From Dehalococcoidia bacterium (GTDB lineage: Bacteria > Chloroflexota > Dehalococcoidia > Lucifugimonadales > Lucifugimonadaceae), in NCBI GenBank assembly GCA_012959765.1, contig DUCO01000007.1, forward strand, positions 1,336 to 65,335: 64,000 bases of DNA, given 5' to 3'. Of this stretch, positions 1-64,000 are shown in pieces; positions within the stretch are counted from its first letter, which is position 1, and each line of letters opens with the position of its first letter. The notes under the pieces are model-generated. The model was not told where the DNA came from. It was given only the letters and a program-made list of their open reading frames with translations, and searched no databases. The position numbers were made by a program, and so were the translations under genes.

Positions 1-159
1 TTTACTGTTCCAATAGCTTGGCACGAGCTTCGGGAAGTTGCCGCCGGCGTCCATGATGTTCGGATCTCCGTCAAGTTTCGTGTCCATCTTTGAGAAGCCG
101 AGAATCCCGTTTTCGGAGTGATATCGAAGCTCAACACCTTCCGGCAGCAAGTCAGGCAT
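1..159 (-). CDS. Hypothetical protein, N-terminal part only
   Basis: An open frame on the minus strand begins with ATG at 159 and runs off the left edge after 53 codons. A GAGG Shine-Dalgarno-like stretch lies about 8 bases upstream of the ATG, which supports the start. The visible protein begins MPDLLPEGVELRYHSENG and contains GDPNIMDAGGNF. I do not recognise a family. It diverges from the NCS2 permease gene on the other strand, so the roughly 130 bases between them probably hold both promoters. Confidence 0.55.
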   Translation of the reverse strand, partial: MPDLLPEGVELRYHSENGILGFSKMDTKLDGDPNIMDAGGNFPKLVPSYWNSK

Positions 160-231
160 GATATAAACCTCGTGATATGGTCCAATCAGTAATTATCCAC
201 TGAGATTTGGCCGCCTCAATAGACTCTCAGG

Positions 232-259
232 ATATGAAATAACTTACGTTGTTTCATAT
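232..259. promoter_or_regulatory. Inverted repeat upstream of purine permease (candidate operator)
   Basis: ATATGAAA at 232-239 is repeated as TTTCATAT at 252-259, a perfect 8-base inverted repeat with arms 20 bases apart centre to centre, or about two helical turns. It sits 32 bases before the ATG of the NCS2 permease and downstream of the divergent start at 159. This spacing suits a dimeric repressor. The regulator is unknown, and I saw no purine riboswitch-like fold here. Confidence 0.4.
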
Positions 260-291
260 GGATCTTGGGTTCGCACGGAAGGATTCGTTGA

Positions 292-1632
292 ATGTTGGAA
301 AAACTATTTGGACCCAGTAAGTCAGGGTTGGAAAAACTATTTGGAGTCAGTAAGGCAGGATCATCAATCCGCATAGAACTACTAGCTGGGCTGGCTACTT
401 TCCTGACGATGGCTTACATAACCGTTGTCAACCCTTCAATACTTTCTACAGAAGGAACTGGCATGGAGTTCGGTGCTGTCTTCACTGCAACGATAATCGC
501 TGCAGTGGTAGGGACGCTGATAATGGGATTGTGGGCTAACTGGCCGGTCGCACTTGCCCCAGGCATGGGATTGAATGCCTATTTCACTTATACGGTCATA
601 TTCGCGGATGGCTACAGCTACCAACAAGCTTTGACTGCAGTATTCGTAGCTGGTGTTGTGTTCATCATCCTTTCCGTTAGCCCTGCACGAAAATACATCA
701 TCAACTCCATCCCGAAAAGCATGAAGCTGGGTATCGGTGCAGGTATCGGACTATTCCTTGCGATCATCGGCTTGAAGAATGCGGGGATCGTTATCGCTAA
801 TGAAGCGACTTTAGTTGGACTTGGTGACGTCGCCTCGTTGCCTGTGTTACTTGCAGGTCTCGGGTTCATCATCATGGCAGTACTCAGCTATCGTAAAATC
901 CCTGGAGCCATCGTTATCGGAATTCTCGCGATAGCGATAATCGCTTGGATTACCGGCGCCGGCGAGGCTGAAATACAGGGAATAACGGGATCTGTACCTA
1001 GTCCTTCGCATGCCTTCCAGTTGGACTTCTCGGTAATTGCGACGGCTGGCTTCATCGGAGTAGCGTTCGCATTTTTGTTTGTTGACTTCCTTGATACCGC
1101 CGGAACATTGACATCAATTGCAAACCTTACTGGGCGGATTGGTGAAGACGGTGAGGTTGAGGATATCGACCGTACATTGTTGGCCGATTCATCCGCTACC
1201 GTTGTAGGTGCTTTAGCGGGTACTTCAAATACTACTTCCTATATTGAGAGTGGAGCTGGTATTAAAGAAGGTGGTAGAACAGGTCTGACGGCCGTCACCG
1301 TTGCGGTACTCTTCGCAGCATGTTTGTTCTTTGCACCACTGGCCCAGTCGGTTCCAGCATTTGCTACGGCGCCAGCGTTAATTTTTATTGCCACGTACTT
1401 CTTACGTAACATAAAGGATATCGACTGGGACGACATCTCAGAGTACGTCCCCGCTGCCCTTGCAGCGATCATCATGCCTTTGACATTTTCGATCGCTTAC
1501 GGAATCGCAATCGGATTTGTGAGCTACGTGCTGATCAAAGCTCTCAGTGGTAAAGGGCGTTCGCTAAATTACGCATCCATTGGTGTGGCAGTGGTGTCGG
1601 TGCTGTTCTTTGTGATGAAGGTAAACAGCTAG
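292..1632 (+). CDS. NCS2 family permease, AzgA-like (guanine/hypoxanthine/adenine type)
   Basis: A 446-residue polytopic membrane protein of the nucleobase:cation symporter-2 superfamily, AzgA/PbuG branch, predicted to import purine bases across the cytoplasmic membrane. Diagnostic stretches are the early LAGLATFLTMAYITVVNPSI segment, the APGMGLNAYFTY motif near residue 100, and DFLDTAGTLTSIANLTG followed by AGTSNTTSYIESGAGIKEGGRTG, which form the substrate-site half-helices of this family. Length is normal. The N-terminus carries a tandem 11-residue duplication (LEKLFG-x-SK-x-G twice) from a 33-base repeat, so TTG at 328 is an alternative start. The hypoxanthine phosphoribosyltransferase-like gene downstream on the same strand suggests a purine uptake-and-salvage pair. 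Exact substrate is uncertain. Confidence 0.93.
   Translation: MLEKLFGPSKSGLEKLFGVSKAGSSIRIELLAGLATFLTMAYITVVNPSILSTEGTGMEFGAVFTATIIAAVVGTLIMGLWANWPVALAPGMGLNAYFTYTVIFADGYSYQQALTAVFVAGVVFIILSVSPARKYIINSIPKSMKLGIGAGIGLFLAIIGLKNAGIVIANEATLVGLGDVASLPVLLAGLGFIIMAVLSYRKIPGAIVIGILAIAIIAWITGAGEAEIQGITGSVPSPSHAFQLDFSVIATAGFIGVAFAFLFVDFLDTAGTLTSIANLTGRIGEDGEVEDIDRTLLADSSATVVGALAGTSNTTSYIESGAGIKEGGRTGLTAVTVAVLFAACLFFAPLAQSVPAFATAPALIFIATYFLRNIKDIDWDDISEYVPAALAAIIMPLTFSIAYGIAIGFVSYVLIKALSGKGRSLNYASIGVAVVSVLFFVMKVNS
295..360 (+). repeat. 33-base tandem duplication at 5' end of the NCS2 gene
   Basis: Bases 295-327 and 328-360 are near-identical 33-base units, both beginning TTGGAAAAACTATTTGGA. They encode LEKLFGPSKSG and LEKLFGVSKAG. 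The unit is a multiple of three, so the frame is kept and the permease gains 11 residues at its cytoplasmic N-terminus. Confidence 0.85.
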
Positions 1633-1687
1633 AATCTTGACAGGTGTAGCATCGCCTGCACAAGATGTCTGAGATTTGAACGCAAAC

Positions 1688-1721
1688 GGCCGGCTAGCGG
1701 ATTTTATTTCGTTAGCCGGCC
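1688..1721 (+). terminator. Hairpin downstream of NCS2 permease, possible terminator
   Basis: GGCCGGCTAGCG at 1688-1699 pairs with CGTTAGCCGGCC at 1710-1721 (12 base pairs, one G-T wobble) around an AT-rich loop. It begins 56 bases after the permease stop. No long T run follows on either strand, so intrinsic termination is plausible but not certain. Confidence 0.5.
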
Positions 1722-1876
1722 TAAACATCTCCGTAGCATGAGCAAATTTTAAGTTTTGTTAAATGTCTGAATTACAAATGTCATATAAGACTTGTCTGAA
1801 AATGAATCTTTCAATTCTTCGATGCTCTGCCACTTCGGTTATCACTTATCGAATGCTGGAAGCTATGGGTAGGTGA

Positions 1877-2479
1877 GTGGGATCATCTAATGTGCCTACG
1901 ATGCATCTGCTTTGGGCGTTCGAAGAGGTGCAAGCAGCGATTCGACAGGTTGCCAAATCGATTGATGATTTGTACTCGGAGAACCAAACGGTCAACCTAG
2001 TACCAGTTCTTACAGGAGCAATGCCATTTTGCTCAGGTTTAGCAATGGAACTGGAACGATTGACGCCAGGTAAGTGGTGCATCGCCCCAGTTTTTGTCTC
2101 GACTTACCTAGATGATGGACTGGTAAGAGAGCCGATGATCGAATTCCCTAGCAAATTCAATGAGTCCATTGATCCGCATTCTCCAGTGGTAATTATTGAT
2201 GATCTTCTGGATACCGGCACGACAATGGGACATCTAGTACAGGAGTTCAAGCGGGGTGGTTTCGCTGAGGTGGCAGTGTGCGTGCTAGTTGATAAACCCT
2301 CTGCTCGTAACAATGATCTATCACCCGATTTTTGCGCACTAGTCTCTAACTCAGATGCGTGGCTAGTCGGTTACGGTATGGATACACAAAAGCGTTACCG
2401 AGCTCTTGATGGTATATACACTCTCAACCCAGCCCCCTCGCAACCAGATCAGAAGCAACTTGATTTTCAAATCGACTAA
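1877..2479 (+). CDS. hpt: Phosphoribosyltransferase, hypoxanthine-guanine type
   Basis: A 200-residue type I phosphoribosyltransferase. The PRPP-binding loop VVIIDDLLDTGTTM lies near residues 104-117. The early VPVLTGAMPFCSGL segment corresponds to the PP-loop strand, and the C-terminal VGYGMDTQKRYRALDGIYTL matches the base-recognition end of hypoxanthine phosphoribosyltransferases. Predicted reaction: hypoxanthine or guanine plus PRPP gives IMP or GMP in the cytosol. The start used is GTG at 1877 preceded by AGGTGA; ATG at 1901 is an alternative. It follows a purine permease on the same strand, which supports a salvage role. Base specificity cannot be read with certainty. Confidence 0.85.
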   Translation: MGSSNVPTMHLLWAFEEVQAAIRQVAKSIDDLYSENQTVNLVPVLTGAMPFCSGLAMELERLTPGKWCIAPVFVSTYLDDGLVREPMIEFPSKFNESIDPHSPVVIIDDLLDTGTTMGHLVQEFKRGGFAEVAVCVLVDKPSARNNDLSPDFCALVSNSDAWLVGYGMDTQKRYRALDGIYTLNPAPSQPDQKQLDFQID

Positions 2480-2499
2480 TATGTAGTTCTCTGATCCTC

Positions 2500-3030
2500 A
2501 GGAGCCCACCAGAGCCACACGTACCTTCATAAACCGTTTCACTGATCTGAGGCTTTGTAACCTGAATCGAAGCAGCGGACGAGGGGTGTAGTACTCACCA
2601 CCGTTACGACCGGCGTTACTCATATTCTTGATCTTCGCCTTGTACAGCTCGGAAAGTTCATGCTTCTCCTGCTGAGACCGAAAGCGAAGCTCGTCCGTAT
2701 ATTCAAGAGCATCGCGAAGGCTGTAACCGCTCTGGAATTTGCTTTTGATTTCGTCGAAGATCTCGCCGATCTTGTACTTGATGGTGTTGGAATGTTCGGC
2801 ACGTTGCTTGAAGCCGCTCAGGTACGGGAATAACACGGTTCACGAAGTCGATCAGGTCGTCGCCTACAAGCGATTTATCGTGATCCAACGATCCGTCAGC
2901 TTTTTTCGGTTCCGCCCAAGAACCCCACCTAAATCTCTGCTTGATGATGAAGTCGTAGGGTTTACCGCTTAGTTGGGCTTCAAGCGACCGTTCCTCTTCC
3001 AGGTCGTCCAGGTACTTGAGGATGCCGGCT
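2500..3030 (-). pseudogene. hsdM: Remnant of type I restriction-modification methylase subunit HsdM
   Basis: Minus-strand translation gives an HsdM-like stretch in three frames: KYLDDLEEERSLEAQLSG and KSLVGDDLIDFVNRV, then LFPYLSGFKQRAEHSNT through DELRFRSQQEKHELSELY and NAGRNGGEYYTPRPLLR, then QVTKPQISETVYEGTCGSGG. Frames change near 2834-2838 and near 2565-2570, the second apparently with a small deletion. The N-terminal helical region and everything after SAM motif I, including the NPPF motif, are missing. The family is clear from the YYTPRPLIR and D/E-G-x-x-GSGGF context. No hsdS or hsdR is nearby. It is a dead fragment of a type I methylase squeezed between hpt and an esterase gene. Confidence 0.85.
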
Positions 3031-3079
3031 CCTTTTAACAGTACTGGTTCTGACAGATTTCTAGAAACCAGTCGATCGG

Positions 3080-4000
3080 TTAAAGTGCGCTCCGCCAGTG
3101 TTCAGGAACGATCGCTTTGACATCCGGACCGAAAAACTTTTCGGTGATCCATTTCTCTGCGAAAAGACCGTCTTTAAAGCTCGACCTCTCCGATTCGTGC
3201 ACGGTCACGTTTCCGGCTATTCCGTTCTCAAGATCAGCAAGTATCTTCGGGTTATATATTCCGCTTGAGTGATCTGCTCTTAGCAGAGTTTCCGCTTTGA
3301 CCGCTGGCGCATGCCAGCGCATGTTGTACATCAACAATATCGATTCAACTTCATCTTTTCTGTCCGGGTACAGACGAAGGTAATCGCTGTACTCCGCAAG
3401 CGGATACGACGACGTTTTCAAAGCGTGTTCAACTGTGTCGAACAAGTAAGCCGGAGTCGATACGACATGTGTGATTTCACTTCTACGTGCCGCCGCCAAA
3501 ACAGCGATGTCATTACCCCATGCGACAATTCTTTTTGAATCAATTTCTGGGCGTGTAATCAGGTATTCCAGACCTCGAAGTGCGTCGGCTATGATGCCTC
3601 GATACACGTAAGTATCCGCACTTTCTAAACCATCAGTGAGCTGACCCGGATACATGGCCGTGTATGGCTTATCTGAGTTCCTCATTCCGCGCCCAGCAAC
3701 CGAGAAGGTTACATAACGACTGCGAATGCCGGTCGCGGTGCCCTGCGGGATTACCTCGTGAACGCTTCCGTTCTTAGGCACGTAATAGATCGCAGGGAAC
3801 GGTCCTTCGCCTTTTGGAATGCTCAGATAAGCAAATAACCGGTAGGGTCCGATGCTGGTGATACGCAGGCCATAGAGATCGGCATCATCGTTCGAACGCA
3901 TTTGGATGTACTCGACTTCGGGAGCGATCGAAATACTGGCAAGGTCGTTATCGACATCATCCCAAAAGCTATCGAACTCAGCGGGTTTAATTACAGTCAT
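3080..4000 (-). CDS. Acetyl-xylan-esterase-like alpha/beta hydrolase lacking the catalytic Ser (pseudoenzyme)
   Basis: A 306-residue homologue of the AXE1/cephalosporin-C deacetylase family and evident paralogue of the gene directly upstream. Shared blocks are the FDSFWDDVDNDL N-terminus, RSNDDADLYGLRITSIGPYRLFAYLSIPKG, and TYVYRGIIADALRGLEYLITRPEIDSKRI. Where the upstream copy has the nucleophile elbow GGSQGGG, this one has WGNDIAV, so Asp164 replaces the Ser. The acidic DxVVPP segment and the GHGH histidine are also not recognisable. It starts 4 bases after the upstream stop codon, so the two are probably translationally coupled. The frame is fully open, so the protein may be made as a non-catalytic partner or may be early decay. 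Confidence 0.8.
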   Translation of the reverse strand: MTVIKPAEFDSFWDDVDNDLASISIAPEVEYIQMRSNDDADLYGLRITSIGPYRLFAYLSIPKGEGPFPAIYYVPKNGSVHEVIPQGTATGIRSRYVTFSVAGRGMRNSDKPYTAMYPGQLTDGLESADTYVYRGIIADALRGLEYLITRPEIDSKRIVAWGNDIAVLAAARRSEITHVVSTPAYLFDTVEHALKTSSYPLAEYSDYLRLYPDRKDEVESILLMYNMRWHAPAVKAETLLRADHSSGIYNPKILADLENGIAGNVTVHESERSSFKDGLFAEKWITEKFFGPDVKAIVPEHWRSAL

Positions 4001-4004
4001 ATCT

Positions 4005-4931
4005 TTACTTCCCGCCCTTCAGCTCGGCTTCAAAAAACTTATCGATAATCGCGCCGTGTACGTACTTACCAGCGTCGTGACCGTGGCCGTCATATTCGTA
4101 GAACGTCTTGTTGCTACTGGCGATCGCGTCGAATACGGCATAGCCAGTTTCGGGCGGTACGACGTTGTCTTGGAGTCCGACGTTCAGGATGACAGCACAT
4201 TCGATCTTGTCGGCAAAAGAAATACCGTCAAAATACGCAACGGTGTTCTCAAGTTCCTCGCGACGCTCCGGGTATGTGTGCAGGTAGTCGTTGATCTCGT
4301 GGAACGGGTAGGCGTGGGTCAATTCAATTGCGTCCATGTACCCGCATAGATATGGTGCGCTTATCGACACAGCCTTAACCTCTTTGCGCATTGCCGAGAT
4401 TGTGATCGCGAGTCCACCACCTTGACTACCTCCGACTGCACCAATATTTGCCCCATCGACTTCTGGCCGTCCTAGCAAGAAATCAACGGCGCGCCATGCG
4501 TCAACGTAAAACCCACGGTAGGAGTACGAATTCTTATCTACGATTCCGTAGGTGAGCAGGCCGGGGTAGCCAGGATCGAACTGCGTTCGGCTTCTGACCT
4601 TGCCACGAGGGTTAACTGAAATGCACGCGTATCCTTTCGCAGCCCACTCTCTGGCTATCGGAGGATCACTTTGATAGCCGGGTAGCTGAATCATCGCTGG
4701 CAAGTTTCCGGTTGCCCCTTTGGGTACTGAATACCAGGCCGAGATTCTTACGTGGTCGAGGCTGTTGTAATAAACCTGATAAACGTCGACTTCGTCGTTT
4801 GATCGCAGATCGTCTTTCTCCATAGTGGGATCAAGATCTATCGCGTTCACATCGCTAAGAACGCCGTCCCAGAATTCATCGAAATCGTCTGGTTTGACCA
4901 CTTTGCAACGGTAGTTTCTATCGACTTTCAT
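4005..4931 (-). CDS. Acetyl xylan esterase / cephalosporin-C deacetylase family hydrolase
   Basis: A 308-residue AXE1-family carbohydrate esterase with alpha/beta hydrolase fold, no signal peptide, probably cytosolic. Motifs: N-terminal DDFDEFWDGVL, the Arg-Gly of the oxyanion region (SVNPRGKVRSR), nucleophile elbow GGSQGGG with Ser169, acid in NVGLQDNVVPP (Asp255) and the histidine in DGHGHD (283 or 285). These match the Ser-Asp-His triad known in this family. Substrate is likely an acetylated sugar or related small ester, but cannot be fixed from sequence. It is the first gene of a two-gene unit whose second gene is a Ser-less paralogue. Confidence 0.88.
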   Translation of the reverse strand: MKVDRNYRCKVVKPDDFDEFWDGVLSDVNAIDLDPTMEKDDLRSNDEVDVYQVYYNSLDHVRISAWYSVPKGATGNLPAMIQLPGYQSDPPIAREWAAKGYACISVNPRGKVRSRTQFDPGYPGLLTYGIVDKNSYSYRGFYVDAWRAVDFLLGRPEVDGANIGAVGGSQGGGLAITISAMRKEVKAVSISAPYLCGYMDAIELTHAYPFHEINDYLHTYPERREELENTVAYFDGISFADKIECAVILNVGLQDNVVPPETGYAVFDAIASSNKTFYEYDGHGHDAGKYVHGAIIDKFFEAELKGGK

Positions 4932-5016
4932 TCGTAATCCTTAGTTTGGGTTTGTACAAATTGGCGGTGTTCGTTTGAGATCACACGGCCTTTTCAAACG
5001 GGCACAAAGTTAGTGG

Positions 5017-5249
5017 TTAACCAAATGCTGATCGAAGTGCTTCGGCCACGATTTCTGCCTCACCGGGTTCGAGCGCAACGGGACTCACGTATAACTCATC
5101 CCCGTAGCTTCCAACACCGACTTGTATGGACGGGTTTCCGGATGCCAAGTTGTCTTGTATTTCCTTCGATGAGGGGCCGTCCCAGCCTTCATCGAAGTAG
5201 AAGACTGCAGTCGGTCCTTGGCGGTTTGGATCGTCTTCCTCAATTCTAG
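5017..5249 (-). pseudogene. C-terminal tail of a SelA-like PLP-dependent enzyme
   Basis: The minus strand encodes RIEEDDPNRQGPTAVFYFDEG, then DGPSSKEIQ and LASGNPSIQVGVGSYGDELYV, ending with TAA at 5017-5019. This aligns with the C-terminus of the intact SelA-like gene at 22571-23713, which has EDDPAERQGPQPVLYFEDNYDGPS and GDPGIYVGGGG. The N-terminal three quarters, including the PLP lysine, are absent. The coding similarity stops at the junction with the IS3-type fragment that starts near 5253 in opposite orientation. Confidence 0.8.
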
Positions 5250-5252
5250 TCT

Positions 5253-5611
5253 AACGGCGTTCCCGAGAACATCAGGTCAGACAACGGCCCGGAGTTCACG
5301 GCGAAGGCAGTAAGGGACTGGTTACCGCGTGTCGGAGTGAAGACATTGTTCATCCAGCCGGGAAGCCCGTGGGAGAACGGCTACAACGAGAGTTTCAACG
5401 GGAAGCTCCGAGACGAACTACTAAACCGTGAGATCTTCTACTCATTGAAAGAGGTACAGGTACTGACAGAACAGTGAAGGAGGGAGTACAACACGATTCG
5501 ACCACACAGCTCGCTTGGATACCGACCACCGGTGCCCGAGGCAATCATGCCCAGGCTTCGGTTGGTCGAAAATCCGAGATTATAAGTGGTAACGCTATCG
5601 GGGGCAGGTCA
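5253..5611 (+). mobile_element. IS3-family transposase 3' fragment with right terminal repeat
   Basis: Plus-strand translation gives the end of an IS3-type DDE transposase (OrfB, rve domain): [19 protein letters not shown], then [27 protein letters not shown], an in-frame TGA at 5475-5477 where this family usually has Trp, then RREYNTIRPHSSLGYRPPVPE, ending with TAA at 5583-5585. The second catalytic Asp (SDNGPEF) and final Glu (NGYNESF) are visible; the first Asp and all of OrfA are missing. The fragment ends in CTATCGGGGGCAGGTCA, whose complement TGACCTGCCCCC is a typical IS3 terminal repeat. The element is inactive. Bases 5612-5745 beyond it hold no gene I can support. Confidence 0.88.
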
Positions 5612-5745
5612 TCACCGCTCGAATAATGCCTCGGCAATCCCTCCACCGTTTTGCGCACGCGCATACACTTCGCCCCCAGAAATAACGATCAATTGTTGAT
5701 GGCGATTTTGTTTTAACATCCTGGAAGCCAAGGAGCGGAACTCGG

Positions 5746-6774
5746 ATGCGAATTGGGATTATGGGCGCTGGCGGGATTGGTAGCGTGGTTGGCGGGCTGC
5801 TGAGCAAGGGCGGTCACGACGTTACTTTGATCGACCAGTGGTGGGAGCACATCGAAAAGATCAAGGCCGATGGTCTGATCGTCGAGACGCAAGACAACGA
5901 GTACCTCACCCACCCCAAAGCAATTCACATCCACGAGCTCCAGCACGAGACTGTACCGTTCGACGCAGCGTTCATCGCAGTGAAGTCGTACGACACCGAG
6001 TGGGCGACAACGCTCATGCTCAGATACGTCGATCCCGACCACGGCGTGTTCGTCGACTTCCAGAACGGTATTAATGACGAGCGCATGGCGGCCATAGCCG
6101 GAGTGGAACGTTCACTCGGCTGCATCATCACCATCGGCGCCGCATGCTACGAGCCGGGGCGTGGCATTCGAACCGACAACTACCCGCTGGGCTTCAAAAT
6201 CGCCGAGCATGATGGATCTGACACCCTGAGAGCTCGGGAGCTGGTAGAAGTTATGAACGCGGTGGCAGACGCCGAATTCTCAAGTGACCTGTGGGGCAGC
6301 CGTTGGTCGAAACTCATGGTCAACTGCATGGCGAACGCCCTCTCGGGTGTAAGCGGCTACGGTACCACCGAAGTGCGTACTGAGCTTGCCGCACTCAGAA
6401 TTGGAATTCAGTTGGGCGCAGAAGTAGCGCGAGTCGCAAAGGCACAGGGCATCAACTTGTCTTCGGTGCTCGAACTACCTGCTGAGTCGATCATAGATGC
6501 TGCTGAAGGACGGGGTATAGAGGAGGTCGAGGCGGCGTTTATCGAGGCAGGCAAAAGAGGCGGATCCGGTGGCGTACCGTCGTTCGGCCAGGACGTGCGA
6601 AAAGGCCGACGTAACGAGATCGATTATCTGAACGGGCTAGTATCGGATATGGGCAAGAAGCTTGGTGTTCCAACGCCGTTCAACGACAAGATCGTCGAGA
6701 TTGTTCACGATCTGGGGATTGATTTCAAAGGCGAACCCAAACACATCCAGCCGCTGGTAGATATGCTGCCGTAG
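5746..6774 (+). CDS. Ketopantoate reductase family protein (ApbA/PanE)
   Basis: A 342-residue NADPH-dependent reductase of the ApbA/PanE family. The N-terminal Rossmann signature is MRIGIMGAGGIGSVVGG; the C-terminal ApbA_C domain includes SRWSKLMVNCMANALSG, where the Lys corresponds to the catalytic Lys of PanE, and ends with PSFGQDVRKGRRNEIDYLNG, a typical substrate-site block. AAGGAG lies about 10 bases before the ATG. It is followed 47 bases later by a Gfo/Idh oxidoreductase on the same strand. In such a catabolic setting, reduction or oxidation of another 2-oxo or hydroxy acid is as likely as pantoate synthesis. No panB or panC is nearby. Confidence 0.88.
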   Translation: MRIGIMGAGGIGSVVGGLLSKGGHDVTLIDQWWEHIEKIKADGLIVETQDNEYLTHPKAIHIHELQHETVPFDAAFIAVKSYDTEWATTLMLRYVDPDHGVFVDFQNGINDERMAAIAGVERSLGCIITIGAACYEPGRGIRTDNYPLGFKIAEHDGSDTLRARELVEVMNAVADAEFSSDLWGSRWSKLMVNCMANALSGVSGYGTTEVRTELAALRIGIQLGAEVARVAKAQGINLSSVLELPAESIIDAAEGRGIEEVEAAFIEAGKRGGSGGVPSFGQDVRKGRRNEIDYLNGLVSDMGKKLGVPTPFNDKIVEIVHDLGIDFKGEPKHIQPLVDMLP

Positions 6775-6821
6775 GCAGTCGTCCATTAGCTTTATCCGAT
6801 CCAGAAAAAAGAAAATTTTTA

Positions 6822-8096
6822 ATGACCTTCAAGATCGCGCTCGTAGGTTGTGGTGGTATGGGGCGCAGGCACGCCCACGGCTACATTGAGCTTCGCAAGT
6901 ACTTCGACACCGTTGAGATGATGGCGGTGTGCGATGTTCACCACGATGTGGCAGCAACGGTTGCGAGCGAGATCGGGGAAGCCACAGGCTCGACTCCCGA
7001 TATCTACACCGACTTCGATGAAATGATCGCCAAGGCTGATCTGGATGGCGTCGCTATCGTCACGAGCACGCCCATGCACCACCGATTCGCGATCAAAGCA
7101 ATGAACGCGGGGTTGCACGTTATCACCGAGAAACCGATGGGTCTGACGCTGAAGGCGTGTCGCCAGATGCGCGATGTTTCGAAAGCCACCGGCAATGTGA
7201 TGGCGGTAGCCGAAAACTATAGGCGAGATCCCATGAACCGTTTAACTCGAGCATTGATCGAAGCCGGAGCGATTGGCACACCGTATTTCGCCCTCGATAT
7301 CGGGGTTGGTAGTTCTAATGGTGCTGTCATGCACAGCACTGTGTGGCGGGCAAAGAAGGAACAGGCTGGTGGCGCTCCGCTCGACGCCGGTGTTCACAAC
7401 GCCGACATGCTGTTGTATCTCCTGGGTGGAGCGAATACCGTTTTTGCCGAGACGACAATCAACGAGAAGCAGCGCACACTGCGACCAATGAGCGAGGTCG
7501 CTCCGGGGCTGGCAGCGATGTACGACCACCGTAAGGAAGATGGCTTCTCGATCGGCGACACTGTCGAGCAGACGGCTGTCGATACCGCGTTCGCGGTCAT
7601 AAGGTTCAAGTCGGGTGCGATCGGGCAGCTGCTTATGACCGACACCTCGCATGGCCAGTCGCTTGGTGTTTCGACAATATCTGGAAGCGAAGGAACGATG
7701 TATCGGCCTCGAAGTCGATCGGGCGAGTCACCTCGAATCGTCCGCGGTGATGGCAGCGAAGTCACCGGCGACGCGTTGCTTGATCTGGTTCCAGATTTCG
7801 AACTGGACGACATTACCTCGACACTGTGGAACGGTGTCAAGCAAATCAGTTCGTACGACATGGACTTTCGTGAGATCGATTCGAAGATCCTTGCCTACGA
7901 GTATCTCGACATGGTTCAGGCCGCCGAAACGGGTGGTCAGCCAGAGGTCGGCCCTCAGGAGGGCATGGATGCGCTTGCCCTTGCGTACGCACTTATGGAG
8001 TCAAGTGTTAGCGGTCTTCCGGTTTCGATCGAGGACGTGGCCGAGGGTCGGGTTTCGAAATTCCAGGACGACATCGATGCCGAGATGGGCATCTAG
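6822..8096 (+). CDS. Gfo/Idh/MocA family NAD(P)-dependent oxidoreductase
   Basis: A 424-residue oxidoreductase. The N-terminal nucleotide-binding fold has IALVGCGGMGRRHAHG, then DGVAIVTSTPMHHRFAIKAMNAGLHVITEKPMG with the family EKP motif supplying the catalytic Lys near residue 106. The C-terminal alpha/beta sheet domain contains GGAPLDAGVHNADMLLYLLG, where the D-x-G-x-H stretch gives the usual active-site His. Likely acts on a sugar, inositol or sugar acid. It forms a probable pair with the upstream ketopantoate-reductase-like gene. Nothing in the sequence fixes the substrate. Confidence 0.9.
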   Translation: MTFKIALVGCGGMGRRHAHGYIELRKYFDTVEMMAVCDVHHDVAATVASEIGEATGSTPDIYTDFDEMIAKADLDGVAIVTSTPMHHRFAIKAMNAGLHVITEKPMGLTLKACRQMRDVSKATGNVMAVAENYRRDPMNRLTRALIEAGAIGTPYFALDIGVGSSNGAVMHSTVWRAKKEQAGGAPLDAGVHNADMLLYLLGGANTVFAETTINEKQRTLRPMSEVAPGLAAMYDHRKEDGFSIGDTVEQTAVDTAFAVIRFKSGAIGQLLMTDTSHGQSLGVSTISGSEGTMYRPRSRSGESPRIVRGDGSEVTGDALLDLVPDFELDDITSTLWNGVKQISSYDMDFREIDSKILAYEYLDMVQAAETGGQPEVGPQEGMDALALAYALMESSVSGLPVSIEDVAEGRVSKFQDDIDAEMGI

Positions 8097-8146
8097 ATAC
8101 GAGCGATACGATTTCTTCAGGACTGATGGGCTGATTGAGGGCAATT

Positions 8147-8611
8147 ATGATTGGACACATCGTGGAATACGTAGTGGTAATCGGAGTGCTTGGACTGGTT
8201 GTAATCCAACTCGTCCCTTACGGCAGATCTGACAAGAATCCGCCTGTAATTTCGGAGCCCGAATGGGACATCGCCGCCACGAGAGATCTCGTCGTTCGCG
8301 CTTGTTTCGATTGTCATTCGAACGAAACCTACTGGCCCTAGTATTCGAAAATTGCACCGATTTCGTGGTGGACTCAGAATCATGTCGATGAAGGCCGGAA
8401 TGATCTGAATTTTTCGGAATGGTCGTGGAGCTATGATGATGTCGATGAAATTGCCGAATCGGTCATGGATGGCGAGATGCCACCGAACTATTACAACCTG
8501 ATTCAGGGGTCTCGAAAGCTTTCGGAACGCGAGCGGGATTTGCTCATAAGAGGGTTAGTGTCGACATTTAACTACAGCGACAAAGCCCGGAGTAGTTCGG
8601 ACGATGACTAG
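8147..8611 (+). pseudogene. Haem-binding domain protein interrupted by an in-frame TAG
   Basis: ATG at 8147, preceded by GAGG, opens a 155-codon frame encoding one N-terminal membrane segment ([22 protein letters not shown]), a CFDCHSNET c-type haem motif (CxxCH) and a haem-binding-domain tail with SKIAPISWW, DLNFSEW and DGEMPPNYYNLI. The family motif after the haem site is WPWYS; here the second Trp codon is TAG at 8339-8341, giving WP-stop-YS. The frame stays open on both sides, so one base change has interrupted it. The truncated 64-residue product would keep CxxCH but lose the distal domain. Readthrough cannot be excluded but no evidence supports it. Confidence 0.82.
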
Positions 8612-8630
8612 AGTGCTGATGCTTCCATCA

Positions 8631-8661
8631 GGTTCCCTCCCCCGGTGAGGGAGAGAGAACC
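8631..8661. terminator. Imperfect hairpin between convergent broken genes
   Basis: GGTTCCCTCCCCC and GAGGGAGAGAGAACC can pair imperfectly around a short CGGT loop. It lies between the haem-binding pseudogene and the oppositely oriented uspA remnant, so it may act as a shared terminator or be a REP-like palindrome. No T run follows. Confidence 0.35.
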
Positions 8662-8668
8662 AAATCAA

Positions 8669-9195
8669 CTACGTAGCAACAGGCGGTATTACCAGCACTG
8701 GTCGGTGAGCCGACCGGATGGCCTTATCCGTCACACTCCCGATCACCCAGCGTTTGATACCGCAGCCCCGTGGGTTGCCATCGCAATGATGCTTCCCTCG
8801 GCAGCCGACGCCTCGCTAACGATCTGAAGCGATTGGATTGCCAACACGAACCACACAGCTCGTGCCTTGAGTCCTGCGGACTCTGCGCCTTTGGCGAAAG
8901 TCTGCAGGTATCGCCCTGCATTTTCTTCCATCAGCCTGGTGTCGAGTTCCTCTGCGTAGTGAACCGAGCCGTACCCGACTCCGCCCATGTCCATGCCGTA
9001 AACCGGTAGCTTGACCACCTCGGTAAAAACGAGTTCAGCTCCGGTTGCTCGAGCAAGTTCTGTCGCTGGAACTACTGCAGTCTCTGAAAGAGTGGAACCA
9101 TCGAGCGGTACAACGATGTGACGAATGAAGCTACTTCCAACACTTTCATTGTCGATATCTTCAGGTTGAAGAAGTTGTGGCCTATTCGGCAACAC
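8669..9195 (-). pseudogene. Universal stress protein UspA with a frameshift
   Basis: A UspA-fold protein: IRHIVVPLDGSTLSETAVVPA at the start, the central ELVFTEVVKLPVYG region and SIIAMATHG near the end. After MATHG the frame runs into AAVSNAG and a stop at 8743. In the neighbouring frame translation continues GCGIKRWVIGSVTDKAIRSAHRPVLVIPPVAT to a stop at 8669, exactly the missing ATP-loop (G-x2-G-x9-G-S/T) and last strand. The switch coincides with a GGGG run near 8772-8780, consistent with loss of one G. The start appears to be GTG at 9195. Either a real frameshift or a homopolymer error. Confidence 0.8.
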
Positions 9196-9350
9196 TTGGA
9201 ACTATCGCTGGCGACCTTACCTAGGCGGTCTCAGCATTCAAATTGGATAGTGTGCAGGGTGGTGTCTCAGGGGCAGTGCAGTTAGAGGATGTCGAACAAG
9301 ACGACTCCGACCAGCTAGCTGCGTAGTTCGAAAACCGCAATCAATTTCTG

Positions 9351-9386
9351 AAGTGGGTGCATCGGCAAATGCTGGTGCACCCGCTT
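9351..9386 (+). terminator. Stem-loop with T-rich tail in the 9196-9449 gap
   Basis: AAGTGGGTGCA at 9351-9361 pairs with TGCACCCGCTT at 9376-9386 (one mismatch), followed by TAGTTTAATT. It looks like an intrinsic terminator for plus-strand transcription, although both flanking genes are on the minus strand. The gap also holds a plus-strand stretch ending QLEDVEQDDSDQLAA with stop near 9330 that could be the tail of a lost gene. I found nothing else in it. Confidence 0.45.
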
Positions 9387-9449
9387 TAGTTTAATTCGAC
9401 CAACCAGGATTGCTATTCGTGCGATTCAACGGAAAGCGTTGGCGACGAT

Positions 9450-10367
9450 TTAATCGCGCGAAGCCGAATCGCCGTATGCAGACTTGAGTTTTGAGAACTC
9501 TTCGTCGGTTAGAGTTCCGTCGAGAGCTGCAACGTTTGCTTCCAGATGAGCAATGCTCGATGTGCCAGTAATTACCGTGGTTACATCTTCATGTTCGGCC
9601 GCGAACTGATAGCCCTTGCGAATTAGCTCTGATGCTTCACCACCTGACAGCCAGTCGAGCGTATTTCCACCGTCTTTTTCGCCCCACCCCGTCATTCTTT
9701 CGTTCAGCTTTTCGGGTCGAGTCAGCGTGAGTCGGACAGGTGCCATGTTCAATACACCTGTCGACGAGGCGGAAGCTGCCGGAAACGCATTTTTTGCCGC
9801 CCACTGGTTCATTATTCCGTACTTGAGCATTACTGAATCCCAAACATCGGGATCACACTGCATGGCAACCGACATCCCCTCGTGTTTCGGGTCCATCGTC
9901 AGCATTTCCGTCACCCCTAGAAACCGAGTTTTGCCCTGCTCCTTGAGCCGCAACATCGTTGGAATGTACATCTCGGCAACCTGGTCGTAGTTTTCGGGGA
10001 GTACACCGTGAATCTGGAAGATATCGGTATAGTCGGTGTTCAGGCTTTCAAGGCTCTGCTCAAGTGAACGAACTATCACGTCTGGATCAGTAACAAGGCT
10101 ATCGGGAAACCGGTACGACCACTTCGTTGCGATGAGATACGAGTCGCGTGCGTGACCTTCTAAAGCCCTGCCCAGCATTGCCTCTGCTTCGCCGTAGGCT
10201 TGAGCCGTATCGAACAGGTTTACTCCCAGCTCGAGAGCACGCGTAATCAGTGCCTTGCGGCCCGCATCATCTACGCCCGTGGTCTCTCCGAACTTCGACG
10301 GACCACCGGTTCCGTAGCTCAGGAGTGAAACGTCTACGCCGGTGTTCCCAAGTTTTCTGTATTGCAA
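9450..10367 (-). CDS. Aldo/keto reductase
   Basis: A 305-residue NADPH-dependent aldo/keto reductase with the (beta/alpha)8 fold. The catalytic tetrad is present: Asp53 and Tyr58 in FDTAQAYGEAE, Lys82 in ATKW and His120 in IFQIHG. N-terminal YRKLGNTGVDVSLLSYGTGG and C-terminal VITGTSSIAHLEANVAAL are characteristic. The gene starts 16 bases after the stop of an alcohol dehydrogenase gene, so the two are probably one transcript for interconverting carbonyls and alcohols. Substrate unknown. Confidence 0.92.
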   Translation of the reverse strand: MQYRKLGNTGVDVSLLSYGTGGPSKFGETTGVDDAGRKALITRALELGVNLFDTAQAYGEAEAMLGRALEGHARDSYLIATKWSYRFPDSLVTDPDVIVRSLEQSLESLNTDYTDIFQIHGVLPENYDQVAEMYIPTMLRLKEQGKTRFLGVTEMLTMDPKHEGMSVAMQCDPDVWDSVMLKYGIMNQWAAKNAFPAASASSTGVLNMAPVRLTLTRPEKLNERMTGWGEKDGGNTLDWLSGGEASELIRKGYQFAAEHEDVTTVITGTSSIAHLEANVAALDGTLTDEEFSKLKSAYGDSASRD

Positions 10368-10383
10368 TTGTTATTTGGGTTTC

Positions 10384-11433
10384 TTAGTACTCGAGGATTG
10401 CGCGACCAAGTATCTTGCCACTTTGTAGGTCGTCGCACGCTTCGTTGATCTGGTCAAGGGTGTATCGCTTCGTCACCAGCTTATCGAGTGGAAACTTGCC
10501 CTCTTTGTACAAGCGCAAGTACATGTCGAAATCTTTGTCGGGGTACGTTGCGCCGAGCGAGCCGCGGTACTGACGCTGGTGGAACATGAAATGCCCCGGC
10601 CAGATGGTCATCTCAGGACCCGGCATGCCGATCATCACCGCCATTCCACCAACGTTGTCGGCACCAGAACCACCGCTGCGGGTTACAGGGAGGATCTGTT
10701 CATTTGTGATGCGAAGTCCAATGGCATCGAAGGCGTAATCGACCCCGCCGTTGGTCATTTCAATGATCGCCTCGATCGGGTCAACCTTGCTTGAGTTGAC
10801 CGTGTGGGTGGCACCGAACTGTTTGGCAAATTCGAGTTTTTCGTCGTCGATATCAACGGCGATGATTGGGTAGGCATTGATTACGGAGGCCATCATTATT
10901 GCCGATATGCCAACTCCGCCAACACCGAATACGGCAACCGATTCGCCGGGGCGGACTTTGGCTGTGTGAGTTACAGCGCCGGCGCCAGTGAGAACTGCGC
11001 AACCGACGATTGATGAAAGATCACGGGGAGAATCGTCTTCTACCTTGACCGCATATCCGCCCCACACAATCGCATCTTCACCCCATGTGTACGTTGCGCC
11101 TTCAAGTGGCTGTTCGTTCCACGTCACCCCGCCTGAAGGGGCACGCCAGCGACCCTGTATTGGCTCACGGGGAACCCACGTAACAATTGCTGCATCGCCT
11201 TCTTTGAGATGTGTGATATTGGAGCCGATATGAGTTACGACTCCAAACCCTTCGTGCCCGAGCAAACTTGGCGTTGGACCCTCGGGGTTGTGCATCTGGT
11301 GCAGCTGCGAATGGCATACGCCACTTGAGTAGAGCTTAACGACTACCTGATCGGGTTGAGGATCAGGAATGTTTACCTCGTCAATGACCAGTTCTTTGCC
11401 GTGCTCGACATGAATAGCGGCTCTGCTTTTCAT
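10384..11433 (-). CDS. Zinc-dependent alcohol dehydrogenase lacking the structural zinc site
   Basis: A 349-residue medium-chain dehydrogenase. Catalytic zinc ligands are Cys40 (GVCHSQ), His60-Glu61 (LLGHEGFG) and Cys145 (VGCAVLTG). The NAD-binding fold has FGVGGVGISAIMMA then IAVDIDDEKL. The stretch from about 80 to 115, where most zinc alcohol dehydrogenases carry four cysteines for the structural zinc, contains none and reads WVPREPIQGRWRAPSGG. Otherwise it resembles class III/NDMA-dependent enzymes, with GAGAVTHTAKVRPGESVAV. Oxidises an alcohol or reduces an aldehyde in the cytosol. Upstream member of a pair with the aldo/keto reductase. Confidence 0.9.
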   Translation of the reverse strand: MKSRAAIHVEHGKELVIDEVNIPDPQPDQVVVKLYSSGVCHSQLHQMHNPEGPTPSLLGHEGFGVVTHIGSNITHLKEGDAAIVTWVPREPIQGRWRAPSGGVTWNEQPLEGATYTWGEDAIVWGGYAVKVEDDSPRDLSSIVGCAVLTGAGAVTHTAKVRPGESVAVFGVGGVGISAIMMASVINAYPIIAVDIDDEKLEFAKQFGATHTVNSSKVDPIEAIIEMTNGGVDYAFDAIGLRITNEQILPVTRSGGSGADNVGGMAVMIGMPGPEMTIWPGHFMFHQRQYRGSLGATYPDKDFDMYLRLYKEGKFPLDKLVTKRYTLDQINEACDDLQSGKILGRAILEY

Positions 11434-11695
11434 CGTTGCCTGTTCCTCTGCCGGTTAGCTGTGCACCCGGCCAATTAACGTGTTTGCACCCGAACGATTC
11501 TAATAGGCCGCAAGTTTAGCATTGGGCAGCGCGGGTACGGAGGGAGCGCGCACCGATTCGACAGATGGAAAGACCTGTTTATTTTTGCTCCGCTGGATGT
11601 CGAAACGACCGCTAATCCTATTTACACTGGGTCCTTATCTTTCCAGATGAACAAACAACCGTGTCTCAAATTTACGACTGCTGCCTTCGACAATA

Positions 11696-12544
11696 ATGAT
11701 TGACCTCTTTCCGCTTGATGCACCGCCGGAGCAACTAATCATTCTTGGTGGGTTCACCTTTTTGTTGGGGATCTTCGCGGGAATGGTTGGGCTCGCGCTC
11801 GGCGCCATACGGTACCCAGTGTTGTTGGTGATGGGATTCAATCCCTTAGTGGCGGCAGGTACGAACCTTGGAGTATCGATACTCGGTGGTGCTGCCGCAT
11901 CGTGGCCACACTGGCGCGAAGGCAGAGTAATCGGGCGAGTCGTGGTGGTGATCGGCCTGCCCACGATTATCGGCGCCCTTCTAGGCGGGTTATTTGCCGA
12001 TGACGTTCGAGTGTGGATTCTGCTTGCGGGAATAGCGTCTCTTCAGGCGATCTCTGCAACGACAACATTTTTACAATGGCGGATCATCCGCCGCCGCCTG
12101 CACCAATCGGCAGTCAATGGCAAATAAGGTTCTACAGAAAGCTCGTCGCACGGTGTATCACTGAAGCCTCATTCTCAGGTTTTGTATGGCGGAATTGGCC
12201 TGGTAATAGGCATTGTCACCGGGGCTTCTGGTCTCTTTCTAGCGTTTTTGCGAATTCCAGTCCTGATCAACGTGCTACGTACGGGGCCTCGTTACGCAGT
12301 AGGTACGAACAACGCCATCAGCGTGCTCACAGCAATATTTGGATTCCTAGGGCATGCCGTGAACATGAATTTTGATGTATCGGTTCTTGCAGTTATGGGC
12401 ACCAGCGGGATGATCGGAAGTTTTATTGGTGCGAAGCAAACGGGCCGAGTGAGTCCGGTAACCATGCGACTGGTTATAGCGATTTTACTGGCAGCGTCGA
12501 TGCCCATCATCGTGATGCGAATCTTTTCGGAATATCCGAACTAA
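11696..12544 (+). pseudogene. TauE/SafE family membrane exporter split by an in-frame TAA
   Basis: Two halves of a TauE/SafE (DUF81) permease lie in one frame. The first, from ATG 11696, encodes FLLGIFAGMVGLALGAIRYPVLLVMGFNP and LVAAGTNLGVSILGGAAAS with about four membrane segments. The second encodes LYGGIGLVIGIVTGASGLFLAFLRIPVLI, then YAVGTNNAISVLTAIFGFLGH, through MPIIVMRIFSEYPN. TAA at 12125-12127 interrupts the cytoplasmic linker, and the frame continues uninterrupted to 12544. Combined length of about 280 codons matches intact family members, which export sulfite, sulfoacetate or similar anions. TTG at 12182 could start a separate half-protein, so a two-chain transporter is a less likely alternative to a nonsense mutation. 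Confidence 0.78.
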
Positions 12545-12576
12545 TTCGCACCACGACGTTCGTTTCAGATTGCTGA

Positions 12577-13734
12577 CTAACCACCAAGCAGCGTTGCGAT
12601 GTCGACTTCGCAGATTGCAAGGACAGTGAAGAGGCTGAGATCGGGTGCCCCGCCAGCTAACAGGTCGGCGATTTTTTCTTCACCAATTTCCGTAGTCAGG
12701 CAGATGATCTGTTCTTCTGTGAACGGAAGATCGAGATCGGCGATGTCTTCGGGTACTTCGATCTGAAGGGTTGGCAGAATCACAGGATCCACCAAAACTT
12801 CCGGATCTAGTTCAATCGGTAAAGTCGCACTTTCAAGCAGTTCTTCTCTCGAGATGCCGCAGGTGCCAAGTGCTGCCAGAATCGGGCCGAGTTGCGATAG
12901 ATCGGGCTCCGCTGATGTCGTATCGAACAACGTCAGCGCATCTTCGCCAATCTCACCGAGAACACATCCGATCTGATCGGTAGTTACGCCGAGTTCCTCG
13001 AACTGCTCATCCTGAATAGCGCCACATTCGATGAATAGCGGGAATAGCTCTCCGACTGCAGCGAAATCTATCGCGTCGGCTGAAGCGAGTCCCGTCAGAT
13101 CTTCGAGTCCGGTCGGACCAACTCCGTTTACAACACACTCAATCGCATCGATGCCACCGAGTTCGCCGAATCCGTACATGGTGTCTGTTGAAGACAGGGC
13201 TGCACGTTCGTTGTGATCTAGGCAGAACACACCCTGAAGAGAGCTGATAATCGAATCGGTTGCCGGTGTTTCGGTAAACAATCCAGCCGCCGACATTCCA
13301 CCGATTTTCTCGCTGATGCAAATGATCGTAGCGTCGCTGAGCCCACCGGCTTCTCGAGCCAGTTGTCCAACGAACACTGCCTGCACCGTGTCATCGCTCA
13401 AACATGCGTCAACTGCGTCGGCTTCTACTGTGGTCAACTTGTCAGGTCCCAAATCAGATTCCAGCATTGCCAGCACTCGGTCGAGCCCACCAAGGGCATC
13501 AGCGGCACATGAAGCTTCTGATTCGGTAAGTGCATTGTAGAAGGCAACAGGATCGGCAAGCGGGTCGATTTCGATCGGGGCAACCGGAACAGGAGTTGGC
13601 GTCGGTGTCGGAGGCACTGGAGTTGCTGTTGGCGGCACGGGGGTGGCAGTTGGCTCGGTTGCGCCACCACACGCAATAACAACAGCCATGATGGCTGCTA
13701 TTGCTAGGAGTATTAACGATTTCTGGCGAAACAT
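12577..13734 (-). CDS. Lipoprotein with proline linker and repeated two-cysteine helical modules
   Basis: ATG at 13734 is preferred: GGAGA lies about 9 bases upstream, and MFRQKSLILLAIAAIMAVVIAC is a complete lipoprotein signal with lipidated Cys22. A Thr-Pro-Val-Pro-rich linker of about 25 residues follows, typical of Chloroflexota surface lipoproteins. The rest contains about five degenerate repeats of 45-60 residues, each with an early and a late Cys: for example QIGCVLGEIGEDAL to LGTCGISREEL, and QIICLTTEIGEEKI to LAICEVDIATLL. The repeats look helical and acidic. No known family is recognised and function is unknown. It is convergent with the broken TauE/SafE gene. Confidence 0.8.
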   Translation of the reverse strand: MFRQKSLILLAIAAIMAVVIACGGATEPTATPVPPTATPVPPTPTPTPVPVAPIEIDPLADPVAFYNALTESEASCAADALGGLDRVLAMLESDLGPDKLTTVEADAVDACLSDDTVQAVFVGQLAREAGGLSDATIICISEKIGGMSAAGLFTETPATDSIISSLQGVFCLDHNERAALSSTDTMYGFGELGGIDAIECVVNGVGPTGLEDLTGLASADAIDFAAVGELFPLFIECGAIQDEQFEELGVTTDQIGCVLGEIGEDALTLFDTTSAEPDLSQLGPILAALGTCGISREELLESATLPIELDPEVLVDPVILPTLQIEVPEDIADLDLPFTEEQIICLTTEIGEEKIADLLAGGAPDLSLFTVLAICEVDIATLLGG

Positions 13735-13891
13735 TTCGGCGTTCTCCGACCCAATCAAGGGCATGTGTACAAACGGTGCCGTGCCATCACTCAATATAAG
13801 TTTAAGTCGAAATCGTTACTGGCGTATTTCGATAACAGCGTTCTTTCGTACTATCTCGGTGAGGAAATACGTGGGGTAAACGCAATAAGTT

Positions 13892-15127
13892 CTATTCGGG
13901 AAGGCCCTGCAGTTCACGCCTGAACAAACTCAGTGCGCCCATCGCAGCGCGCTGCCTATCGGGTCCGCCTCTGCCAGCAGATCGCACATGGCGAGTTCGT
14001 TCGCCATTTGGACCCGAAACCACGATGTGTGTTTCGCCTTTGCCCAGATTCACGGCTCGCTGATCGCCCTCTTCCGCACCGTGAACGGCAATACCGTAGG
14101 TTGCTCCAGACGATTTCCTGATCGCTCGTGCCAGTGCGGCTGCTCGTTCGACAGCATCTGCGAACGGAGGAGTTTCACCGCCGTCTCTCGCAACTTTTTC
14201 GAGCGCATCGTTCGTGTTCACAATAGAACTCTGCAGCAATGCTGAATCGGCAGCTTTCTGGATAGCCGATGCCACGGCACCTCCGCTGAGATCTTCGCAA
14301 GTAGCCACAGTTGCGTTGTTGCTGGATAAGAGTTCGCCAACCACCGACTCGATCGTTTTAGCATCGACAGCGAATATGTTGTCGCCAAGAAGTTTTCGAA
14401 CTTCAACGTCAACCACGTCGATCAGCTTGTCGGCTTCTTCGATGCTCTCAGCGAGAGCCGCAATTCGCACGTCGACCTGCCCCGGGTGAGCCAGAACGCC
14501 AACAGTAGGGTTCTTCGATTCGGCGATCAGGTGGCCAATACGATCGTCGACCGCGCTTTCTCCAATATCGGCGACTTTAAGAATGCGGTAGTGAATCATC
14601 TGAGTAAGACCGTACTTCTCACGCAGGTAGGGGATTACTTCGTTTTCTACGAGCCATTTCATCTCGAACGGCACGCCAGGAAGGCTAATCGTCACACCAC
14701 GGTCGGTCTCGACAATAAACGCCGGCGCTGTTCCGTTCGGGTTTTTCACCACGATGGCACCGCTTGGAATCTGGGCCTGGCGTTCGTTGTTCTTGGTAAG
14801 GATGAAACCACGCTTCTGGAACCGCTCACGAAGCTCGACGAGCGAATCGGGATCGGTAACAACTTCGCGCCCGGTAACTTTGGCGATTGCTTCACGGGTT
14901 AGATCGTCCTGAGTCGGGCCAATGCCACCACCTGTGATCACGACGTCAGAGCGGTCGAGCGCACGATCAAGGGTTTCGACCATACGGTCCATATTGTCGC
15001 CAACCGTTGTTTTGTAGAACAGGTTCACGCCGCTTTCGGCCAGGCGTTGTGCGATCCACGAGGCGTTCGTGTCGACGATCTGGCCGAGCAGTAGTTCCGA
15101 GCCGATGGAGACGATTTCTGCATTCAT
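13892..15127 (-). CDS. cinA: CinA family protein (MoCF domain plus divergent nicotinamide-nucleotide amidase domain)
   Basis: A 411-residue CinA. The N-terminal MoCF/COG1058 domain is well conserved: IVSIGSELLLGQIVDTNASWIAQRL, VVITGGGIGPTQDDLTREA and ISLPGVPFEMKWL, predicted to have ADP-ribose pyrophosphatase-type activity. The C-terminal PncC-like amidase domain is diverged: the usual AESCTGG appears as TCEDLSGG, so the Ser of ESC is replaced by Asp and deamidase activity may be lost. Later blocks such as GIAVHGAEEG are recognisable. Classical CinA is damage- or competence-inducible. The divergent promoter region upstream carries two SOS-box-like palindromes, whose centre is about 230 bases from this start. 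Confidence 0.88.
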   Translation of the reverse strand: MNAEIVSIGSELLLGQIVDTNASWIAQRLAESGVNLFYKTTVGDNMDRMVETLDRALDRSDVVITGGGIGPTQDDLTREAIAKVTGREVVTDPDSLVELRERFQKRGFILTKNNERQAQIPSGAIVVKNPNGTAPAFIVETDRGVTISLPGVPFEMKWLVENEVIPYLREKYGLTQMIHYRILKVADIGESAVDDRIGHLIAESKNPTVGVLAHPGQVDVRIAALAESIEEADKLIDVVDVEVRKLLGDNIFAVDAKTIESVVGELLSSNNATVATCEDLSGGAVASAIQKAADSALLQSSIVNTNDALEKVARDGGETPPFADAVERAAALARAIRKSSGATYGIAVHGAEEGDQRAVNLGKGETHIVVSGPNGERTRHVRSAGRGGPDRQRAAMGALSLFRRELQGLPE

Positions 15128-15327
15128 ATGAGAGTTGTGCCGTTTTTTTCTGTTTCTTGGTTCAAGAAGAAATGAACGGCACTCAACGTAGTGCCGAATT
15201 CGTTTCGGGTCAATAAACGGAATTGGTGAATCTTGTTGTTGGACAGAACTTATTTATCGCTTGGATGCACTTTCCAGCGATGGTGGTTCGATTGGCGCGA
15301 TGCCGTATTAGCGGGTGCTAGAACCAC

Positions 15328-15369
15328 TTGACTTATTAGAACAGATGTTCAATACTAGAACAATAGTTC
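15328..15369 (+). promoter_or_regulatory. Promoter with two SOS-box-like palindromes
   Basis: TTGACT at 15328-15333 and AATACT at 15351-15356 form a -35/-10 pair with a 17-base spacer. GAACAGATGTTC (15339-15350) lies in the spacer and GAACAATAGTTC (15358-15369) just downstream of the -10. Extended contexts are ATTAGAACAGATGTTC and CTAGAACAATAGTTCTAAT. GAAC-N4-GTTC is the LexA-binding form known from Firmicutes and Actinobacteria, and the recA upstream region here has ATTAGCACAAGTGTTCTAAT. A repressor on these sites would block polymerase. The start codon of the downstream gene is 57 bases after the second palindrome. The rest of the 15128-15425 gap shows nothing else I can name. Confidence 0.75.
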
Positions 15370-15425
15370 TAATAAGTAATGGATAAGACAAGCGCCAAGT
15401 GAGCCGTAGTTCCTAAGAGGTCAAG

Positions 15426-16256
15426 ATGAGTTCGATCGCCACCGCAACTGTTACGCCGGAAAAACGTGTGGATTCTGGGAGTTCAGGTCGGGCGGCGTCC
15501 GGGTTTTACGGAGCGACTCAAAATGGCAGCCAGCCGGTTCGAGGACTTCGTGAAGTTACCAGTGGCTACGCACAAAAAACTGTTGGCGAATCCGCCGGTA
15601 CAGGTAGCTCAAACAATGGGTTAAATGCTGCGTTGGCGCAGATTGTTCAAAGTGTCACCAATCGTAATAAAGCGACTGGCGGTTCGAAGATCATCACGGT
15701 TGATCTGGCTGAGGGTGAGAGTGTGCAGGAGTTTTCGACTCGACTGCGGATGTTGCTGATGTTCATGAACCGCGACGAAGGTTCTGTTTCGGCGACGGTT
15801 TCTCCTTCTTTTCAAAACGATACCTACCCGGCGATGCTTGCTCTTGTGAAGACTTTTGAGAGCTCCGGTACGAGCGGCGATTGGCGTCCGGACGGGCCGC
15901 GAGCTATTCGAATGGGCAAGGCAAGACACCTGTTTGTGAGTGTCGATATGCCGGTTGCAGATCGGAGCGCTTCACCAGACACGCTTATCGAGATTGTTGC
16001 TGCGCACAGGATCAGTTCTGAGTGGTACGACCTGCGTGTGAGTCCACGGGCTCCCTCTACGGGAATGACCACTGTGTTGTTTGGGGTTCCTGCTGCCTCT
16101 GGTGGTGGCGGTGCGGATTCTTTGCACGCCAGTTCGGTGTTCACCAATTCGGTGTTCAAACGTGAGCGCGCTAAGAATCTTTCGGGCAGACCCGGTGGGA
16201 TTCACTTTTCACGTCTTTCATCTATGGCGAATTGGTCGGCTACTACGGCTGTTTGA
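15426..16256 (+). CDS. Unrecognised protein behind tandem SOS-type palindromes
   Basis: A 276-residue protein I do not recognise. The first 70 residues are rich in Ser, Gly, Thr and Ala and probably disordered. Residues about 85-215 look folded: KIITVDLAEGESVQEFSTRLRMLLMFMNRDEG, then DTLIEIVAAHRISSEWYDLRV and MTTVLFGVPA. The C-terminus is basic and Ser-rich. There is no signal peptide, membrane segment or nuclease motif. TAAGAGG lies about 5 bases before the ATG. The Cys-cluster HTH gene follows after 54 bases. By context it may belong to the DNA-damage response, for instance as a division inhibitor or mutasome accessory protein, but that is only inference. Confidence 0.75.
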   Translation: MSSIATATVTPEKRVDSGSSGRAASGFYGATQNGSQPVRGLREVTSGYAQKTVGESAGTGSSNNGLNAALAQIVQSVTNRNKATGGSKIITVDLAEGESVQEFSTRLRMLLMFMNRDEGSVSATVSPSFQNDTYPAMLALVKTFESSGTSGDWRPDGPRAIRMGKARHLFVSVDMPVADRSASPDTLIEIVAAHRISSEWYDLRVSPRAPSTGMTTVLFGVPAASGGGGADSLHASSVFTNSVFKRERAKNLSGRPGGIHFSRLSSMANWSATTAV

Positions 16257-16310
16257 GTTCATTTTCCTTTATTTATTTCTAATTGACTGGTCTGTTCGGA
16301 GATTTCTTTT

Positions 16311-16745
16311 ATGGTGATGACTCTTGGTCCTGTAACTCCTGTAACTCTTGGTCCTGTTCGTTCCGATACGTTGCCGGAGAACACGCGTTACAAGGACGAT
16401 GGTTGCGATGCTTCGCTGACGTGTTTGTCGTGTCCGCTAACGTTGTGCAAGTACGACGATCCAGGCTGGTTGCAGCGTGAGAGTCGTCGAATTCGTGACG
16501 ATGAAATCTTTCGATTGCGGCAGAAACGAGTTCCTGTATCGGAGATTTCAAATCGCTTCGGTATTAGCACTAGAACTGTGCACCGAATCGTGCATCGCGG
16601 TGGGGCGGCACCTGTGCCTGTGAATGAAGTGGATGATGGTCCGCTTATTTCGCTGAGTGAGTTATCAGGACGTTCATTGTTCCGAGAACGAACACCGTTC
16701 CCCGAGTTGGTAGTTAACGGATCTTCAACGTTCGGAACGAACTAA
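16311..16745 (+). CDS. Helix-turn-helix protein with four-cysteine N-terminal motif
   Basis: A 144-residue protein. Residues about 32-46 hold a C-x5-C-x2-C-x4-C cluster (CDASLTCLSCPLTLC), followed by KYDDPGWLQRESRRIRDDEIFRLRQ and a resolvase/sigma-type helix-turn-helix (VPVSEISNRFGISTRTVHRIVHRG). The four Cys could bind zinc or an Fe-S cluster; the HTH should bind DNA. CGGAG lies about 10 bases before the ATG at 16311. The gene follows the 276-residue protein by 54 bases, so both are probably expressed from the palindrome-bearing promoter. A 14-base direct repeat at 16320-16333 and 16344-16357 duplicates TLGPV near the N-terminus. I recall similar small proteins in Chloroflexota but no assigned function. 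Confidence 0.8.
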   Translation: MVMTLGPVTPVTLGPVRSDTLPENTRYKDDGCDASLTCLSCPLTLCKYDDPGWLQRESRRIRDDEIFRLRQKRVPVSEISNRFGISTRTVHRIVHRGGAAPVPVNEVDDGPLISLSELSGRSLFRERTPFPELVVNGSSTFGTN

Positions 16746-16756
16746 TTGGATTATGG

Positions 16757-16788
16757 TTTAGCGGCTAAGGTTGGCATGCAACGCTAAA
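16757..16788 (+). promoter_or_regulatory. Inverted repeat between the HTH gene and the MEMO-family gene
   Basis: TTTAGCG at 16757-16763 is repeated inverted as CGCTAAA at 16782-16788, ending 8 bases before the ATG of the next gene. As RNA it would form a 7-bp stem close to the ribosome-binding region and could modulate its translation. It might equally be an operator. Evidence is limited to the symmetry. Confidence 0.3.
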
Positions 16789-16796
16789 CTGGCAGC

Positions 16797-18068
16797 ATGA
16801 CATCCGGTTCGAATCTGCCTGAGCGCCCACAACTACGTCCTGTCGAAGTAAGTCGCATCTCTCGTGAGGGAAGCGACTTCTTCTTGTTAAAAGACCCTCG
16901 GCAGTTGAGTGATCAGCCGCTTTTGGTTCCGGTACCCCTCGCGCCTTATTTACAGAACATCGACGGCACAAACACAGTCGAGGAGATCGTTGAAGCTGCA
17001 TTGAGTGCCGGCGGGCAACCTGTTCCTCCAGAGATCATCGATGATTTGTTGAATCGGCTCGACGATATGTTGCTGCTTGAAAACGGCGCGTTCGTTGGCG
17101 AAATGCAACGACGCCTTGCCGAATATCGAGATGCTCCTTCACGTAAACCGGCACTAGCTGAACAGGCGTATCCGGAAAACGTCGACGACCTGCGGGGTTA
17201 TCTCGACGGATTCGCATTTCCGTACATGAATGCGGGAGGCGAACTTCGAGACTCGGTAGCTGGCGATCTGAAGGCTGTCATTTCACCGCACATCGACTTC
17301 GAACGAGGCGGTGATTCGTATGGAATGATCTGGGAGCAGGTTCGGGGGCAACTACAAGATGTCGAGTTGTTTGTAGTGTTCGGGACAGACCACAACGGTG
17401 ATGGTCCACGCCTAACACTCACAAATCAGAACTACGAAACTCCGTTGGGTGTTCTCGAAACAGACATGGGATTGGTAGACGAGCTGGCGCGAATTCTCGC
17501 AACCGACGACGGCATTGACGATCACCCGTTCGTCGATGAAATGAATCATGTCAACGAACATTCCATAGAACTCGCAACTGTGTGGTTGCATCGAATGCTC
17601 GGCAGGAGCAATGCGAAAATGCTGCCGGTACTCTGTGGGTCGATGGGGCGATCACTGATCGATGGCAGCCCTGATCTGGACGATCACCCGCAAATTAACG
17701 CAGCGATCCAGGTTCTCAAGAGGGTAGCCAGTGAACGTCGAACGGTGTTCATTGCAGCAGCAGATCTCGCTCACGTTGGCCCCGCGTTTGGCGATCCAGA
17801 GCTAATACCCACCGAGTCTAAGCATAGAAAACGTGTTCAGAATGCTGACGAGAATCTGCTCGAGGCGATCACAAGTGGTGACCGGAAACAATTTTTTGAC
17901 CTGATCAAGTCTGAGGCTGACCAGAACAAAATCTGCGGACTCGCACCGATTTATATGACGCTCTGGGCATCGGATGCGACGAGTGGAAACTGGAACGGAT
18001 ACCAGCAGTGCCAAGCAGACGAAGCTAACACATCGTTCGTATCGATAGCAGGCGCAGCACTTTATTAG
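16797..18068 (+). CDS. amrB: AmmeMemoRadiSam system protein B (MEMO family) with N-terminal PqqD-like extension
   Basis: A 423-residue protein. From about residue 155 it is a MEMO1-family domain: AVISPHIDFERGGDSYG with the first metal-site His, VVFGTDHNGDGPRLTLT, MNHVNEHSIELATVWL with the second His pair, VLCGSM and AAADLAHVGPAFGD. MEMO proteins share the fold of extradiol dioxygenases. In prokaryotes they co-occur with AMMECR1 and radical SAM partners (the AmmeMemoRadiSam system), with unclear function. The first 120 residues (TNTVEEIVEAALSAGG and MLLLENGAFV) resemble the winged-helix PqqD-like extension common in bacterial versions. The partner genes are not adjacent. It follows the HTH gene by 51 bases and might be co-transcribed. 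Confidence 0.88.
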   Translation: MTSGSNLPERPQLRPVEVSRISREGSDFFLLKDPRQLSDQPLLVPVPLAPYLQNIDGTNTVEEIVEAALSAGGQPVPPEIIDDLLNRLDDMLLLENGAFVGEMQRRLAEYRDAPSRKPALAEQAYPENVDDLRGYLDGFAFPYMNAGGELRDSVAGDLKAVISPHIDFERGGDSYGMIWEQVRGQLQDVELFVVFGTDHNGDGPRLTLTNQNYETPLGVLETDMGLVDELARILATDDGIDDHPFVDEMNHVNEHSIELATVWLHRMLGRSNAKMLPVLCGSMGRSLIDGSPDLDDHPQINAAIQVLKRVASERRTVFIAAADLAHVGPAFGDPELIPTESKHRKRVQNADENLLEAITSGDRKQFFDLIKSEADQNKICGLAPIYMTLWASDATSGNWNGYQQCQADEANTSFVSIAGAALY

Positions 18069-18174
18069 GTGCCGGTGGCATTCGGTGATACGCCTGACGA
18101 TAAACCTACCGAAGGATTGACCCTGACGATTTAGCGCACTGTCCCCGACCCTCGTAGAAAAGACCGCCTCGCGG

Positions 18175-18891
18175 TTATTCGGGGACGGTGTCGATCTGGG
18201 TCGTGCCGCTCACCAGTTCGCCAGTTGCCTGATACAAAGCGCGCTCGACAATGTTCATCGCACGGTCGGCCACTCGTTCAACGTTGTGCGCAACCCACAT
18301 TAGGTAAGTCGCGCGCTCGACATTATCCGTATTGCGCTTCACCAGTTCCATCAGATCGCCCTGAACCTTGGCATAAAGATCGTCGACCTCATCATCATCA
18401 TTTTCAAGCTCAACGCTCAAATTCCGAACGGTTTCGGGATCACGGCTGATAAACGCCTCAAGCGATCGCTTCAGCATACTCACGGCCATATCGCCCATGC
18501 GTGGAATATCAATCAATTCTTTCAGCGGTGGCTGACTGCCCATCGTGATACTGATCTTGGCAATCCCCTCGGCGTAGTCGCCGATGCGTTCGAGCTCACC
18601 TGCGATGTGAAGGGAAGCGATAATGCGACGGAGATCACTGGCCATAGGGGCCTCACGTCGAATCAACTCGACGCATGACCGTTCGATTTCCAGCTCTGTC
18701 TCATCGATGTGGTCATCTTCATCAATAACCTTTTGCGACCGTTCGATGTCGCGATTTTTCAAAGCGTTCAGCGCATTGAAAATCGCCTGCTCGACGAGAC
18801 CGCTCATGAGAATGAGTTCTGCTTCAAGCCTCCCAAGATCCCTGTCGAAATCTTGCCGGCCGGTTGGAATGATGCTGCCCTGTTCGCTCAT
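18175..18891 (-). CDS. phoU: Phosphate transport system accessory protein PhoU
   Basis: A 238-residue PhoU with two three-helix repeats, each with its metal-binding acidic motif (HIAGELERIGDYAEGIAK and VAHNVERVADRAMNIVERA). It links the Pst transporter to PhoR signalling and represses phosphate uptake when phosphate is plentiful. It starts 28 bases downstream of pstB on the same strand, the usual pstB-phoU order. A possible stem-loop (GTCCCCGA with TCGGGGAC) spans the stop codon at about 18140-18187 and may terminate the convergent transcripts. Confidence 0.95.
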   Translation of the reverse strand: MSEQGSIIPTGRQDFDRDLGRLEAELILMSGLVEQAIFNALNALKNRDIERSQKVIDEDDHIDETELEIERSCVELIRREAPMASDLRRIIASLHIAGELERIGDYAEGIAKISITMGSQPPLKELIDIPRMGDMAVSMLKRSLEAFISRDPETVRNLSVELENDDDEVDDLYAKVQGDLMELVKRNTDNVERATYLMWVAHNVERVADRAMNIVERALYQATGELVSGTTQIDTVPE

Positions 18892-18919
18892 AATCGCTAC
18901 AGTCTACCTATGTCTACGG

Positions 18920-19756
18920 CTAGCCGATGCGACCGGTAACGTACGCTTCAGTTCGGGAATCCCTCGGGGCGCCGAAAACCTGCTCATTCGTTCCATATTC
19001 GATCATGCGGCCAACCCGTTCTTCACCCGCCATCATCACCGCTGCGTAGTCGGAAATCCGGGTAGCCTGCTGCATGTTGTGCGTCACTATGATGATCGTA
19101 ACCTCGTTCGAGAGTTCCTGTATAAGTTGCTCGATCGCCTGGGTCGAAATCGGGTCGAGAGCTGAAGCAGGCTCGTCCATCAGAACGACTTCCGGGTTTA
19201 CAGCCAGTGCTCGTGCAATACAGATTCGCTGCTGCTGACCACCGGAAACACTAAGCCCACTATCGTTTAGTCGGTTCTTTACCTCTTCCCAAACGGCTGC
19301 ACGTCGCAGGGACGTTTCTACAACCTCATCGAGATCGTCTGTCATGCCGTTGATACGAGGTCCGAACGCTACGTTCTCGTAGATGCTTTTTGGAAACGGG
19401 TTCGGTCGCTGGAACACCATGCCTATACGGAAACGGATCTCTGTAGGATCGACTTCCGGTGCGTAAATATTTTGCCCTGCGAAATTGACCGTACCGCTAA
19501 CAGACGCACTCGGGATCAGGTCGTTCATTCGGTTGAAGCAACGAAGGAGCGTGCTTTTGCCACAACCTGATGGGCCGATGAGCGACACAACGCTGTTCTT
19601 CGGGATCTGAATTGAAATGTCGCTGACAGCGGTGTTTCCACCGTACGAAACAGACAAATCATTCGCTTCGAGCACCGGATCGAGATCGTCGAACTTCAGG
19701 ATATTTTCGGCCGATCCTGCCTGGGACAGGAGATCGGTGTCGTTGAAGGGCATCAA
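18920..19756 (-). CDS. pstB: Phosphate ABC transporter ATP-binding protein PstB
   Basis: A 278-residue ATPase of the high-affinity phosphate importer. Walker A is GPSGCGKST, the signature is [15 protein letters not shown], Walker B is [13 protein letters not shown] and the H-loop is [13 protein letters not shown]. The PstB-specific [19 protein letters not shown] region is present. The first 25 residues are a longer lead than usual. The membrane and binding subunits pstS, pstC and pstA are not upstream; the next gene is a broken glycoside hydrolase. They must lie elsewhere or the locus has been rearranged. Confidence 0.95.
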
Positions 19757-19866
19757 TTACTCCGCAAATGAGCCTAACCGTGACGTGTTAACCGTTCGTA
19801 TTCAAGAGTAGTTGCGCAACGTTAACAGAATGAAAGACGAGGAAGGCTGGATGTGGAGATCCCACT

Positions 19867-21194
19867 TCAGGCGTCTATCGCCACCGCAGTTGTGGTACAG
19901 CCGAATCTGGTGCCACGCATGCCTCGGCCCGTTTCTGGCGAATAAAACTCGCGGAAACCTTTAAACGCCGCTTCCTTGGAGCGCTCCGAAATCACCCTTG
20001 CTTCGCCTAGGTACCCGTGTGACTTAAAACCTCGCGCCAGAAGCCAGTTCAGGTTCATGCAGATCGGACCCCGCCAGATCATCGCTTCGCTCTCGGCGTC
20101 GTACGAATCCTCTGAAGCGGCCACGCTCGGAACGGGGAACGGTCGCCAGAAGTGATCGGGATTCGTGACATATCGCTCCATAACACTGGCGATTCGATCC
20201 TTCGGTGTTCCCTGCAGTATTAAAGGAAATATCGCGCCAACTGAGAGCGTTGTGTGGGATGTTGATCGGCTCCGTGCAGATACGTGTAGTGCCCACGTTC
20301 CGAGTCCCAACAGCGTTCGTTTAGTGCCGCAGTTGTTTTGGCCGCCTGCTCGCCAGCGCTGGTAGCCGATTCCGAATCGCCAGCAGCCTCGTGCATCCGT
20401 GACAGAGTCGACCATGCATCGGCGTAAACAGCGTTCATGAAGGGATCGATCGTCACGAAGCGGTCTCGTTTGATGAGAGTGAGGTAATCGATGTTTTTAC
20501 CTCGAATGATGTTGTACCAATCGAGCTTGCGGTTCTTCCAGAGAATTCTCCTATGACCCGGATTCGACACACCAAGCTCAGCATCGAACGACGGGTTATT
20601 GTCGGTACCAGCCTCATATAGAGACACGGTTCCGATTAACCCGGAGCCGTCCGCATCACGCTCCCCGCTTAGCCAATCGTAAAAAGCACGAACTCTCGGC
20701 AAATATGTTTTTAACAGGTTCGAGTCACCCGTTTGAAGCCAAAGCTCCTCCAGCGCGTGAGCCAGAACAGGCGGCTGGATCATCCCGGAATGCCGCCGCC
20801 GCCACTCGCCGACTCGACTCTGCCCGTAGATCGCACTCATGAATCCGCCGCGCTTGCCCCAGTAGGTCAGGTGTCCGATAAACCCGTTGCTCTGTTGGGG
20901 CACAAGTAGAGTATCCAGTTTGGCAACAGCCATTTCCGGGTGAAGTCGTGCTAACGCAATGACGTGAAAACAGGAGTCCCAGAACCACTGCCAGTGATAC
21001 CGACCCTGCGATGGAATCGAGTACTCATAGTCTTACTTGTAGAACGGGTCGTATCCGGTGCGGCGGTTGGCGATGAGCCTCGCGAGCGCCTTTTCTTCAA
21101 GGCTGCCCTCTGGGTCTGGCTGTACGTTTTTGTGTCCCGTAGGCGCGCTTGGTGTCACGATTTCGAGTTTAGACAAACGCCGAACGCATGTCAT
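19867..21194 (-). pseudogene. MGH1/GH63-like glycoside hydrolase, broken by a stop and a frameshift
   Basis: The minus strand from ATG 21194 encodes an (alpha/alpha)6-barrel glycosidase of the GH63/MGH1-like type: EEKALARLIANRRTGYDPFYK, a TAA at 21033-21035, then DYEYSIPSQGRYHWQWFWDSCFH and NGFIGHLTYWGKRG, LGVSNPGHRRILW, DPFMNAVYADAWSTL. The frame then shifts near 20250-20270 and continues as TTLSVGAIFPLILQGTPKDRI, NPDHFWRPFPVPSVA, SEAMIWRGPICMNLNWLLARG and ends normally at 19867. The catalytic region is recognisable on both sides. At least two independent lesions make an intact product unlikely. Probable original role was hydrolysis of an alpha-glucoside or mannosylglycerate-like substrate. 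Confidence 0.85.
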
Positions 21195-21251
21195 CTGCCC
21201 ATTTTCGCTCTCCGTTGCTAAACTTAATGTTTACCCAGTAATTCAGTCCCC

Positions 21252-22424
21252 ATGCCCACTTCTCCGTCTACCTCCCCCGAGCCGACGGCTGCCGATGCTC
21301 CCGAAGCACCAGCCGCGCTCCCCTCAATACTCGATCTCTCCCGCGACGAACTCACCTCGACCCTGCTTGGCATGGGCGAGAAGAAGTTCCGCGCCGATCA
21401 ACTCTGGCGCTCGATCTACAACGAAACCGCCGAGAGCTTCGAAGATATGTCGACTCTCAGCAAGCCGTTTCGTAAAAAGCTTTCCGATCACTTCGCCATC
21501 TCATCGCTAACTGAAGCTATGGCGCTCACATCGAAAGACAGGACCACCAGTAAGTCGCTCTATCGACTTCATGACGGTGAACTAATCGAAACCGTGATGA
21601 TGCGATACGAATCCGACGGACACCGGCGGAACCGTAAAACCGCATGCATTTCAACTCAGGCCGGGTGTGCACTCGGCTGCACGTTCTGTGCAACGGGTCA
21701 GCAGGGTCTTCGACGAAATCTCACCGTTGGCGAGATCGTTGCGCAGGTAATCGAGACGCAGCGCATCGCATACGCCGAAGATGAAGCGCAGGTCGGCTCT
21801 GGCAAACGCACAAAGGGCGAACTTCAGGGCGTGACGAACGTGGTGTTCATGGGAATGGGCGAGCCTCTCGCCAACTATGACAACACGATGGCCGCGATTC
21901 GAGTTCTCAACGATGGCCAGGGTCTGAACATCGGTGCTCGACACATCACGGTTTCGACCGTCGGGCTCATACCGCAGATACTGCAACTGGCCGACGAAGA
22001 GTTGCAGATCAATCTGGCGATATCTCTACACGCACCCGACAACGCAACCCGATCGCAAACGATGCCCATCAACAAACGGTATCCAGTTGAGGACTTGATC
22101 CGGGCCTGCCACAAGTACGCCGACAAGACGAAGCGTCGAATCTTCTTCGAGTATGTGCTGCTGAAAGAGCAGAACGATTCAGTTGAGCAGGCTCAAAAAC
22201 TTGGCCGTTTACTCAACGGATTACACTGCCATGTGAACCTGATTCCTGTGAACCCGACCAAGGAAGGTCCGTTCGAACGTACCGACCTGACGGCTGCGAA
22301 GGCGTTTCAGGGCGGACTGAAGCAGTACGGAATTCCTTCTACACTGCGGATGGAAAAGGGAATCGACATCAACGCTGGTTGTGGTCAACTGCGTGAGCGT
22401 GCGATCGATATTCTTGGCGCTTAG
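21252..22424 (+). CDS. rlmN: Dual-specificity rRNA/tRNA adenine-C2 methyltransferase RlmN
   Basis: A 390-residue radical SAM enzyme that methylates C2 of A2503 in 23S rRNA and of A37 in some tRNAs. The SAM-radical cluster is Cys139-Cys143-Cys146 in STQAGCALGCTFCATGQ. NVVFMGMGEPLANYDN and ITVSTVGLIP are family blocks, and GIDINAGCGQL near the C-terminus holds the Cys used in the methyl-transfer cycle. The N-terminal 25 residues are Pro/Ala/Ser-rich and not conserved, so a later start is possible. Standalone gene. Confidence 0.96.
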   Translation: MPTSPSTSPEPTAADAPEAPAALPSILDLSRDELTSTLLGMGEKKFRADQLWRSIYNETAESFEDMSTLSKPFRKKLSDHFAISSLTEAMALTSKDRTTSKSLYRLHDGELIETVMMRYESDGHRRNRKTACISTQAGCALGCTFCATGQQGLRRNLTVGEIVAQVIETQRIAYAEDEAQVGSGKRTKGELQGVTNVVFMGMGEPLANYDNTMAAIRVLNDGQGLNIGARHITVSTVGLIPQILQLADEELQINLAISLHAPDNATRSQTMPINKRYPVEDLIRACHKYADKTKRRIFFEYVLLKEQNDSVEQAQKLGRLLNGLHCHVNLIPVNPTKEGPFERTDLTAAKAFQGGLKQYGIPSTLRMEKGIDINAGCGQLRERAIDILGA

Positions 22425-22570
22425 TCGAGCGGATTCGATCGCTCGACAACTGCAATCTGATGACACTCAGCGTGCACTAGCCACGCGAACTTCCTGATTC
22501 GCCTGTAAAATTCAGCCTCGTTCGTCTGTCCCGAAATTCAGGCCTCGACAATACGAAGTGGAGTATCCGT

Positions 22571-23713
22571 ATGACCGGTCGTGTTTGGCCCGAGGTATAC
22601 AAAAAGCTCGGAATTGCACCCATTATCAATGCCCAGAGCTGGGTTACCGCTCTTGGCGGCTCGATCATGCGCCCTGAAGTTTTGCGTGCGATGGACGAGG
22701 CCGCGAGTTCATTCGTCGATATCAAACAGCTGAACTATGCCGCAGGTGAAGTGGTAGCTCGCTCTTGCGGGGCCGAGCAGGGGCTTGTAACCGCAGGTTG
22801 CTCCGCCGCACAGGTGCTGATGGTCGCCGCGTGCATGACTGGCCAGAGCGAAGAGAACGTCGAACAACTTCCTGACACGATGGGAATGAAGAACGAAGTC
22901 ATTCTCTTTAAAGGACAGAGAAATCGCTACGACAAGGCTTTTGTTACAGGCGGGGCGACTTTGATCGAGTACGGCGATGTCGACTCAGTCACCGCAGATG
23001 ATCTCGACGACGCGATAAACGACAACACTGCATGCGTCGCATACGTTGTCGCACCGTTTATGCCCCAGGGAATCGGTCTTGAAGAGACAATTCGAGTTGC
23101 CCACGAGCGCGGGGTGCCAGTGATTGTCGATGCCGCGGCAGAAGTGCCGCCACGGGCGAATCTCTCAAAATTCCACAACATGGGCGCCGATATGGTGGCA
23201 TTTAGCGGTGGAAAGGGCATCGGCGGTCCGCAGTCTTCGGGTCTTCTGGCTGGCAAAGCCGATCTTATGGAAGCAGTTGTCATGAACTCGCTGAATCTCG
23301 ATTCGTCGGTTGCCGGAATCGGCCGTCCGATGAAGGTTTCGAAAGAGAACATTGTGGGATTGGTAACTGCGCTTCAGCTGTTCACCGATTCTGATGAGGG
23401 TGCCGAATGGGATGGCTGGTACTCGAAGGCGCAGTATGTTGCCGAGCGACTGGCTGGTATCGACGGTGTTCGAGTTGAGTTAGAAGACGATCCGGCTGAG
23501 CGACAGGGACCGCAACCGGTTCTGTATTTTGAAGACAACTACGATGGTCCATCGACAGCTGACATTAAAGAGCAACTGGAAGCTGGCGATCCTGGAATCT
23601 ACGTTGGTGGCGGCGGAAATCGTCCGGAAATCAACATTGTGATGGTGAACGTGCAGGATGGCGAAGAAATCGTTATCGCCGATCGCCTGGAAGAAATTCT
23701 TCGGGATCGCTGA
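22571..23713 (+). CDS. SelA-like PLP-dependent enzyme (aminotransferase fold I)
   Basis: A 380-residue protein related to L-seryl-tRNA(Sec) selenium transferase and to ammonia-lyase-like relatives. The PLP lysine is Lys215 in AFSGGKGIGGPQSSGLL; the cofactor-ring Asp187 lies in PVIVDAAAEVPP. The N-terminal LGIAPIINAQSWVTALGGSIM and GLVTAGCSAAQVLMVAACMTG are family blocks. The protein lacks the N-terminal RNA-binding domain of true SelA and no selB or selC is visible, so it more likely acts on a small amino acid or sugar substrate. A C-terminal fragment of a paralogue lies at 5017-5249. It is preceded by CGAAGTGGAG, with the ATG about 12 bases later. Confidence 0.85.
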   Translation: MTGRVWPEVYKKLGIAPIINAQSWVTALGGSIMRPEVLRAMDEAASSFVDIKQLNYAAGEVVARSCGAEQGLVTAGCSAAQVLMVAACMTGQSEENVEQLPDTMGMKNEVILFKGQRNRYDKAFVTGGATLIEYGDVDSVTADDLDDAINDNTACVAYVVAPFMPQGIGLEETIRVAHERGVPVIVDAAAEVPPRANLSKFHNMGADMVAFSGGKGIGGPQSSGLLAGKADLMEAVVMNSLNLDSSVAGIGRPMKVSKENIVGLVTALQLFTDSDEGAEWDGWYSKAQYVAERLAGIDGVRVELEDDPAERQGPQPVLYFEDNYDGPSTADIKEQLEAGDPGIYVGGGGNRPEINIVMVNVQDGEEIVIADRLEEILRDR

Positions 23714-24136
23714 AAAGCTGAACTCTGATTTGTAGCGCCCACCCACACGTAATCGAACTTTTGCCGTGGGTGCATACAGGTATGTCTATCGCTGAAATGG
23801 GCAGTAACCCTCTTTCTGCCCAATCACCGTTTTATTCCCCTCATTCACTTTGGTTATAGCGTAGCGATTACACTGAACCTCCCATGTTGAACTCAAAATG
23901 AGAACTGACCCTCATGCCCAACTTTGTCTTTACGGGGGGCAACTAGGTGCTGTTAATTACCGCGATCCACGGATGGTACTAGGTAGTTTCCACGATGTTC
24001 GACTGTGTCTACGCCGACATAGTTGTGTTTATCCGCTCAACCACTGCCAGGTTCTCAACGGCAGGCAATCCCGGATACGGCGAGGATTCTTGTTGTAATC
24101 GCACAGGTTGGGTGGACGAAATAGGGGGTAGCAAAA
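23714..24136. other. 423-base gene-free stretch with a terminator-like hairpin
   Basis: TGGGCAG at 23798-23804 pairs with CTGCCCA at 23816-23822, with a short T run (GTTTTA) six bases later: a weak terminator for the SelA-like gene. CACCCAC near 23741 and GTGGGTG near 23766 form a second possible stem. The right half leads into the archaellin-like gene and ends with GGGGGTAGCAAAA before its ATG, a good ribosome-binding site. I see no convincing small gene. Confidence 0.45.
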
Positions 24137-24843
24137 ATGGTCCTGAAAGGCTCCCGTAGCCAAACAGGCATCACGGGTCTTGAAACAGCGATCGTGCTTA
24201 TCGCATTCGTGGTTGTGTCTTCAGTGTTCGCATTCACGATTCTTTCGGCGGGGGGTTTCTCGTCAGAAGCGAATAAGCAAACGATTCATGTAGGTCTTAA
24301 AGAGACTCGAACCGGACTGCGTCAGGCAGGCTCAGCGTTCGCATTCTCTGGATATGTAGGCAGCACACGTGCGGTTCACAAAATCGTGTTTGTGGTGCAA
24401 AACTCACTGGCTGCCGAACCTGTCGATCTGACACCGCCATATACGTGGTATGACTTGGGCACCGATCCCGATATCGTCATCGGCAACTCGGCTGCCACAA
24501 TCGTCTCGTATGCTGATGAGAATCAGCGGCTCAGCGACGTCCCGTGGTCGACAAACTTTATCGGAACCAACAACGGTGACAAGCTCCTCGAGGACGGCGA
24601 AAAAGCTGAAATAACGGTTTGGCTTATGGACCGGATAACAGGTGTAGCGACCAGTGCTAACGGTTCGATTGCCTACACGGATGGCAACTCAGCCAACGGT
24701 GGTGCTACTGGGCTGACCAGCAATATTCGCTTATAGTCAAAAGTACGAGGTTTGTGCTTGAGATGACTCCGCAAGTAGGAGCGCCTCTCACAATTCAGCG
24801 TTCAGTCCCGCCCGGGCTGCGTGCAGTGATGAACACGAACTAA
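24137..24843 (+). pseudogene. Archaellin-like (archaeal flagellin family) protein with 3' frameshift
   Basis: The 5' frame (to TAG at 24734-24736, 199 codons) has a class III, archaellin-type signal: basic KGSRSQT, then GITGLETAIVLIAFVVVSSV, with predicted cleavage just before GITG. The globular part includes GDKLLEDGEKAEITVWL, a typical archaellin strand. The expected C-terminal strand is found one frame over: RFVLEMTPQVGAPLTIQRSVPP to TAA at 24841-24843. The shift falls between about 24725 and 24747. Archaellins polymerise into filaments through the hydrophobic N-terminus. No other archaellum genes (FlaI, FlaJ or prepilin-peptidase-like) are visible. The gene may be a frameshifted copy or a sequencing error in an active one. 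Confidence 0.83.
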
Positions 24844-24992
24844 CTAGTTTCAGTTCACCTGTGTGTATATGCAGTGCCCTTGTTCGTCCCGGCCGGACAA
24901 ACATGGGGTGCGAAGGCCAATGCCCCGCCCCGAGAGCGTAAATGCTAAAACCCCTCAGTGTTCGACGCTGATGGGACGGTCCGAAAGCCTTA

Positions 24993-25049
24993 GTAACGGA
25001 AAGGGCATCCTCAAACCCGGCTCGAGGATGCCCTTTCCATTACGTTTTT
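24993..25049 (+). terminator. Strong intrinsic terminator, probably bidirectional
   Basis: A 20-base arm at 24993-25012 (core GGAAAGGGCATCCTC) pairs with its complement at 25024-25043 with one mismatch, followed by GTTTTTA. It separates the archaellin-like gene (plus) from the transaldolase gene (minus). The T run favours plus-strand termination; minus-strand RNA forms an even better stem with a U-G pair. Confidence 0.88.
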
Positions 25050-25101
25050 AATTCGAGAATCTGAAGTTTCAGATCAACCAGTACCAGCGCCACTGCCAGA
25101 T

Positions 25102-25869
25102 CTAGTGCAACTGCACCGGAACATCCTTCATCAGGCCAGCGTCGTTCATCGAGTTCCACTCGTCGAGGAAAGTCTTGTTCCACTCGTCGGTCAGGTGGCT
25201 CTCGATCATGTCTTTGAACACTGGCCAGAACACGATGATTCCGTCGGCACCATCGCTAAGCGCAGCCTCGGCAGTTTCTACCGATCGTACGAGTGCAGCA
25301 GTGATAAACGGTCGATCCGCCCATCCTTCGAACATGTCCTGACAATCACGGATTAGCTTGGTTGGGTCGGCTCCAACGTCCTTAAACGGCTCACAGAACG
25401 GAAGCACGTGGGTCACGCCAGCCTGGGCGACCGCGGCAGCCTGCGGCAGTGTAAATACCGTTGTGCAGAAAGTGGGGATTCCGGCCTTTTTCAGTTCGGA
25501 AAATGCACCCAGCGCGTGTGCTGATGCAGGGATTTTCAAAATGATTTGATCGGACATTTTGGTGAATACTTCACCAACATCGAGTAGTTCCTGGGTCGAA
25601 TGACCATCGATCTCGATCACGACTGGCTTGTCGGTGATATCGAGGTAGCGCTGAGTTAGATCAGTGATCTGGCCGTACTTCTGAACCATCTGGTTCAGCA
25701 CCACGGTGTTAGTCACAATTCCAGCGGCTCCACGATCCAGCCACTCGCCAAGATCCTCAGGGTCGCCAGCCAGCCAAATCGCCGGGCCACTCCCCGTAAT
25801 TCGTGCGTTTTCTGCCGTGCCGAAAAGTGGTTCGGTCAGCTTTGCAGATGTTCCATTCTTCGTAGCCAA
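25102..25869 (-). CDS. tal: Transaldolase family protein
   Basis: A 255-residue class I aldolase of the short transaldolase family. The open frame extends upstream, but the start is set at TTG 25869 because GGAG lies 7 bases before it and the protein similarity begins with ATKNGTSAKLTEPLFG. Key regions are GAAGIVTNTVVLNQM, the Schiff-base lysine in DQIILKIPAS, FCTTVFTLPQAAAVAQAG and FITAALVRSVETAEAALSDGADGIIVFWPVF. It transfers a dihydroxyacetone unit in the non-oxidative pentose phosphate pathway or cleaves fructose-6-phosphate in an Fsa-like reaction. Which of the two is uncertain. Confidence 0.85.
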   Translation of the reverse strand: MATKNGTSAKLTEPLFGTAENARITGSGPAIWLAGDPEDLGEWLDRGAAGIVTNTVVLNQMVQKYGQITDLTQRYLDITDKPVVIEIDGHSTQELLDVGEVFTKMSDQIILKIPASAHALGAFSELKKAGIPTFCTTVFTLPQAAAVAQAGVTHVLPFCEPFKDVGADPTKLIRDCQDMFEGWADRPFITAALVRSVETAEAALSDGADGIIVFWPVFKDMIESHLTDEWNKTFLDEWNSMNDAGLMKDVPVQLH

Positions 25870-26179
25870 GGTGATACTCCGTACTTGTTGTGACCGACTG
25901 GAGCGATGCCGCCGGTCGAATTCAACCCTCAAATTTAGATGCCGAAAGTGTAACGCCTGAGCCGAAACAATGTTTTGCGACTTTCTGATGAGGCGTGACG
26001 CCCGCGCAAACGCGCCTGTCTCCATTAATTCGGCTCGATGCCAATCTTGAAAAACATCACGAAAGCGATTCGAATACTGGCTTTTCGGATGGCGAATTCT
26101 CGTGACACACTGGGTGCCATTAAATAAGTGATCAATGCCGCTGGCGCACAGGTAATACCACGAAGGATTTCGAGCAACG
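25870..26179. other. 310-base divergent intergenic region
   Basis: This stretch separates the divergent transaldolase and LarA-like genes and should contain both promoters. Short open frames occur on both strands, including a 29-codon plus-strand one from ATG 26039, but none resembles a known protein. GGA about 16 bases before the ATG at 26180 is the only ribosome-binding candidate on the plus side. I saw no clear repeat or terminator. Confidence 0.4.
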
Positions 26180-27493
26180 ATGACCCCGATAGAAATCGAC
26201 ATTCCATACGGCAGCAACATGATGCGAGCGAATTTGCCTGCGGGCACCTTGCTGGGCACGCTCGACGTTACCGACACCACCGGTCTTGAAGATCGGGATC
26301 GTGCAATTCGTGAAGCACTTGAGAACCCGATCGGTCTCGACAAGAATATTTTCGAAATCGTAAATCCCGGTGAAACCGTCGCTATCGTGGTGCCTGACTC
26401 ATTCCGAACCACCCGAATTGAGCAAGTACTGCCAGTGCTCATCGATGGCTTGCTCGAAGCCGGAATATCAGAAAATGATATCTCGTTCATTTACGCAACT
26501 GGAACCCACCGTGGGCCAGCCCCCGAAGAAGAGCGGAAAATTCTCGGCGACGGCATCTACCAACGGTTCAAAGACCAGGCCTACTCGCACGATCCGCGGG
26601 ATGAAAGCAACCTTGTTTACGTCGGAACAACCAGCCGCGGAACCAGAGTTCACCTCAACAAACGTGTGCACGAAGCCGATCGAATCATCGCGACAGGAGC
26701 GGTTGTTCTGCACTATTTTGGTGGTTTTGGTGGTGGACGAAAATCCATTGTTCCGGGTGTTGCTTCTATCGAGTCGATTGCCAGCAACCATTCGATGAAT
26801 CTGCACCCCACTGAAGACCAGATAGACCCCGCAGTTCGCATCGGTGGTCTAGAGGGCAACCCGGTCGCTGAGGACATGCTGGAAGCTACACAGCAAAGTC
26901 ATGTCGACTACATCGTCAACACTGTGCTCAACCGAAACAGCGAGATCGCCGCGGTGTTCGCTGGCGAGCTGGATGCTGCGCACCTGGAAGCAACCAAGCT
27001 TGCACACAGCCAGTTCGCTACCGATATTTCCGAACAGGCCGACATCGTTATCGCGGCCTCTCCGGCGACACAGAATTTTGTTCAAACACACAAGGCGCTT
27101 TTCAACGCCTATCAGGCAGTTAAGCCGGATGGACGGATCATTCTGCTGGCGCCATGCCCCGAAGGGCTGGGCGGCGAGCAGTTCGCCAAGTGGCTTCGAT
27201 TAGGCAGCAGGGAAGCGATCATTGCGGGCTTGCGAAAAGAGAGCGAAATTAACGGCCAAACTGCACTTTCCACGATTCAAAAAGCCCCGATCACTTACGT
27301 CGTGACCGAGATGACCGACGACGAAGTGCAGATGATGCGGGGACGGACAACCGAGTCGCTGGAAGATGCCATCAGTAAGGCGTTTGCTGATCTCGCAGCT
27401 GACGGTCGACCCGATCCAACCGTCTACCTCATGCCGTCGGCAGCCTACACGGTGCCGTTCAGCAAACTCCCGGTCGTCACGGCTGTCGGTTGA
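26180..27493 (+). CDS. LarA-family nickel-pincer enzyme (lactate racemase-like)
   Basis: A 437-residue DUF2088/LarA protein. Residues of Lactobacillus LarA that bind the nickel-pincer cofactor are all present with nearly the same numbering: His110 (ATGTHRG), His178 (LHYFGGFGGGRK), Lys188 (cofactor attachment) and His204 (SNHSMN). The family includes lactate racemase and racemases or epimerases of other 2-hydroxyacids and sugar acids. larB, larC and larE for cofactor synthesis are not in view. A fused D-2-hydroxyacid dehydrogenase lies 1.3 kb downstream, which fits a role in stereo-conversion before oxidation. Confidence 0.88.
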   Translation: MTPIEIDIPYGSNMMRANLPAGTLLGTLDVTDTTGLEDRDRAIREALENPIGLDKNIFEIVNPGETVAIVVPDSFRTTRIEQVLPVLIDGLLEAGISENDISFIYATGTHRGPAPEEERKILGDGIYQRFKDQAYSHDPRDESNLVYVGTTSRGTRVHLNKRVHEADRIIATGAVVLHYFGGFGGGRKSIVPGVASIESIASNHSMNLHPTEDQIDPAVRIGGLEGNPVAEDMLEATQQSHVDYIVNTVLNRNSEIAAVFAGELDAAHLEATKLAHSQFATDISEQADIVIAASPATQNFVQTHKALFNAYQAVKPDGRIILLAPCPEGLGGEQFAKWLRLGSREAIIAGLRKESEINGQTALSTIQKAPITYVVTEMTDDEVQMMRGRTTESLEDAISKAFADLAADGRPDPTVYLMPSAAYTVPFSKLPVVTAVG

Positions 27494-27600
27494 ATCGAAT
27501 CCTAGGAAATTGCATAGTAGCGTCGGAATAAGCGAAATCACCGACGTCGGTGAACGCACTCAGGCACAAACTACCAACATCGACCCGGGCTGGATTCACG

Positions 27601-28806
27601 ATGAAACTGATAAACGTATTCCTGATTGCACTCCGACTTGGCGTCACTTCGTTTGGCGGGCCAATCGCACACGTCGGATACTTTCGACAGGAATACGTGG
27701 CGAGGCGAGGCTGGCTCGATGATAAGGCGTTTAACGATCTGGTCGCCCTGTGCCAGTTGCTGCCCGGACCGACAAGTAGTCAGCTTGGCATTGCGATTGG
27801 CACTTTGCGGACCGGGCGCATTGGCGGGTTCCTGGCGTGGTTCGGGTTCACGATGCCGTCGGCTCTCATATTGATTGCGTTAGCCTATGGCGTAGCTGAA
27901 GTCGATGACGTGGCGAATTCTGAGTGGCTGCACGGGCTAAAGTTGGCTGTAGTCGCTGTCGTCGGACTGGCCGTGTGGAGTATGGCGGGCTCGCTCTGGA
28001 CTGACCGACGGCGTATCACTATCGGGATAGCAGCAGCGGTATTTCTTCTGGTGATGCCGGGAGCGGCGTGGCAGATAGCCGTGATTGTTATTGGCGCCCT
28101 TGCTGGCGTCTTGCTGTTTCGGAACTCAGCCTCCGGCAGCGGCGATAACGCCTCCGATTCGTCGGGCTCAAAGACCCTCGCACTGGTGATACTCGCACTA
28201 TTCTTCGTGTTGTTGGTGACGTTGCCGGTGATCGCCGATGCGACCGGTCGTGAAGACATCGATGTGTTTGAAAACTTCTATCGATCAGGATCACTGGTGT
28301 TCGGTGGTGGACACGTCGTTCTGCCGTTGATTCAAGCTGAAACGGTCGGTGCCGGGTACGTTGACAACGATCAATTCGTTGCTGGATATGGCGCGACTCA
28401 GGCTGTTCCGGGGCCGTTATTTACGTTCGCCTCGTATCTCGGTGCAGCGATGGACGAAGGTATTTTTGGACAAAAATGGATAGCCGGCCTGGTCACGTTG
28501 GTCGCAATTTACGTTCCGTCGTTCCTGTTGGTTTGGGGAGTGCTGCCGTTCTGGACGCGCTTGTCGGGCAGCACCCGTGTTCGAGGCGCGATAGCGGGCA
28601 GTAATGCGGCGGTTGTCGGTCTATTGCTTGCAGCGCTTTACGACCCGATCTGGACGGGTAGCGTGTTTAAACCTGAGGACTTCGGCTTGGTGATAGTGCT
28701 GTTCGGACTTCTGACGATTTGGAAAATGCCGCCGTGGTCGGTGGTAATCATCGCCGCTGCTGGCGGTTACGCACTTGCGTTTGTCTCCGACTTAAATTTC
28801 TATTGA
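27601..28806 (+). CDS. chrA: Chromate transporter family protein ChrA (two-domain)
   Basis: About 401 residues with two homologous CHR domains: the first starts FLIALRLGVTSFGGPIAHVGYFRQEYV with CQLLPGPTSSQLGIAIG; the second has FYRSGSLVFGGGHVVLPLIQAETV with GYGATQAVPGPLFTFASYLGA. The paired GGP/GGGH and PGP motifs define the family, which exports chromate or sulfate-like anions. ATG 27601 is chosen because the CHR domain begins right after it; GTG 27550 would add 17 unconserved residues. The stop is immediately before the convergent dehydrogenase gene. True substrate in a marine organism is uncertain. Confidence 0.92.
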   Translation: MKLINVFLIALRLGVTSFGGPIAHVGYFRQEYVARRGWLDDKAFNDLVALCQLLPGPTSSQLGIAIGTLRTGRIGGFLAWFGFTMPSALILIALAYGVAEVDDVANSEWLHGLKLAVVAVVGLAVWSMAGSLWTDRRRITIGIAAAVFLLVMPGAAWQIAVIVIGALAGVLLFRNSASGSGDNASDSSGSKTLALVILALFFVLLVTLPVIADATGREDIDVFENFYRSGSLVFGGGHVVLPLIQAETVGAGYVDNDQFVAGYGATQAVPGPLFTFASYLGAAMDEGIFGQKWIAGLVTLVAIYVPSFLLVWGVLPFWTRLSGSTRVRGAIAGSNAAVVGLLLAALYDPIWTGSVFKPEDFGLVIVLFGLLTIWKMPPWSVVIIAAAGGYALAFVSDLNFY

Positions 28807-28807
28807 G

Positions 28808-31717
28808 CTAGTCGAACAGGGCGTCGGCCAAAATCTCAACGACATGGCGAGATTCCCGCTCAGTGTTGAAGCCGATTTGCTCTCTGCATGAAACGCCAGA
28901 AGTAGCGATTTCTGTACTCGATTCAGTACTACGGATGACAGGGAACAATCTGTCTTCGCCAGCCTTTGTCGCAACATCAAGATGAGCCTTCTCGTAGCCG
29001 AACGAGCCGGCCATTCCGCAGCAACCTGCCGAAATTTCGGTCGCTGAAAACCCGGGCGGCAGGTTAAGCGCCTCGAGAGAACTCGACGTGCCAGTGAGTG
29101 CTCTCTGGTGGCAGTGACCGAAGAATTTCACCTGCTTTTCGGCGTCTGACCACTCGATTTGCTGCCCTTCGTCACCGGTCGTCTCTACGAGTAACTCTTC
29201 GATAGTGATCACCGCGCCAGCGACTTGTTTAGCCTTTTCGTCGCTATCCAGTAGATCTGGCCAGTCATCTGTCATTGCCGAAACGCAACTCGCCTCGCAG
29301 CCAACGATTTTCACGCCCTGCTGCACGTACGGGTGCATCAGATCGACGTTGAAGCGAGCGTTTTCACCAGCCTGATCAAGCAGACCCTTCGAAATCATCG
29401 GTCGGCCACAGCATTTGCGGTCTTTCAACACAACCACTTCGAAACCCAGCGCTTCGAGCACCCGCGTGGCAGACATGCCAATGCTCGGGTGATTGAAGTT
29501 CATGAACGTGTCGTGGAACAAAACAATTTTGCCGCGGGTGTTCGAGCTCTGAGGCTTGTGTTTGGCGAACCATTTCTGGAACGTGTTGCGGACCACTTTG
29601 GGCGACGGTCGTGAGCGATCGAATCCGGCGACTTTCTCGAAAAGAAGCCTCACAGGAAACGACTGGGTCACGGCATTGGCAAGTGGTGCCACTGGAGCCG
29701 ACATAGAGCTGATTAGGTGGATATCAGCAACGAGTTTCGACGCCAGCGGAACTTTGCGATCCTTGTAGTACTGATACAGGTATTCGTACTTGATTTTCGC
29801 CATATCGACGTTAGCAGGGCATTCGGATTTACACGACTTGCAACCCAGGCACAGGTCGAGAACTTCAAGCATGCGTTTCGACGTAAACGAGTCCTGTTTT
29901 AGCGTTCCTGAAAGCACACCCCGCAGAGCGCTCGCCCTTCCGCGGGTCGAATGCTCCTCTTCGCGAGTAGCCATGAACGACGGGCACATCGCTCCTGTAT
30001 GCAACTGCCGACAGGCTCCAACCCCGACGCACATCTCCACCGCACCAGCGAACCCATCTTCAGCGTCGAAGTTCATCCGGGTCACGACGGGAGTGGTCTT
30101 GTAAGTGGGACCGATTCGGAGATTGTCTTTGATATCGGGCGTGTCGATAATCTTGCCCGGATTCATTATTCCGGTCGGATCGAACGTACTTTTGATATCC
30201 CGAAACGCCTGAACCAGATCAGATCCAAACAGCTTCTCAGCCCAGTGCCCCCGCACAATTCCATCGCCATGCTCACCCGAGAACGAACCTCCGAATTCCA
30301 TCACAAGTTCGGCGATATCTTTCGAAATGGCTTCCATTTTTTCGATACCAGACGATGTCTTGGGATCGATCAGTGGGCGAATGTGCAGGCAGCCGACACT
30401 GGCATGGCCGTAGTAACCGGCGCTTGTGCCGTGGCTCTTCACGACCTCGTCGAAACGCTTTACATACTCAGGCAATTTTTCTGGAGATACAGCGGTGTCT
30501 TCAACGAACGCCAGTGGCTTCGCCTGTCCGCCCACGCTCATCAGCAAGCCCTGATTCGCCCGCCTGAACTCACCGATCTGAACTTGCTCAGCCGCGGTGT
30601 AGAGCTTCGTCGTCGCATAGCCGAGCTTGAGCCGGACTAATTTTTCACTCAGTCGATCAAGTTTCGACCGGACCTCTGCCTCGTCGTCACCGGTAAATTC
30701 AACGAACAAAACATCGGTCGGATCGCCCTGTAAAAATCCGAGCGACCGGCTGAATCCAAGAGACTTACGAGCCTGGTTAATGATGATCGATCCGGTGTGC
30801 TCAATCGCAGCTGGTTCCTCTTCGAGGATCGCAACGGTCGCTTCCATCGCCTCGATGATGCTGTTGAAATGAACTACCCCGAACACCTTGTACTTCGGGA
30901 TCGGCACCAAATTGAGCTTTGCCCCGGTAACTGCTGCGAGAGTCCCTTCTGAGCCCACCATGACATCCGCCAAATTCAGAGAAGCCGGGTTGGCAGTTCG
31001 ATCGATGTTGTACCCACCGACTCGGCGAAGAATTTTCGGGAACCTGGCTTCCACAAGCGCGCTGGCTCGTGCCGATATTTCGCTGACTCCCCGATAAATG
31101 GCGCCTTCGAAACCAGATAATGCGAGTCGAGATTTAAGCGCCGCACCATCTTGCCGACCGACCACTATCTGCGATCCGTCCGATAGCGTGAGGTCCATTT
31201 CCAGTACGTGGTCAACAGTTAGCCCGTAGATAAGTGAATGGGTGCCGCAGGAGTTGTTGCCCATCGCTCCGCCGATGTTTGCACGGCTGGCGGTACTGGG
31301 ATCGGGTGTGAAAAACAGCCCCGATGACTTGAGTTGGCTGTTCAGGCCGTCAATGGTGATGCCGGTCTGCGCTTTTACCCACTTTTCTTCAGGGTTGATT
31401 TCCAGAACATTGTGCATGTACTTCGAGAAATCGATGACTATGGCGTGATTCACCGTTTGGCCCGATAGTCCGGTTCCACCACCACGCGGCAGCACTGAAA
31501 CGCCGTTTTGGTGGCAGATTTCGATTGTTGCCTGAACGTCGCCGGCATCCCGAGGTATTACAACCCCTATGGGCTCAATCTGGTAGATCGACGCATCGGT
31601 CGAATACATCTGCTTCGCAACGGCGTCGAACCGAACTTCTCCACCCAATGAGGCTCGCAGATCGGCTTCTAAATCACGAGTTGCTGAGTTCGGTTTCTGA
31701 CTCGATGAAACGATCAC
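28808..31717 (-). CDS. Fused FAD-linked oxidase / Fe-S / CCG-domain D-2-hydroxyacid dehydrogenase
   Basis: A 969-residue protein joining three modules usually encoded as GlcD-like and GlpC/GlcF-like subunits. The first half is a PCMH-type FAD domain (GVSVLPRGGGTGLSGQTVNHAI, DVMVGSEGTLAAVTGAKL) and FAD-oxidase C domain (SGEHGDG-I-VRGHWAEKLFG). Next come two [4Fe-4S] motifs, CVGVGACRQLHTGAMCPS and CLGCKSCKSECP. The last third has two CCG domains (RKCCGRPMISKG, ISAGCCGMAGSFG). It should oxidise D-lactate, glycolate or D-2-hydroxyglutarate and pass electrons to quinone or cytochrome. Its stop lies one base from that of the convergent chrA. The LarA-like gene nearby suggests lactate-type substrates. 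Confidence 0.92.
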   Translation of the reverse strand: MIVSSSQKPNSATRDLEADLRASLGGEVRFDAVAKQMYSTDASIYQIEPIGVVIPRDAGDVQATIEICHQNGVSVLPRGGGTGLSGQTVNHAIVIDFSKYMHNVLEINPEEKWVKAQTGITIDGLNSQLKSSGLFFTPDPSTASRANIGGAMGNNSCGTHSLIYGLTVDHVLEMDLTLSDGSQIVVGRQDGAALKSRLALSGFEGAIYRGVSEISARASALVEARFPKILRRVGGYNIDRTANPASLNLADVMVGSEGTLAAVTGAKLNLVPIPKYKVFGVVHFNSIIEAMEATVAILEEEPAAIEHTGSIIINQARKSLGFSRSLGFLQGDPTDVLFVEFTGDDEAEVRSKLDRLSEKLVRLKLGYATTKLYTAAEQVQIGEFRRANQGLLMSVGGQAKPLAFVEDTAVSPEKLPEYVKRFDEVVKSHGTSAGYYGHASVGCLHIRPLIDPKTSSGIEKMEAISKDIAELVMEFGGSFSGEHGDGIVRGHWAEKLFGSDLVQAFRDIKSTFDPTGIMNPGKIIDTPDIKDNLRIGPTYKTTPVVTRMNFDAEDGFAGAVEMCVGVGACRQLHTGAMCPSFMATREEEHSTRGRASALRGVLSGTLKQDSFTSKRMLEVLDLCLGCKSCKSECPANVDMAKIKYEYLYQYYKDRKVPLASKLVADIHLISSMSAPVAPLANAVTQSFPVRLLFEKVAGFDRSRPSPKVVRNTFQKWFAKHKPQSSNTRGKIVLFHDTFMNFNHPSIGMSATRVLEALGFEVVVLKDRKCCGRPMISKGLLDQAGENARFNVDLMHPYVQQGVKIVGCEASCVSAMTDDWPDLLDSDEKAKQVAGAVITIEELLVETTGDEGQQIEWSDAEKQVKFFGHCHQRALTGTSSSLEALNLPPGFSATEISAGCCGMAGSFGYEKAHLDVATKAGEDRLFPVIRSTESSTEIATSGVSCREQIGFNTERESRHVVEILADALFD

Positions 31718-31719
31718 GA

Positions 31720-32712
31720 CTATTCTTCCGCCTCTGCGACCTGAACCGCTTGATCCGTCTCGCCCTCTTCTTCTTCGTCGCTACCGGGTAGGATCATCGA
31801 CATGACCACGCTACCGACCAGAATCCCAATGATGATGACGAGAGAAAGGTAGATATCGCCAAGTTCACTGATGACGTGGAAGTCGTGCAGGGCTTCCTCG
31901 ACGATCATCTTCAGTCCGACAAAGCCGAGAATCAGCGCCAGACCGTACTGCAGATATCGGAACAGTCGAACCATTCCAACCAGCAAGAAGAACAGCGGGC
32001 GCATGCCAAGCACGGCCATTGCGTTCGAAGACCACACGACAAACGGGTCGTCGGTAATTCCAAACACCGTTGGTATCGAATCGATGGCGAACACCACGTC
32101 GGTGGTGCCCAGAACCAGAACTACCAGCAGGAACGGAGTAACCGCTCGCACGCCGTTCATCTTGGTGAAGAACTTTGTGCCATCGTATTCGGTGCTTACC
32201 GGCATGAACCGGCGGAACAACCGAACAGTGATGTTTCTGCTGGGATCGACTTCCTGCTCGCCAGCAAATGCCAGCTTGTAGGCGGTGTAGATGAGGAACG
32301 CACCGAGTATGAACAGGAACCACGAGAACGCCGTGATGACGGCAACCCCGATGGCAATGAACACCGCTCGAGCGAGCAACGCGCCAACGATACCGAACAG
32401 CAGGCCCTTCGCCTGATACTGCTTCGGCAGGTTGAAATAACCAAATATGACGATGAAGACGAACAGGTTGTCGATGCTGAGAGCACGTTCCGCCACGTAT
32501 CCGGTGACGTATTCGAGCCCCTGATGACTGTTACCCGCTGTGTATACCCAGACCCCAACGACAGCGGCGACGAGTGTCCAGAACACCGTCAGCCAGGCTG
32601 CTTCTTTCATTCCGACTTCATGATCTTTGCGAGTCAGAATTAGGAGATCAAAAACTAGAAGAACTACGAGCGCAACGTTGAAAATTAACCAGTGATTGAA
32701 ACTCTCGAGCAA
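31720..32712 (-). CDS. TerC family integral membrane protein
   Basis: A 330-residue TerC/Alx-type protein with about nine membrane segments. Family signature ERALSIDNLFVFIVIFGYF carries the conserved Asp-Asn; a second copy of the acidic pattern is VLGTTDVVFAIDSIPTVFGI. TerC/Alx proteins are implicated in manganese export and metallation of secreted proteins; tellurite resistance is the historical name. The C-terminal 20 residues are very acidic (GSDEEEEGETDQAV). The stop is 2 bases from the start of the downstream dehydrogenase gene, so the two may be co-transcribed. Confidence 0.93.
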   Translation of the reverse strand: MLESFNHWLIFNVALVVLLVFDLLILTRKDHEVGMKEAAWLTVFWTLVAAVVGVWVYTAGNSHQGLEYVTGYVAERALSIDNLFVFIVIFGYFNLPKQYQAKGLLFGIVGALLARAVFIAIGVAVITAFSWFLFILGAFLIYTAYKLAFAGEQEVDPSRNITVRLFRRFMPVSTEYDGTKFFTKMNGVRAVTPFLLVVLVLGTTDVVFAIDSIPTVFGITDDPFVVWSSNAMAVLGMRPLFFLLVGMVRLFRYLQYGLALILGFVGLKMIVEEALHDFHVISELGDIYLSLVIIIGILVGSVVMSMILPGSDEEEEGETDQAVQVAEAEE

Positions 32713-32872
32713 CAGATATACGTCTTTCTACGCGTGATGCGTAAATTTATTTTGGATAAGCGGGCAGTGTAATTCTACGGGCGCGGCAATCCGGCGACAA
32801 AATTAGCACAGAGTTTTGAGGTGGGTGGAAGAATGTAGTTGGCCAGATCCCAATCGCCTGGCAATTTCCTAC

Positions 32873-33712
32873 TTACGCAGTTTTGCTGATCTTGTAGGTA
32901 TTGTTGCCACGAGGTGTCTTTACTTTCACCTCGTCGCCCAACCTATGACCGAGAATTGCGGAACCAACTGGCGACACGATCGAAATCTTGCTGGCCAGCG
33001 GGTTCGCTTCGTTCGGCTCAACGAGCTGGTACTTGATCGTCTTGTTGGTTTCGGTATCTGTTAGCTCGATCTTCGAACCGATGTGAACTCGAGTTGCGTC
33101 CTGCTCGGAGGCGTCGATGATCACAGCTACCTTGAGCGTGGCTTCAATTTCGCGAATCTTTCCAACGGCCATGCCCTGAGCTTCACGAGCTGCTTCGAGC
33201 GGTGCGTTTTCACGAACGTCACCATCGGCTGCGGCCCGCTGAATGTCGGCAACAATTTTGATGCGCTCTTCTTGCAATGAAGCAAGCTGCTTGGTCATAT
33301 CGTTGTAACCGCTCTGGGTCAACTTCACACTTCGAGTTGGGTTCTGAACGACAACCGCTCTGGATGATGTGCGTGACTTTCGGAGTCGCAAATGCTGGGC
33401 AAGATTAACTTCGATGTGCTCTTTCTTCTTAAGGAAAGTAAGGAAAAGCTTCACAGCGCTCAGTCGTTCAGTAGCATCACGAGTTGCGGTCTTAGCGCCG
33501 AAAATCTCGTTGTACTCACCAATTTCAGATGGAATGATGGTGTCGATCAGGCGGTCAGCGCCCATCCAGCGGACGAATTTGGCAATCTCAGGCTGTGCCG
33601 ACTTCTTGGTGTCTTGTGGCATCTGCCTTACATATGTCTGAAACGCTTCGTTCAGCGATAGTGTCGCTTGTTCTTCCTGTGTAGTTTCCGGTGCTTCAGA
33701 CGCCATTGCCAT
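32873..33712 (-). CDS. greA: GreA/GreB-type transcription cleavage factor with N-terminal SAM-like domain
   Basis: A 279-residue protein. Residues about 125-279 form a normal GreA: an N-terminal coiled coil with the acidic tip DGDVRENAPLEAAREAQ (corresponding to GDLKENAEYHAAREQQ of E. coli GreA, whose Asp and Glu hold the catalytic Mg) and a C-terminal FKBP-like domain (SPVGSAILGHRLGDEVKV). It rescues backtracked RNA polymerase by stimulating transcript cleavage. The first 120 residues are extra: SLNEAFQTYV, KFVRWMGADRLIDTIIPSEI and RLSAVKLFLTFLKKKEHIEVNLAQHL read like the helical core-binding domain of tyrosine recombinases (XerC/D type). GreA is usually about 158 residues, so this is a fusion or a lineage-specific extension. 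Confidence 0.9.
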   Translation of the reverse strand: MAMASEAPETTQEEQATLSLNEAFQTYVRQMPQDTKKSAQPEIAKFVRWMGADRLIDTIIPSEIGEYNEIFGAKTATRDATERLSAVKLFLTFLKKKEHIEVNLAQHLRLRKSRTSSRAVVVQNPTRSVKLTQSGYNDMTKQLASLQEERIKIVADIQRAAADGDVRENAPLEAAREAQGMAVGKIREIEATLKVAVIIDASEQDATRVHIGSKIELTDTETNKTIKYQLVEPNEANPLASKISIVSPVGSAILGHRLGDEVKVKTPRGNNTYKISKTA

Positions 33713-33831
33713 GTTTTGCCTATTTCTGTGGGGTGTGGTCGAACCAATTTCCCACGCTGGATTTCAGGAGAACAATCCCTTAATGATAGTTACGGGAATT
33801 TGAGACCGCAAATAATTAGGTTCAAATTCGT

Positions 33832-33860
33832 TTGACACCCTTGGATGTCGAACTTAAAAT
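33832..33860 (+). promoter_or_regulatory. Sigma-70-type promoter for rpmH-rnpA-yidD
   Basis: TTGACA at 33832-33837 and TAAAAT at 33855-33860 are separated by 17 bases, nearly ideal for housekeeping sigma. The start of rpmH lies 76 bases downstream, leaving a leader with no obvious attenuator. Confidence 0.8.
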
Positions 33861-33935
33861 CAATCTTTACCCACCTGTAATAATTCGGGTCATATAACCT
33901 CCGGGGTCTGGGCCTTCGGGCTTCCCACTACTAAT

Positions 33936-34073
33936 ATGCCAAAGCGTACCTACCAACCAAAATCCCGCCGTCGCATGCGCGTTCACGGCTTCCGTTCACG
34001 AATGAGCACCAAAGGCGGTCGTGCGGTTCTAGCACGTCGCCGTGGCAAGGGCAGGATGCGGCTAACCGTTTAG
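33936..34073 (+). CDS. rpmH: 50S ribosomal protein L34
   Basis: A 45-residue basic protein starting [19 protein letters not shown] and ending with [12 protein letters not shown], which matches L34 from end to end. It is a component of the large ribosomal subunit near the exit tunnel. It is first in the conserved rpmH-rnpA-yidD-yidC-jag order, which is often near the replication origin, although dnaA and DnaA boxes are not visible here. A good promoter lies at 33832-33860. Confidence 0.97.
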
Positions 34074-34086
34074 TAAACCGCATTCT

Positions 34087-34449
34087 GTGTCACTACCTAC
34101 CAAACAACGAATTAGAAAGCCGGCGGAGTTCCGTCGTGTTTTCGCGCACGGTCGCCGGGCTTCGAACCCGCTCACCAATGTTGTTGCTGCACCGAACGAT
34201 CTTTCTTATGTAAGGGTCGGCCTCTCGGTAAGCAAACGCGTTGGGTCTGCCGTGACCAGGAATCTGGTGAAGCGTCGAATACGAAACGCTTTTGCCAGCA
34301 TGAACATCACCGAAGGCTGGGACGTCGTTGTAACTGCAAAACCGCAATCATCGTTAGTGGCATACTCGGAACTGGACGAGGCGATTCAAAAGTCGATTAT
34401 CCGGCTTGGTATCGAGTTCACTCCAGATTCTGGGCAGGCGGTGCTGTAA
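34087..34449 (+). CDS. rnpA: Ribonuclease P protein component
   Basis: A 120-residue basic protein, start GTG 34087, only 13 bases after rpmH. RIRKPAEFRRVFAHGRRAS and VGLSVSKRVGSAVTRNLVKRRIRNAF contain the RNR-type signature of RnpA (here TRNLVKRRIR). It binds the RNase P RNA and helps process tRNA 5' ends. Its TAA overlaps the ATG of yidD by one base, so translation is coupled. Confidence 0.95.
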   Translation: MSLPTKQRIRKPAEFRRVFAHGRRASNPLTNVVAAPNDLSYVRVGLSVSKRVGSAVTRNLVKRRIRNAFASMNITEGWDVVVTAKPQSSLVAYSELDEAIQKSIIRLGIEFTPDSGQAVL

Positions 34450-34676
34450 TGCGATACGTATTTCTTTTACTAATCAGGGGCTACAAAATGGCGATCTCGC
34501 CATACATGCCAGGACACTGCCGGTACGATCCGACCTGTTCGGAGTTTGCCGCAGAAGCCATCAAATCTCATGGTGCAATCGGCGGCTCATGGCTCGCTTT
34601 GAAAAGGATCGGACGGTGTCATCCCGGCCGATCGCGGGGTTACGACCCTGTACCTGAAAAACATCTATCTAAATAA
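34449..34676 (+). CDS. yidD: Membrane protein insertion efficiency factor YidD
   Basis: A 75-residue YidD: LLLIRGYKMAISPYMPGHCRYDPTCSEFAAEAIKSHG and GGSWLALKRIGRCHPG hold the conserved Cys and SP-x-G-C-R-x-PTCS motif. It is peripheral on the inner face of the membrane and assists YidC-dependent insertion. The start overlaps the rnpA stop (TAATG). Confidence 0.95.
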   Translation: MRYVFLLLIRGYKMAISPYMPGHCRYDPTCSEFAAEAIKSHGAIGGSWLALKRIGRCHPGRSRGYDPVPEKHLSK

Positions 34677-34846
34677 CCCCTTTCGGGCTGGGCGGATAAG
34701 TCATTCGCAATACCCCGATCAATACCGTCCGGAGGCCTAAAACGCCACCGTCAATAATCGGCACGACTCGCAACATACTTAGCGGGTCTAAGCCAAAACG
34801 GAAAAATAGCGGGAGCCGTAATCGGTTACCCCTGCTGTTCTCACTG

Positions 34847-36037
34847 TTGATCGTCCTGATTGCAGCCGTCGGATGCATCAACGACCTCACGCCTGAAGGC
34901 GGATGGTCGAGCGCAGTTGTTGAAGACGACTATCTCTTCATCGGTAACCTCGATGGGAATCTCGTTCGGTTCGACACCGCAACCGGGAACATCGACAACT
35001 CCTGGCGCTACCCGAGCGATGACGGTCTTGGAGCCATGTACAGCGATGCCGTGGTGATTGGCGACAACATCTACAGTGTCGGCTACACCTGCAAGGGTGA
35101 CAGCTGTGACGGCGAAATCTTCGGACTCAGCCTCGCCAGTGGTACTTCGGTCTGGGGCGGAAACGGCCTGCAGTTGAAGACCAAACTGGTTGGCGATATC
35201 GGTGTTTCTGGCGATACGTTCTTCGTTGGCACAACCGCACTGGGTGAAGAAGAAGACGGTCCCGAGGGCTACTTATACGCACTCGATTCGACCCCTGGCG
35301 CATCGGTGATTACCAAGTGGCGAATTCCTCTCGATGCGAACGCTTTTAGCGGCGTAACTGTTGACGGCGACACGGCATACATCGCCACCATGGCCGGAAC
35401 CCTTTACGCAATCGATATTTCCGAAAACGAGTTTTCCACCCCGGAATCTCGAATCAAATGGACCTTCACCGCTGAAGGCGCGATAGCCGGGCCGATTCTG
35501 GTTGCAGGTGGCAATCTGTACTTCGGTGATCTTGCAAGCAACGCCTACAAGCTCGACATTTCATCCCGCTCTGCCGGTTCGTCATCCGACGAAGCGAACA
35601 CCGGAAGCGGCGAGTGGATATTCGACGCAGGCGCATGGGTATGGGCGAAGCCAGTTCTAGAAGATGGCGTAGTTTACGTATCGGCTCTCGACGGTTCGAT
35701 CCATGCAGTGAACGATTCCGACGGCTCAAAGAAGTGGTCGGCAGAAATCGAAGGCCAAATCGTTTCGTCGCCAACACTGTTCGACCGTAAGCGCGGCGAC
35801 ACTCGTGAACGTGCTCTTGCAGTTCCTTCTGGCGAGAAAAACGTCTGGGTCATTTCGGTGATCGACGGACAAGAACTTGGCGTTTTCGTTACCGACGAGC
35901 CGGTCAAGTCGTCCCCGCTGGTGCACGGCGACAATCTTTATGTTCACGCCTTAAACGGCGATCTAAAGTGGTTCTCGGTCGACGACAATTCGCAAAGAGG
36001 GTGTGTCGATTTGAAAGAGGGTGGACGATGCGACTAA
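34847..36037 (+). CDS. PQQ-like beta-propeller repeat lipoprotein (BamB-like fold), start unresolved
   Basis: About 400 residues of repeated propeller blades: DDYLFIGNLDGNLVRFDTATG, GDTFFVGTTALG, GDTAYIATMAGTLYAIDIS, GNLYFGDLASNAYKLD, DGVVYVSALDGSIHAVNDSDGSKKW. The frame is open from 34700, and the codons just upstream encode RNRLPLLFSLLIVLIAAVGC, a lipoprotein signal ending in Cys. TTG 34847 would cut that signal in half. A strong GGAGG at 34731-34735 lies 6 bases before an in-frame ACG at 34742, with ATA at 34754 as another candidate, so a non-standard start is likely. The product probably sits on the outer membrane-leaflet side as a protein-assembly scaffold. It is inserted between yidD and yidC. 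Confidence 0.8.
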   Translation: MIVLIAAVGCINDLTPEGGWSSAVVEDDYLFIGNLDGNLVRFDTATGNIDNSWRYPSDDGLGAMYSDAVVIGDNIYSVGYTCKGDSCDGEIFGLSLASGTSVWGGNGLQLKTKLVGDIGVSGDTFFVGTTALGEEEDGPEGYLYALDSTPGASVITKWRIPLDANAFSGVTVDGDTAYIATMAGTLYAIDISENEFSTPESRIKWTFTAEGAIAGPILVAGGNLYFGDLASNAYKLDISSRSAGSSSDEANTGSGEWIFDAGAWVWAKPVLEDGVVYVSALDGSIHAVNDSDGSKKWSAEIEGQIVSSPTLFDRKRGDTRERALAVPSGEKNVWVISVIDGQELGVFVTDEPVKSSPLVHGDNLYVHALNGDLKWFSVDDNSQRGCVDLKEGGRCD

Positions 36038-36092
36038 TCGTTCTAACTCTTACTGGCAAGAACCTCAGCACCTCTAACGGAGGAGCCATCTA

Positions 36093-37067
36093 ATGGAAAT
36101 TTTTGGCATTCTCTGGCAAGAAGTGATCATGCGTCCGATGATCAACAGCCTCGCGCTGTTGTATCAGCTGCTGTTCTCCAACTTTGGACTCAGCATCATC
36201 GTCTTCACTGTTCTCATTCGCCTAGCCATGATCCCACTGACCGTGCGGCAGACTCGCCAGATGAAGAAGATGCAGGGCATTCAGCCCAAACTGAAGGCGA
36301 TTCAGGACAAGTACAAGGGTAAGAAGGGCGATGCCCGCCGGCAGATGTCGTCGGAAACGATGGGACTGTACAAAGAGGCCGGGGTAAGCCCGGTCGGTTG
36401 TCTCGGACCCATGATCATCCAGATGCCGATCTGGATCGGTTTCTATCGGGCGATTCTGCGAACCATGCCCTCGACACCCGAAGGTATGGCGAATCTATCG
36501 GATCTGTTCTACAGCTGGAACCCGGCAATCACGGCGGTTCCATTCAATAGCCAGTTCCTGGGCATATCGCTCGTGGATCTTGTCTCTTCTGCGGCGATGC
36601 CGTGGAACTACGCACTGCCAGTTCTAGTAGGTGGTTCGATGTTCCTTCAGCAGAAGATGACCACGAACCCAACTTCAGACCCACGCCAGAAGCAGACCAA
36701 CCAGATGATGCTGTGGATGATGCCGATTATGTTCGGTGCGTTCACATGGCAGTTCCCGGCTGGCCTAGCTGTTTACATACTGTTCTCAAACATCGTCGGA
36801 GTAGTAATTCAGTACTACGTCGGCGGCAAGCAACCAATTGAACTATTCGGACGGTCGTTCATGGGCACCGAGTCGAGCAGAGCTGAACGAGCTACCCAGC
36901 TTGCAGCCGAAGCCGCAGGTCCCAAGAAGCAAGCACCGCAACCGGAGGAGTCAGACGAAGATGACCAGAGCACGGAAGTTCTCGGGAAAAACAGTCGACG
37001 AAGCAACCGAAATCGCGCTCGCCGAACTGGACGCCGAACTCGAAGACGTCGAAATAAGGGTAGTTAG
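36093..37067 (+). CDS. yidC: Membrane protein insertase YidC/Oxa1
   Basis: A 324-residue YidC of the short type without a large periplasmic domain. GGAGGAG precedes the ATG by 6 bases. FGLSIIVFTVLIRLAMIPLTVRQTRQMKKMQG contains the conserved Arg of the hydrophilic groove; SPVGCLGPMIIQMPIWIGFYRAI and FPAGLAVYILFSNIVGVVIQYYV are later membrane segments. It inserts and folds membrane proteins alone or with SecYEG. The last 36 residues form an Arg/Asn-rich basic tail (RRSNRNRARRTGRRTRRRR), probably for ribosome binding, encoded by DNA that also encodes the start of jag in another frame. Confidence 0.95.
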   Translation: MEIFGILWQEVIMRPMINSLALLYQLLFSNFGLSIIVFTVLIRLAMIPLTVRQTRQMKKMQGIQPKLKAIQDKYKGKKGDARRQMSSETMGLYKEAGVSPVGCLGPMIIQMPIWIGFYRAILRTMPSTPEGMANLSDLFYSWNPAITAVPFNSQFLGISLVDLVSSAAMPWNYALPVLVGGSMFLQQKMTTNPTSDPRQKQTNQMMLWMMPIMFGAFTWQFPAGLAVYILFSNIVGVVIQYYVGGKQPIELFGRSFMGTESSRAERATQLAAEAAGPKKQAPQPEESDEDDQSTEVLGKNSRRSNRNRARRTGRRTRRRRNKGS

Positions 37068-38040
37068 CCCGGGACGATCAGGAATCCTTGGTCTCGGTGG
37101 GCAACCTGCCGAGATCGAAATTATTCTGCTCGCCGATGGCGGGTCGTTCGACGACGTATCTGACTATGCAGATGACTCTTCACAGGAGCCTGAGTCAGAT
37201 TCTGAGTCTGACTCGCCCAGTTCCGATGAAGACGCACCCAGCGGTCAACGCCGAAGCCGTAGCCGCAACCGAGGCCGCGGTCGCGGACGAGGCAGAGGTC
37301 GTGGTCCCAGTGATCGTGACGATGAACAGCAGGTAGAGGCTTCCAGTGCAGATGCTTCTGATGCCACGGCCGACGAATCTCAACAGCAGGACGATTCTCA
37401 AGAAGGCGAGCTTGCAAATGGTCGCCGAAGTGGCCGTGGAGGGCGTGGTGGTCGTGGCGGTCGAAGATCTGACCGGTCACGTTCGAACGACCGTGACGAT
37501 AGCTCAGATCGCTCCGAGCAGCAGCCAAGCCCAGAATCACGAGACGAACAGCGCCGAGATTCCCAGCCAATAATCCGTGAAAAAGACGAAGAAGCCGAAC
37601 AGCTTGTTTCGGAACTCATCGACTACTTACTGGGTGCAATGGGTGTCGTTGCTGACACTTACATTCGAGACGACGACGAAGAGGGTTCGATGACCTTCGA
37701 AATCGAGGGTCCGGACGCTGGTCTGCTGATCGGTCGACGGGGCGAGACGCTTCAGGCGCTTCAGTTCCTCATTCGTATGGTCACAAACCGACAGCTTGGC
37801 CGAAAAGCCTACGTCGTTATTGATATCGAAGACTACCGAGAACGTCGTGTGCAGATGCTGCGTCGACTTGCTCAGCGCATGGCGGGTCGGGTTGGTTCAA
37901 GCGGTCGTGAAGACAGCCTCGAACCGATGTCACCAGCCGAACGTCGCATAGTTCACATGTCACTTGCCGGGCACCCCGAGGTTCGAACAGAATCCGAAGG
38001 CGAAGGCAACCAACGCCGAGTAGTGATCTTCCCGAAATAG
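36961..38040 (+). CDS. jag: RNA-binding protein Jag/KhpB with RGG-rich linker
   Basis: A 359-residue protein. ATG 36961 is preceded by GGAGGAG 10 bases upstream and lies 107 bases inside the 3' end of yidC in a different frame. Domains: Jag_N (FSGKTVDEATEIALAELDAELEDVEIRV to GILGLGGQPAEIEI, residues 5-55), a long acidic then Arg-Gly-rich linker (GRGRGRGRGRG near 135 and RGGRGGRGGRR near 200), a KH domain (GLLIGRRGETLQALQFLIRMV) and a C-terminal R3H domain (MSPAERRIVHMSLAGHPEV). KhpB binds RNA with KhpA and affects cell division and elongation in Firmicutes. The RGG-rich linker is unusual for this family. Confidence 0.93.
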   Translation: MTRARKFSGKTVDEATEIALAELDAELEDVEIRVVSPGRSGILGLGGQPAEIEIILLADGGSFDDVSDYADDSSQEPESDSESDSPSSDEDAPSGQRRSRSRNRGRGRGRGRGRGPSDRDDEQQVEASSADASDATADESQQQDDSQEGELANGRRSGRGGRGGRGGRRSDRSRSNDRDDSSDRSEQQPSPESRDEQRRDSQPIIREKDEEAEQLVSELIDYLLGAMGVVADTYIRDDDEEGSMTFEIEGPDAGLLIGRRGETLQALQFLIRMVTNRQLGRKAYVVIDIEDYRERRVQMLRRLAQRMAGRVGSSGREDSLEPMSPAERRIVHMSLAGHPEVRTESEGEGNQRRVVIFPK

Positions 38041-38076
38041 TGCTGAAGGCACGTATTCCGGCTAATTGGATTGCAA

Positions 38077-38412
38077 TTATTCAGGAAGGGTGCCAAGCAC
38101 ATTCTGCAAGCGGGATTTATATGCCCGAAAAGCCTCGCGACCGTGATCGGTGAGATGAAGTGTTGTATGGGGTTTTTTACCCCTGAATTCCTTCTTGATA
38201 TCAATATAATCGTTCTGTTCAAGCTTGGTTAAATGGGTCGATAAATTGCCCCACGTCAAACCTGTCAAACGCATCAGATACACGTAGTCGGCACTTTCAA
38301 CAACGTACAGGTACGTTAGGATCATAAGACGCGCCGGCGCGTGGGCTATCAGGTCGATTTCTGCCAGGGGATGTAGTTTCGGATCAGATTGACCGTCGGG
38401 AATCTCAGACAT
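38077..38412 (-). CDS. Winged-helix transcriptional regulator
   Basis: A 111-residue winged-helix protein of the HTH_34 type: ARLMILTYLYVVESADYVYLMRLTGLTWGNLSTHLTKLEQNDYIDIKKEF is the helix-turn-helix, followed by the wing GKKPHTTLHLTDHGREAF. It starts within the last 8 bases of the upstream membrane-protein gene, so the two are translationally coupled. Such regulators usually control the gene they are paired with. A CTTTGT-N3-ACAAAG palindrome in the promoter of the pair (39014-39028) is a likely operator. Confidence 0.85.
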   Translation of the reverse strand: MSEIPDGQSDPKLHPLAEIDLIAHAPARLMILTYLYVVESADYVYLMRLTGLTWGNLSTHLTKLEQNDYIDIKKEFRGKKPHTTLHLTDHGREAFRAYKSRLQNVLGTLPE

Positions 38413-39001
38413 CCTGTGAACTTGCCTCGTTCGCCGAATCAGGAGCTCCCCGCATCACTTGCATAAATAGAATCAATCCAGTCAGAATCAAGATTGTGGC
38501 GGTAATACCAAACACAATCGGATAGCCGTGATGCACCGTCTCAAATTGTTCGTACATCAACTCGCCAACCAGCGGTGATCCCGCGATCAGAATTCCGTAT
38601 ATGTACAGGCGACGGAATTTGAGCAAAAGCGCCGGGGTGCTGAACAATGCAATGATCATGATTCCGAATTTATACGCCGTTTCCCAACTCGGATCCTCGG
38701 TAAGATCCAGCAAGTCAAATCCGGCGATTCGAGCAACGAACTGCAGAACGAAAATCAAGAAAAAAGTCCAACTGATTCTTTTCCTCCGCGCTCGACTCAG
38801 TATCACGATGTCAGCTCGAGGGGCTACGATGTACTTCCTTACCAACATAAGAGGCAACCAAACGACTATCCCAATAGGGAAGAAGATCGCCGTGCTCCAG
38901 AGCTCGCCCATGGGAGAGCGCAATATAGATCGAATGGCAAATACCAGTACCAGATAACCAACGAGGATGTCCCACATGCCATCCCGGTATCCATTCCTCA
39001 T
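38405..39001 (-). CDS. Multi-spanning membrane protein paired with winged-helix regulator
   Basis: A 198-residue protein with about six membrane segments (for example ILVGYLVLVFAIRSI, AIFFPIGIVVWLPLMLV, FGITATILILTGLILFMQV). I do not recognise a functional family; comparable membrane proteins of unknown function commonly sit next to HTH_34 regulators. Its 3' end overlaps the regulator start by 8 bases. It might be a sensor that sequesters the regulator, but this is inference only. Confidence 0.75.
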   Translation of the reverse strand: MRNGYRDGMWDILVGYLVLVFAIRSILRSPMGELWSTAIFFPIGIVVWLPLMLVRKYIVAPRADIVILSRARRKRISWTFFLIFVLQFVARIAGFDLLDLTEDPSWETAYKFGIMIIALFSTPALLLKFRRLYIYGILIAGSPLVGELMYEQFETVHHGYPIVFGITATILILTGLILFMQVMRGAPDSANEASSQDV

Positions 39002-39013
39002 TCACTAAGAGTT

Positions 39014-39033
39014 CTTTGTAAAACAAAGTATAT
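39014..39033 (-). promoter_or_regulatory. Palindromic operator overlapping a -10 box
   Basis: CTTTGT (39014-39019), AAA, ACAAAG (39023-39028) is a perfect 6-3-6 palindrome. On the minus strand it lies immediately downstream of TATACT (39028-39033), a good -10 box, and 13 bases upstream of the membrane-protein start at 39001. A protein bound here would block transcription. The winged-helix protein of the same operon is the obvious candidate. Confidence 0.6.
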
Positions 39034-39132
39034 CACTTAATGCCGGTTCAACATGTGTGGCAAACGTAGATCGAAGATAATCTATAGCGGTTTCTCACGA
39101 GGCCAGTCGTAATTTTTATAAAGTCAGGAACA

Positions 39133-39969
39133 TTGCAAACCCCAAACTTCCTCGCGCTCGGTCACTTGACGTTTGACGTCAACATCGTCGACAACGGTTC
39201 GCCCAGCAGTCACATTCCCGGTGGCGCAGTTGCTTATTCATCGCTAACTGCTCAGAAGCACGGGCTGAACGCCGCCGTTTTAACCTCAGCCAACGGGGAC
39301 TACCCGGTCGACAAAATTCTCGCGGGTATCGACGTGAACTTAGTCGAAAGTGAACACACAGCTACGTTCGCCAACTACTACGATTCAGGTGATCGAACTC
39401 AGGTACTGCTTGCTTCAGGAAGCCGCATTTCACAGGCTGCCGTGCCAGCTGATTGGACTCAACCCGACATCCTCTATGTTGGTCCGCTTCTCCACGAACT
39501 TCCTACCGACTGCGTGAACTGGTTTGAGCCTGCAAAGTTGTCGTGCCTCGCTCCTTCGGGCTGGCTCCGACGCTGGGGACCCGACGGCGCGATCACCCAC
39601 TCCGACACGCTCCCGCCGTTTCGCGGAAAGAAATGGGATGTAATCGTGGTCTCAGAAGCCGAAATAGAGAAGCTGCCAGAGCAGCAGCTGTTTGATCTCG
39701 GTGACATCGTGTGCGTTACTAGGGGCGAGAACGGCTCACGAATCTGGCAGGCGGGTGAATGGATCGATATCCCGGGGGTCCCGGCGCAGCCGGTCGATTT
39801 CACGGGTGCAGGTGATATCTGGTCAACGACCTTCGTAATCGCCCTGAGCGAAGGCAAATCGCTTGAAGAATCCGGCACCTACGCCTCTACCGCCGCTGCG
39901 ATATCTATCGAATCGATAGGCCTTAGCGGGTGCCCATCACCGGAAGCGATCGCCGCACGCCTGCCGTGA
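39133..39969 (+). CDS. PfkB family sugar kinase
   Basis: A 278-residue ribokinase-fold kinase. Start TTG 39133 with AGGA 6 bases upstream; the protein begins NFLALGHLTFDVNIVDNG. Substrate-lid region PGGAVAYSSLTAQKHGLNAAVLT; C-terminal signature VDFTGAGDIWSTTFVIAL holds the anion hole and catalytic Asp. It phosphorylates a sugar, nucleoside or inositol-type alcohol. The central region is shorter than in ribokinase. Substrate cannot be inferred from neighbours. Confidence 0.88.
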   Translation: MQTPNFLALGHLTFDVNIVDNGSPSSHIPGGAVAYSSLTAQKHGLNAAVLTSANGDYPVDKILAGIDVNLVESEHTATFANYYDSGDRTQVLLASGSRISQAAVPADWTQPDILYVGPLLHELPTDCVNWFEPAKLSCLAPSGWLRRWGPDGAITHSDTLPPFRGKKWDVIVVSEAEIEKLPEQQLFDLGDIVCVTRGENGSRIWQAGEWIDIPGVPAQPVDFTGAGDIWSTTFVIALSEGKSLEESGTYASTAAAISIESIGLSGCPSPEAIAARLP

Positions 39970-39998
39970 TCGCTGCCAGAGTTCAAGAATTCAAGAGT

Positions 39999-40484
39999 TC
40001 AAGCACCGTTCAACGCTGCTAGTGCCGCACCCTTGTCGAGCAACCCACCCGATTGTCGCCACAACTCTTCCCCGTCACGACCTATCACCACAAATGTCGG
40101 CGTCAGGTAGGCACGGTAGTCCCGGATAAGTTGCGACGCTATGGAATCCTGAACATTCAGCCTGAGGATCTGAACGTCGTCCTCCACTTCGCCCTCGAGA
40201 CTTCGCACTATCGGCTCCGATGCCAGGCAGGCCGTACACGAGTTCGAGAAGAACTCAACGAATACCGGTTGACCTGAAGTAATCAAGCTCTGTGCTTCGA
40301 CTTCGCTGGCGACGGTGCTGTCGCCTGGGCGAAGCGTAAAGACGACGCTGATCGCAACGATCGCAGCGACCGAATACACCGCTACTTGTGCGCGTCTGCC
40401 CTTTATCGGCAGGAGCGCAATCATCAATACGATGATGCCGGGGATAGTGACGAACGCCGAGTACTGGTTGAAAAATTCGAGCAA
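39999..40484 (-). CDS. Membrane-anchored thioredoxin-like protein, active site CTAC
   Basis: A 161-residue protein with two N-terminal hydrophobic segments (FVTIPGIIVLMIALLPI and VAVYSVAAIVAISVVFTL) followed by a thioredoxin domain: PVFVEFFSNSCTACLASEPIV with redox cysteines 83 and 86, then the cis-Pro in YLTPTFVVIGRDG. The fold should face the outside and reduce or form disulfides in exported proteins. CTAC differs from the usual CGPC and CxxC of TlpA types, which would shift redox potential. Standalone. Confidence 0.85.
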   Translation of the reverse strand: MLEFFNQYSAFVTIPGIIVLMIALLPIKGRRAQVAVYSVAAIVAISVVFTLRPGDSTVASEVEAQSLITSGQPVFVEFFSNSCTACLASEPIVRSLEGEVEDDVQILRLNVQDSIASQLIRDYRAYLTPTFVVIGRDGEELWRQSGGLLDKGAALAALNGA

Positions 40485-40590
40485 TCCTGATCCTCAAAAA
40501 GCCCGTTTCAGGGGTTAGTTCAAATACTGATACGCAAAATTCGATTCATCCGATGTGAAATCGACGCGGGTTTTGTTGGAATCTAACAGG

Positions 40591-41211
40591 TTAGCCCAGC
40601 GCGCGCCCGTTCAGCAGCGCACCAAGCGAGTGCTCGGCCTCGATCTGACCGTCTATTTCCAGGCGGTGCGTACTCAGCGTCACATGGTTGTGATCACACG
40701 TCGCCAGAATCTGTTCGAACCTTTCGGCCGACGTGTTCCCGAACAGAATCAGCACCGGCATTACGTGTCGGCGGTCAGCCTTGAATATCGCGGCCTGGTA
40801 CCACAGCGCCTGTCGTAAACCCTCCGACCACGAGTCGGCCCGTTCGATCTCGATCACATGCGTAGGAAACTTAGCGCTGTAGCCAATCAGCAGATCGGCG
40901 CGCTCCTTGCCAGTCCACATCTGGGCTTGCTCGATTGCATGAATCCCGGCTAGCCGGAAGATGCGGGTTACCTCTTCCTGAATCTCGGCCTCGGCTTTTT
41001 TCGGAATTCCCTGGGCCGCGTCGAAGCCCTTCATGATCCCGTCTTTGAGAGTTGCGTGCGAAAGGTTGAACTGCGATTCCCACGCTGAGTACAAAGCCGA
41101 CTTGCGAGAGTTGCTCAGGTGCGACCAACCGGAAGCTTCGGCCTCCTGATGAACCGTCTGCACGACAGATTCACGTTCGGTGGTAGAAAGTTCGGTCAGT
41201 GTGCGAGTCAT
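40591..41211 (-). CDS. Predicted type II restriction endonuclease partner of the adjacent DNA methyltransferase
   Basis: A 206-residue protein that I do not match to a named enzyme. Context makes it the restriction partner: its ATG overlaps the methyltransferase stop (ATGA, 4 bases). Residues 106-123, ADLLIGYSAKFPTHVIEIE, fit a PD-(D/E)xK-type core in which Asp106 and Glu121-x-Glu123 could be the metal ligands, with Glu in place of Lys as in BamHI. The region before it is helical (EEVTRIFRLAGIHAIEQAQMW). Recognition site unknown. An alternative is a non-cleaving accessory protein. Confidence 0.7.
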   Translation of the reverse strand: MTRTLTELSTTERESVVQTVHQEAEASGWSHLSNSRKSALYSAWESQFNLSHATLKDGIMKGFDAAQGIPKKAEAEIQEEVTRIFRLAGIHAIEQAQMWTGKERADLLIGYSAKFPTHVIEIERADSWSEGLRQALWYQAAIFKADRRHVMPVLILFGNTSAERFEQILATCDHNHVTLSTHRLEIDGQIEAEHSLGALLNGRALG

Positions 41212-42149
41212 TTTTTCTTCTGAACCGGAGGTTTGAATTTCTTGCCAGATGCGTGAGCCTCGAGTCGCTGCTCGGCAAGCTCGACGTATTCAGACGATAC
41301 GTCATACCCAACAAAATGACGACCGTTCTTCACGGCGGCGAGCGCTGTTGACCCGGTTCCCATGAATGGATCGAGCACTACTTCGCCCGAGAACGTGTAA
41401 AGCTCAATTGCTCGTCGCGGAAGTTCTTCCGGGTACGGAGCAGGGTGTCCGACCTGCTTTGCAGACTGCGGTGCAAATTCCCAGACGCTTTTAGTAAATT
41501 CCAAGAATTCATCCCGCGAGATCGTTGCTTCACGACCCTCAAGCGGTTTGCGACCAAATGGTGGCTTCTGGAATACGAGAATGTATTCGTGGGTGTCACG
41601 AAGAGTCGGGTTCGAAGGTGACATCCAACTGCCCCATGCCGTTGAAGAACCCGCTCCAGCCGACTTGTTCCAGATGATCTCGCCACGCATGAAGAAGCCA
41701 ACCCGCGCCGCCTGCTCGATGATGTAGGCGTGCAGCGGTATGTACGGCTTGCGTCCCAAGTTCGCCACGTTTACGAGCGCACGGCCACCGTCGACCAGTA
41801 CCCGATACGTCTCTTCCATCACGTTGCCGATGAGCTGCATGTACTCATCGTGCGTCAGATCATCGTCGTAATCTTTGCCAACGTTATAGGGCGGCGATGT
41901 GACCATCATGTGCACTGATCGATCGTGAAGTTCGGTCATTTTCTCGCTGGAATGAGCGAAGAACTTGTCGAGCGTGTCAGCGGCCAAAGATTGCTCGGGC
42001 TCAGCCTTTTTGTCCAGACTTCCCCTATCTTCTGGCTGAAGCGCACGCGCGTAGTACTCGGAAGAATCGTGGCTGAATCTTCCGTTCGTCCCGAAGGATG
42101 AAGTGCTGGTTGGGCGCTGCTTTGGGGCAGCCTTTGAACGACGAGGCAT
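41208..42149 (-). CDS. Beta-class DNA methyltransferase of a type II restriction-modification pair
   Basis: About 313 residues from ATG 42149. The open frame extends 39 codons further up, but those codons run towards the inverted-repeat element and show no similarity. Motif IV is VTSPPYNVGKDY near the N-terminus and motif I is VVLDPFMGTGSTALAAVKNGRHFVGYD near the C-terminus; this IV-before-I order is that of beta-class enzymes. SPPY is most often seen in N4-cytosine methyltransferases but some N6-adenine enzymes share it. WNKSAGAGSSTAWGSW is another typical block. The gene is upstream of, and coupled to, the predicted nuclease. Confidence 0.92.
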   Translation of the reverse strand: MPRRSKAAPKQRPTSTSSFGTNGRFSHDSSEYYARALQPEDRGSLDKKAEPEQSLAADTLDKFFAHSSEKMTELHDRSVHMMVTSPPYNVGKDYDDDLTHDEYMQLIGNVMEETYRVLVDGGRALVNVANLGRKPYIPLHAYIIEQAARVGFFMRGEIIWNKSAGAGSSTAWGSWMSPSNPTLRDTHEYILVFQKPPFGRKPLEGREATISRDEFLEFTKSVWEFAPQSAKQVGHPAPYPEELPRRAIELYTFSGEVVLDPFMGTGSTALAAVKNGRHFVGYDVSSEYVELAEQRLEAHASGKKFKPPVQKKK

Positions 42150-42211
42150 CTTGTGTAAAACGATGCTAGCAGTTGCCGCGCGCGAGCGCGAATTTATTTC
42201 GGCACTCTCCG

Positions 42212-42396
42212 TTGTCATTGCGAGGAGGAACGACGTGTCAATCAGCGGGTGATGGGCGCAGAACACGGCGATTCAGATCGTTAGCTGGCATGCCAGCGAC
42301 AGCGAGGGGTGTTGGCTCATCCGGACCGCTGGCAAACACAGAAGTTACCTCCAAATCCCAAGCATTGCCACGTCGTCTAACTCCTCGCAATGACAA
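42212..42396. repeat. Non-coding element with about 30-base terminal inverted repeats (MITE/REP-like)
   Basis: The left end TTGTCATTGCGAGGAGGAAC (42212-42231, continuing ACGTGTCAATC) reappears inverted at the right end 42362-42396, which reads on the minus strand TTGTCATTGCGAGGAG, then TTAGACGACGTGGCAATGC. The arms share about 28 positions with a 3-base length difference, around a core of about 118 bases without an open frame. Intergenic repeats beginning TGTCATTGCGAGGAG are common in Dehalococcoidia and other bacteria. It lies between the HdrD-like gene and the methyltransferase. Confidence 0.75.
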
Positions 42397-42423
42397 TCAC
42401 ATCGACAGCGCGAGCCTAGCGTC

Positions 42424-44514
42424 CTACTCCGTTGCCTGATCCAAAATCGTAATCAGGTCGACCGCCTGCTTGCCATCTTCAACGCCTTTGGCCGTGATGC
42501 CCTCGTCGAACATCTGAATACAGAACGGACATGACACCGCCAGCGTGTCGGCTCCGGTTTCGAGGAACTGGTCGGTGCGCATGTGATTCACACGCTCACC
42601 CTCCTCCTCCATCCACATTCGCCCACCACCGGCTCCACAGCAGAACGCCTTCTCCTGATTGCGGTCCATCTCGACGAAATCGAGCCCCGGTATCGCGCTA
42701 ATAACCTCCCGAGGCGCACCAAACTCGCCGTTGTGCCGACCCAGATAACACGAGTCGTGATAAGTAACGGTTCCTATCTTGCCGATGCCAGCCTCGGTTG
42801 GTTTTAGCTTGCCCTCCTTAAGCAGCTCGCCGACGAACGCCGTGTAGTGAATCACCTCGTAGTTCCCGCTCAGCTGCGGGTACTCGTTTTTCATCGTGTT
42901 GAAGCAATGCGGGCAGGTGGTGATGATCTTCTTCACGTCGTACTGCGTGAAAGTGGCGATGTTCGTTTCGGCCTGAACCTGGAACAGATACTCGTTGCCG
43001 AGCCGCCGTGCAGGATCGCCGGTGCAGGTTTCTTCATCGCCTAAAACAGCGAAATCGATTCCAGCCTTCTTCAACACCGAAGCCATCGAACGGGTTGTGT
43101 CGACACCACGTTGCACCAGCGCCCCGGAGCAGCCGACCCAGAATAGAACTTCGGAGTCGGGCTTCTCGGCTAGCGTCGGAATTTCAAGACCGTCCATCCA
43201 CGATGTACGAGTCAAAGTGGTCCCACGCCAAGGGTGACCCCGCTGCTCGATCGACTGCATCGCCGACATCGCTGTTTCCGGCGTACTAGCCTCTTCCAAC
43301 GTGAGATACCGCCGCATGTCGACAATCGAATCGATGTGATTGATCTCGACAGGGCATGCGTCGAGACACGCAGCACAGGTCAAACAGCTCCACAGCACGT
43401 CATCGCCAATCGCATCGTGAACCATCGAAGTGGCTGGCTCCGGAGGCGTTTCTCCGGCGGGCGTCCCCAGAAGAACGGGAGCTCGCTCCTCCATGTAGCC
43501 CCGCATTCCCTGAATCAACGCCCTTGGCGAAAGTGGCTTGCCCGAAGCCCACGCCGGGCAGGCGTCCTGACAACGTCCGCAGTTGGTGCACGCATCAAAA
43601 CTCAGCATCTGCGTCCACGGAAGGTCGATTATGTCTTTCGCCCCAAACGTCTCAAGCGTCTCGAAATCGCCCATCGACTTCAGGGCGCCCCGAGGTCGCA
43701 ACGTTCGGTAGTACCAGTTCATTGGGCTTACGATCATGTGAGTAAGTCGGCTGAACCGAGCCGATGCGTACACAATCGCTGAAACGAACACTCCGGCGTG
43801 CAGCCACCACGTTGTTGCGTGAAGAGTTTCGAGCGCACCAGTGCCAATTCCTATACCGAGCAGGGTCTTTGCAACAATCCAGCCGATAGGCGACCATCGT
43901 GCAACCGAGGGATCGTAGAAAGAAGATGCTGGGTTCAGTTCGGTAGCGGCAATACGGAAGCCTTCTATCAGGAAACCGCTGATAAGCAGGGCGAACAGGA
44001 ACCCCAAAACAACGGCGTCATCGAGTGCCGTGTTGAGGCGACCGGGTCGAATCACATATCGTCGCCACACCGCCATCAAAAGCCCAACCGCGGCAAGCCC
44101 GCCACCAAGTACATCCCATGTAAACCCAAGCGGTATACGTGCGTGCGCAGTTGGCCACACCCAGTTCAGGTACTTTTCGGCGTTGAATTCAAGCGCTGCG
44201 ATCGTCGTGGCGATAAGCAAAATGCTGAATCCCCAGAAAATCGCAAAGTGCATGATCCCTGGATACAGATCACGTTTGCGAACGAACTGCCGATGCGCAA
44301 TTAAGCCAACGGCAACAAGCGCAAGAAACGCCTTCCATCGATCACCGGTTGGACCCAGATCCGCATCGGCACCGGCGGTGTGCCAGAAACGCCATCGACG
44401 ACGCAGGGCATAGGCGATAGAAGCGAGGGCAATAGGGGCGACGAGATAAACGAGGGCACCGGCGAACGGGTAACCAATGTTCCAGAAATCTGTGCGACCA
44501 GCGAAATCATACAT
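42424..44514 (-). CDS. HdrD-like Fe-S membrane oxidoreductase with NarI-type cytochrome b domain
   Basis: A 696-residue protein. The N-terminal about 300 residues hold six or so membrane segments with His residues suited to haem b (GIMHFAIFWGFSILL, LHATTWWLHAGVFVSAIVYA). Two [4Fe-4S] motifs follow, CTNCGRCQDACPAW and CLTCAACLDACPVE, then two CCG-type domains (CTGDPARRLGNEYLFQ, KAFCCGAGGGRMW). The same architecture occurs in EtfMQO/FadF-type proteins that pass electrons from electron-transferring flavoprotein to menaquinone during beta-oxidation. No etf genes are next to it. Likely membrane-bound, active sites inside. Confidence 0.92.
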   Translation of the reverse strand: MYDFAGRTDFWNIGYPFAGALVYLVAPIALASIAYALRRRWRFWHTAGADADLGPTGDRWKAFLALVAVGLIAHRQFVRKRDLYPGIMHFAIFWGFSILLIATTIAALEFNAEKYLNWVWPTAHARIPLGFTWDVLGGGLAAVGLLMAVWRRYVIRPGRLNTALDDAVVLGFLFALLISGFLIEGFRIAATELNPASSFYDPSVARWSPIGWIVAKTLLGIGIGTGALETLHATTWWLHAGVFVSAIVYASARFSRLTHMIVSPMNWYYRTLRPRGALKSMGDFETLETFGAKDIIDLPWTQMLSFDACTNCGRCQDACPAWASGKPLSPRALIQGMRGYMEERAPVLLGTPAGETPPEPATSMVHDAIGDDVLWSCLTCAACLDACPVEINHIDSIVDMRRYLTLEEASTPETAMSAMQSIEQRGHPWRGTTLTRTSWMDGLEIPTLAEKPDSEVLFWVGCSGALVQRGVDTTRSMASVLKKAGIDFAVLGDEETCTGDPARRLGNEYLFQVQAETNIATFTQYDVKKIITTCPHCFNTMKNEYPQLSGNYEVIHYTAFVGELLKEGKLKPTEAGIGKIGTVTYHDSCYLGRHNGEFGAPREVISAIPGLDFVEMDRNQEKAFCCGAGGGRMWMEEEGERVNHMRTDQFLETGADTLAVSCPFCIQMFDEGITAKGVEDGKQAVDLITILDQATE

Positions 44515-44669
44515 GCCCTTGCTTGATCCTCAATTACCTAATCTAGTACACGTTCATCTGGTATCTGGTGCCAAATGGCGGCGCCAAATCGCAGTTTACG
44601 GATCACCAGTGTCTGTGTCGTGCCTGTAACCGTCCCGCTGAACCCCAGACGCTGCCCCGACGACGCCAC

Positions 44670-45671
44670 TTAGTTAACGAGCCGGGTCCACATCAGCACC
44701 GACGATCCTGTTACCAGCCAAAGGAAAATGTTGATCAACAATGGCTTGTCGCGAATGACAATTTCTTCGGGATTCTCACCAACGCCCTTGATGTGAATCA
44801 AGAACAGGTAACGAAGAATTCCGTATGCAACAAACGGAATCGTAAGCATCATCGAGTGATTACTCGGGACGTTCGCTTCGATCACGCCCGTGCTGAACGT
44901 GTAGAGGGTGTACGAGATCAGAGTGGCAGTTGCCACAACGTTGATCAGGCTGTCGAGCAGTGGCAATGAATAGTCGCTGAGAATCGTCCGCTGTGCCTCA
45001 GAATTTTCGCCAGAAATAGTCAGCTCATTGCGACGCTTCGCGAGAGCCAGAAATAGCGCACCCAGAGCCGTTACAACGTACAACCACGGCGAAATCGTCA
45101 GGTCTAATTTGACCGCGTCATTGCCCTGCGTGATGATCGCGTGGTCGATGGCAATCGATCCGGCAACGGCTCGCAAAATGAACCCTGAAGCAACCGCCAT
45201 CACATCGAGCAGCACAATGTTTTTGATCCACCAGCTGTAGGCGATGTTCATTGCGAGATAGCCCGCAGCTGTGATCAGCATCGGCGTCGAAATAAGATAC
45301 GACCCTCCCAGTGCCACCACGATAAAGAAGCTAGCGATGCCGATAGCCCAGGGTATTGAAATCCTTCTGGCGGCTATTGGCCGGAATCGCTTGCGGGGGT
45401 GCGTTCGGTCCTTTTCGGCATCAACCGAATCGTTGATGTAGTAAACCGCCGCCGAAAGAAGTACGAATATCCCAAGAGCGGCAAACGCACGACCGACAAT
45501 ATCAGTCATTCCTGCAACATCATCCGCGTTGTACCAAATGTTGATCGTGAAGAAGAGAGGAACGAGAACAAGACCGTTCTTGATCATCTGCTTGGGGCGC
45601 GATTCCCTTATGATCGCCCGAATGCTCGGGATACCTGATGCCTGAATTGTGACTTCCTGTTCTGTCGCCAT
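44670..45671 (-). CDS. UbiA-superfamily prenyltransferase, decaprenyl-phosphate phosphoribosyltransferase-like
   Basis: A 333-residue membrane protein with about nine segments. First Asp-rich motif YYINDSVDAEKDRTHPRKRFRPIA fits the N-D-x-x-D-x-x-x-D-R-x-H-P-x-K-x-R-P-I-A form of the enzymes that move phosphoribose from PRPP to decaprenyl phosphate, the first step to decaprenyl-phospho-arabinose. The second motif is VVTALGALFLALAKRRNEL. RPKQMIKNGLVLVPLFF is another matching block. It suggests a pentose-decorated lipid-linked glycan. The partner epimerase genes are not in view, so the final product is inference. Confidence 0.85.
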   Translation of the reverse strand: MATEQEVTIQASGIPSIRAIIRESRPKQMIKNGLVLVPLFFTINIWYNADDVAGMTDIVGRAFAALGIFVLLSAAVYYINDSVDAEKDRTHPRKRFRPIAARRISIPWAIGIASFFIVVALGGSYLISTPMLITAAGYLAMNIAYSWWIKNIVLLDVMAVASGFILRAVAGSIAIDHAIITQGNDAVKLDLTISPWLYVVTALGALFLALAKRRNELTISGENSEAQRTILSDYSLPLLDSLINVVATATLISYTLYTFSTGVIEANVPSNHSMMLTIPFVAYGILRYLFLIHIKGVGENPEEIVIRDKPLLINIFLWLVTGSSVLMWTRLVN

Positions 45672-45739
45672 ATGGGCGATGATAGGTGTATTCGGAATTC
45701 GGGGTCAATTTGTACCGCCGACACGAATCACCAGTAATT

Positions 45740-46477
45740 ATGCCAACTAACTCGAAAATACGACTCGATCAACTCCTTGTAGACAAGCATCTCGCTCCTG
45801 ATATTAAGGAAGCGGCTGCACTCGTTATGGCGGGGAAAGTGTCGATCGCGCAAGAACGCCGGTCGCCAACGCCCGGAATGCAGGTGAGGCCGGATGTTGA
45901 TTTAACGGTTGTGGCAGAGAAGCGGTTTGTTTCGCGTGGTGGGGAAAAACTTGCGAAGGCTCTCGATGTTTTTGAGGTGAATGTTAAAGGTGCTGTGTGC
46001 CTCGACGTTGGTGCATCGACTGGTGGATTTACCGACTGCCTGCTGCAAGCGGGGGCGGCACGGGTCTATGCCGTAGATACAGGGCGTGGTCAGCTACACC
46101 AGAAACTTCTCGTTGACGATCGAGTTGAAAACATGGAACGAACGAATCTTGTCGATGGACTGGGGCTGCCCGAAAAAGTCAGCCTGATAGTGGCCGACGT
46201 TTCGTTCACATCTCTCAGCACCGTGTTGCCTACCGCATTCGACCAACTCGCAGAAAACGGACAGGCAATAGTTCTGCTCAAGCCCCAGTTCGAAGCGAAG
46301 AAATCAGATGTTCCGCGAGGTGGCGTCATTACCGATCCACTCGTCCATGCTGCAGTTATCGGTCGCTTTTTAAGATGGGCTGGCCAATCAAAAATACGGA
46401 TTCGGAATCTGACCAGTTCGGGGATACTCGGAGATAAGGGAAACCGGGAGTTTCTACTGCATCTTGCCCCCCTGTGA
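45740..46477 (+). CDS. tlyA: TlyA family rRNA 2'-O-methyltransferase / S4-domain protein
   Basis: About 245 residues from ATG 45740; upstream codons in the same frame show no similarity. The N-terminal S4 RNA-binding domain is IRLDQLLVDKHLAPDIKEAAALVMAGKV; the FtsJ-like domain has VCLDVGASTGGFTDCLLQAGAARVYAVD, the K-D-K-type catalytic region around LIVADVSFTSL and VLLKPQFEA. TlyA methylates 16S and 23S rRNA 2'-hydroxyls, where it affects capreomycin sensitivity in mycobacteria. Divergent from the prenyltransferase gene with 68 bases between. Confidence 0.92.
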   Translation: MPTNSKIRLDQLLVDKHLAPDIKEAAALVMAGKVSIAQERRSPTPGMQVRPDVDLTVVAEKRFVSRGGEKLAKALDVFEVNVKGAVCLDVGASTGGFTDCLLQAGAARVYAVDTGRGQLHQKLLVDDRVENMERTNLVDGLGLPEKVSLIVADVSFTSLSTVLPTAFDQLAENGQAIVLLKPQFEAKKSDVPRGGVITDPLVHAAVIGRFLRWAGQSKIRIRNLTSSGILGDKGNREFLLHLAPL

Positions 46478-46518
46478 GCTACTTAGTCCCAAATCACACC
46501 CCTCGCCCCGTGTTTGCG

Positions 46519-46588
46519 TTGACCGCGCCACTTGCACCACGTTAAAATTAGCGCTCACTCACCGATTCACCTTGGAGCCATTCGGTGA
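46519..46588 (+). promoter_or_regulatory. purF promoter and leader hairpin
   Basis: TTGACC (46519-46524) and TAAAAT (46543-46548) with an 18-base spacer form a good promoter. TCACCGA (46559-46565) and TCGGTGA (46582-46588) form a perfect 7-base inverted repeat near the expected transcription start, which could be an operator or a 5' stabilising hairpin. The leader to the GTG at 46657 is about 100 bases. I saw no purine riboswitch core. Confidence 0.6.
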
Positions 46589-46656
46589 TTCTGATCATTG
46601 GCGATGCAAGCGAGCGTCCCATGAACTGAGCGGTCCGATCTAAAACATTTACATTT

Positions 46657-48102
46657 GTGTTAGAGAATCAAGGTTCGATCAACACGAACTCCGACGATAA
46701 GCCGCATGAGGAATGTGGGATCGTCGGAGCATTCGTACCCGGTGAAAGCGTAGCCCGAACAGCGTTCTTTGGTCTGTTCGCGCTCCAACATCGCGGGCAG
46801 GAAAGCGCCGGCATCGCAACATCAGTCGGCGATAAAATCCATCTCAAAGCGCGGATGGGACTTGTCTCGCAGGTATTCCGTGAAGAGACTCTTACCGGAC
46901 TTCCCGGGCATCTAGGAATTGGGCATACCCGATATTCGACGATGGGTGGGAGCACGGATTACAACGCCCAGCCGCTCCTTGCCAGTGGACAACGAGGTGA
47001 AATAGCAGTTGGGCACAACGGCAACGTGATCAACGCAGCCGATCTCCGGATCGAGATGGCCGAAGAGTTCGGTTCGAAATTCATCAAGACTTCCGACACA
47101 GAAGTAATCGCCGAACTATTCGCAAAAGCTCCCGGAAGCGACTGGTTCGAGGTTTCTGCCTACGCCATGCGCCGACTTAAAGGCGCTTACTCACTCGTGA
47201 TCATGACCAAGAACCAACTGATCGCCGTTCGCGACCCGCTTGGAATTCGACCACTCTGCCTCGGAACGCTCAACGGTGGTTATGTAGTCGCTTCGGAAAC
47301 GGCTGCGCTCGACAATCTGGGTGCCGACTTCGTTCGTGAACTCGAAAACGGCGAAACCCTAATAATCGATGAAAACGGTATTGAGTCGAAAATCTGGTCG
47401 GGTGCCCGAAAACCGCACGCAATGTGCGTGTTCGAGCAGATCTACTTTGCTCGACCCGACAGCATCCTTAACGGTGAACTGGCTTACGAAACCAGGCAGC
47501 GTCTTGGCGCAGAGGTCTATCGAGAGCACCCTGTCGACGCCGATATCGTAGTCGGAATTCCCGACTCATCGACGCCGCACGCTGTAGGTCTAGCTGCTGA
47601 AGCCAAGATTCCCTACACCGAAGCCATCATTCGTAATCGATACGTTGGCCGAACATTTATCCAACCCGACCAGCGATCACGCGATCAGGGTGTGCAGACC
47701 AAGTTCAACCCGATGCGGGGCGTAATTGCCGGCAAGCGCTTGCTTGTAGTCGACGATTCGATCGTACGAAGCACGACGATCACACGAGTAATCAAAATGC
47801 TGCGTCGAGCCGGTGCCAAAGAAGTTCACGTCCGAGTGGCATCCCCCCCAATCAAGTCGACCTGTCATTTCGGGGTCGACATGGCAACGCTCAACGAACT
47901 CATCGCAGCGAATAAGACAGTCGAAGAGATCACCGAATATATCGGTGCAGATTCACTGGCTTATCTATCTGTTGAAGGACTGCTAAGAGCAGTTCGAGCA
48001 CCTGAAAATTCCTACTGCACAGGCTGTTTTACCGGGAACTATCCCATTCCGGTTCAGCTCGAAATGAACAAAATGGGTTTCGAGGCCACTCAGAACGTTT
48101 AG
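46657..48102 (+). CDS. purF: Amidophosphoribosyltransferase PurF
   Basis: A 481-residue enzyme for the first step of purine synthesis, making phosphoribosylamine from PRPP and glutamine. The propeptide of about 19 residues precedes the nucleophile Cys20 in HEECGIVGAFVPGE. FALQHRGQESAGIA and GHTRYSTMG belong to the glutaminase domain; the PRTase loop is RLLVVDDSIVRSTT. The C-terminal CTGCFTGNYPIPV completes the Cys set of the Fe-S-type PurF of Bacillus. Start is GTG 46657. First gene of purF-purM-purH. Confidence 0.97.
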   Translation: MLENQGSINTNSDDKPHEECGIVGAFVPGESVARTAFFGLFALQHRGQESAGIATSVGDKIHLKARMGLVSQVFREETLTGLPGHLGIGHTRYSTMGGSTDYNAQPLLASGQRGEIAVGHNGNVINAADLRIEMAEEFGSKFIKTSDTEVIAELFAKAPGSDWFEVSAYAMRRLKGAYSLVIMTKNQLIAVRDPLGIRPLCLGTLNGGYVVASETAALDNLGADFVRELENGETLIIDENGIESKIWSGARKPHAMCVFEQIYFARPDSILNGELAYETRQRLGAEVYREHPVDADIVVGIPDSSTPHAVGLAAEAKIPYTEAIIRNRYVGRTFIQPDQRSRDQGVQTKFNPMRGVIAGKRLLVVDDSIVRSTTITRVIKMLRRAGAKEVHVRVASPPIKSTCHFGVDMATLNELIAANKTVEEITEYIGADSLAYLSVEGLLRAVRAPENSYCTGCFTGNYPIPVQLEMNKMGFEATQNV

Positions 48103-48252
48103 TTCGCCATCAATTGCCGCTGCAAGCGTTCTTACTGAGGCACAGTTGGTGAAATTGCAGGCTCTCAAGTACCCCTCCTGAACGTATACTTATCGCTTGA
48201 AAATAACGCGTCTGAAAAACGCACTGGAAATCGCTTACGGGAGCCCTCGAGC

Positions 48253-49290
48253 ATGACTGATCGCCCAGCAGGTAAGACGTACGCTGATGCAGGTGTAGAC
48301 CTTAACGAAGCGGCACTCGTGAAGACCACTATCAAGGGCATTGCAGCTGCGACTCTGGGCAAGGCTGTAGTGGCGGGTCCCGGTGGCTTTGGCGGAGTGA
48401 TAGACCCCGATCCCGCTGGCGATACTCTTCTTGTTGCAAGCACCGATGGCGTGGGCACAAAGCTCCGCATCGCCGATGCGCTTGGCCGCCACGATACGGT
48501 AGGCGCAAGCATCGTCAACCACTGTATAAACGATATTCTTCCCGCCGGAGCCCGACCGCTCTTCTTCCTCGACTACATCGGTCTGAGCCGATTCGACCCC
48601 GATAAGATTGCTGAGATTGTTGGTGGGCTAGCTAGGGCGTGTCGAGAAGCAGGCTGCGCACTTCTAGGTGGCGAAACTGCCACGATGCCCGATATCTACC
48701 ACGGCAATGACTACGACCTCGCCGGGTTCATCGTCGGCACGGTGCGTAAAGATGCTTTGCTGAAGCCGGAAAATACCCGTGCAGGTGACGTTATTCTGGG
48801 ATTGGCGTCTGACGGTCTGCACACCAACGGATATTCACTTGTTCGCTCGGTATTCGAAACCGACCAGAACCCTTCAGTTTTAGCTTCAAACGTTCCCGAG
48901 ACGTCCCACACGCTCGGCGAACTGCTCCTTCGACCACATCTCTCTTACCTCGATGCCATTGGGCCCGTACTCGATAAAATTCGTGGACTCGGGCACATTA
49001 CAGGCGGAAGCTTCTTCAAGAACATCCCACGGGCGCTGGCCGACGGTCTGGGAGCAGATGTCGATATCTCTACATGGTCAATCCCGCCGCTGTTCAAGTT
49101 CATTCAGGAATCTGGAAACGTGGATGACCTTGAAATGTTCAGGGTATTCAACATGGGTGTTGGCATGACAATCATCGTCGAGCCCGGGCTGGCCTACGAT
49201 GTGCTGAACAGCGTTCCCGGTGCCTTCAGAGTTGGTGAAGTTGTAGAGCGTGCCGAAGGCGAAGAACGCACAAAGCTGATCGGTCTCTAA
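48253..49290 (+). CDS. purM: Phosphoribosylformylglycinamidine cyclo-ligase PurM
   Basis: A 345-residue ATP-dependent AIR synthetase. TYADAGVDLNEAALVKTTIKGIA starts the domain; LLVASTDGVGTKLRIAD, HCINDILPAGARPLFFLDYIG and CALLGGETATMP are the ATP and substrate blocks; GHITGGSFFKNIPRAL lies near the end. The gap to purF is 150 bases and to purH is 51 bases, with purN absent in between. GGGAG precedes the ATG by about 9 bases. Confidence 0.97.
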   Translation: MTDRPAGKTYADAGVDLNEAALVKTTIKGIAAATLGKAVVAGPGGFGGVIDPDPAGDTLLVASTDGVGTKLRIADALGRHDTVGASIVNHCINDILPAGARPLFFLDYIGLSRFDPDKIAEIVGGLARACREAGCALLGGETATMPDIYHGNDYDLAGFIVGTVRKDALLKPENTRAGDVILGLASDGLHTNGYSLVRSVFETDQNPSVLASNVPETSHTLGELLLRPHLSYLDAIGPVLDKIRGLGHITGGSFFKNIPRALADGLGADVDISTWSIPPLFKFIQESGNVDDLEMFRVFNMGVGMTIIVEPGLAYDVLNSVPGAFRVGEVVERAEGEERTKLIGL

Positions 49291-49341
49291 CCGGCTTCTC
49301 GTACAGAAGAGAACAGACTAAAGAAAAGAATCGAGAAACAA

Positions 49342-50886
49342 TTGAGGGCGCTACTTTCTGCATATGACCGAACCGGACTCGTCGACTTCGCCAAAACGCT
49401 GGTCGAAGCCGGGTTCGAACTGCTCAGCACCGGCGGTACTGCGAACGAGCTGAAAAACGCCGGGCTCGATATCACCGAAGTGGCATCTGTAACGGGTGCG
49501 CCCGAGATCCTCGATGGCCGGGTAAAAACCCTTCACCCTCGTATTCACGGCGGACTGCTCGGCAAAAGAAGCAATCCGGCTCACGTAGCCGAGATGAAGA
49601 AGCAGGGCATCGAGGGAATCGACGTTGTTGTGAACAACCTCTACCCGTTCCAGCAGACAATCTCGAAGCCTGACGTATCGCTCGACGATGCCCTCGAAAA
49701 CATCGATATCGGCGGTCCTGCCATGACCCGTGCAGCCGCCAAGAATTTTCCGGATGTCGTGATCGTTGTCGATCCTTCCGACTACGCAACCGTGGGCGAG
49801 ATGATCGTCAACGGCGGCGTATCGATGGATCAACGCCGTCGATTGGCTGCAAAGGCGTTCCAGCACGTAGCTGGATACGACACGCTGATCTCCGCGTACC
49901 TGCGTGAGCCCGACGCAACGGGCGACGACAAAACAGCCCTCTTCCCCGAAGAAATTACGTTTGGCTGGAACCGAGTGGCGATTCCTCGTTACGGCGAGAA
50001 CCCTCACCAGGCGGGTGGAATCTACGTCACCCCCGGCGAGACCGGCGGGATCGTCAACGCAAAGCAATTGCACGGCATCGACATGTCGTACCTCAACTAC
50101 TTTGATGCCGATGCTGCGTGGGTTTCAGCAAACTCCTACCAGTCGCTCGGGCAACACTGCGTTTCGGTCGTGAAGCACGCAAACCCGTGCGGTCTGGCGA
50201 TCAATGCTGATCAAACCGAGGCATACAGGAATGCTCTGGCTGGCGATCCTATGTCAGCATTTGGGGGAATCGTTGGATTCAATAACGTTGTAACTGCGGA
50301 AACTGCCACTGCGATGAAAGGCGTTCTCTACGACGTGATCGTTGCGCCCGGATACGAACCCGAGGCACTCGAAATTCTCCAGAAGCGAAGGCGCACCCGA
50401 GTACTCGAAACCAAACCTTCGGCAACCCCGCTGCTCAACGTGCGAAACGTTACAGGTGGTGCTCTGATTCAGCAGCCCGACGATATTACTGAAGTCTCAT
50501 CTTCTTGGACCGTTGTCACGAAGAAGCAGCCTACCGAGCAGCAGCTCAACGACATGGCGTTCGCGTGGAAGGCGTGTCAGCTCGTCCACTCAAACGCGAT
50601 CGTATTCGCCAGGGACTCGATGCTCAAAGGCATGGGGGCAGGGCAGCCGAACCGGGTGATGAGCGTGTATCTGGCGGGAAGAGCCGCCGGTGACGACGCC
50701 GAGGGCTGTGTGATGGCAAGCGACGCCTACTTCCCGTTCCCCGACGGTATCGAAAGTGCAGCCGAAGCTGGAGCAGTTGCGATAGTACAGCCGGGCGGTT
50801 CAGTGAAAGATCAGGAAGTAATCGATGCCGCCGACCGTCTGGGACTGGTGATGTTGTTCACCGGAACACGCCACTTCAATCACTAA
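49342..50886 (+). CDS. purH: Bifunctional AICAR transformylase / IMP cyclohydrolase PurH
   Basis: A 514-residue bifunctional enzyme for the last two steps to IMP. The N-terminal IMP cyclohydrolase domain has LLSTGGTANELKNAG, VKTLHPRIHGGLLGKR and NIDIGGPAMTRAAAKN; the C-terminal transformylase has RYGENPHQ, VKHANPCGLA, AFGGIVGFN and VHSNAIVFARD. The start is TTG 49342, directly before MRALLSAYDRTGL; there is no nearby ATG. Last gene of the purine cluster. Confidence 0.97.
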   Translation: MRALLSAYDRTGLVDFAKTLVEAGFELLSTGGTANELKNAGLDITEVASVTGAPEILDGRVKTLHPRIHGGLLGKRSNPAHVAEMKKQGIEGIDVVVNNLYPFQQTISKPDVSLDDALENIDIGGPAMTRAAAKNFPDVVIVVDPSDYATVGEMIVNGGVSMDQRRRLAAKAFQHVAGYDTLISAYLREPDATGDDKTALFPEEITFGWNRVAIPRYGENPHQAGGIYVTPGETGGIVNAKQLHGIDMSYLNYFDADAAWVSANSYQSLGQHCVSVVKHANPCGLAINADQTEAYRNALAGDPMSAFGGIVGFNNVVTAETATAMKGVLYDVIVAPGYEPEALEILQKRRRTRVLETKPSATPLLNVRNVTGGALIQQPDDITEVSSSWTVVTKKQPTEQQLNDMAFAWKACQLVHSNAIVFARDSMLKGMGAGQPNRVMSVYLAGRAAGDDAEGCVMASDAYFPFPDGIESAAEAGAVAIVQPGGSVKDQEVIDAADRLGLVMLFTGTRHFNH

Positions 50887-50945
50887 ACGCTTTTATGCGG
50901 TTACTGCTTAGACGTCCTTACCACGCCCTGAGAAACAAGGTTTCT

Positions 50946-51680
50946 ATGAATGCAACCATCGACATAGTCATCCCGGTCCTCAACGAGGAAGTGGCTCTGC
51001 CCGGCTGCATTGAAAAGCTCTACGCGTTCATCAGCGAGCACCCCGAACGTGACTGGCGAGTAGTAATTGCCGACAACGGTTCGACCGATCGAACTACCGA
51101 AATCGCTAACGAACTGTCGGAAAACCATAAAAGCCTGTCAGTATCTCGACTAGATCAGCGCGGACGTGGCCGTGCGCTCAAGCAGGCATGGGGCGAAAGC
51201 GACGCCGACGTGCGGTTGTATATGGACGTTGATCTATCAACCGACCTGAAATCTTTGCCTTCGTTGGTTGCCGCAATAGCCGATGACGGCTACGAAATAG
51301 CGATAGGTTCGAGACTCATCAAAGGTTCTGAAGTGGTCGATCGTACATTGAAGCGTGAGATCACTTCGCGTGGCTACAACATCCTCATCCACCTGTTCTT
51401 TCCACTCACCAAGTTCAAAGACGCTCAGTGCGGATTCAAGGCAGTTTCAAGGAAAACAGCCGAGAATTTAGTCCCTCTCGCCAAAGACAACGCATGGTTC
51501 TTCGACACCGAACTTCTGTTACTCGCCGGTAAGGCCGGGTATGACATAAAGGAAGTACCGGTTCACTGGGAAGATGATCCCGATACCCGGGTGAAGATTA
51601 TTTCGACAGCATGGGAAGACGTAAATGGGCTGCTTAGATTAAGGTTTAAAGGTCGCCCAGTTCCGCCATCAGCATCTTGA
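50946..51680 (+). CDS. GT2 family glycosyltransferase (polyprenyl-phosphate glycosyltransferase type)
   Basis: About 244 residues from ATG 50946 (AAGG 7 bases upstream), preferred over ATG 50895, which has no ribosome-binding site. The GT-A fold shows IDIVIPVLNEEVALPGCIEKLY, the diphosphate-binding ADNGSTDRTTEIANEL, the DxD motif LYMDVDLSTDL and the lid DAQCGFKAVSRKTAENL. This is the pattern of dolichol/undecaprenyl-phosphate mannose or glucose synthases, here without C-terminal membrane segments. Likely loads a sugar onto a lipid carrier for wall or protein glycosylation. Confidence 0.9.
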   Translation: MNATIDIVIPVLNEEVALPGCIEKLYAFISEHPERDWRVVIADNGSTDRTTEIANELSENHKSLSVSRLDQRGRGRALKQAWGESDADVRLYMDVDLSTDLKSLPSLVAAIADDGYEIAIGSRLIKGSEVVDRTLKREITSRGYNILIHLFFPLTKFKDAQCGFKAVSRKTAENLVPLAKDNAWFFDTELLLLAGKAGYDIKEVPVHWEDDPDTRVKIISTAWEDVNGLLRLRFKGRPVPPSAS

Positions 51681-51763
51681 CCACTGATTTATTCGATAGA
51701 TAGAGTTGGGTACTCGCGTGGCTGGTCACATTCGACGGCTGCGCAAAACTGAAGCATCAACAC

Positions 51764-52765
51764 ATGACTACACCCGGCGATTTTGAGATCGGCCGCTCGG
51801 TTCTAACCGGGTACACCGCCGACAACGAACTACACAGGGCATTGACCATCCTTCGTAACGAAGGCATCAACCCTGAAGTGGTGGTTGAGTTCACCGCAGA
51901 GCGCGACGGCGTGTTCTGTGGCGTCACGGAAGTGAAGACGCTTCTCGATAGGGTGCTGCCCGAAACCGGCCGCGAAGTATGGGCGCTTGACGAAGGCGTA
52001 TCGGTATCTGGCGGCGAAGTAGCGTTACGCATTCGGGCGCCTTACGCTTCGTTCGGACTATTTGAAACCGCAATTCTCGGTACTCTCGCTTCTTGCACCG
52101 GTTGGGCTACGGCTGCTTCTGAGTGTGTCGAAGCAGGTGATGGAATCCCGATAATTGGCTACGGCGCTCGTCATGTCCACCCGGAAGTGGTTGGGGTGAT
52201 GGACTACTCCGCGGTGGTCGGCAAGTGCGCATCTAGCTCGTCGGTGGTTGGTCAGCAGCTACATGGACTCACTCCTTCCGGAACTATGCCGCATTCGCTA
52301 GTACTACTGATGGGCGACACCGTTCGATCAATCATGGCGTTCGACAAGCACATGCCGCCTGAGGTGCCGAGAGTGGCACTGGTCGACACGTTCAAGGACG
52401 AAGCCGAAGAGGCGCTGGATGTGGCAAAGGCGTTGCGTGAGCGACTTCGTGGCATTCGTCTGGACACGCCGAAAGAACGTGGAGGAGTAACGCCCGACCT
52501 TGTTCACGAGATTCGAGCTCGACTCGATCAGGGCGGATACAGCCACGTCGATATCTTCGTGAGTGGTGGCATAACCCCTGATCGTATTCGGGAATTTGTC
52601 GAAGCATCCGCTCCCGTGAGTGTGTTTGCAGTCGGTTACTACATCGCTGCGGCGAGCCCGATTTCATTTACAGCCGACATCAAGGAAATTGAGAACCGTG
52701 CTATTGCGAAGCGTGGTCGAATTCCGGGTCTTGCCGTGAACCCACGGTTATCGCAGGTTCTGTAG
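51764..52765 (+). CDS. Nicotinate phosphoribosyltransferase-like protein
   Basis: A 333-residue protein related to nicotinate phosphoribosyltransferase (NAPRTase). Visible family blocks: LTGYTADNELHRALTILRNEG, RAPYASFGLFETAILGTLASCTGWAT, GYGARHVHPEVVGVMDYSAVVGKC and the C-terminal DIFVSGGITPDRIREF, which corresponds to the phosphate-binding SGG-D loop. It is shorter than PncB of E. coli and matches the compact family found in archaea and many bacteria. Likely converts nicotinate plus PRPP to NaMN for NAD salvage. nadE lies 7 kb away. Confidence 0.85.
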   Translation: MTTPGDFEIGRSVLTGYTADNELHRALTILRNEGINPEVVVEFTAERDGVFCGVTEVKTLLDRVLPETGREVWALDEGVSVSGGEVALRIRAPYASFGLFETAILGTLASCTGWATAASECVEAGDGIPIIGYGARHVHPEVVGVMDYSAVVGKCASSSSVVGQQLHGLTPSGTMPHSLVLLMGDTVRSIMAFDKHMPPEVPRVALVDTFKDEAEEALDVAKALRERLRGIRLDTPKERGGVTPDLVHEIRARLDQGGYSHVDIFVSGGITPDRIREFVEASAPVSVFAVGYYIAAASPISFTADIKEIENRAIAKRGRIPGLAVNPRLSQVL

Positions 52766-52799
52766 TTCGGCTTTTGCGCTTCGGGGTTTACGGGACTTC

Positions 52800-54227
52800 T
52801 TAGCGCTCTATAGAACTCACGAGTTCTAATCGTGCCACCTGCGTATCTGACGGCCGCACTTTTGCCCATTCTGCGAGTCGATATCCTGCGACCCAGACGA
52901 TGCCCTGACTCGAGTCGAGAATCGGGACTCTATTTCGCCAGCGCTCAGGAACGCCGGCTCCAACAAAGAAATCCTGAAGCTTTGCTTTGGCGGTCATTCC
53001 GAGTGGTTGAAATCGGTCACCGTTCTTGCGATTCCGCAGCGTGAGCACGTATTTCAGCAGATCTGGCGTGGTGAATGTGGTGTTGGGGTCGCCAGGGTCG
53101 AGATTATCGGGTCGATCGGTGATGTCGACTTTGATGGTGAAATTACGGTCGAGTTGAACACTTCCGGAGAGTGGGAGTTCGATGTCTGTAAACGAGCCAG
53201 GAAACGGGCAGTCGTCATCGTCAAAAGAAGCAAATCCGAACGCCTCTTTGTCGATGAAAAATCTTGTTCCGTTAGGTAATTCAATCGATGTCCCGCTTCG
53301 CCCTGAAAGTTGGCGGACCATTTCCTGTACGTGAACCCGCTCAAGATCCTGCGAGTGTCCAACATGAATTTCGTATGCACGCATGAGCATTCTGGCGAGA
53401 AGGCTCGGAGGTATTTTTTGGGTGACTGATCGGGCGTACGAACCGTTGCTGTTTCTTGCTTCTGCAATGTGCTGATCGACGACCCATTCGACGATCTCCA
53501 GATCGTCCGAGGCGTTTTTCGCAAGTCTTGCGAACGCGTCGGTTGCACCCGGTGCCGCCTCGTTGAGCAAAGGAAGAATATCCAGGCGGATTTTGTTTCG
53601 GGTGTACTCCCTGCTGCTGTTCGACTTGTCGATGACCGGGACGATTCCGAGCTCTTCGCAGAACTGGATGCACGCGGCTCTTGGCGTATCAAGCATCGGG
53701 CGCAGCACGTTGAGTTCAACGCTCGATTCGGGGATTCGCAAAATCGAGCTGTAGCTCATTCCACCGATGCCCTTCAGGCCAGCGCCGCGCGCAGCGTGCA
53801 GCAGTACTGTTTCGGCCTGATCGTCACGGGTGTGTCCGGTTGCAACACCAAAAGCGTCGCGGCTGTTAGCGAGCTGAGTCAGTGCGAGATATCGGGACTG
53901 TCGAGCCGCGGATTCGACAGAGATTTTCTCGGTTGCGGCAACAGCAGGGACATCAACCGTAATTGACGAAAATCCCACGCCCAGTGACTCAGCGATTTGT
54001 TGAGCAGCGATCTGGGCATTGTTTGAAGATTCAGGACGAATCTGATGGTTTACATGGGCTGCAAGCAACGTGAAGTTTCGTTGCTCTCTCAGCCTGACCA
54101 GTCCGGAGAGCAGCGCCGACGAATCGGGCCCACCCGAGAACGCTACGATCAACGACGCCCCGTTTGGAACCGACGCCAGCGTGAGTCCTGCATCAAGTCG
54201 TTCGAGGAAGTTCGATTCGGTAGACAT
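52800..54227 (-). CDS. tilS: tRNA(Ile)-lysidine synthetase TilS
   Basis: A 475-residue enzyme that converts C34 of tRNA-Ile(CAU) to lysidine. P-loop SGGPDSSALLSGLVRL, then AAHVNHQIRPESSNNA, VATGHTRDDQAETVLLHAARGAGLKGIGGM and RPML are N-type ATP-pyrophosphatase and substrate-loop motifs. The C-terminal TilS_C domain is at NGDRFQPLGMTAKAKLQDFFVGAGVPERWRNRVPIL. Ten bases separate it from the upstream CorC-like gene on the same strand, so they are one transcript. Confidence 0.95.
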   Translation of the reverse strand: MSTESNFLERLDAGLTLASVPNGASLIVAFSGGPDSSALLSGLVRLREQRNFTLLAAHVNHQIRPESSNNAQIAAQQIAESLGVGFSSITVDVPAVAATEKISVESAARQSRYLALTQLANSRDAFGVATGHTRDDQAETVLLHAARGAGLKGIGGMSYSSILRIPESSVELNVLRPMLDTPRAACIQFCEELGIVPVIDKSNSSREYTRNKIRLDILPLLNEAAPGATDAFARLAKNASDDLEIVEWVVDQHIAEARNSNGSYARSVTQKIPPSLLARMLMRAYEIHVGHSQDLERVHVQEMVRQLSGRSGTSIELPNGTRFFIDKEAFGFASFDDDDCPFPGSFTDIELPLSGSVQLDRNFTIKVDITDRPDNLDPGDPNTTFTTPDLLKYVLTLRNRKNGDRFQPLGMTAKAKLQDFFVGAGVPERWRNRVPILDSSQGIVWVAGYRLAEWAKVRPSDTQVARLELVSSIER

Positions 54228-54237
54228 CAGATATCGC

Positions 54238-55521
54238 CTACTGAGGAATTTCAGCGATCTCGTTTACCCGTCGTACCCGAATGCTGGCGATTTTCGCGCC
54301 TTCCATCTCGCCAACCTGCATTCTCAGGTTGCCAAATCGAACGCGTGTTCCCGCGTCAGGCAGATGATGAGCCTGCGAGAGGAAGAACCCTGCGATTGTT
54401 TCGTAATCACCCTCAGGAATATCCAACCCGAGCTCGTCGTTCGCCTCGCCAATCTCGAGTCCGCCGTCGAGCACGAACGTGTTTTCGTTGACCGTCACAA
54501 AACGGCGATCAGGTTGATTGCCTTCTTCACCGGTCCGGCCAACGATCTGTTCCACTAGTTTTGTCAGTGTAATAAGACCTGAGATGCCACCGAATTCGTC
54601 TACGATCATCGAGATCTTGTGTCCCGATTCCTGCATCTCTTCGAACAGATCATCGAGGCGCTTCGTCTCGGGGACAAAGTTAGCCTGACGCATCAGGTTG
54701 ATTACGGGATGATCAAGATCGAGTTTCGCTTCAGAAAGAGGAGCCAGTACGTCTTTTACCGAAAAAATTCCTACGACATCGTCGTGGTCAGTATCAAAAA
54801 CTGGGAACCGAGTGTGTGGTGATGTGCGATACGCCTGCATGAATGCACCAAAAGTGGCATCAGCCTGAACCCAAACTATCTCGGGTCGCGGCGTCATCAC
54901 GTCTCGCACTTCCATCTCGCCAAATCGGAAAATGTTCTCGAGCATCTCACCGGTGTTCTCTTCAACCGTGCCTTCTGCCTCACCGAGATCGATCAAAGTC
55001 CGAAGCTCACCGGCTGTAACGATCGGGCTTTTAAGCGATTCTTTACCGCCGAATAGCTTGATGATTCCTCTCGGAACGAGAGTGAATGCGAACACCAGAG
55101 GCCATGTAGCGGTCATCAGTAACAAAACTGCTCGTGCAGTAATTAACGACCACCGTTCAGGTGCAACAACTGCAAGAGTTTTAGGTGTTAGTTCACCGAC
55201 TACCACGATTGCAACAGTGGCTAGTGCTGTTGCAACTACGGACGACAGGAACGTGGGTTCACCGTCACCAATAGTTGCGATAGCCAGCGTGGTACCGACA
55301 GATGCGACCATGATGTTGAACAGGTTTCCGAGGAGAAGAATCGTTCCGAAGAACTTCTCATACTGATCGAAAATCTTAACGACTAGCTTCGCCCGCTTAT
55401 CGCCTTCTTCACCGCGATATTCGATCCTGTATCGGCTCGCGCCTAAAACAGCCGCCTCGGTAGCACTGATAAATGCGCTACCCAGCAGCCCAATTACGAT
55501 AATTACGATCGAGATGGTCAC
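54238..55521 (-). CDS. HlyC/CorC-family transporter (CNNM membrane domain, CBS pair, CorC_HlyC domain)
   Basis: A 427-residue protein. The first 190 residues form the CNNM/DUF21 membrane domain (SAFISATEAAVLGASRYRI, LGNLFNIMVASVGTTLA, VVVGELTPKTLAVVAPERW). Two CBS domains follow (VRDVMTPRPEIVWV to FPVFDTDHDDVVGIFSVKDVL and HKISMIVDEFGGISGLITLTKLVEQIVG), then the C-terminal CorC_HlyC domain. Family members export magnesium or regulate cation transport; older hemolysin annotations are misleading. Co-directional with tilS. Confidence 0.93.
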   Translation of the reverse strand: MTISIVIIVIGLLGSAFISATEAAVLGASRYRIEYRGEEGDKRAKLVVKIFDQYEKFFGTILLLGNLFNIMVASVGTTLAIATIGDGEPTFLSSVVATALATVAIVVVGELTPKTLAVVAPERWSLITARAVLLLMTATWPLVFAFTLVPRGIIKLFGGKESLKSPIVTAGELRTLIDLGEAEGTVEENTGEMLENIFRFGEMEVRDVMTPRPEIVWVQADATFGAFMQAYRTSPHTRFPVFDTDHDDVVGIFSVKDVLAPLSEAKLDLDHPVINLMRQANFVPETKRLDDLFEEMQESGHKISMIVDEFGGISGLITLTKLVEQIVGRTGEEGNQPDRRFVTVNENTFVLDGGLEIGEANDELGLDIPEGDYETIAGFFLSQAHHLPDAGTRVRFGNLRMQVGEMEGAKIASIRVRRVNEIAEIPQ

Positions 55522-55683
55522 TAGATTGATTCAGAGCAGAAGAAAAAATAGCGCCGCAAACAAAACGACACAAAGCTCATACACCAAGTTTAGCGGTCAA
55601 TGACCACCGGAACGCAACTGACAAGTTTTTGCCAGTTACGCCCGAATTGATCGATTGACTATTGCAGCGAAGCCTAAACGTCC

Positions 55684-56766
55684 CTAGTTAGACGCTGGCG
55701 CACCGGCGGTTTCGCCGGCACCTTCTGGTGGGGCAGAGCCATCTTCGCTGGCACGAATAGCGGCCTCTATCTGATCTCGAATATCGGTGTTCGTCTTAAG
55801 GAACTTACGAGAAGCCTCGCGTCCCTGACCAAGACGAGTCTCACCATACGAGTAGAATGATCCGCTCTTCTTCACGATGCCGTCTTCAACACCGAGATCG
55901 AGTAAACTGCCCTCTTTGCTGATGCCTGAATCGAAAAGAATTTCAATTTCGGCTTTTCGGAAAGGCGGTGCCACCTTGTTCTTCACGACCCTGGCTCGTA
56001 TGCGGTTACCAATAATGTCCTGTCCAACCTTGACAGCCTCGACCCTTCGCAAATCGATACGCACCGAGCTGTAGAACTTCAAAGCACGTCCACCCGGAGT
56101 CACTTCAGGGCTACCGAACACCACACCAACTTTTTCTCGAAGTTGGTTAATGAAAATACAAACAGTGTCAGTCTTGTGAATGATCCCGGTGAGTTTGCGC
56201 AACGCCTGCGACATGATCCGAGCCTGCAGACCGATCTGCATATCGCCCATGTTGCCTTCGAGCTCAGCCGATGGCACTAGTGCCGCAACGCTGTCGATGA
56301 CGATGATGTCTAGCGCACCACTGCGGATCAGGTACTCGGTAATCTCTAGAGCCTGCTCAGCAGAGTCTGGCTGTGAAATCAAAAGCTTGTCTACATCCAC
56401 ACCAAGTACGCGGGCATACGTCGGGTCCATAGCGTGTTCAACGTCAATGAACGCTGCCTGTCCACCAGCCGCCTGAGCCTCGGCAACTGCCGACATAGCA
56501 AGCGTGGTTTTACCGGCAGACTCTGAACCGAAGATCTCGATGATTCGGCCTCGTGGAAGCCCACCGACGCCGAGTGCGATATCAAGGGCGATTGAACCCG
56601 TTGGGACAGATTTTATACTCGTGTCGAGATTGGACTGGCCGAGCCGCATAACGGCACCACGACCAAACGACTTCTCGATCTGTGCAAGAGCTAACTCAAG
56701 ACTCTTGTCTCGGTCGCTGCTCGCCCCGTTAACTGAAACCTTGGGCATTGCTTTCTTAACAGCCAA
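55684..56766 (-). CDS. recA: Recombinase RecA
   Basis: About 360 residues. Start taken as TTG 56766 (AGAAGAG about 5 bases upstream); ATG 56748 is an equally good alternative. The longer frame to 56829 would enter the promoter palindrome region. Walker A is [15 protein letters not shown], Walker [12 protein letters not shown]2 loop [30 protein letters not shown] and the DNA-binding [10 protein letters not shown] region. RecA forms filaments on single-stranded DNA, drives homologous recombination and triggers LexA self-cleavage. The promoter carries an SOS-type palindrome at 56835-56854. Confidence 0.97.
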
Positions 56767-56834
56767 CGTCGCTCTTCTTTCTCTGCTATCCAGAGGCCGG
56801 ACATACGGTTCAAATCGACCGCAATGCAACGCAG

Positions 56835-56854
56835 ATTAGCACAAGTGTTCTAAT
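56835..56854 (-). promoter_or_regulatory. SOS-box-like palindrome in the recA promoter
   Basis: ATTAGCACAAGTGTTCTAAT reads on the minus strand as ATTAGAACACTTGTGCTAAT. This matches the palindrome TAGAAC-N4-GTTCTA at 15358-15369 except for one base (GTGC for GTTC). On the minus strand, TTGCGG precedes it and TAATCT follows with a 16-base spacer, so the palindrome sits between -35 and -10. That is the same arrangement as at 15328-15356. Confidence 0.72.
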
Positions 56855-56922
56855 GCCGCAACAAGCCTATGGCACAACAGTAATGTTCTCCCACAGGCCT
56901 GTGTTTGCAGCGCCAAGAATTA

Positions 56923-57819
56923 CTACGCAGATTTCCCATCAATGAAGTCGACGAATGCCTGCGTATGACGGCCGCGAACTCTGCCAGTTTCGTAAATCAA
57001 GTTCAGATCACGTTCAAGTGAAAGCCCGTTGATTCGGACCGCCAAAACTTTGCCGCTGTGGCTGTCGACAGCGTGCTGCGTAACAAACCCGATTCCAAGG
57101 TTCAGCTCGACCGCCGTAGCAACTGCATGGGTGCTTCCCAGAGTCATCGAAACCCTGTGTTCAGGTAGTTTGATACCTGCAGCAGAAAGAGCCTGCACAA
57201 CCGTTTGCCAGGTTCCTGATCCATCTTCACGTTCGATGATGTTCTCGTCTCGCAGTTGATCGATAGTGATCGACTGCTGGTCGGCGAATTTGTGGTCGGC
57301 TGAAACTGCCAGAACAACTTCATCTTTCCCCATTGGTATCGATGAGTAACCGGCCGCGGTAGAAGGCATTACGGATAGACCAAGATCTGCCTGCCTGTCG
57401 CCCAGAGTTCGGGCAACCTGAGCCGAATCTGCAACAAGAACCTCAACCGATATGCCGGTGTGTTCGTTTGTGAATTCTGAAATTAGTGCTGGGATCAAAT
57501 ACTCGGCTGGTGTTGAGCTGGCGACGATCCTGATAATCCCAGTAAGGGCCGATGGGTCGGGGCCAAAGCGTGAAACCAATGCATCGAAGTCTGAAATAGT
57601 TCGAATCGCGAACTGCATAGACTCCCTGCCTGCATTGGTAAGAATGGCACCGGTACCCCGCCTTTCAAGCAAACGGGTGCAAAGCTCTCGTTCCAGACGC
57701 TGGATTTGCCGGCTTAGGCCGGGTTGGCTCATACCAAGCCGGTCTGCCGCTCGCGTGAAGCTCCCTGTATCGGCGACAGCTTTAAGTGCTTTAAGTTCTG
57801 CGATATTCATGGTCTTCAC
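56923..57819 (-). CDS. LysR family transcriptional regulator
   Basis: A 298-residue regulator. N-terminal winged HTH: ELKALKAVADTGSFTRAADRLGMSQPGLSRQIQRLERELCTRLLERR; the effector-binding domain follows (LTGIIRIVASSTPAEYLIPALISEF, NLGIGFVTQHAV). The short LTGIIRIVASSTPAEYLIP start resembles CysB/CysL-like clades that sense small anions, but the ligand is unknown. No divergent gene is adjacent; recA lies downstream on the same strand, separated by its own promoter. Confidence 0.93.
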   Translation of the reverse strand: MKTMNIAELKALKAVADTGSFTRAADRLGMSQPGLSRQIQRLERELCTRLLERRGTGAILTNAGRESMQFAIRTISDFDALVSRFGPDPSALTGIIRIVASSTPAEYLIPALISEFTNEHTGISVEVLVADSAQVARTLGDRQADLGLSVMPSTAAGYSSIPMGKDEVVLAVSADHKFADQQSITIDQLRDENIIEREDGSGTWQTVVQALSAAGIKLPEHRVSMTLGSTHAVATAVELNLGIGFVTQHAVDSHSGKVLAVRINGLSLERDLNLIYETGRVRGRHTQAFVDFIDGKSA

Positions 57820-58188
57820 ACCCCCGAGTAATTCGACCTATCGGTTTATGACCGTGCTATCAAAACATGCGGGTCACACGTTGGATTATTATCTACATTC
57901 AGCTTCGGTATATCCACGAAACAGAATCACTCAAAGGTGAAAAAGCAGTGAAAAGCTGCAAACAGTCACTAACCAGAAAATCGAATAAATTTATCCTACA
58001 GAAAAATGTTGAACTGTAGAGGACAATACAGCCCCACCCCGCGGCACGATATGAATCACGCAGCGCTAGCGTATCCAGAAATATCTATATTTATAGTCCG
58101 GAATGGGTCGACTAATGACAATCTGGATTCCGACGCCAAAAGCCCTCGGAATCAGTGCCGAGGGCTTTTGGCGTCGGAGATCTCGTAG
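57820..58188. other. 369-base gene-free stretch with a perfect 20-bp hairpin
   Basis: The 5' end is the LysR promoter region (minus strand). At the other end, CCGACGCCAAAAGCCCTCGG (58130-58149) pairs perfectly with 58158-58177 around an 8-base loop, 12 bases beyond the stop of the HtrA-like gene, whose transcript it probably terminates. There is no T run outside the stem, only TTTT inside it. Between about 57900 and 58120 the DNA is AT-rich and I see no gene. Confidence 0.6.
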
Positions 58189-59580
58189 TTAGGAGATCTC
58201 GGGACGAGAACCAAGTGTCATTGGGATCGCAATTTCAACGCCGTCTCTAAAAATCCCAACCACTATGTCATCACCCGGGGCGGTATTGAGTGCTAGGTAC
58301 CCAATGAGATCGTCCATGGACTTCATGCGAATGGAGTTGAGTGAAACGATGATGTCGCCATCCCAATTCTCAAGTCCCGATATCAGTCGCCCGCTCGGAG
58401 CCCGCTCGCCTGTGTCTCCCCTGATACCTGCCAATTCGGCCGGACCATCGGGAGTAACCGTGAGCACTATCGCCCCAAGCACATCGCCTAGAAGACTGGA
58501 GCTCTCGCGGATATCGATATTGACCTCGTTCCCGCTGATACCCATCAATGCATACGTGTGGTGACCTTCAGTGATCAGCGAAGGTACAACTCTTTTGACG
58601 AGGTCGACAGGAACCGCAAAACCGACACCTGAGCTTTGATTCGACTCACTTTTTATTTGAGTGTTCACGCCGATTACCGCACCGTTCATATCGAGCAACG
58701 GCCCACCCGAGTTACCGGGGTTGATGGCCGCATCGGTTTGAATGACAGACGGAATGCTGTACGAAGAGAACCCGCTTCTGAGTGTTCGACTTACTGCGCT
58801 GACAATGCCCGTAGTCATAGTAAATTCTTCGCCAAATGGGTTACCAAGGGCAATGGCCATTTCGCCGGGGCGAATTTCGGATGAATCCCCAACAGCAATT
58901 GGAACAAGGTCGTGCTCTACGTTCCTCAGTTTGATTACTGCAAGATCAGCAGAAAGATCCCACGCCACGATATCAGCCCGATATTCACGCCCGTTGAAGA
59001 ATTTCACGGTCAGTTTGTCGGCGTTCTGAATAACATGGTAGTTCGTGACGATGTGACCTTCCGTGTCCCAGACAAATCCAGAACCCGAGCCAATGCCGTC
59101 CCTGCCAGAAATCTGCGAAACCTCAGCAACGATGTACACGACCGACTGAACAACCTCTTCGTACACACTGGCCAAATGCAGACTCTGCGCCTCTACGATT
59201 TCGGCCGGTGTGAGGTCGATCTCAGCCTCAGCTAGCTCGGGAAGTGCGTCGCCAGTGGGGCCATCGTCGGAATCGCCATCGAATGCGGCCTGAATTGAAT
59301 CGGAAGCTGTACCGTCGAGCTCAGCCAACTCGTCTAAATCGCCCAGAATAATCGGTGAATCCATCGCGTTATCTAAGACCGTGTCAGGCGAAGAAGTGGT
59401 TGCTATATCCGCTACAGCAACTACCTGTTCTGGAGTGCCGGTTTGAGCAGCGACTGGTTGGTCGACAGAAGTATCCACAACGGTCGGATCCACAGAGCCA
59501 GAACATGCCACTACTGCGACGAGTGTCAGCGAAATGATTCCGCCAAGAAGGAGTTTCTTTAAGTTAGTGAAGGTGTTCAT
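58189..59580 (-). CDS. HtrA/DegP-type trypsin-like serine protease, lipoprotein with PDZ domain
   Basis: A 463-residue exported protease. The signal LLLGGIISLTLVAVVAC ends in a lipobox Cys, so it is membrane-anchored outside the cell. After an acidic linker of about 110 residues comes the trypsin-like domain: His in GHIVTNYHVIQNAD, Asp in WDLSADLAVIKL and Ser in INPGNSGGPLLDMNG. One PDZ domain at the C-terminus (GAIVLTVTPDGPAELAGIRG, DIIVSLNSIRMKSMDDL). It degrades or refolds damaged exported proteins. Normal length for single-PDZ HtrA of Gram-positive type. Confidence 0.94.
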   Translation of the reverse strand: MNTFTNLKKLLLGGIISLTLVAVVACSGSVDPTVVDTSVDQPVAAQTGTPEQVVAVADIATTSSPDTVLDNAMDSPIILGDLDELAELDGTASDSIQAAFDGDSDDGPTGDALPELAEAEIDLTPAEIVEAQSLHLASVYEEVVQSVVYIVAEVSQISGRDGIGSGSGFVWDTEGHIVTNYHVIQNADKLTVKFFNGREYRADIVAWDLSADLAVIKLRNVEHDLVPIAVGDSSEIRPGEMAIALGNPFGEEFTMTTGIVSAVSRTLRSGFSSYSIPSVIQTDAAINPGNSGGPLLDMNGAVIGVNTQIKSESNQSSGVGFAVPVDLVKRVVPSLITEGHHTYALMGISGNEVNIDIRESSSLLGDVLGAIVLTVTPDGPAELAGIRGDTGERAPSGRLISGLENWDGDIIVSLNSIRMKSMDDLIGYLALNTAPGDDIVVGIFRDGVEIAIPMTLGSRPEIS

Positions 59581-59788
59581 ATTATTTTCGATGCGCCACC
59601 GATAAAAACGGTGAACGAAACATCTCTGGGCTCAAGCCAATTTTAACCGACTGGAGCGAAACAGTAGTAATTAGGTGATATCTAACTTACGGGGTGAATG
59701 TGGAGCAACTTTGTGGGTCGATATGAATCCGAATTACAAGAACGTCGTATGAAGTTCGAATTCTCATCTCAGTCAGAAGCCCCGCAGA

Positions 59789-61582
59789 TTACTTCTGCCA
59801 GCCTGAGGCGATGGGCAAACGTCGATCTTTTCCAAATGCAAGCCCGGTAATTTTCACACCGGGAGGCGACTGACGGCGCTTGTATTCGTTTATATCTATC
59901 AGCCGAACTATGCGACGTATGACAGCTTCACTAGCTCCGTTATCGCCGAATGCCAGCTCTTTTTCAATAATCAGATCGGGCGACATTCGTTCTTCGATAT
60001 ACATGTGAATAACCCGGTCGAGCTGGTCGTAGGGCGGCAGTGAATCTTCATCCAGCTGATCAGGGCGAAGTTCAGCGCTCGGCGGTTTTTCGATTATCGC
60101 CTGCGGAATGGGCGAACCGGGACCGCGCTTGTTTCGGTGGTCGCACAGCTCGTATACAAGCGTTTTCGGCACATCCTTGATCACAGCGTAAGCACCGGCC
60201 ATGTCGCCGTACAACGTTGCGTAGCCGGTAGCCATTTCAGATTTATTACCGGTTGTGAGAATTAGCCAGCCAAACTTATTTGCGATCGACATCATCAGAT
60301 TTCCACGAACGCGTGACTGAGTGTTCTCTTCAGAAAGCCCAGCATCAGTTCCTTCAAACACCTCGCTCAGCATATCTTCAAACGCCGCATGTCCCGGCTC
60401 GATAGGGATCTTCCACAACTCGACACCCAACCGCGAGCACAGGTCTACGGCGTCGGTAATGCTGCCCTCCGACGAGTAGCGAGAAGGCAGCGCCACGCCA
60501 ACCACGTTTTCAGCACCAATAGCGTCAACCGCTATAGCCGTGACGATCGCCGAGTCGATTCCGCCAGACACTGCGATAGCGACCTTCTTGAAGCCTGTCT
60601 TCTTCAGATAATCCCGGGTCCCGACTATCAACGCCCGGTACACCGCTTCGAGTCTGTCGAGCCGGTGTATCGAAAGCCCTTGCAGCTTCGGGCGCTTTTT
60701 GGGAATCGTTGACTTGATCTCGATAGAAGTGGGCTGGCCAACTCTATCGAGATCATCTTGAGGGATGGCAGTTGACTGGTGTTTATCGCGCATGCGAACT
60801 AACGACTCGACATTAATATCTGCAACGAGCAGCGACTCTTCGAATCGAGCAGCCGTACCCAGCAGTTCGCCATCAGGCCCTGCCATCATGCTTCCGCCAT
60901 CGAACACGAGCTCGTCCTGCCCGCCGATCTGATTCACATACAACGTATAAGCCCGGTTACGGCGCGACAGGTCGGTAACAACATCGACTCTGTGCCCCTG
61001 TTTACCCGATTCGTACGGCGATGAGTTCAGGTTGATGATGATCTGCGCACCGGCTGCACACTGCACTTCTGAAGGGCCGATCGGTTCCCAGATATCTTCA
61101 CAGATATTGACGCCGACCTTGATTCCCCGAATCGAAAGAACAGGGCATTCGTTTCCAGCAGTGAAATACCGCCGTTCATCGAAAACACCGTAGTTTGGCA
61201 GGTGAATTTTCCGGTATATGGCGACGATCTTGCGGTTGTGAATAACCGCGGCCGCATTAAACAGTTCCGTGCCGGAATCACTGGTTTCCGAATCGACGAA
61301 TCCAACTAAAGCCATGATGTTACCAACGGTAGAAGCAATACGATTCAGCGCAGCCTTGTTCGCCGAAATAAAGTTGTCGTAAAGAACCAGGTCTTCAGGC
61401 GGGTAGCCAGTGATGGTCAGCTCTGGGAAGGCGACAATTTCAGCACCCTTATCCTCCGCACGGCCGATCCATTCTTCGATCAGACTCGCGTTGCCATCGA
61501 TATCACCAACGGTGGTATTTATCTGGGCAGCCGCTACGCGGAGAGTCCCACTCGAACCCGAACTGCCGTTATCGGAAGTCAT
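59789..61582 (-). CDS. nadE: Glutamine-dependent NAD+ synthetase
   Basis: A 597-residue two-domain enzyme for the last step of NAD synthesis. The N-terminal nitrilase-type glutaminase has Glu (AFPELTITGYPPEDL), Lys (RKIHLPNYGVFDE) and Cys (VGVNICEDIWEP). The C-terminal synthetase has P-loop VAIAVSGGIDSAIVTAIAVDAIG, then MSIANKFGWLILTTGNKSEMATGY and RNKRGPGSPIPQAIIEKPPSAELRPDQ. Starts with ATG 61582, 24 bases after the upstream gltD stop, so it is likely in the glt transcript. Confidence 0.96.
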   Translation of the reverse strand: MTSDNGSSGSSGTLRVAAAQINTTVGDIDGNASLIEEWIGRAEDKGAEIVAFPELTITGYPPEDLVLYDNFISANKAALNRIASTVGNIMALVGFVDSETSDSGTELFNAAAVIHNRKIVAIYRKIHLPNYGVFDERRYFTAGNECPVLSIRGIKVGVNICEDIWEPIGPSEVQCAAGAQIIINLNSSPYESGKQGHRVDVVTDLSRRNRAYTLYVNQIGGQDELVFDGGSMMAGPDGELLGTAARFEESLLVADINVESLVRMRDKHQSTAIPQDDLDRVGQPTSIEIKSTIPKKRPKLQGLSIHRLDRLEAVYRALIVGTRDYLKKTGFKKVAIAVSGGIDSAIVTAIAVDAIGAENVVGVALPSRYSSEGSITDAVDLCSRLGVELWKIPIEPGHAAFEDMLSEVFEGTDAGLSEENTQSRVRGNLMMSIANKFGWLILTTGNKSEMATGYATLYGDMAGAYAVIKDVPKTLVYELCDHRNKRGPGSPIPQAIIEKPPSAELRPDQLDEDSLPPYDQLDRVIHMYIEERMSPDLIIEKELAFGDNGASEAVIRRIVRLIDINEYKRRQSPPGVKITGLAFGKDRRLPIASGWQK

Positions 61583-61606
61583 GATGATTCGATTCTACAG
61601 TCGCTC

Positions 61607-63106
61607 TTAGTCGTCGTTACTTCCCGAAAAGGCCATGATAGGCGGTCGAGCATAGCCCGAAACGGTTGGCAGCCGGGAATTGCCGGTCAGGAAAATGTCA
61701 ATCTGCCGAGCAGCACGTCGTCCGCTGGCGATTGCGTGAACAACCAGCGACTGACCACGTTGCATGTCTCCACAGGCGAACACCTTGTCGGTGTTAGTTT
61801 GCATACTTCCGTTGGCGGCCACGTTTCCCTGTGGGTCGTAGTCGACTCCTAGTGAATCGAGCAATCCATCGTGCTGCGGGTGTAAGAATCCCATCGCCAG
61901 AAAGACAAACTCAGCCTCGATAACGAATTCGCTATCTGGAATTTCGTTCATGTTGAACTGGCCGGTCTCTTCGTCCTTTACCCACTCGACTCGGGCGCAC
62001 TCAAGGCGCTTCAAGTTACCTTCATCGTCGCCCACAAATCGCTTCGTGAGAACGTTGAAATCACGGTCGCCACCTTCTTCGTGCGCACTCGACGTGCGGA
62101 AGATGATCGGCCACTGCGGCCACGGGTTGGTATCGATGCGAGATTCCGACGGGCGAGGCATGATTTCCATCTGGATGATGTTTGAGGCACCCTGGCGATG
62201 CGATGTTCCGAGACAGTCGGCCCCGGTGTCACCACCACCGATGATGACGACATTCTTGCCGTTCACATCGATGTTTTCTTCTGGTGAAAATTCCTGACCC
62301 TTGAGCTTGCGGTTCTGCTGAGTAAGAAGCTCCATGGCGTAGTAAACACCCTTAAGCTCTCGACCCTCAACCGGCAAGTCCCGCGGAACAGTCGATCCGC
62401 CCGAGAGGCAGATCGCGTCGTAGTTTTCAAGAAGCTCGTCGTGAGTTATATCAACGCCAACGTCTGTGTTCACGCGGAACCGAACGCCTTCGCTTCTAAG
62501 CTGATTCACCCGGCGTTCGATAACTTCCTTTTCAAGCTTGAACTCGGGGATGCCGAGAGCAAGCAGCCCGCCGATGTACTCGTTGCGTTCATACACCGTT
62601 ACGATGTGACCGGCGCGAGCAAGCTGCTGAGCTGCGGCCAGGCCAGCGGGACCCGAACCGATTACGGCAACCTTCTTTTCGGTTTTGACCTTCGCGGGCT
62701 GAGGCTTGATCCAACCTTCACCCCACGCGTGCTCAACAATCTGCTTCTCGATCATCTCTATCGTCACGGGGTCGGAGTTAACCGAAAGCGTGCAAGAAGC
62801 CTCGCAGGGTGCCGGGCAGATTCGTCCAGTGAATTCGGGGAAGTTGTTGGTGGCGTGCAAACGCTCGGTCGCTTCCTCCCAGTTTCCGTGGTAGATGAAG
62901 TCGTTGAAATCGGGAATCAAGTTTCCGAGCGGGCAACCGTTGTTACAGAACGGGACACCACAATCCATGCAGCGACTTGCCTGTCGACGAGCATCGGATT
63001 CGTCCCATTTAAGGTAGACCTCCTGCCAGTCGTTAACTCGTTCGGACTTGTCGCGACGTGACGGAGTGCGGCGAGGGGCCTCCATGAATCCAGTTACTTT
63101 ACCCAC
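61607..63106 (-). CDS. gltD: Glutamate synthase small subunit GltD
   Basis: About 499 residues. GTG 63106 is chosen because AAGGAAGGGG lies about 10 bases upstream and the family start MGKVTGFMEAPRRTP follows; it overlaps the gltB stop by 8 bases. N-terminal Fe-S motifs CMDCGVPFCNNGCPLGNLIPDF and CPAPCEASCTL, FAD site VAVIGSGPAGLAAAQQLARAGH and NADPH site VVIIGGGDTGADCLGTSHRQGA. It feeds electrons from NADPH to GltB to make glutamate from glutamine and 2-oxoglutarate. Confidence 0.96.
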   Translation of the reverse strand: MGKVTGFMEAPRRTPSRRDKSERVNDWQEVYLKWDESDARRQASRCMDCGVPFCNNGCPLGNLIPDFNDFIYHGNWEEATERLHATNNFPEFTGRICPAPCEASCTLSVNSDPVTIEMIEKQIVEHAWGEGWIKPQPAKVKTEKKVAVIGSGPAGLAAAQQLARAGHIVTVYERNEYIGGLLALGIPEFKLEKEVIERRVNQLRSEGVRFRVNTDVGVDITHDELLENYDAICLSGGSTVPRDLPVEGRELKGVYYAMELLTQQNRKLKGQEFSPEENIDVNGKNVVIIGGGDTGADCLGTSHRQGASNIIQMEIMPRPSESRIDTNPWPQWPIIFRTSSAHEEGGDRDFNVLTKRFVGDDEGNLKRLECARVEWVKDEETGQFNMNEIPDSEFVIEAEFVFLAMGFLHPQHDGLLDSLGVDYDPQGNVAANGSMQTNTDKVFACGDMQRGQSLVVHAIASGRRAARQIDIFLTGNSRLPTVSGYARPPIMAFSGSNDD

Positions 63107-64000
63107 GGCTACCGACCCCTTCCTTAGAATCGGTCGTTTCAGCGGCCGCGGCCCGTCCACGTAGGATTCGTGCGTAGTCCCTCGGGAATACCTTCTTGAA
63201 TTTCGTTACCGAACTCGCCCAATCAGCAATAAGAGTCGATCCCAGCTTGCTGCCGGTGTACTCAACGTGCTTCTTAATCATTCCTTTAAGCTCGACATCA
63301 TCTTCTGACCCCGGAACCACGTCCACGAGATCGGCGATAGTCGGGTTGAAGTGAGTTTCGAACGATCCGTCGGTGTCGATCACATAAGCAACTCCGCCGC
63401 TCATGCCGGCACCAAAGTTACGTCCTGCCGGACCCAGAATCGCTACTCGACCACCGGTCATGTACTCACAACCGTGATCGCCAATTCCTTCAACAACCGC
63501 GGTGGCTGCAGAGTTTCGAACGGCGAATCGTTCACCTGCGAGACCGTTTACATATGCCTCACCACCAGTCGAACCGTAAAGCGCTACGTTACCGATGATG
63601 ATGTTCTCTTCGGCTTCGTATGAACTGTTCTCAGGCGGAGTGATAACCAGACGTCCACCCGAAAGTCCCTTGCCGAAGTAGTCGTTCGCATCGCCCTCAA
63701 CCTTGAAGGTGATTCCTTTAACCACCCATGCACCGAAACTCTGACCGGCTGAACCCTGGAACGTGAAGTTAATCGAACCTTCGGGAAGACCAGCTTCACC
63801 AGTTTTCTTGGCGATAACACCGCTCAACGTGGCACCAACCGTGCGGTTGATGTTGGTTACGGGGAGAGTCGCTGTGACGCTGTTGCCATAGTCGATTGCA
63901 GGGCGAGCCAGATCGATCAGCTTGTTGTCCAACGCAGCTTCCAAACCGTGATCCTGCAGAATCTGCTGGTACGGATGGTCGCTTGGAAGAACATCGGGTT
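63099..64000 (-). CDS. gltB: Glutamate synthase large subunit GltB, C-terminal part
   Basis: The frame is open to the right edge, so the 5' part lies outside. The visible 300 residues are the C-terminal GXGXG beta-helix domain: INFTFQGSAGQSFGAWVVKG, YFGKGLSGGRLVI, LYGSTGGEAYVNGLAGERFAVRNSAATAVVEG, CEYMTGGRVAILG and GRNFGAGMSGGVAYV, then MIKKHVEYTGSKLGSTLIADW. This structural domain packs between glutaminase and synthase domains. Overlaps gltD by 8 bases. Confidence 0.95.
   Translation of the reverse strand, partial: PDVLPSDHPYQQILQDHGLEAALDNKLIDLARPAIDYGNSVTATLPVTNINRTVGATLSGVIAKKTGEAGLPEGSINFTFQGSAGQSFGAWVVKGITFKVEGDANDYFGKGLSGGRLVITPPENSSYEAEENIIIGNVALYGSTGGEAYVNGLAGERFAVRNSAATAVVEGIGDHGCEYMTGGRVAILGPAGRNFGAGMSGGVAYVIDTDGSFETHFNPTIADLVDVVPGSEDDVELKGMIKKHVEYTGSKLGSTLIADWASSVTKFKKVFPRDYARILRGRAAAAETTDSKEGVGSRG

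What the first reader, a model, noticed from the sequence alone, without database searches (positions are those of the whole stretch)
15328..15369. Tandem SOS-type palindromes inside a promoter, matching the recA box in the same window
Seen: GAACAGATGTTC at 15339-15350 and GAACAATAGTTC at 15358-15369, the first between TTGACT and AATACT, the second just after. The recA upstream region carries ATTAGCACAAGTGTTCTAAT, one base from the same consensus and likewise between -35 and -10. Known: GAAC-N4-GTTC is the LexA site form in Firmicutes and Actinobacteria. Inferred: this genome uses ATTAGAAC-N4-GTTCTAAT, and the gene at 15426 is a tightly repressed SOS gene, with two sites where recA has one.
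Basis: partly seen in the sequence, partly recalled or inferred. Interest (0 to 1): 0.8.

Follow-up and report, generated by a model that had tools for sequence, protein, structure and literature searches.

The report
SOS-switched dead phage packaging motor
In this marine bacterium, two DNA-damage (SOS) type control sites sit in the promoter of a small operon whose first gene is a worn-down, probably inactive piece of a phage DNA-packaging motor that selection has kept, followed by a gene for a probable DNA-binding protein.

Summary
In detail: two GAAC-N4-GTTC palindromes, 19 bp apart, lie at the stated coordinates in a TTGACT-17-AATACT promoter. In this genome alone the evidence is thin (extended motif, up to 3 mismatches: 6 sites, reversed control 6). 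Comparison makes it strong: 28 of 29 homologous loci with upstream DNA carry the tandem pair, against 0 of 336 control pieces.

The host belongs to the genus of Ca. Lucifugimonas marina (SAR202). The 276-aa product matches no Pfam, PHROG or NCBIfam model, but is homologous in sequence and predicted fold to the ATPase domain of phage large terminases. The Walker A Lys, the Walker B Asp and the nuclease domain are gone in 31 of 31 family members, yet dN/dS is about 0.17. A Cys-rich HTH protein follows in 25 of 25 named loci. The TerL-HTH pair also occurs in packaging modules of other Dehalococcoidia and in viral contigs; some modules have LexA-like boxes.

I read it as a phage packaging module reduced to a conserved two-gene SOS operon. 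LexA binding and induction are untested. Function is inferred: packaging interference or a second-tier SOS regulator.

The parts
15328..15333 (+). -35 element TTGACT
   Evidence: Sequence; TTGAC in the 16 bp before box 1 in 27 of 28 tandem loci
15335..15354 (+). LexA-type box 1 (core 15339-15350), in the promoter spacer
   Evidence: 3 mismatches to the extended motif, core exact; conserved
15351..15356 (+). -10 element AATACT, between the two box cores
   Evidence: Sequence; -10-like sequence between the boxes in 24 of 28 tandem loci
15354..15373 (+). LexA-type box 2 (core 15358-15369)
   Evidence: 1 mismatch to the extended motif, core exact; conserved
15416..15420 (+). Ribosome-binding-like AGAGG
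   Evidence: Sequence reading
15426..16256 (+). 276-aa pseudo-terminase (TerL ATPase domain without ATPase motifs or nuclease domain)
16311..16745 (+). 144-aa Cys-rich HTH protein, next gene of the presumed operon
   Evidence: HTH_23 3.8e-7; follows the first gene in 25 of 25 named loci; invariant C-x5-C-x2-C-x4-C
13892..15127 (-). cinA, divergent neighbour (context)
   Evidence: Pfam CinA domains; found in 28 of 30 homologous loci
16797..18068 (+). Memo-family gene downstream (context)
   Evidence: PF01875 1.4e-30; found in 19 of 30 homologous loci (flanks are short)
56835..56854 (.). Box of the same type upstream of recA (recA ORF 55684-56829 at most, minus strand)
   Evidence: 1 mismatch

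Best explanation
A conserved SOS operon made out of a phage DNA-packaging module. LexA on two boxes, one between -35 and -10 and one just after -10, should keep the promoter shut; DNA damage (RecA-triggered LexA self-cleavage, established for LexA in general) should open it. The operon then makes (1) a terminase ATPase-domain protein that has lost the residues for ATP hydrolysis and the nuclease domain, so can act only by binding, and (2) a Cys-rich HTH protein that probably binds DNA. My commitment on use: the pseudo-motor is a decoy or poison for packaging motors at the time when SOS also wakes prophages (about 0.35); an equally likely use is given as the first rival. Shown by computation: operator conservation, gene order, TerL homology and predicted fold, motif loss, purifying selection. 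Inferred: LexA binding, induction, co-transcription, all protein function. The confidence below is for the identity (LexA-type-controlled, phage-derived pseudo-terminase operon), not for the use.
Against: No binding or expression data. Genus g11 keeps the gene, but 0 of 4 loci have an exact core within 150 bp and its fifth locus, L039, has one core and no tandem pair. Full-length TerL modules have a box-like site (up to 3 mismatches) in only 4 of 10 loci, two of these with a core mismatch and two at or inside the first listed ORF; several of the ten have little upstream DNA, so SOS control of the ancestor is not secure. Extended motif at 3 mismatches equals its control in the own genome. Walker B is not fully neutral everywhere: L031 and L035 keep an acidic residue at the Glu place. 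A decoy needs a cognate motor: the boxed TerL of the genus did not turn up in the searches with this family, and this genome has no match to that TerL, to PF04860 portal or to PF05065 capsid. The HTH gene is the wider-spread part.
Confidence: 0.7

Rival explanations
1. Second-tier SOS regulator: the HTH protein is the working part and switches other genes after damage; the pseudo-terminase is its partner or co-regulator.
For: HTH gene in 69 of 100 relatives against 46 of 100 for the pseudo-terminase; a box core before the HTH operon in 10 of 10 loci, 8 of them without a pseudo-terminase that my profile finds; stronger conservation (dN/dS 0.09); weak PHROG match to late transcriptional activators (3.9e-5).
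Against: No target sites known; the HTH matches are generic; it does not say why the pseudo-terminase is itself under purifying selection.
Confidence: 0.35
2. Part of a gene transfer agent or other packaging system that is still active and switched on by SOS.
For: Class-wide TerL relatives, usually one per genome in the listing; a weak GTA-family hit beside TerL (NF048001, 6e-4, below its cut-off); box-like sites before HTH-portal and TerS-TerL units in L243.
Against: No ATPase motifs and no nuclease domain; no PF04860 or PF05065 match in this genome (92% complete, other portal and capsid families not searched).
Confidence: 0.1
3. A decaying phage relic that only happens to keep its old promoter.
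For: Phage ancestry, loss of domains and motifs.
Against: dN/dS 0.11-0.26 over 52 pairs, open reading frames, conserved gene order and operator in the family.
Confidence: 0.07
4. The palindromes are not LexA sites: chance, or sites of another regulator.
For: Single-genome counts near control; binding untested.
Against: Conservation with recA, lexA and imuB-like sites of the same form. Chance is excluded in practice; another regulator is not.
Confidence: 0.05

Closest known systems
LexA-repressed SOS genes with more than one operator (recalled)
   Same: Palindromes of the GAAC-N4-GTTC type overlapping a sigma-70-type promoter; the same type at recA and, weaker, at lexA
   Different: The product is a phage-derived pseudo-motor, not a repair or division gene; binding untested here
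Phage large terminase (TerL), ATPase domain: HK97, T4 gp17, P74-26, Sf6 gp2
   Same: Homologous sequence and predicted fold
   Different: Walker A Lys, Walker B Asp and the nuclease domain are missing; chromosomal operon without portal or capsid
Uncultivated-phage and Dehalococcoidia packaging modules with TerL, HTH and portal genes
   Same: Same TerL family and same HTH family side by side
   Different: There TerL is full length with intact motifs and a portal gene is near
Gene transfer agents (recalled: host-kept phage packaging genes)
   Same: Phage packaging genes kept in the chromosome over long times
   Different: Here only a dead ATPase piece and an HTH gene remain
Packaging interference by phage satellites (recalled; they act on the helper's small terminase)
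   Same: Idea of a non-phage protein that derails packaging
   Different: Here the suspected agent is a dead TerL in the host genome, untested

Membership tests
LexA/SOS regulon | Operator of the host's box type overlapping the promoter | tested here: met
LexA/SOS regulon | Same box at recA and lexA | tested here: met
   recA 1 mismatch; lexA only 3 mismatches in the 18-base form
LexA/SOS regulon | LexA present | tested here: met
   TIGR00498 152.3 bits, cut-off 110.95
LexA/SOS regulon | LexA binds the site; damage induces the gene | not testable with these tools
   Needs bench work
Phage large terminase | Terminase ATPase fold | tested here: met
   Predicted model only; 14 best rows
Phage large terminase | Walker A with Lys | tested here: not met
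   0 of 31 members; 8 of 8 full-length ones have it
Phage large terminase | Walker B Asp-Glu | tested here: not met
   Asp in 0 of 31; an acidic residue at the Glu place in 2 of 31
Phage large terminase | RNaseH-like nuclease domain | tested here: not met
   Proteins of 194-276 aa end before it (L026 is cut at its start by the contig)
Gene transfer agent | Portal and capsid genes in the genome | tested here: inconclusive
   No PF04860 or PF05065 match in G000, but 92% complete and other families not searched
Known anti-phage defence systems | Match to a PADLOC model | tested here: inconclusive
   Pseudo-terminase none; HTH protein a 31-residue match to mad1 (8.7e-5) and a weak WYL hit (0.041)

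The most novel reading that the evidence does not exclude
SAR202 bacteria have turned a phage motor against phages: a catalytically dead terminase ATPase domain, placed under tandem LexA operators, is made just when damage wakes prophages and jams or titrates packaging motors, while its HTH partner reprograms late phage genes. As far as I know it would be the first host-encoded dominant-negative terminase (my one search on this found no paper with all its terms), evolved from a packaging module spread through the class.
Probability: 0.25. Interest if true: 0.85.

Novelty: new variant of a known kind. Interest (0 to 1): 0.62.

Why it matters
SAR202 bacteria are abundant in the deep ocean (recalled), and the listings of my searches show no paper devoted to LexA in this group (none opened). 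The locus is a clear, testable case of a phage motor stripped of catalysis and kept, apparently under SOS control. The series in the class (full TerL-HTH-portal module, ATPase remnant plus HTH, HTH alone) lets one follow such a domestication step by step. Ca. Lucifugimonas marina has a complete genome and is in culture (recalled), so induction can be measured.

Tried and rejected
Ordinary repair gene: no match to any family in Pfam, PHROGs or NCBIfam. Chance palindromes: rejected on comparison; single-genome counts alone would not have sufficed. The other two three-mismatch sites of the own genome: one lies inside an ORF, one between listed ORFs of no known link to repair (L109, L110). Prophage in the window: no PF04860 or PF05065 in the genome; neighbours are cinA, Memo and, by my reading, phoU- and pstB-like genes. 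Second LexA: the C7 hit lies in an HrcA-like ORF (my reading). Viral relatives: none for the pseudo-terminase alignment by the patterns used nor for the single full-length TerL; an alignment of four TerLs then gave 134, 80 kept. HTH protein in the phage records: none. Solved structures by sequence: none. Motif retention in viral TerLs is partly by construction (searched with Walker patterns), so I do not count it. In the tree the 30 pseudo-terminases used are split from 12 chromosomal and 18 viral TerLs with support 1.0 on a branch of 1.18; this fits one origin but long-branch attraction could help it. Two very divergent ORFs before the HTH gene (L144, 2.4e-6; L142, 4.8e-4 to my profile) may be further pseudo-terminases; L142 also matches NF052413, for whose name I found no paper. 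Foldseek against PDB never ran; I have the VIA second look and BFVD. The structure job for the HTH protein was still unfinished. 'TerS-like' and 'membrane protein' in the full-length module are labels by position and composition; NCBIfam gave no match for those two proteins of L052.

Literature: only search listings were seen; no paper was opened. Searches.

Odds for the main reading were not changed; the odds of the GTA and other-regulator rivals are stated here for the first time in a complete form.

Full report
1. What is there. Box 2 has one mismatch to ATTAGAACNNNNGTTCTAAT, box 1 three, the recA box one. The window is G000:C7:1336-65335 of a 2.63-Mb assembly, 92% complete. A genome of the same genus, G013, is a single contig of 3,094,136 bases, the length of CP046147.1, Candidatus Lucifugimonas marina JH1073, where the same locus lies. 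The host is therefore of that SAR202 genus.

2. Is it more than chance? In one genome, barely: the core occurs 96 times against 66 for the reversed pattern, the extended motif with up to three mismatches 6 against 6, with up to two 3 against 1. Over 19 genus genomes the two-mismatch sites sum to 65 against 12. Upstream of the gene, 30 homologous loci were taken and one dropped for want of upstream DNA; 28 of the other 29 have two boxes, 23 at 19 bp, 4 at 20 bp and 1 at 18 bp, against 0 of 336 control pieces. TTGAC precedes box 1 in 27 of 28 and a -10-like sequence lies between the boxes in 24 of 28; over 17 genus loci the operator has a mean majority-base frequency of 0.91, the outer flanks 0.44 and 0.46. 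This is a conserved operator-promoter.

3. Other sites. One LexA passes the curated lexA cut-off. Sites stand before recA, weakly before lexA, as a triple with the same spacing in this genome and in Ca. L. marina between an FtsZ-like and an MmcB-like gene, and in Ca. L. marina before an imuB-like polymerase (IMS 5.8e-10). uvr and dnaE2 were not looked at.

4. The gene product. The 276-aa protein has no match in Pfam, PHROGs or NCBIfam. Relatives are in 46 of 100 genomes, among them 18 of the 19 genus genomes, the own one included. The most distant hits are ORFs of 462-509 aa in other families of the order. One of these hits phage terminases: Bacillus phage vB_BboS-125 at 31.6% over 94% (6e-43), and more weakly Thermus, Meiothermus and Streptomyces phages. 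In reverse, the full-length protein finds this ORF (3.3e-11) and a TerL profile scores it 1.4e-14 among the ORFs given. The predicted structure (mean pLDDT 77.5; blocks from 71 to 220 at 84-97; residues 1-60 of low confidence) has large terminases or terminase complexes in its first 14 rows and in BFVD mostly terminases among the named matches, with some PhoH-like proteins.

5. It is a pseudo-motor. Eight full-length relatives were aligned (two of the ten loci, L050 and L056, were left out as broken); all have Lys in Walker A and Asp-Glu in Walker B. Of 31 distinct family members none has the Lys and none the Asp; the Glu place is acidic in two, L031 and L035. The family proteins, 194-276 aa, end before the nuclease domain. 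Selection is purifying: dN/dS median 0.164 (93 of 136 pairs with defined dS) and on named loci 0.169 (52 of 136 with dS under 1.5).

6. The partner. The next gene codes for a 144-aa protein with invariant C-x5-C-x2-C-x4-C and an HTH. It follows the first gene in 25 of 25 named loci and is found in 69 of 100 relatives. In 10 of 10 further loci at least one exact core lies within 150 bp upstream of its operon, against 1 of 213 control pieces; in genus g11, which has the pseudo-terminase, 0 of 4.

7. Where the pair comes from. In other families the same HTH gene stands after a full TerL and often before a portal gene (portal SPP1-type 1.3e-14). Four of the ten loci have a box-like site at up to three mismatches. 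In a 1.52-Mb single-contig genome of the same class, LexA-like boxes precede HTH-portal and TerS-TerL units (L243). The family profile matches 186 of 393 genomes of the class, the pseudo-terminases included; outside this family most listed matches lie in open frames of TerL size and most genomes have one (list cut). IMG/VR gave 134 relatives; of 80 kept, 77 have the portal gene and 15 the HTH gene, 7 within 2 kb of TerL. The simplest history is a phage packaging module that settled in the class and was pared down here to ATPase remnant plus HTH, and in some small-genome genera to HTH alone. The direction is inference.

8. A second case in the genus. Ca. L. marina and relatives carry another TerL, with intact Walker A by my reading, beside a portal gene (Phage_portal 1e-66). 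A box lies 215-272 bp from the match in six genomes, perfect in G013, G012, G004 and G017, one mismatch in G006 and G008. It matches in 8 of 19 genomes, some copies with stops or in pieces, and not in the window's genome. PF05065 capsid is found in 2 of 19. So LexA-boxed prophage-like remnants exist in the genus, which gives an SOS-timed packaging inhibitor a possible target, though of another TerL type.

9. Mechanism. With the ATP residues and nuclease gone but the fold kept, the protein can act only by binding. Packaging interference and partnership with an SOS-induced HTH regulator are about equally likely. The wider spread and stronger conservation of the HTH gene favours the second; phage origin and timing favour the first. 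Nothing here was tested at the bench.

10. Verdict. Observation confirmed; SOS reading supported by comparison but not by binding data; the gene behind the promoter is the surprise.

Noticed in passing
L044 1293-3306 (G000:C40:96292-98305) and L105 in Ca. L. marina: Three LexA-type boxes with the same spacing between an FtsZ-like gene (354 aa) and an MmcB-like gene: possibly an SOS-controlled FtsZ paralogue. Whether the genome has another FtsZ was not checked.
   Followed up: partly
L104 117-1825 and L111 17876-19120 (G013:C1, about 2658875-2661825): Perfect LexA box before a 70-aa Cys-rich ORF, a TerL and an HK97-type portal gene; TerL matches in 8 of 19 genus genomes; capsid-family hits only in G012 and G004.
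   Followed up: partly
L107 2197-2214 (G013:C1:2651195): One-mismatch LexA-type box in the 5' part of a sulfatase-like ORF; a like site at G012:C20:51470, whose neighbourhood was not read.
   Followed up: no
L142 2320-2838: 172-aa ORF under two LexA-type boxes before the HTH gene; matches NCBIfam NF052413 'terpene biosynthesis-related' at 2.3e-88 and weakly the pseudo-terminase profile; the family name may mislead.
   Followed up: partly
L052 1269-1487: 72-aa protein beside TerL weakly matches a GTA head formation family (NF048001, 6e-4, below its cut-off).
   Followed up: no
G012 C20:31915-32535 and C22:12943-13551: One genome carries two copies of the pseudo-terminase and HTH genes.
   Followed up: no
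L243 8634-13212: In a 1.52-Mb single-contig genome, convergent HTH-portal and TerS-TerL units each start with a LexA-like box; the portal reading frame is in two pieces.
   Followed up: partly
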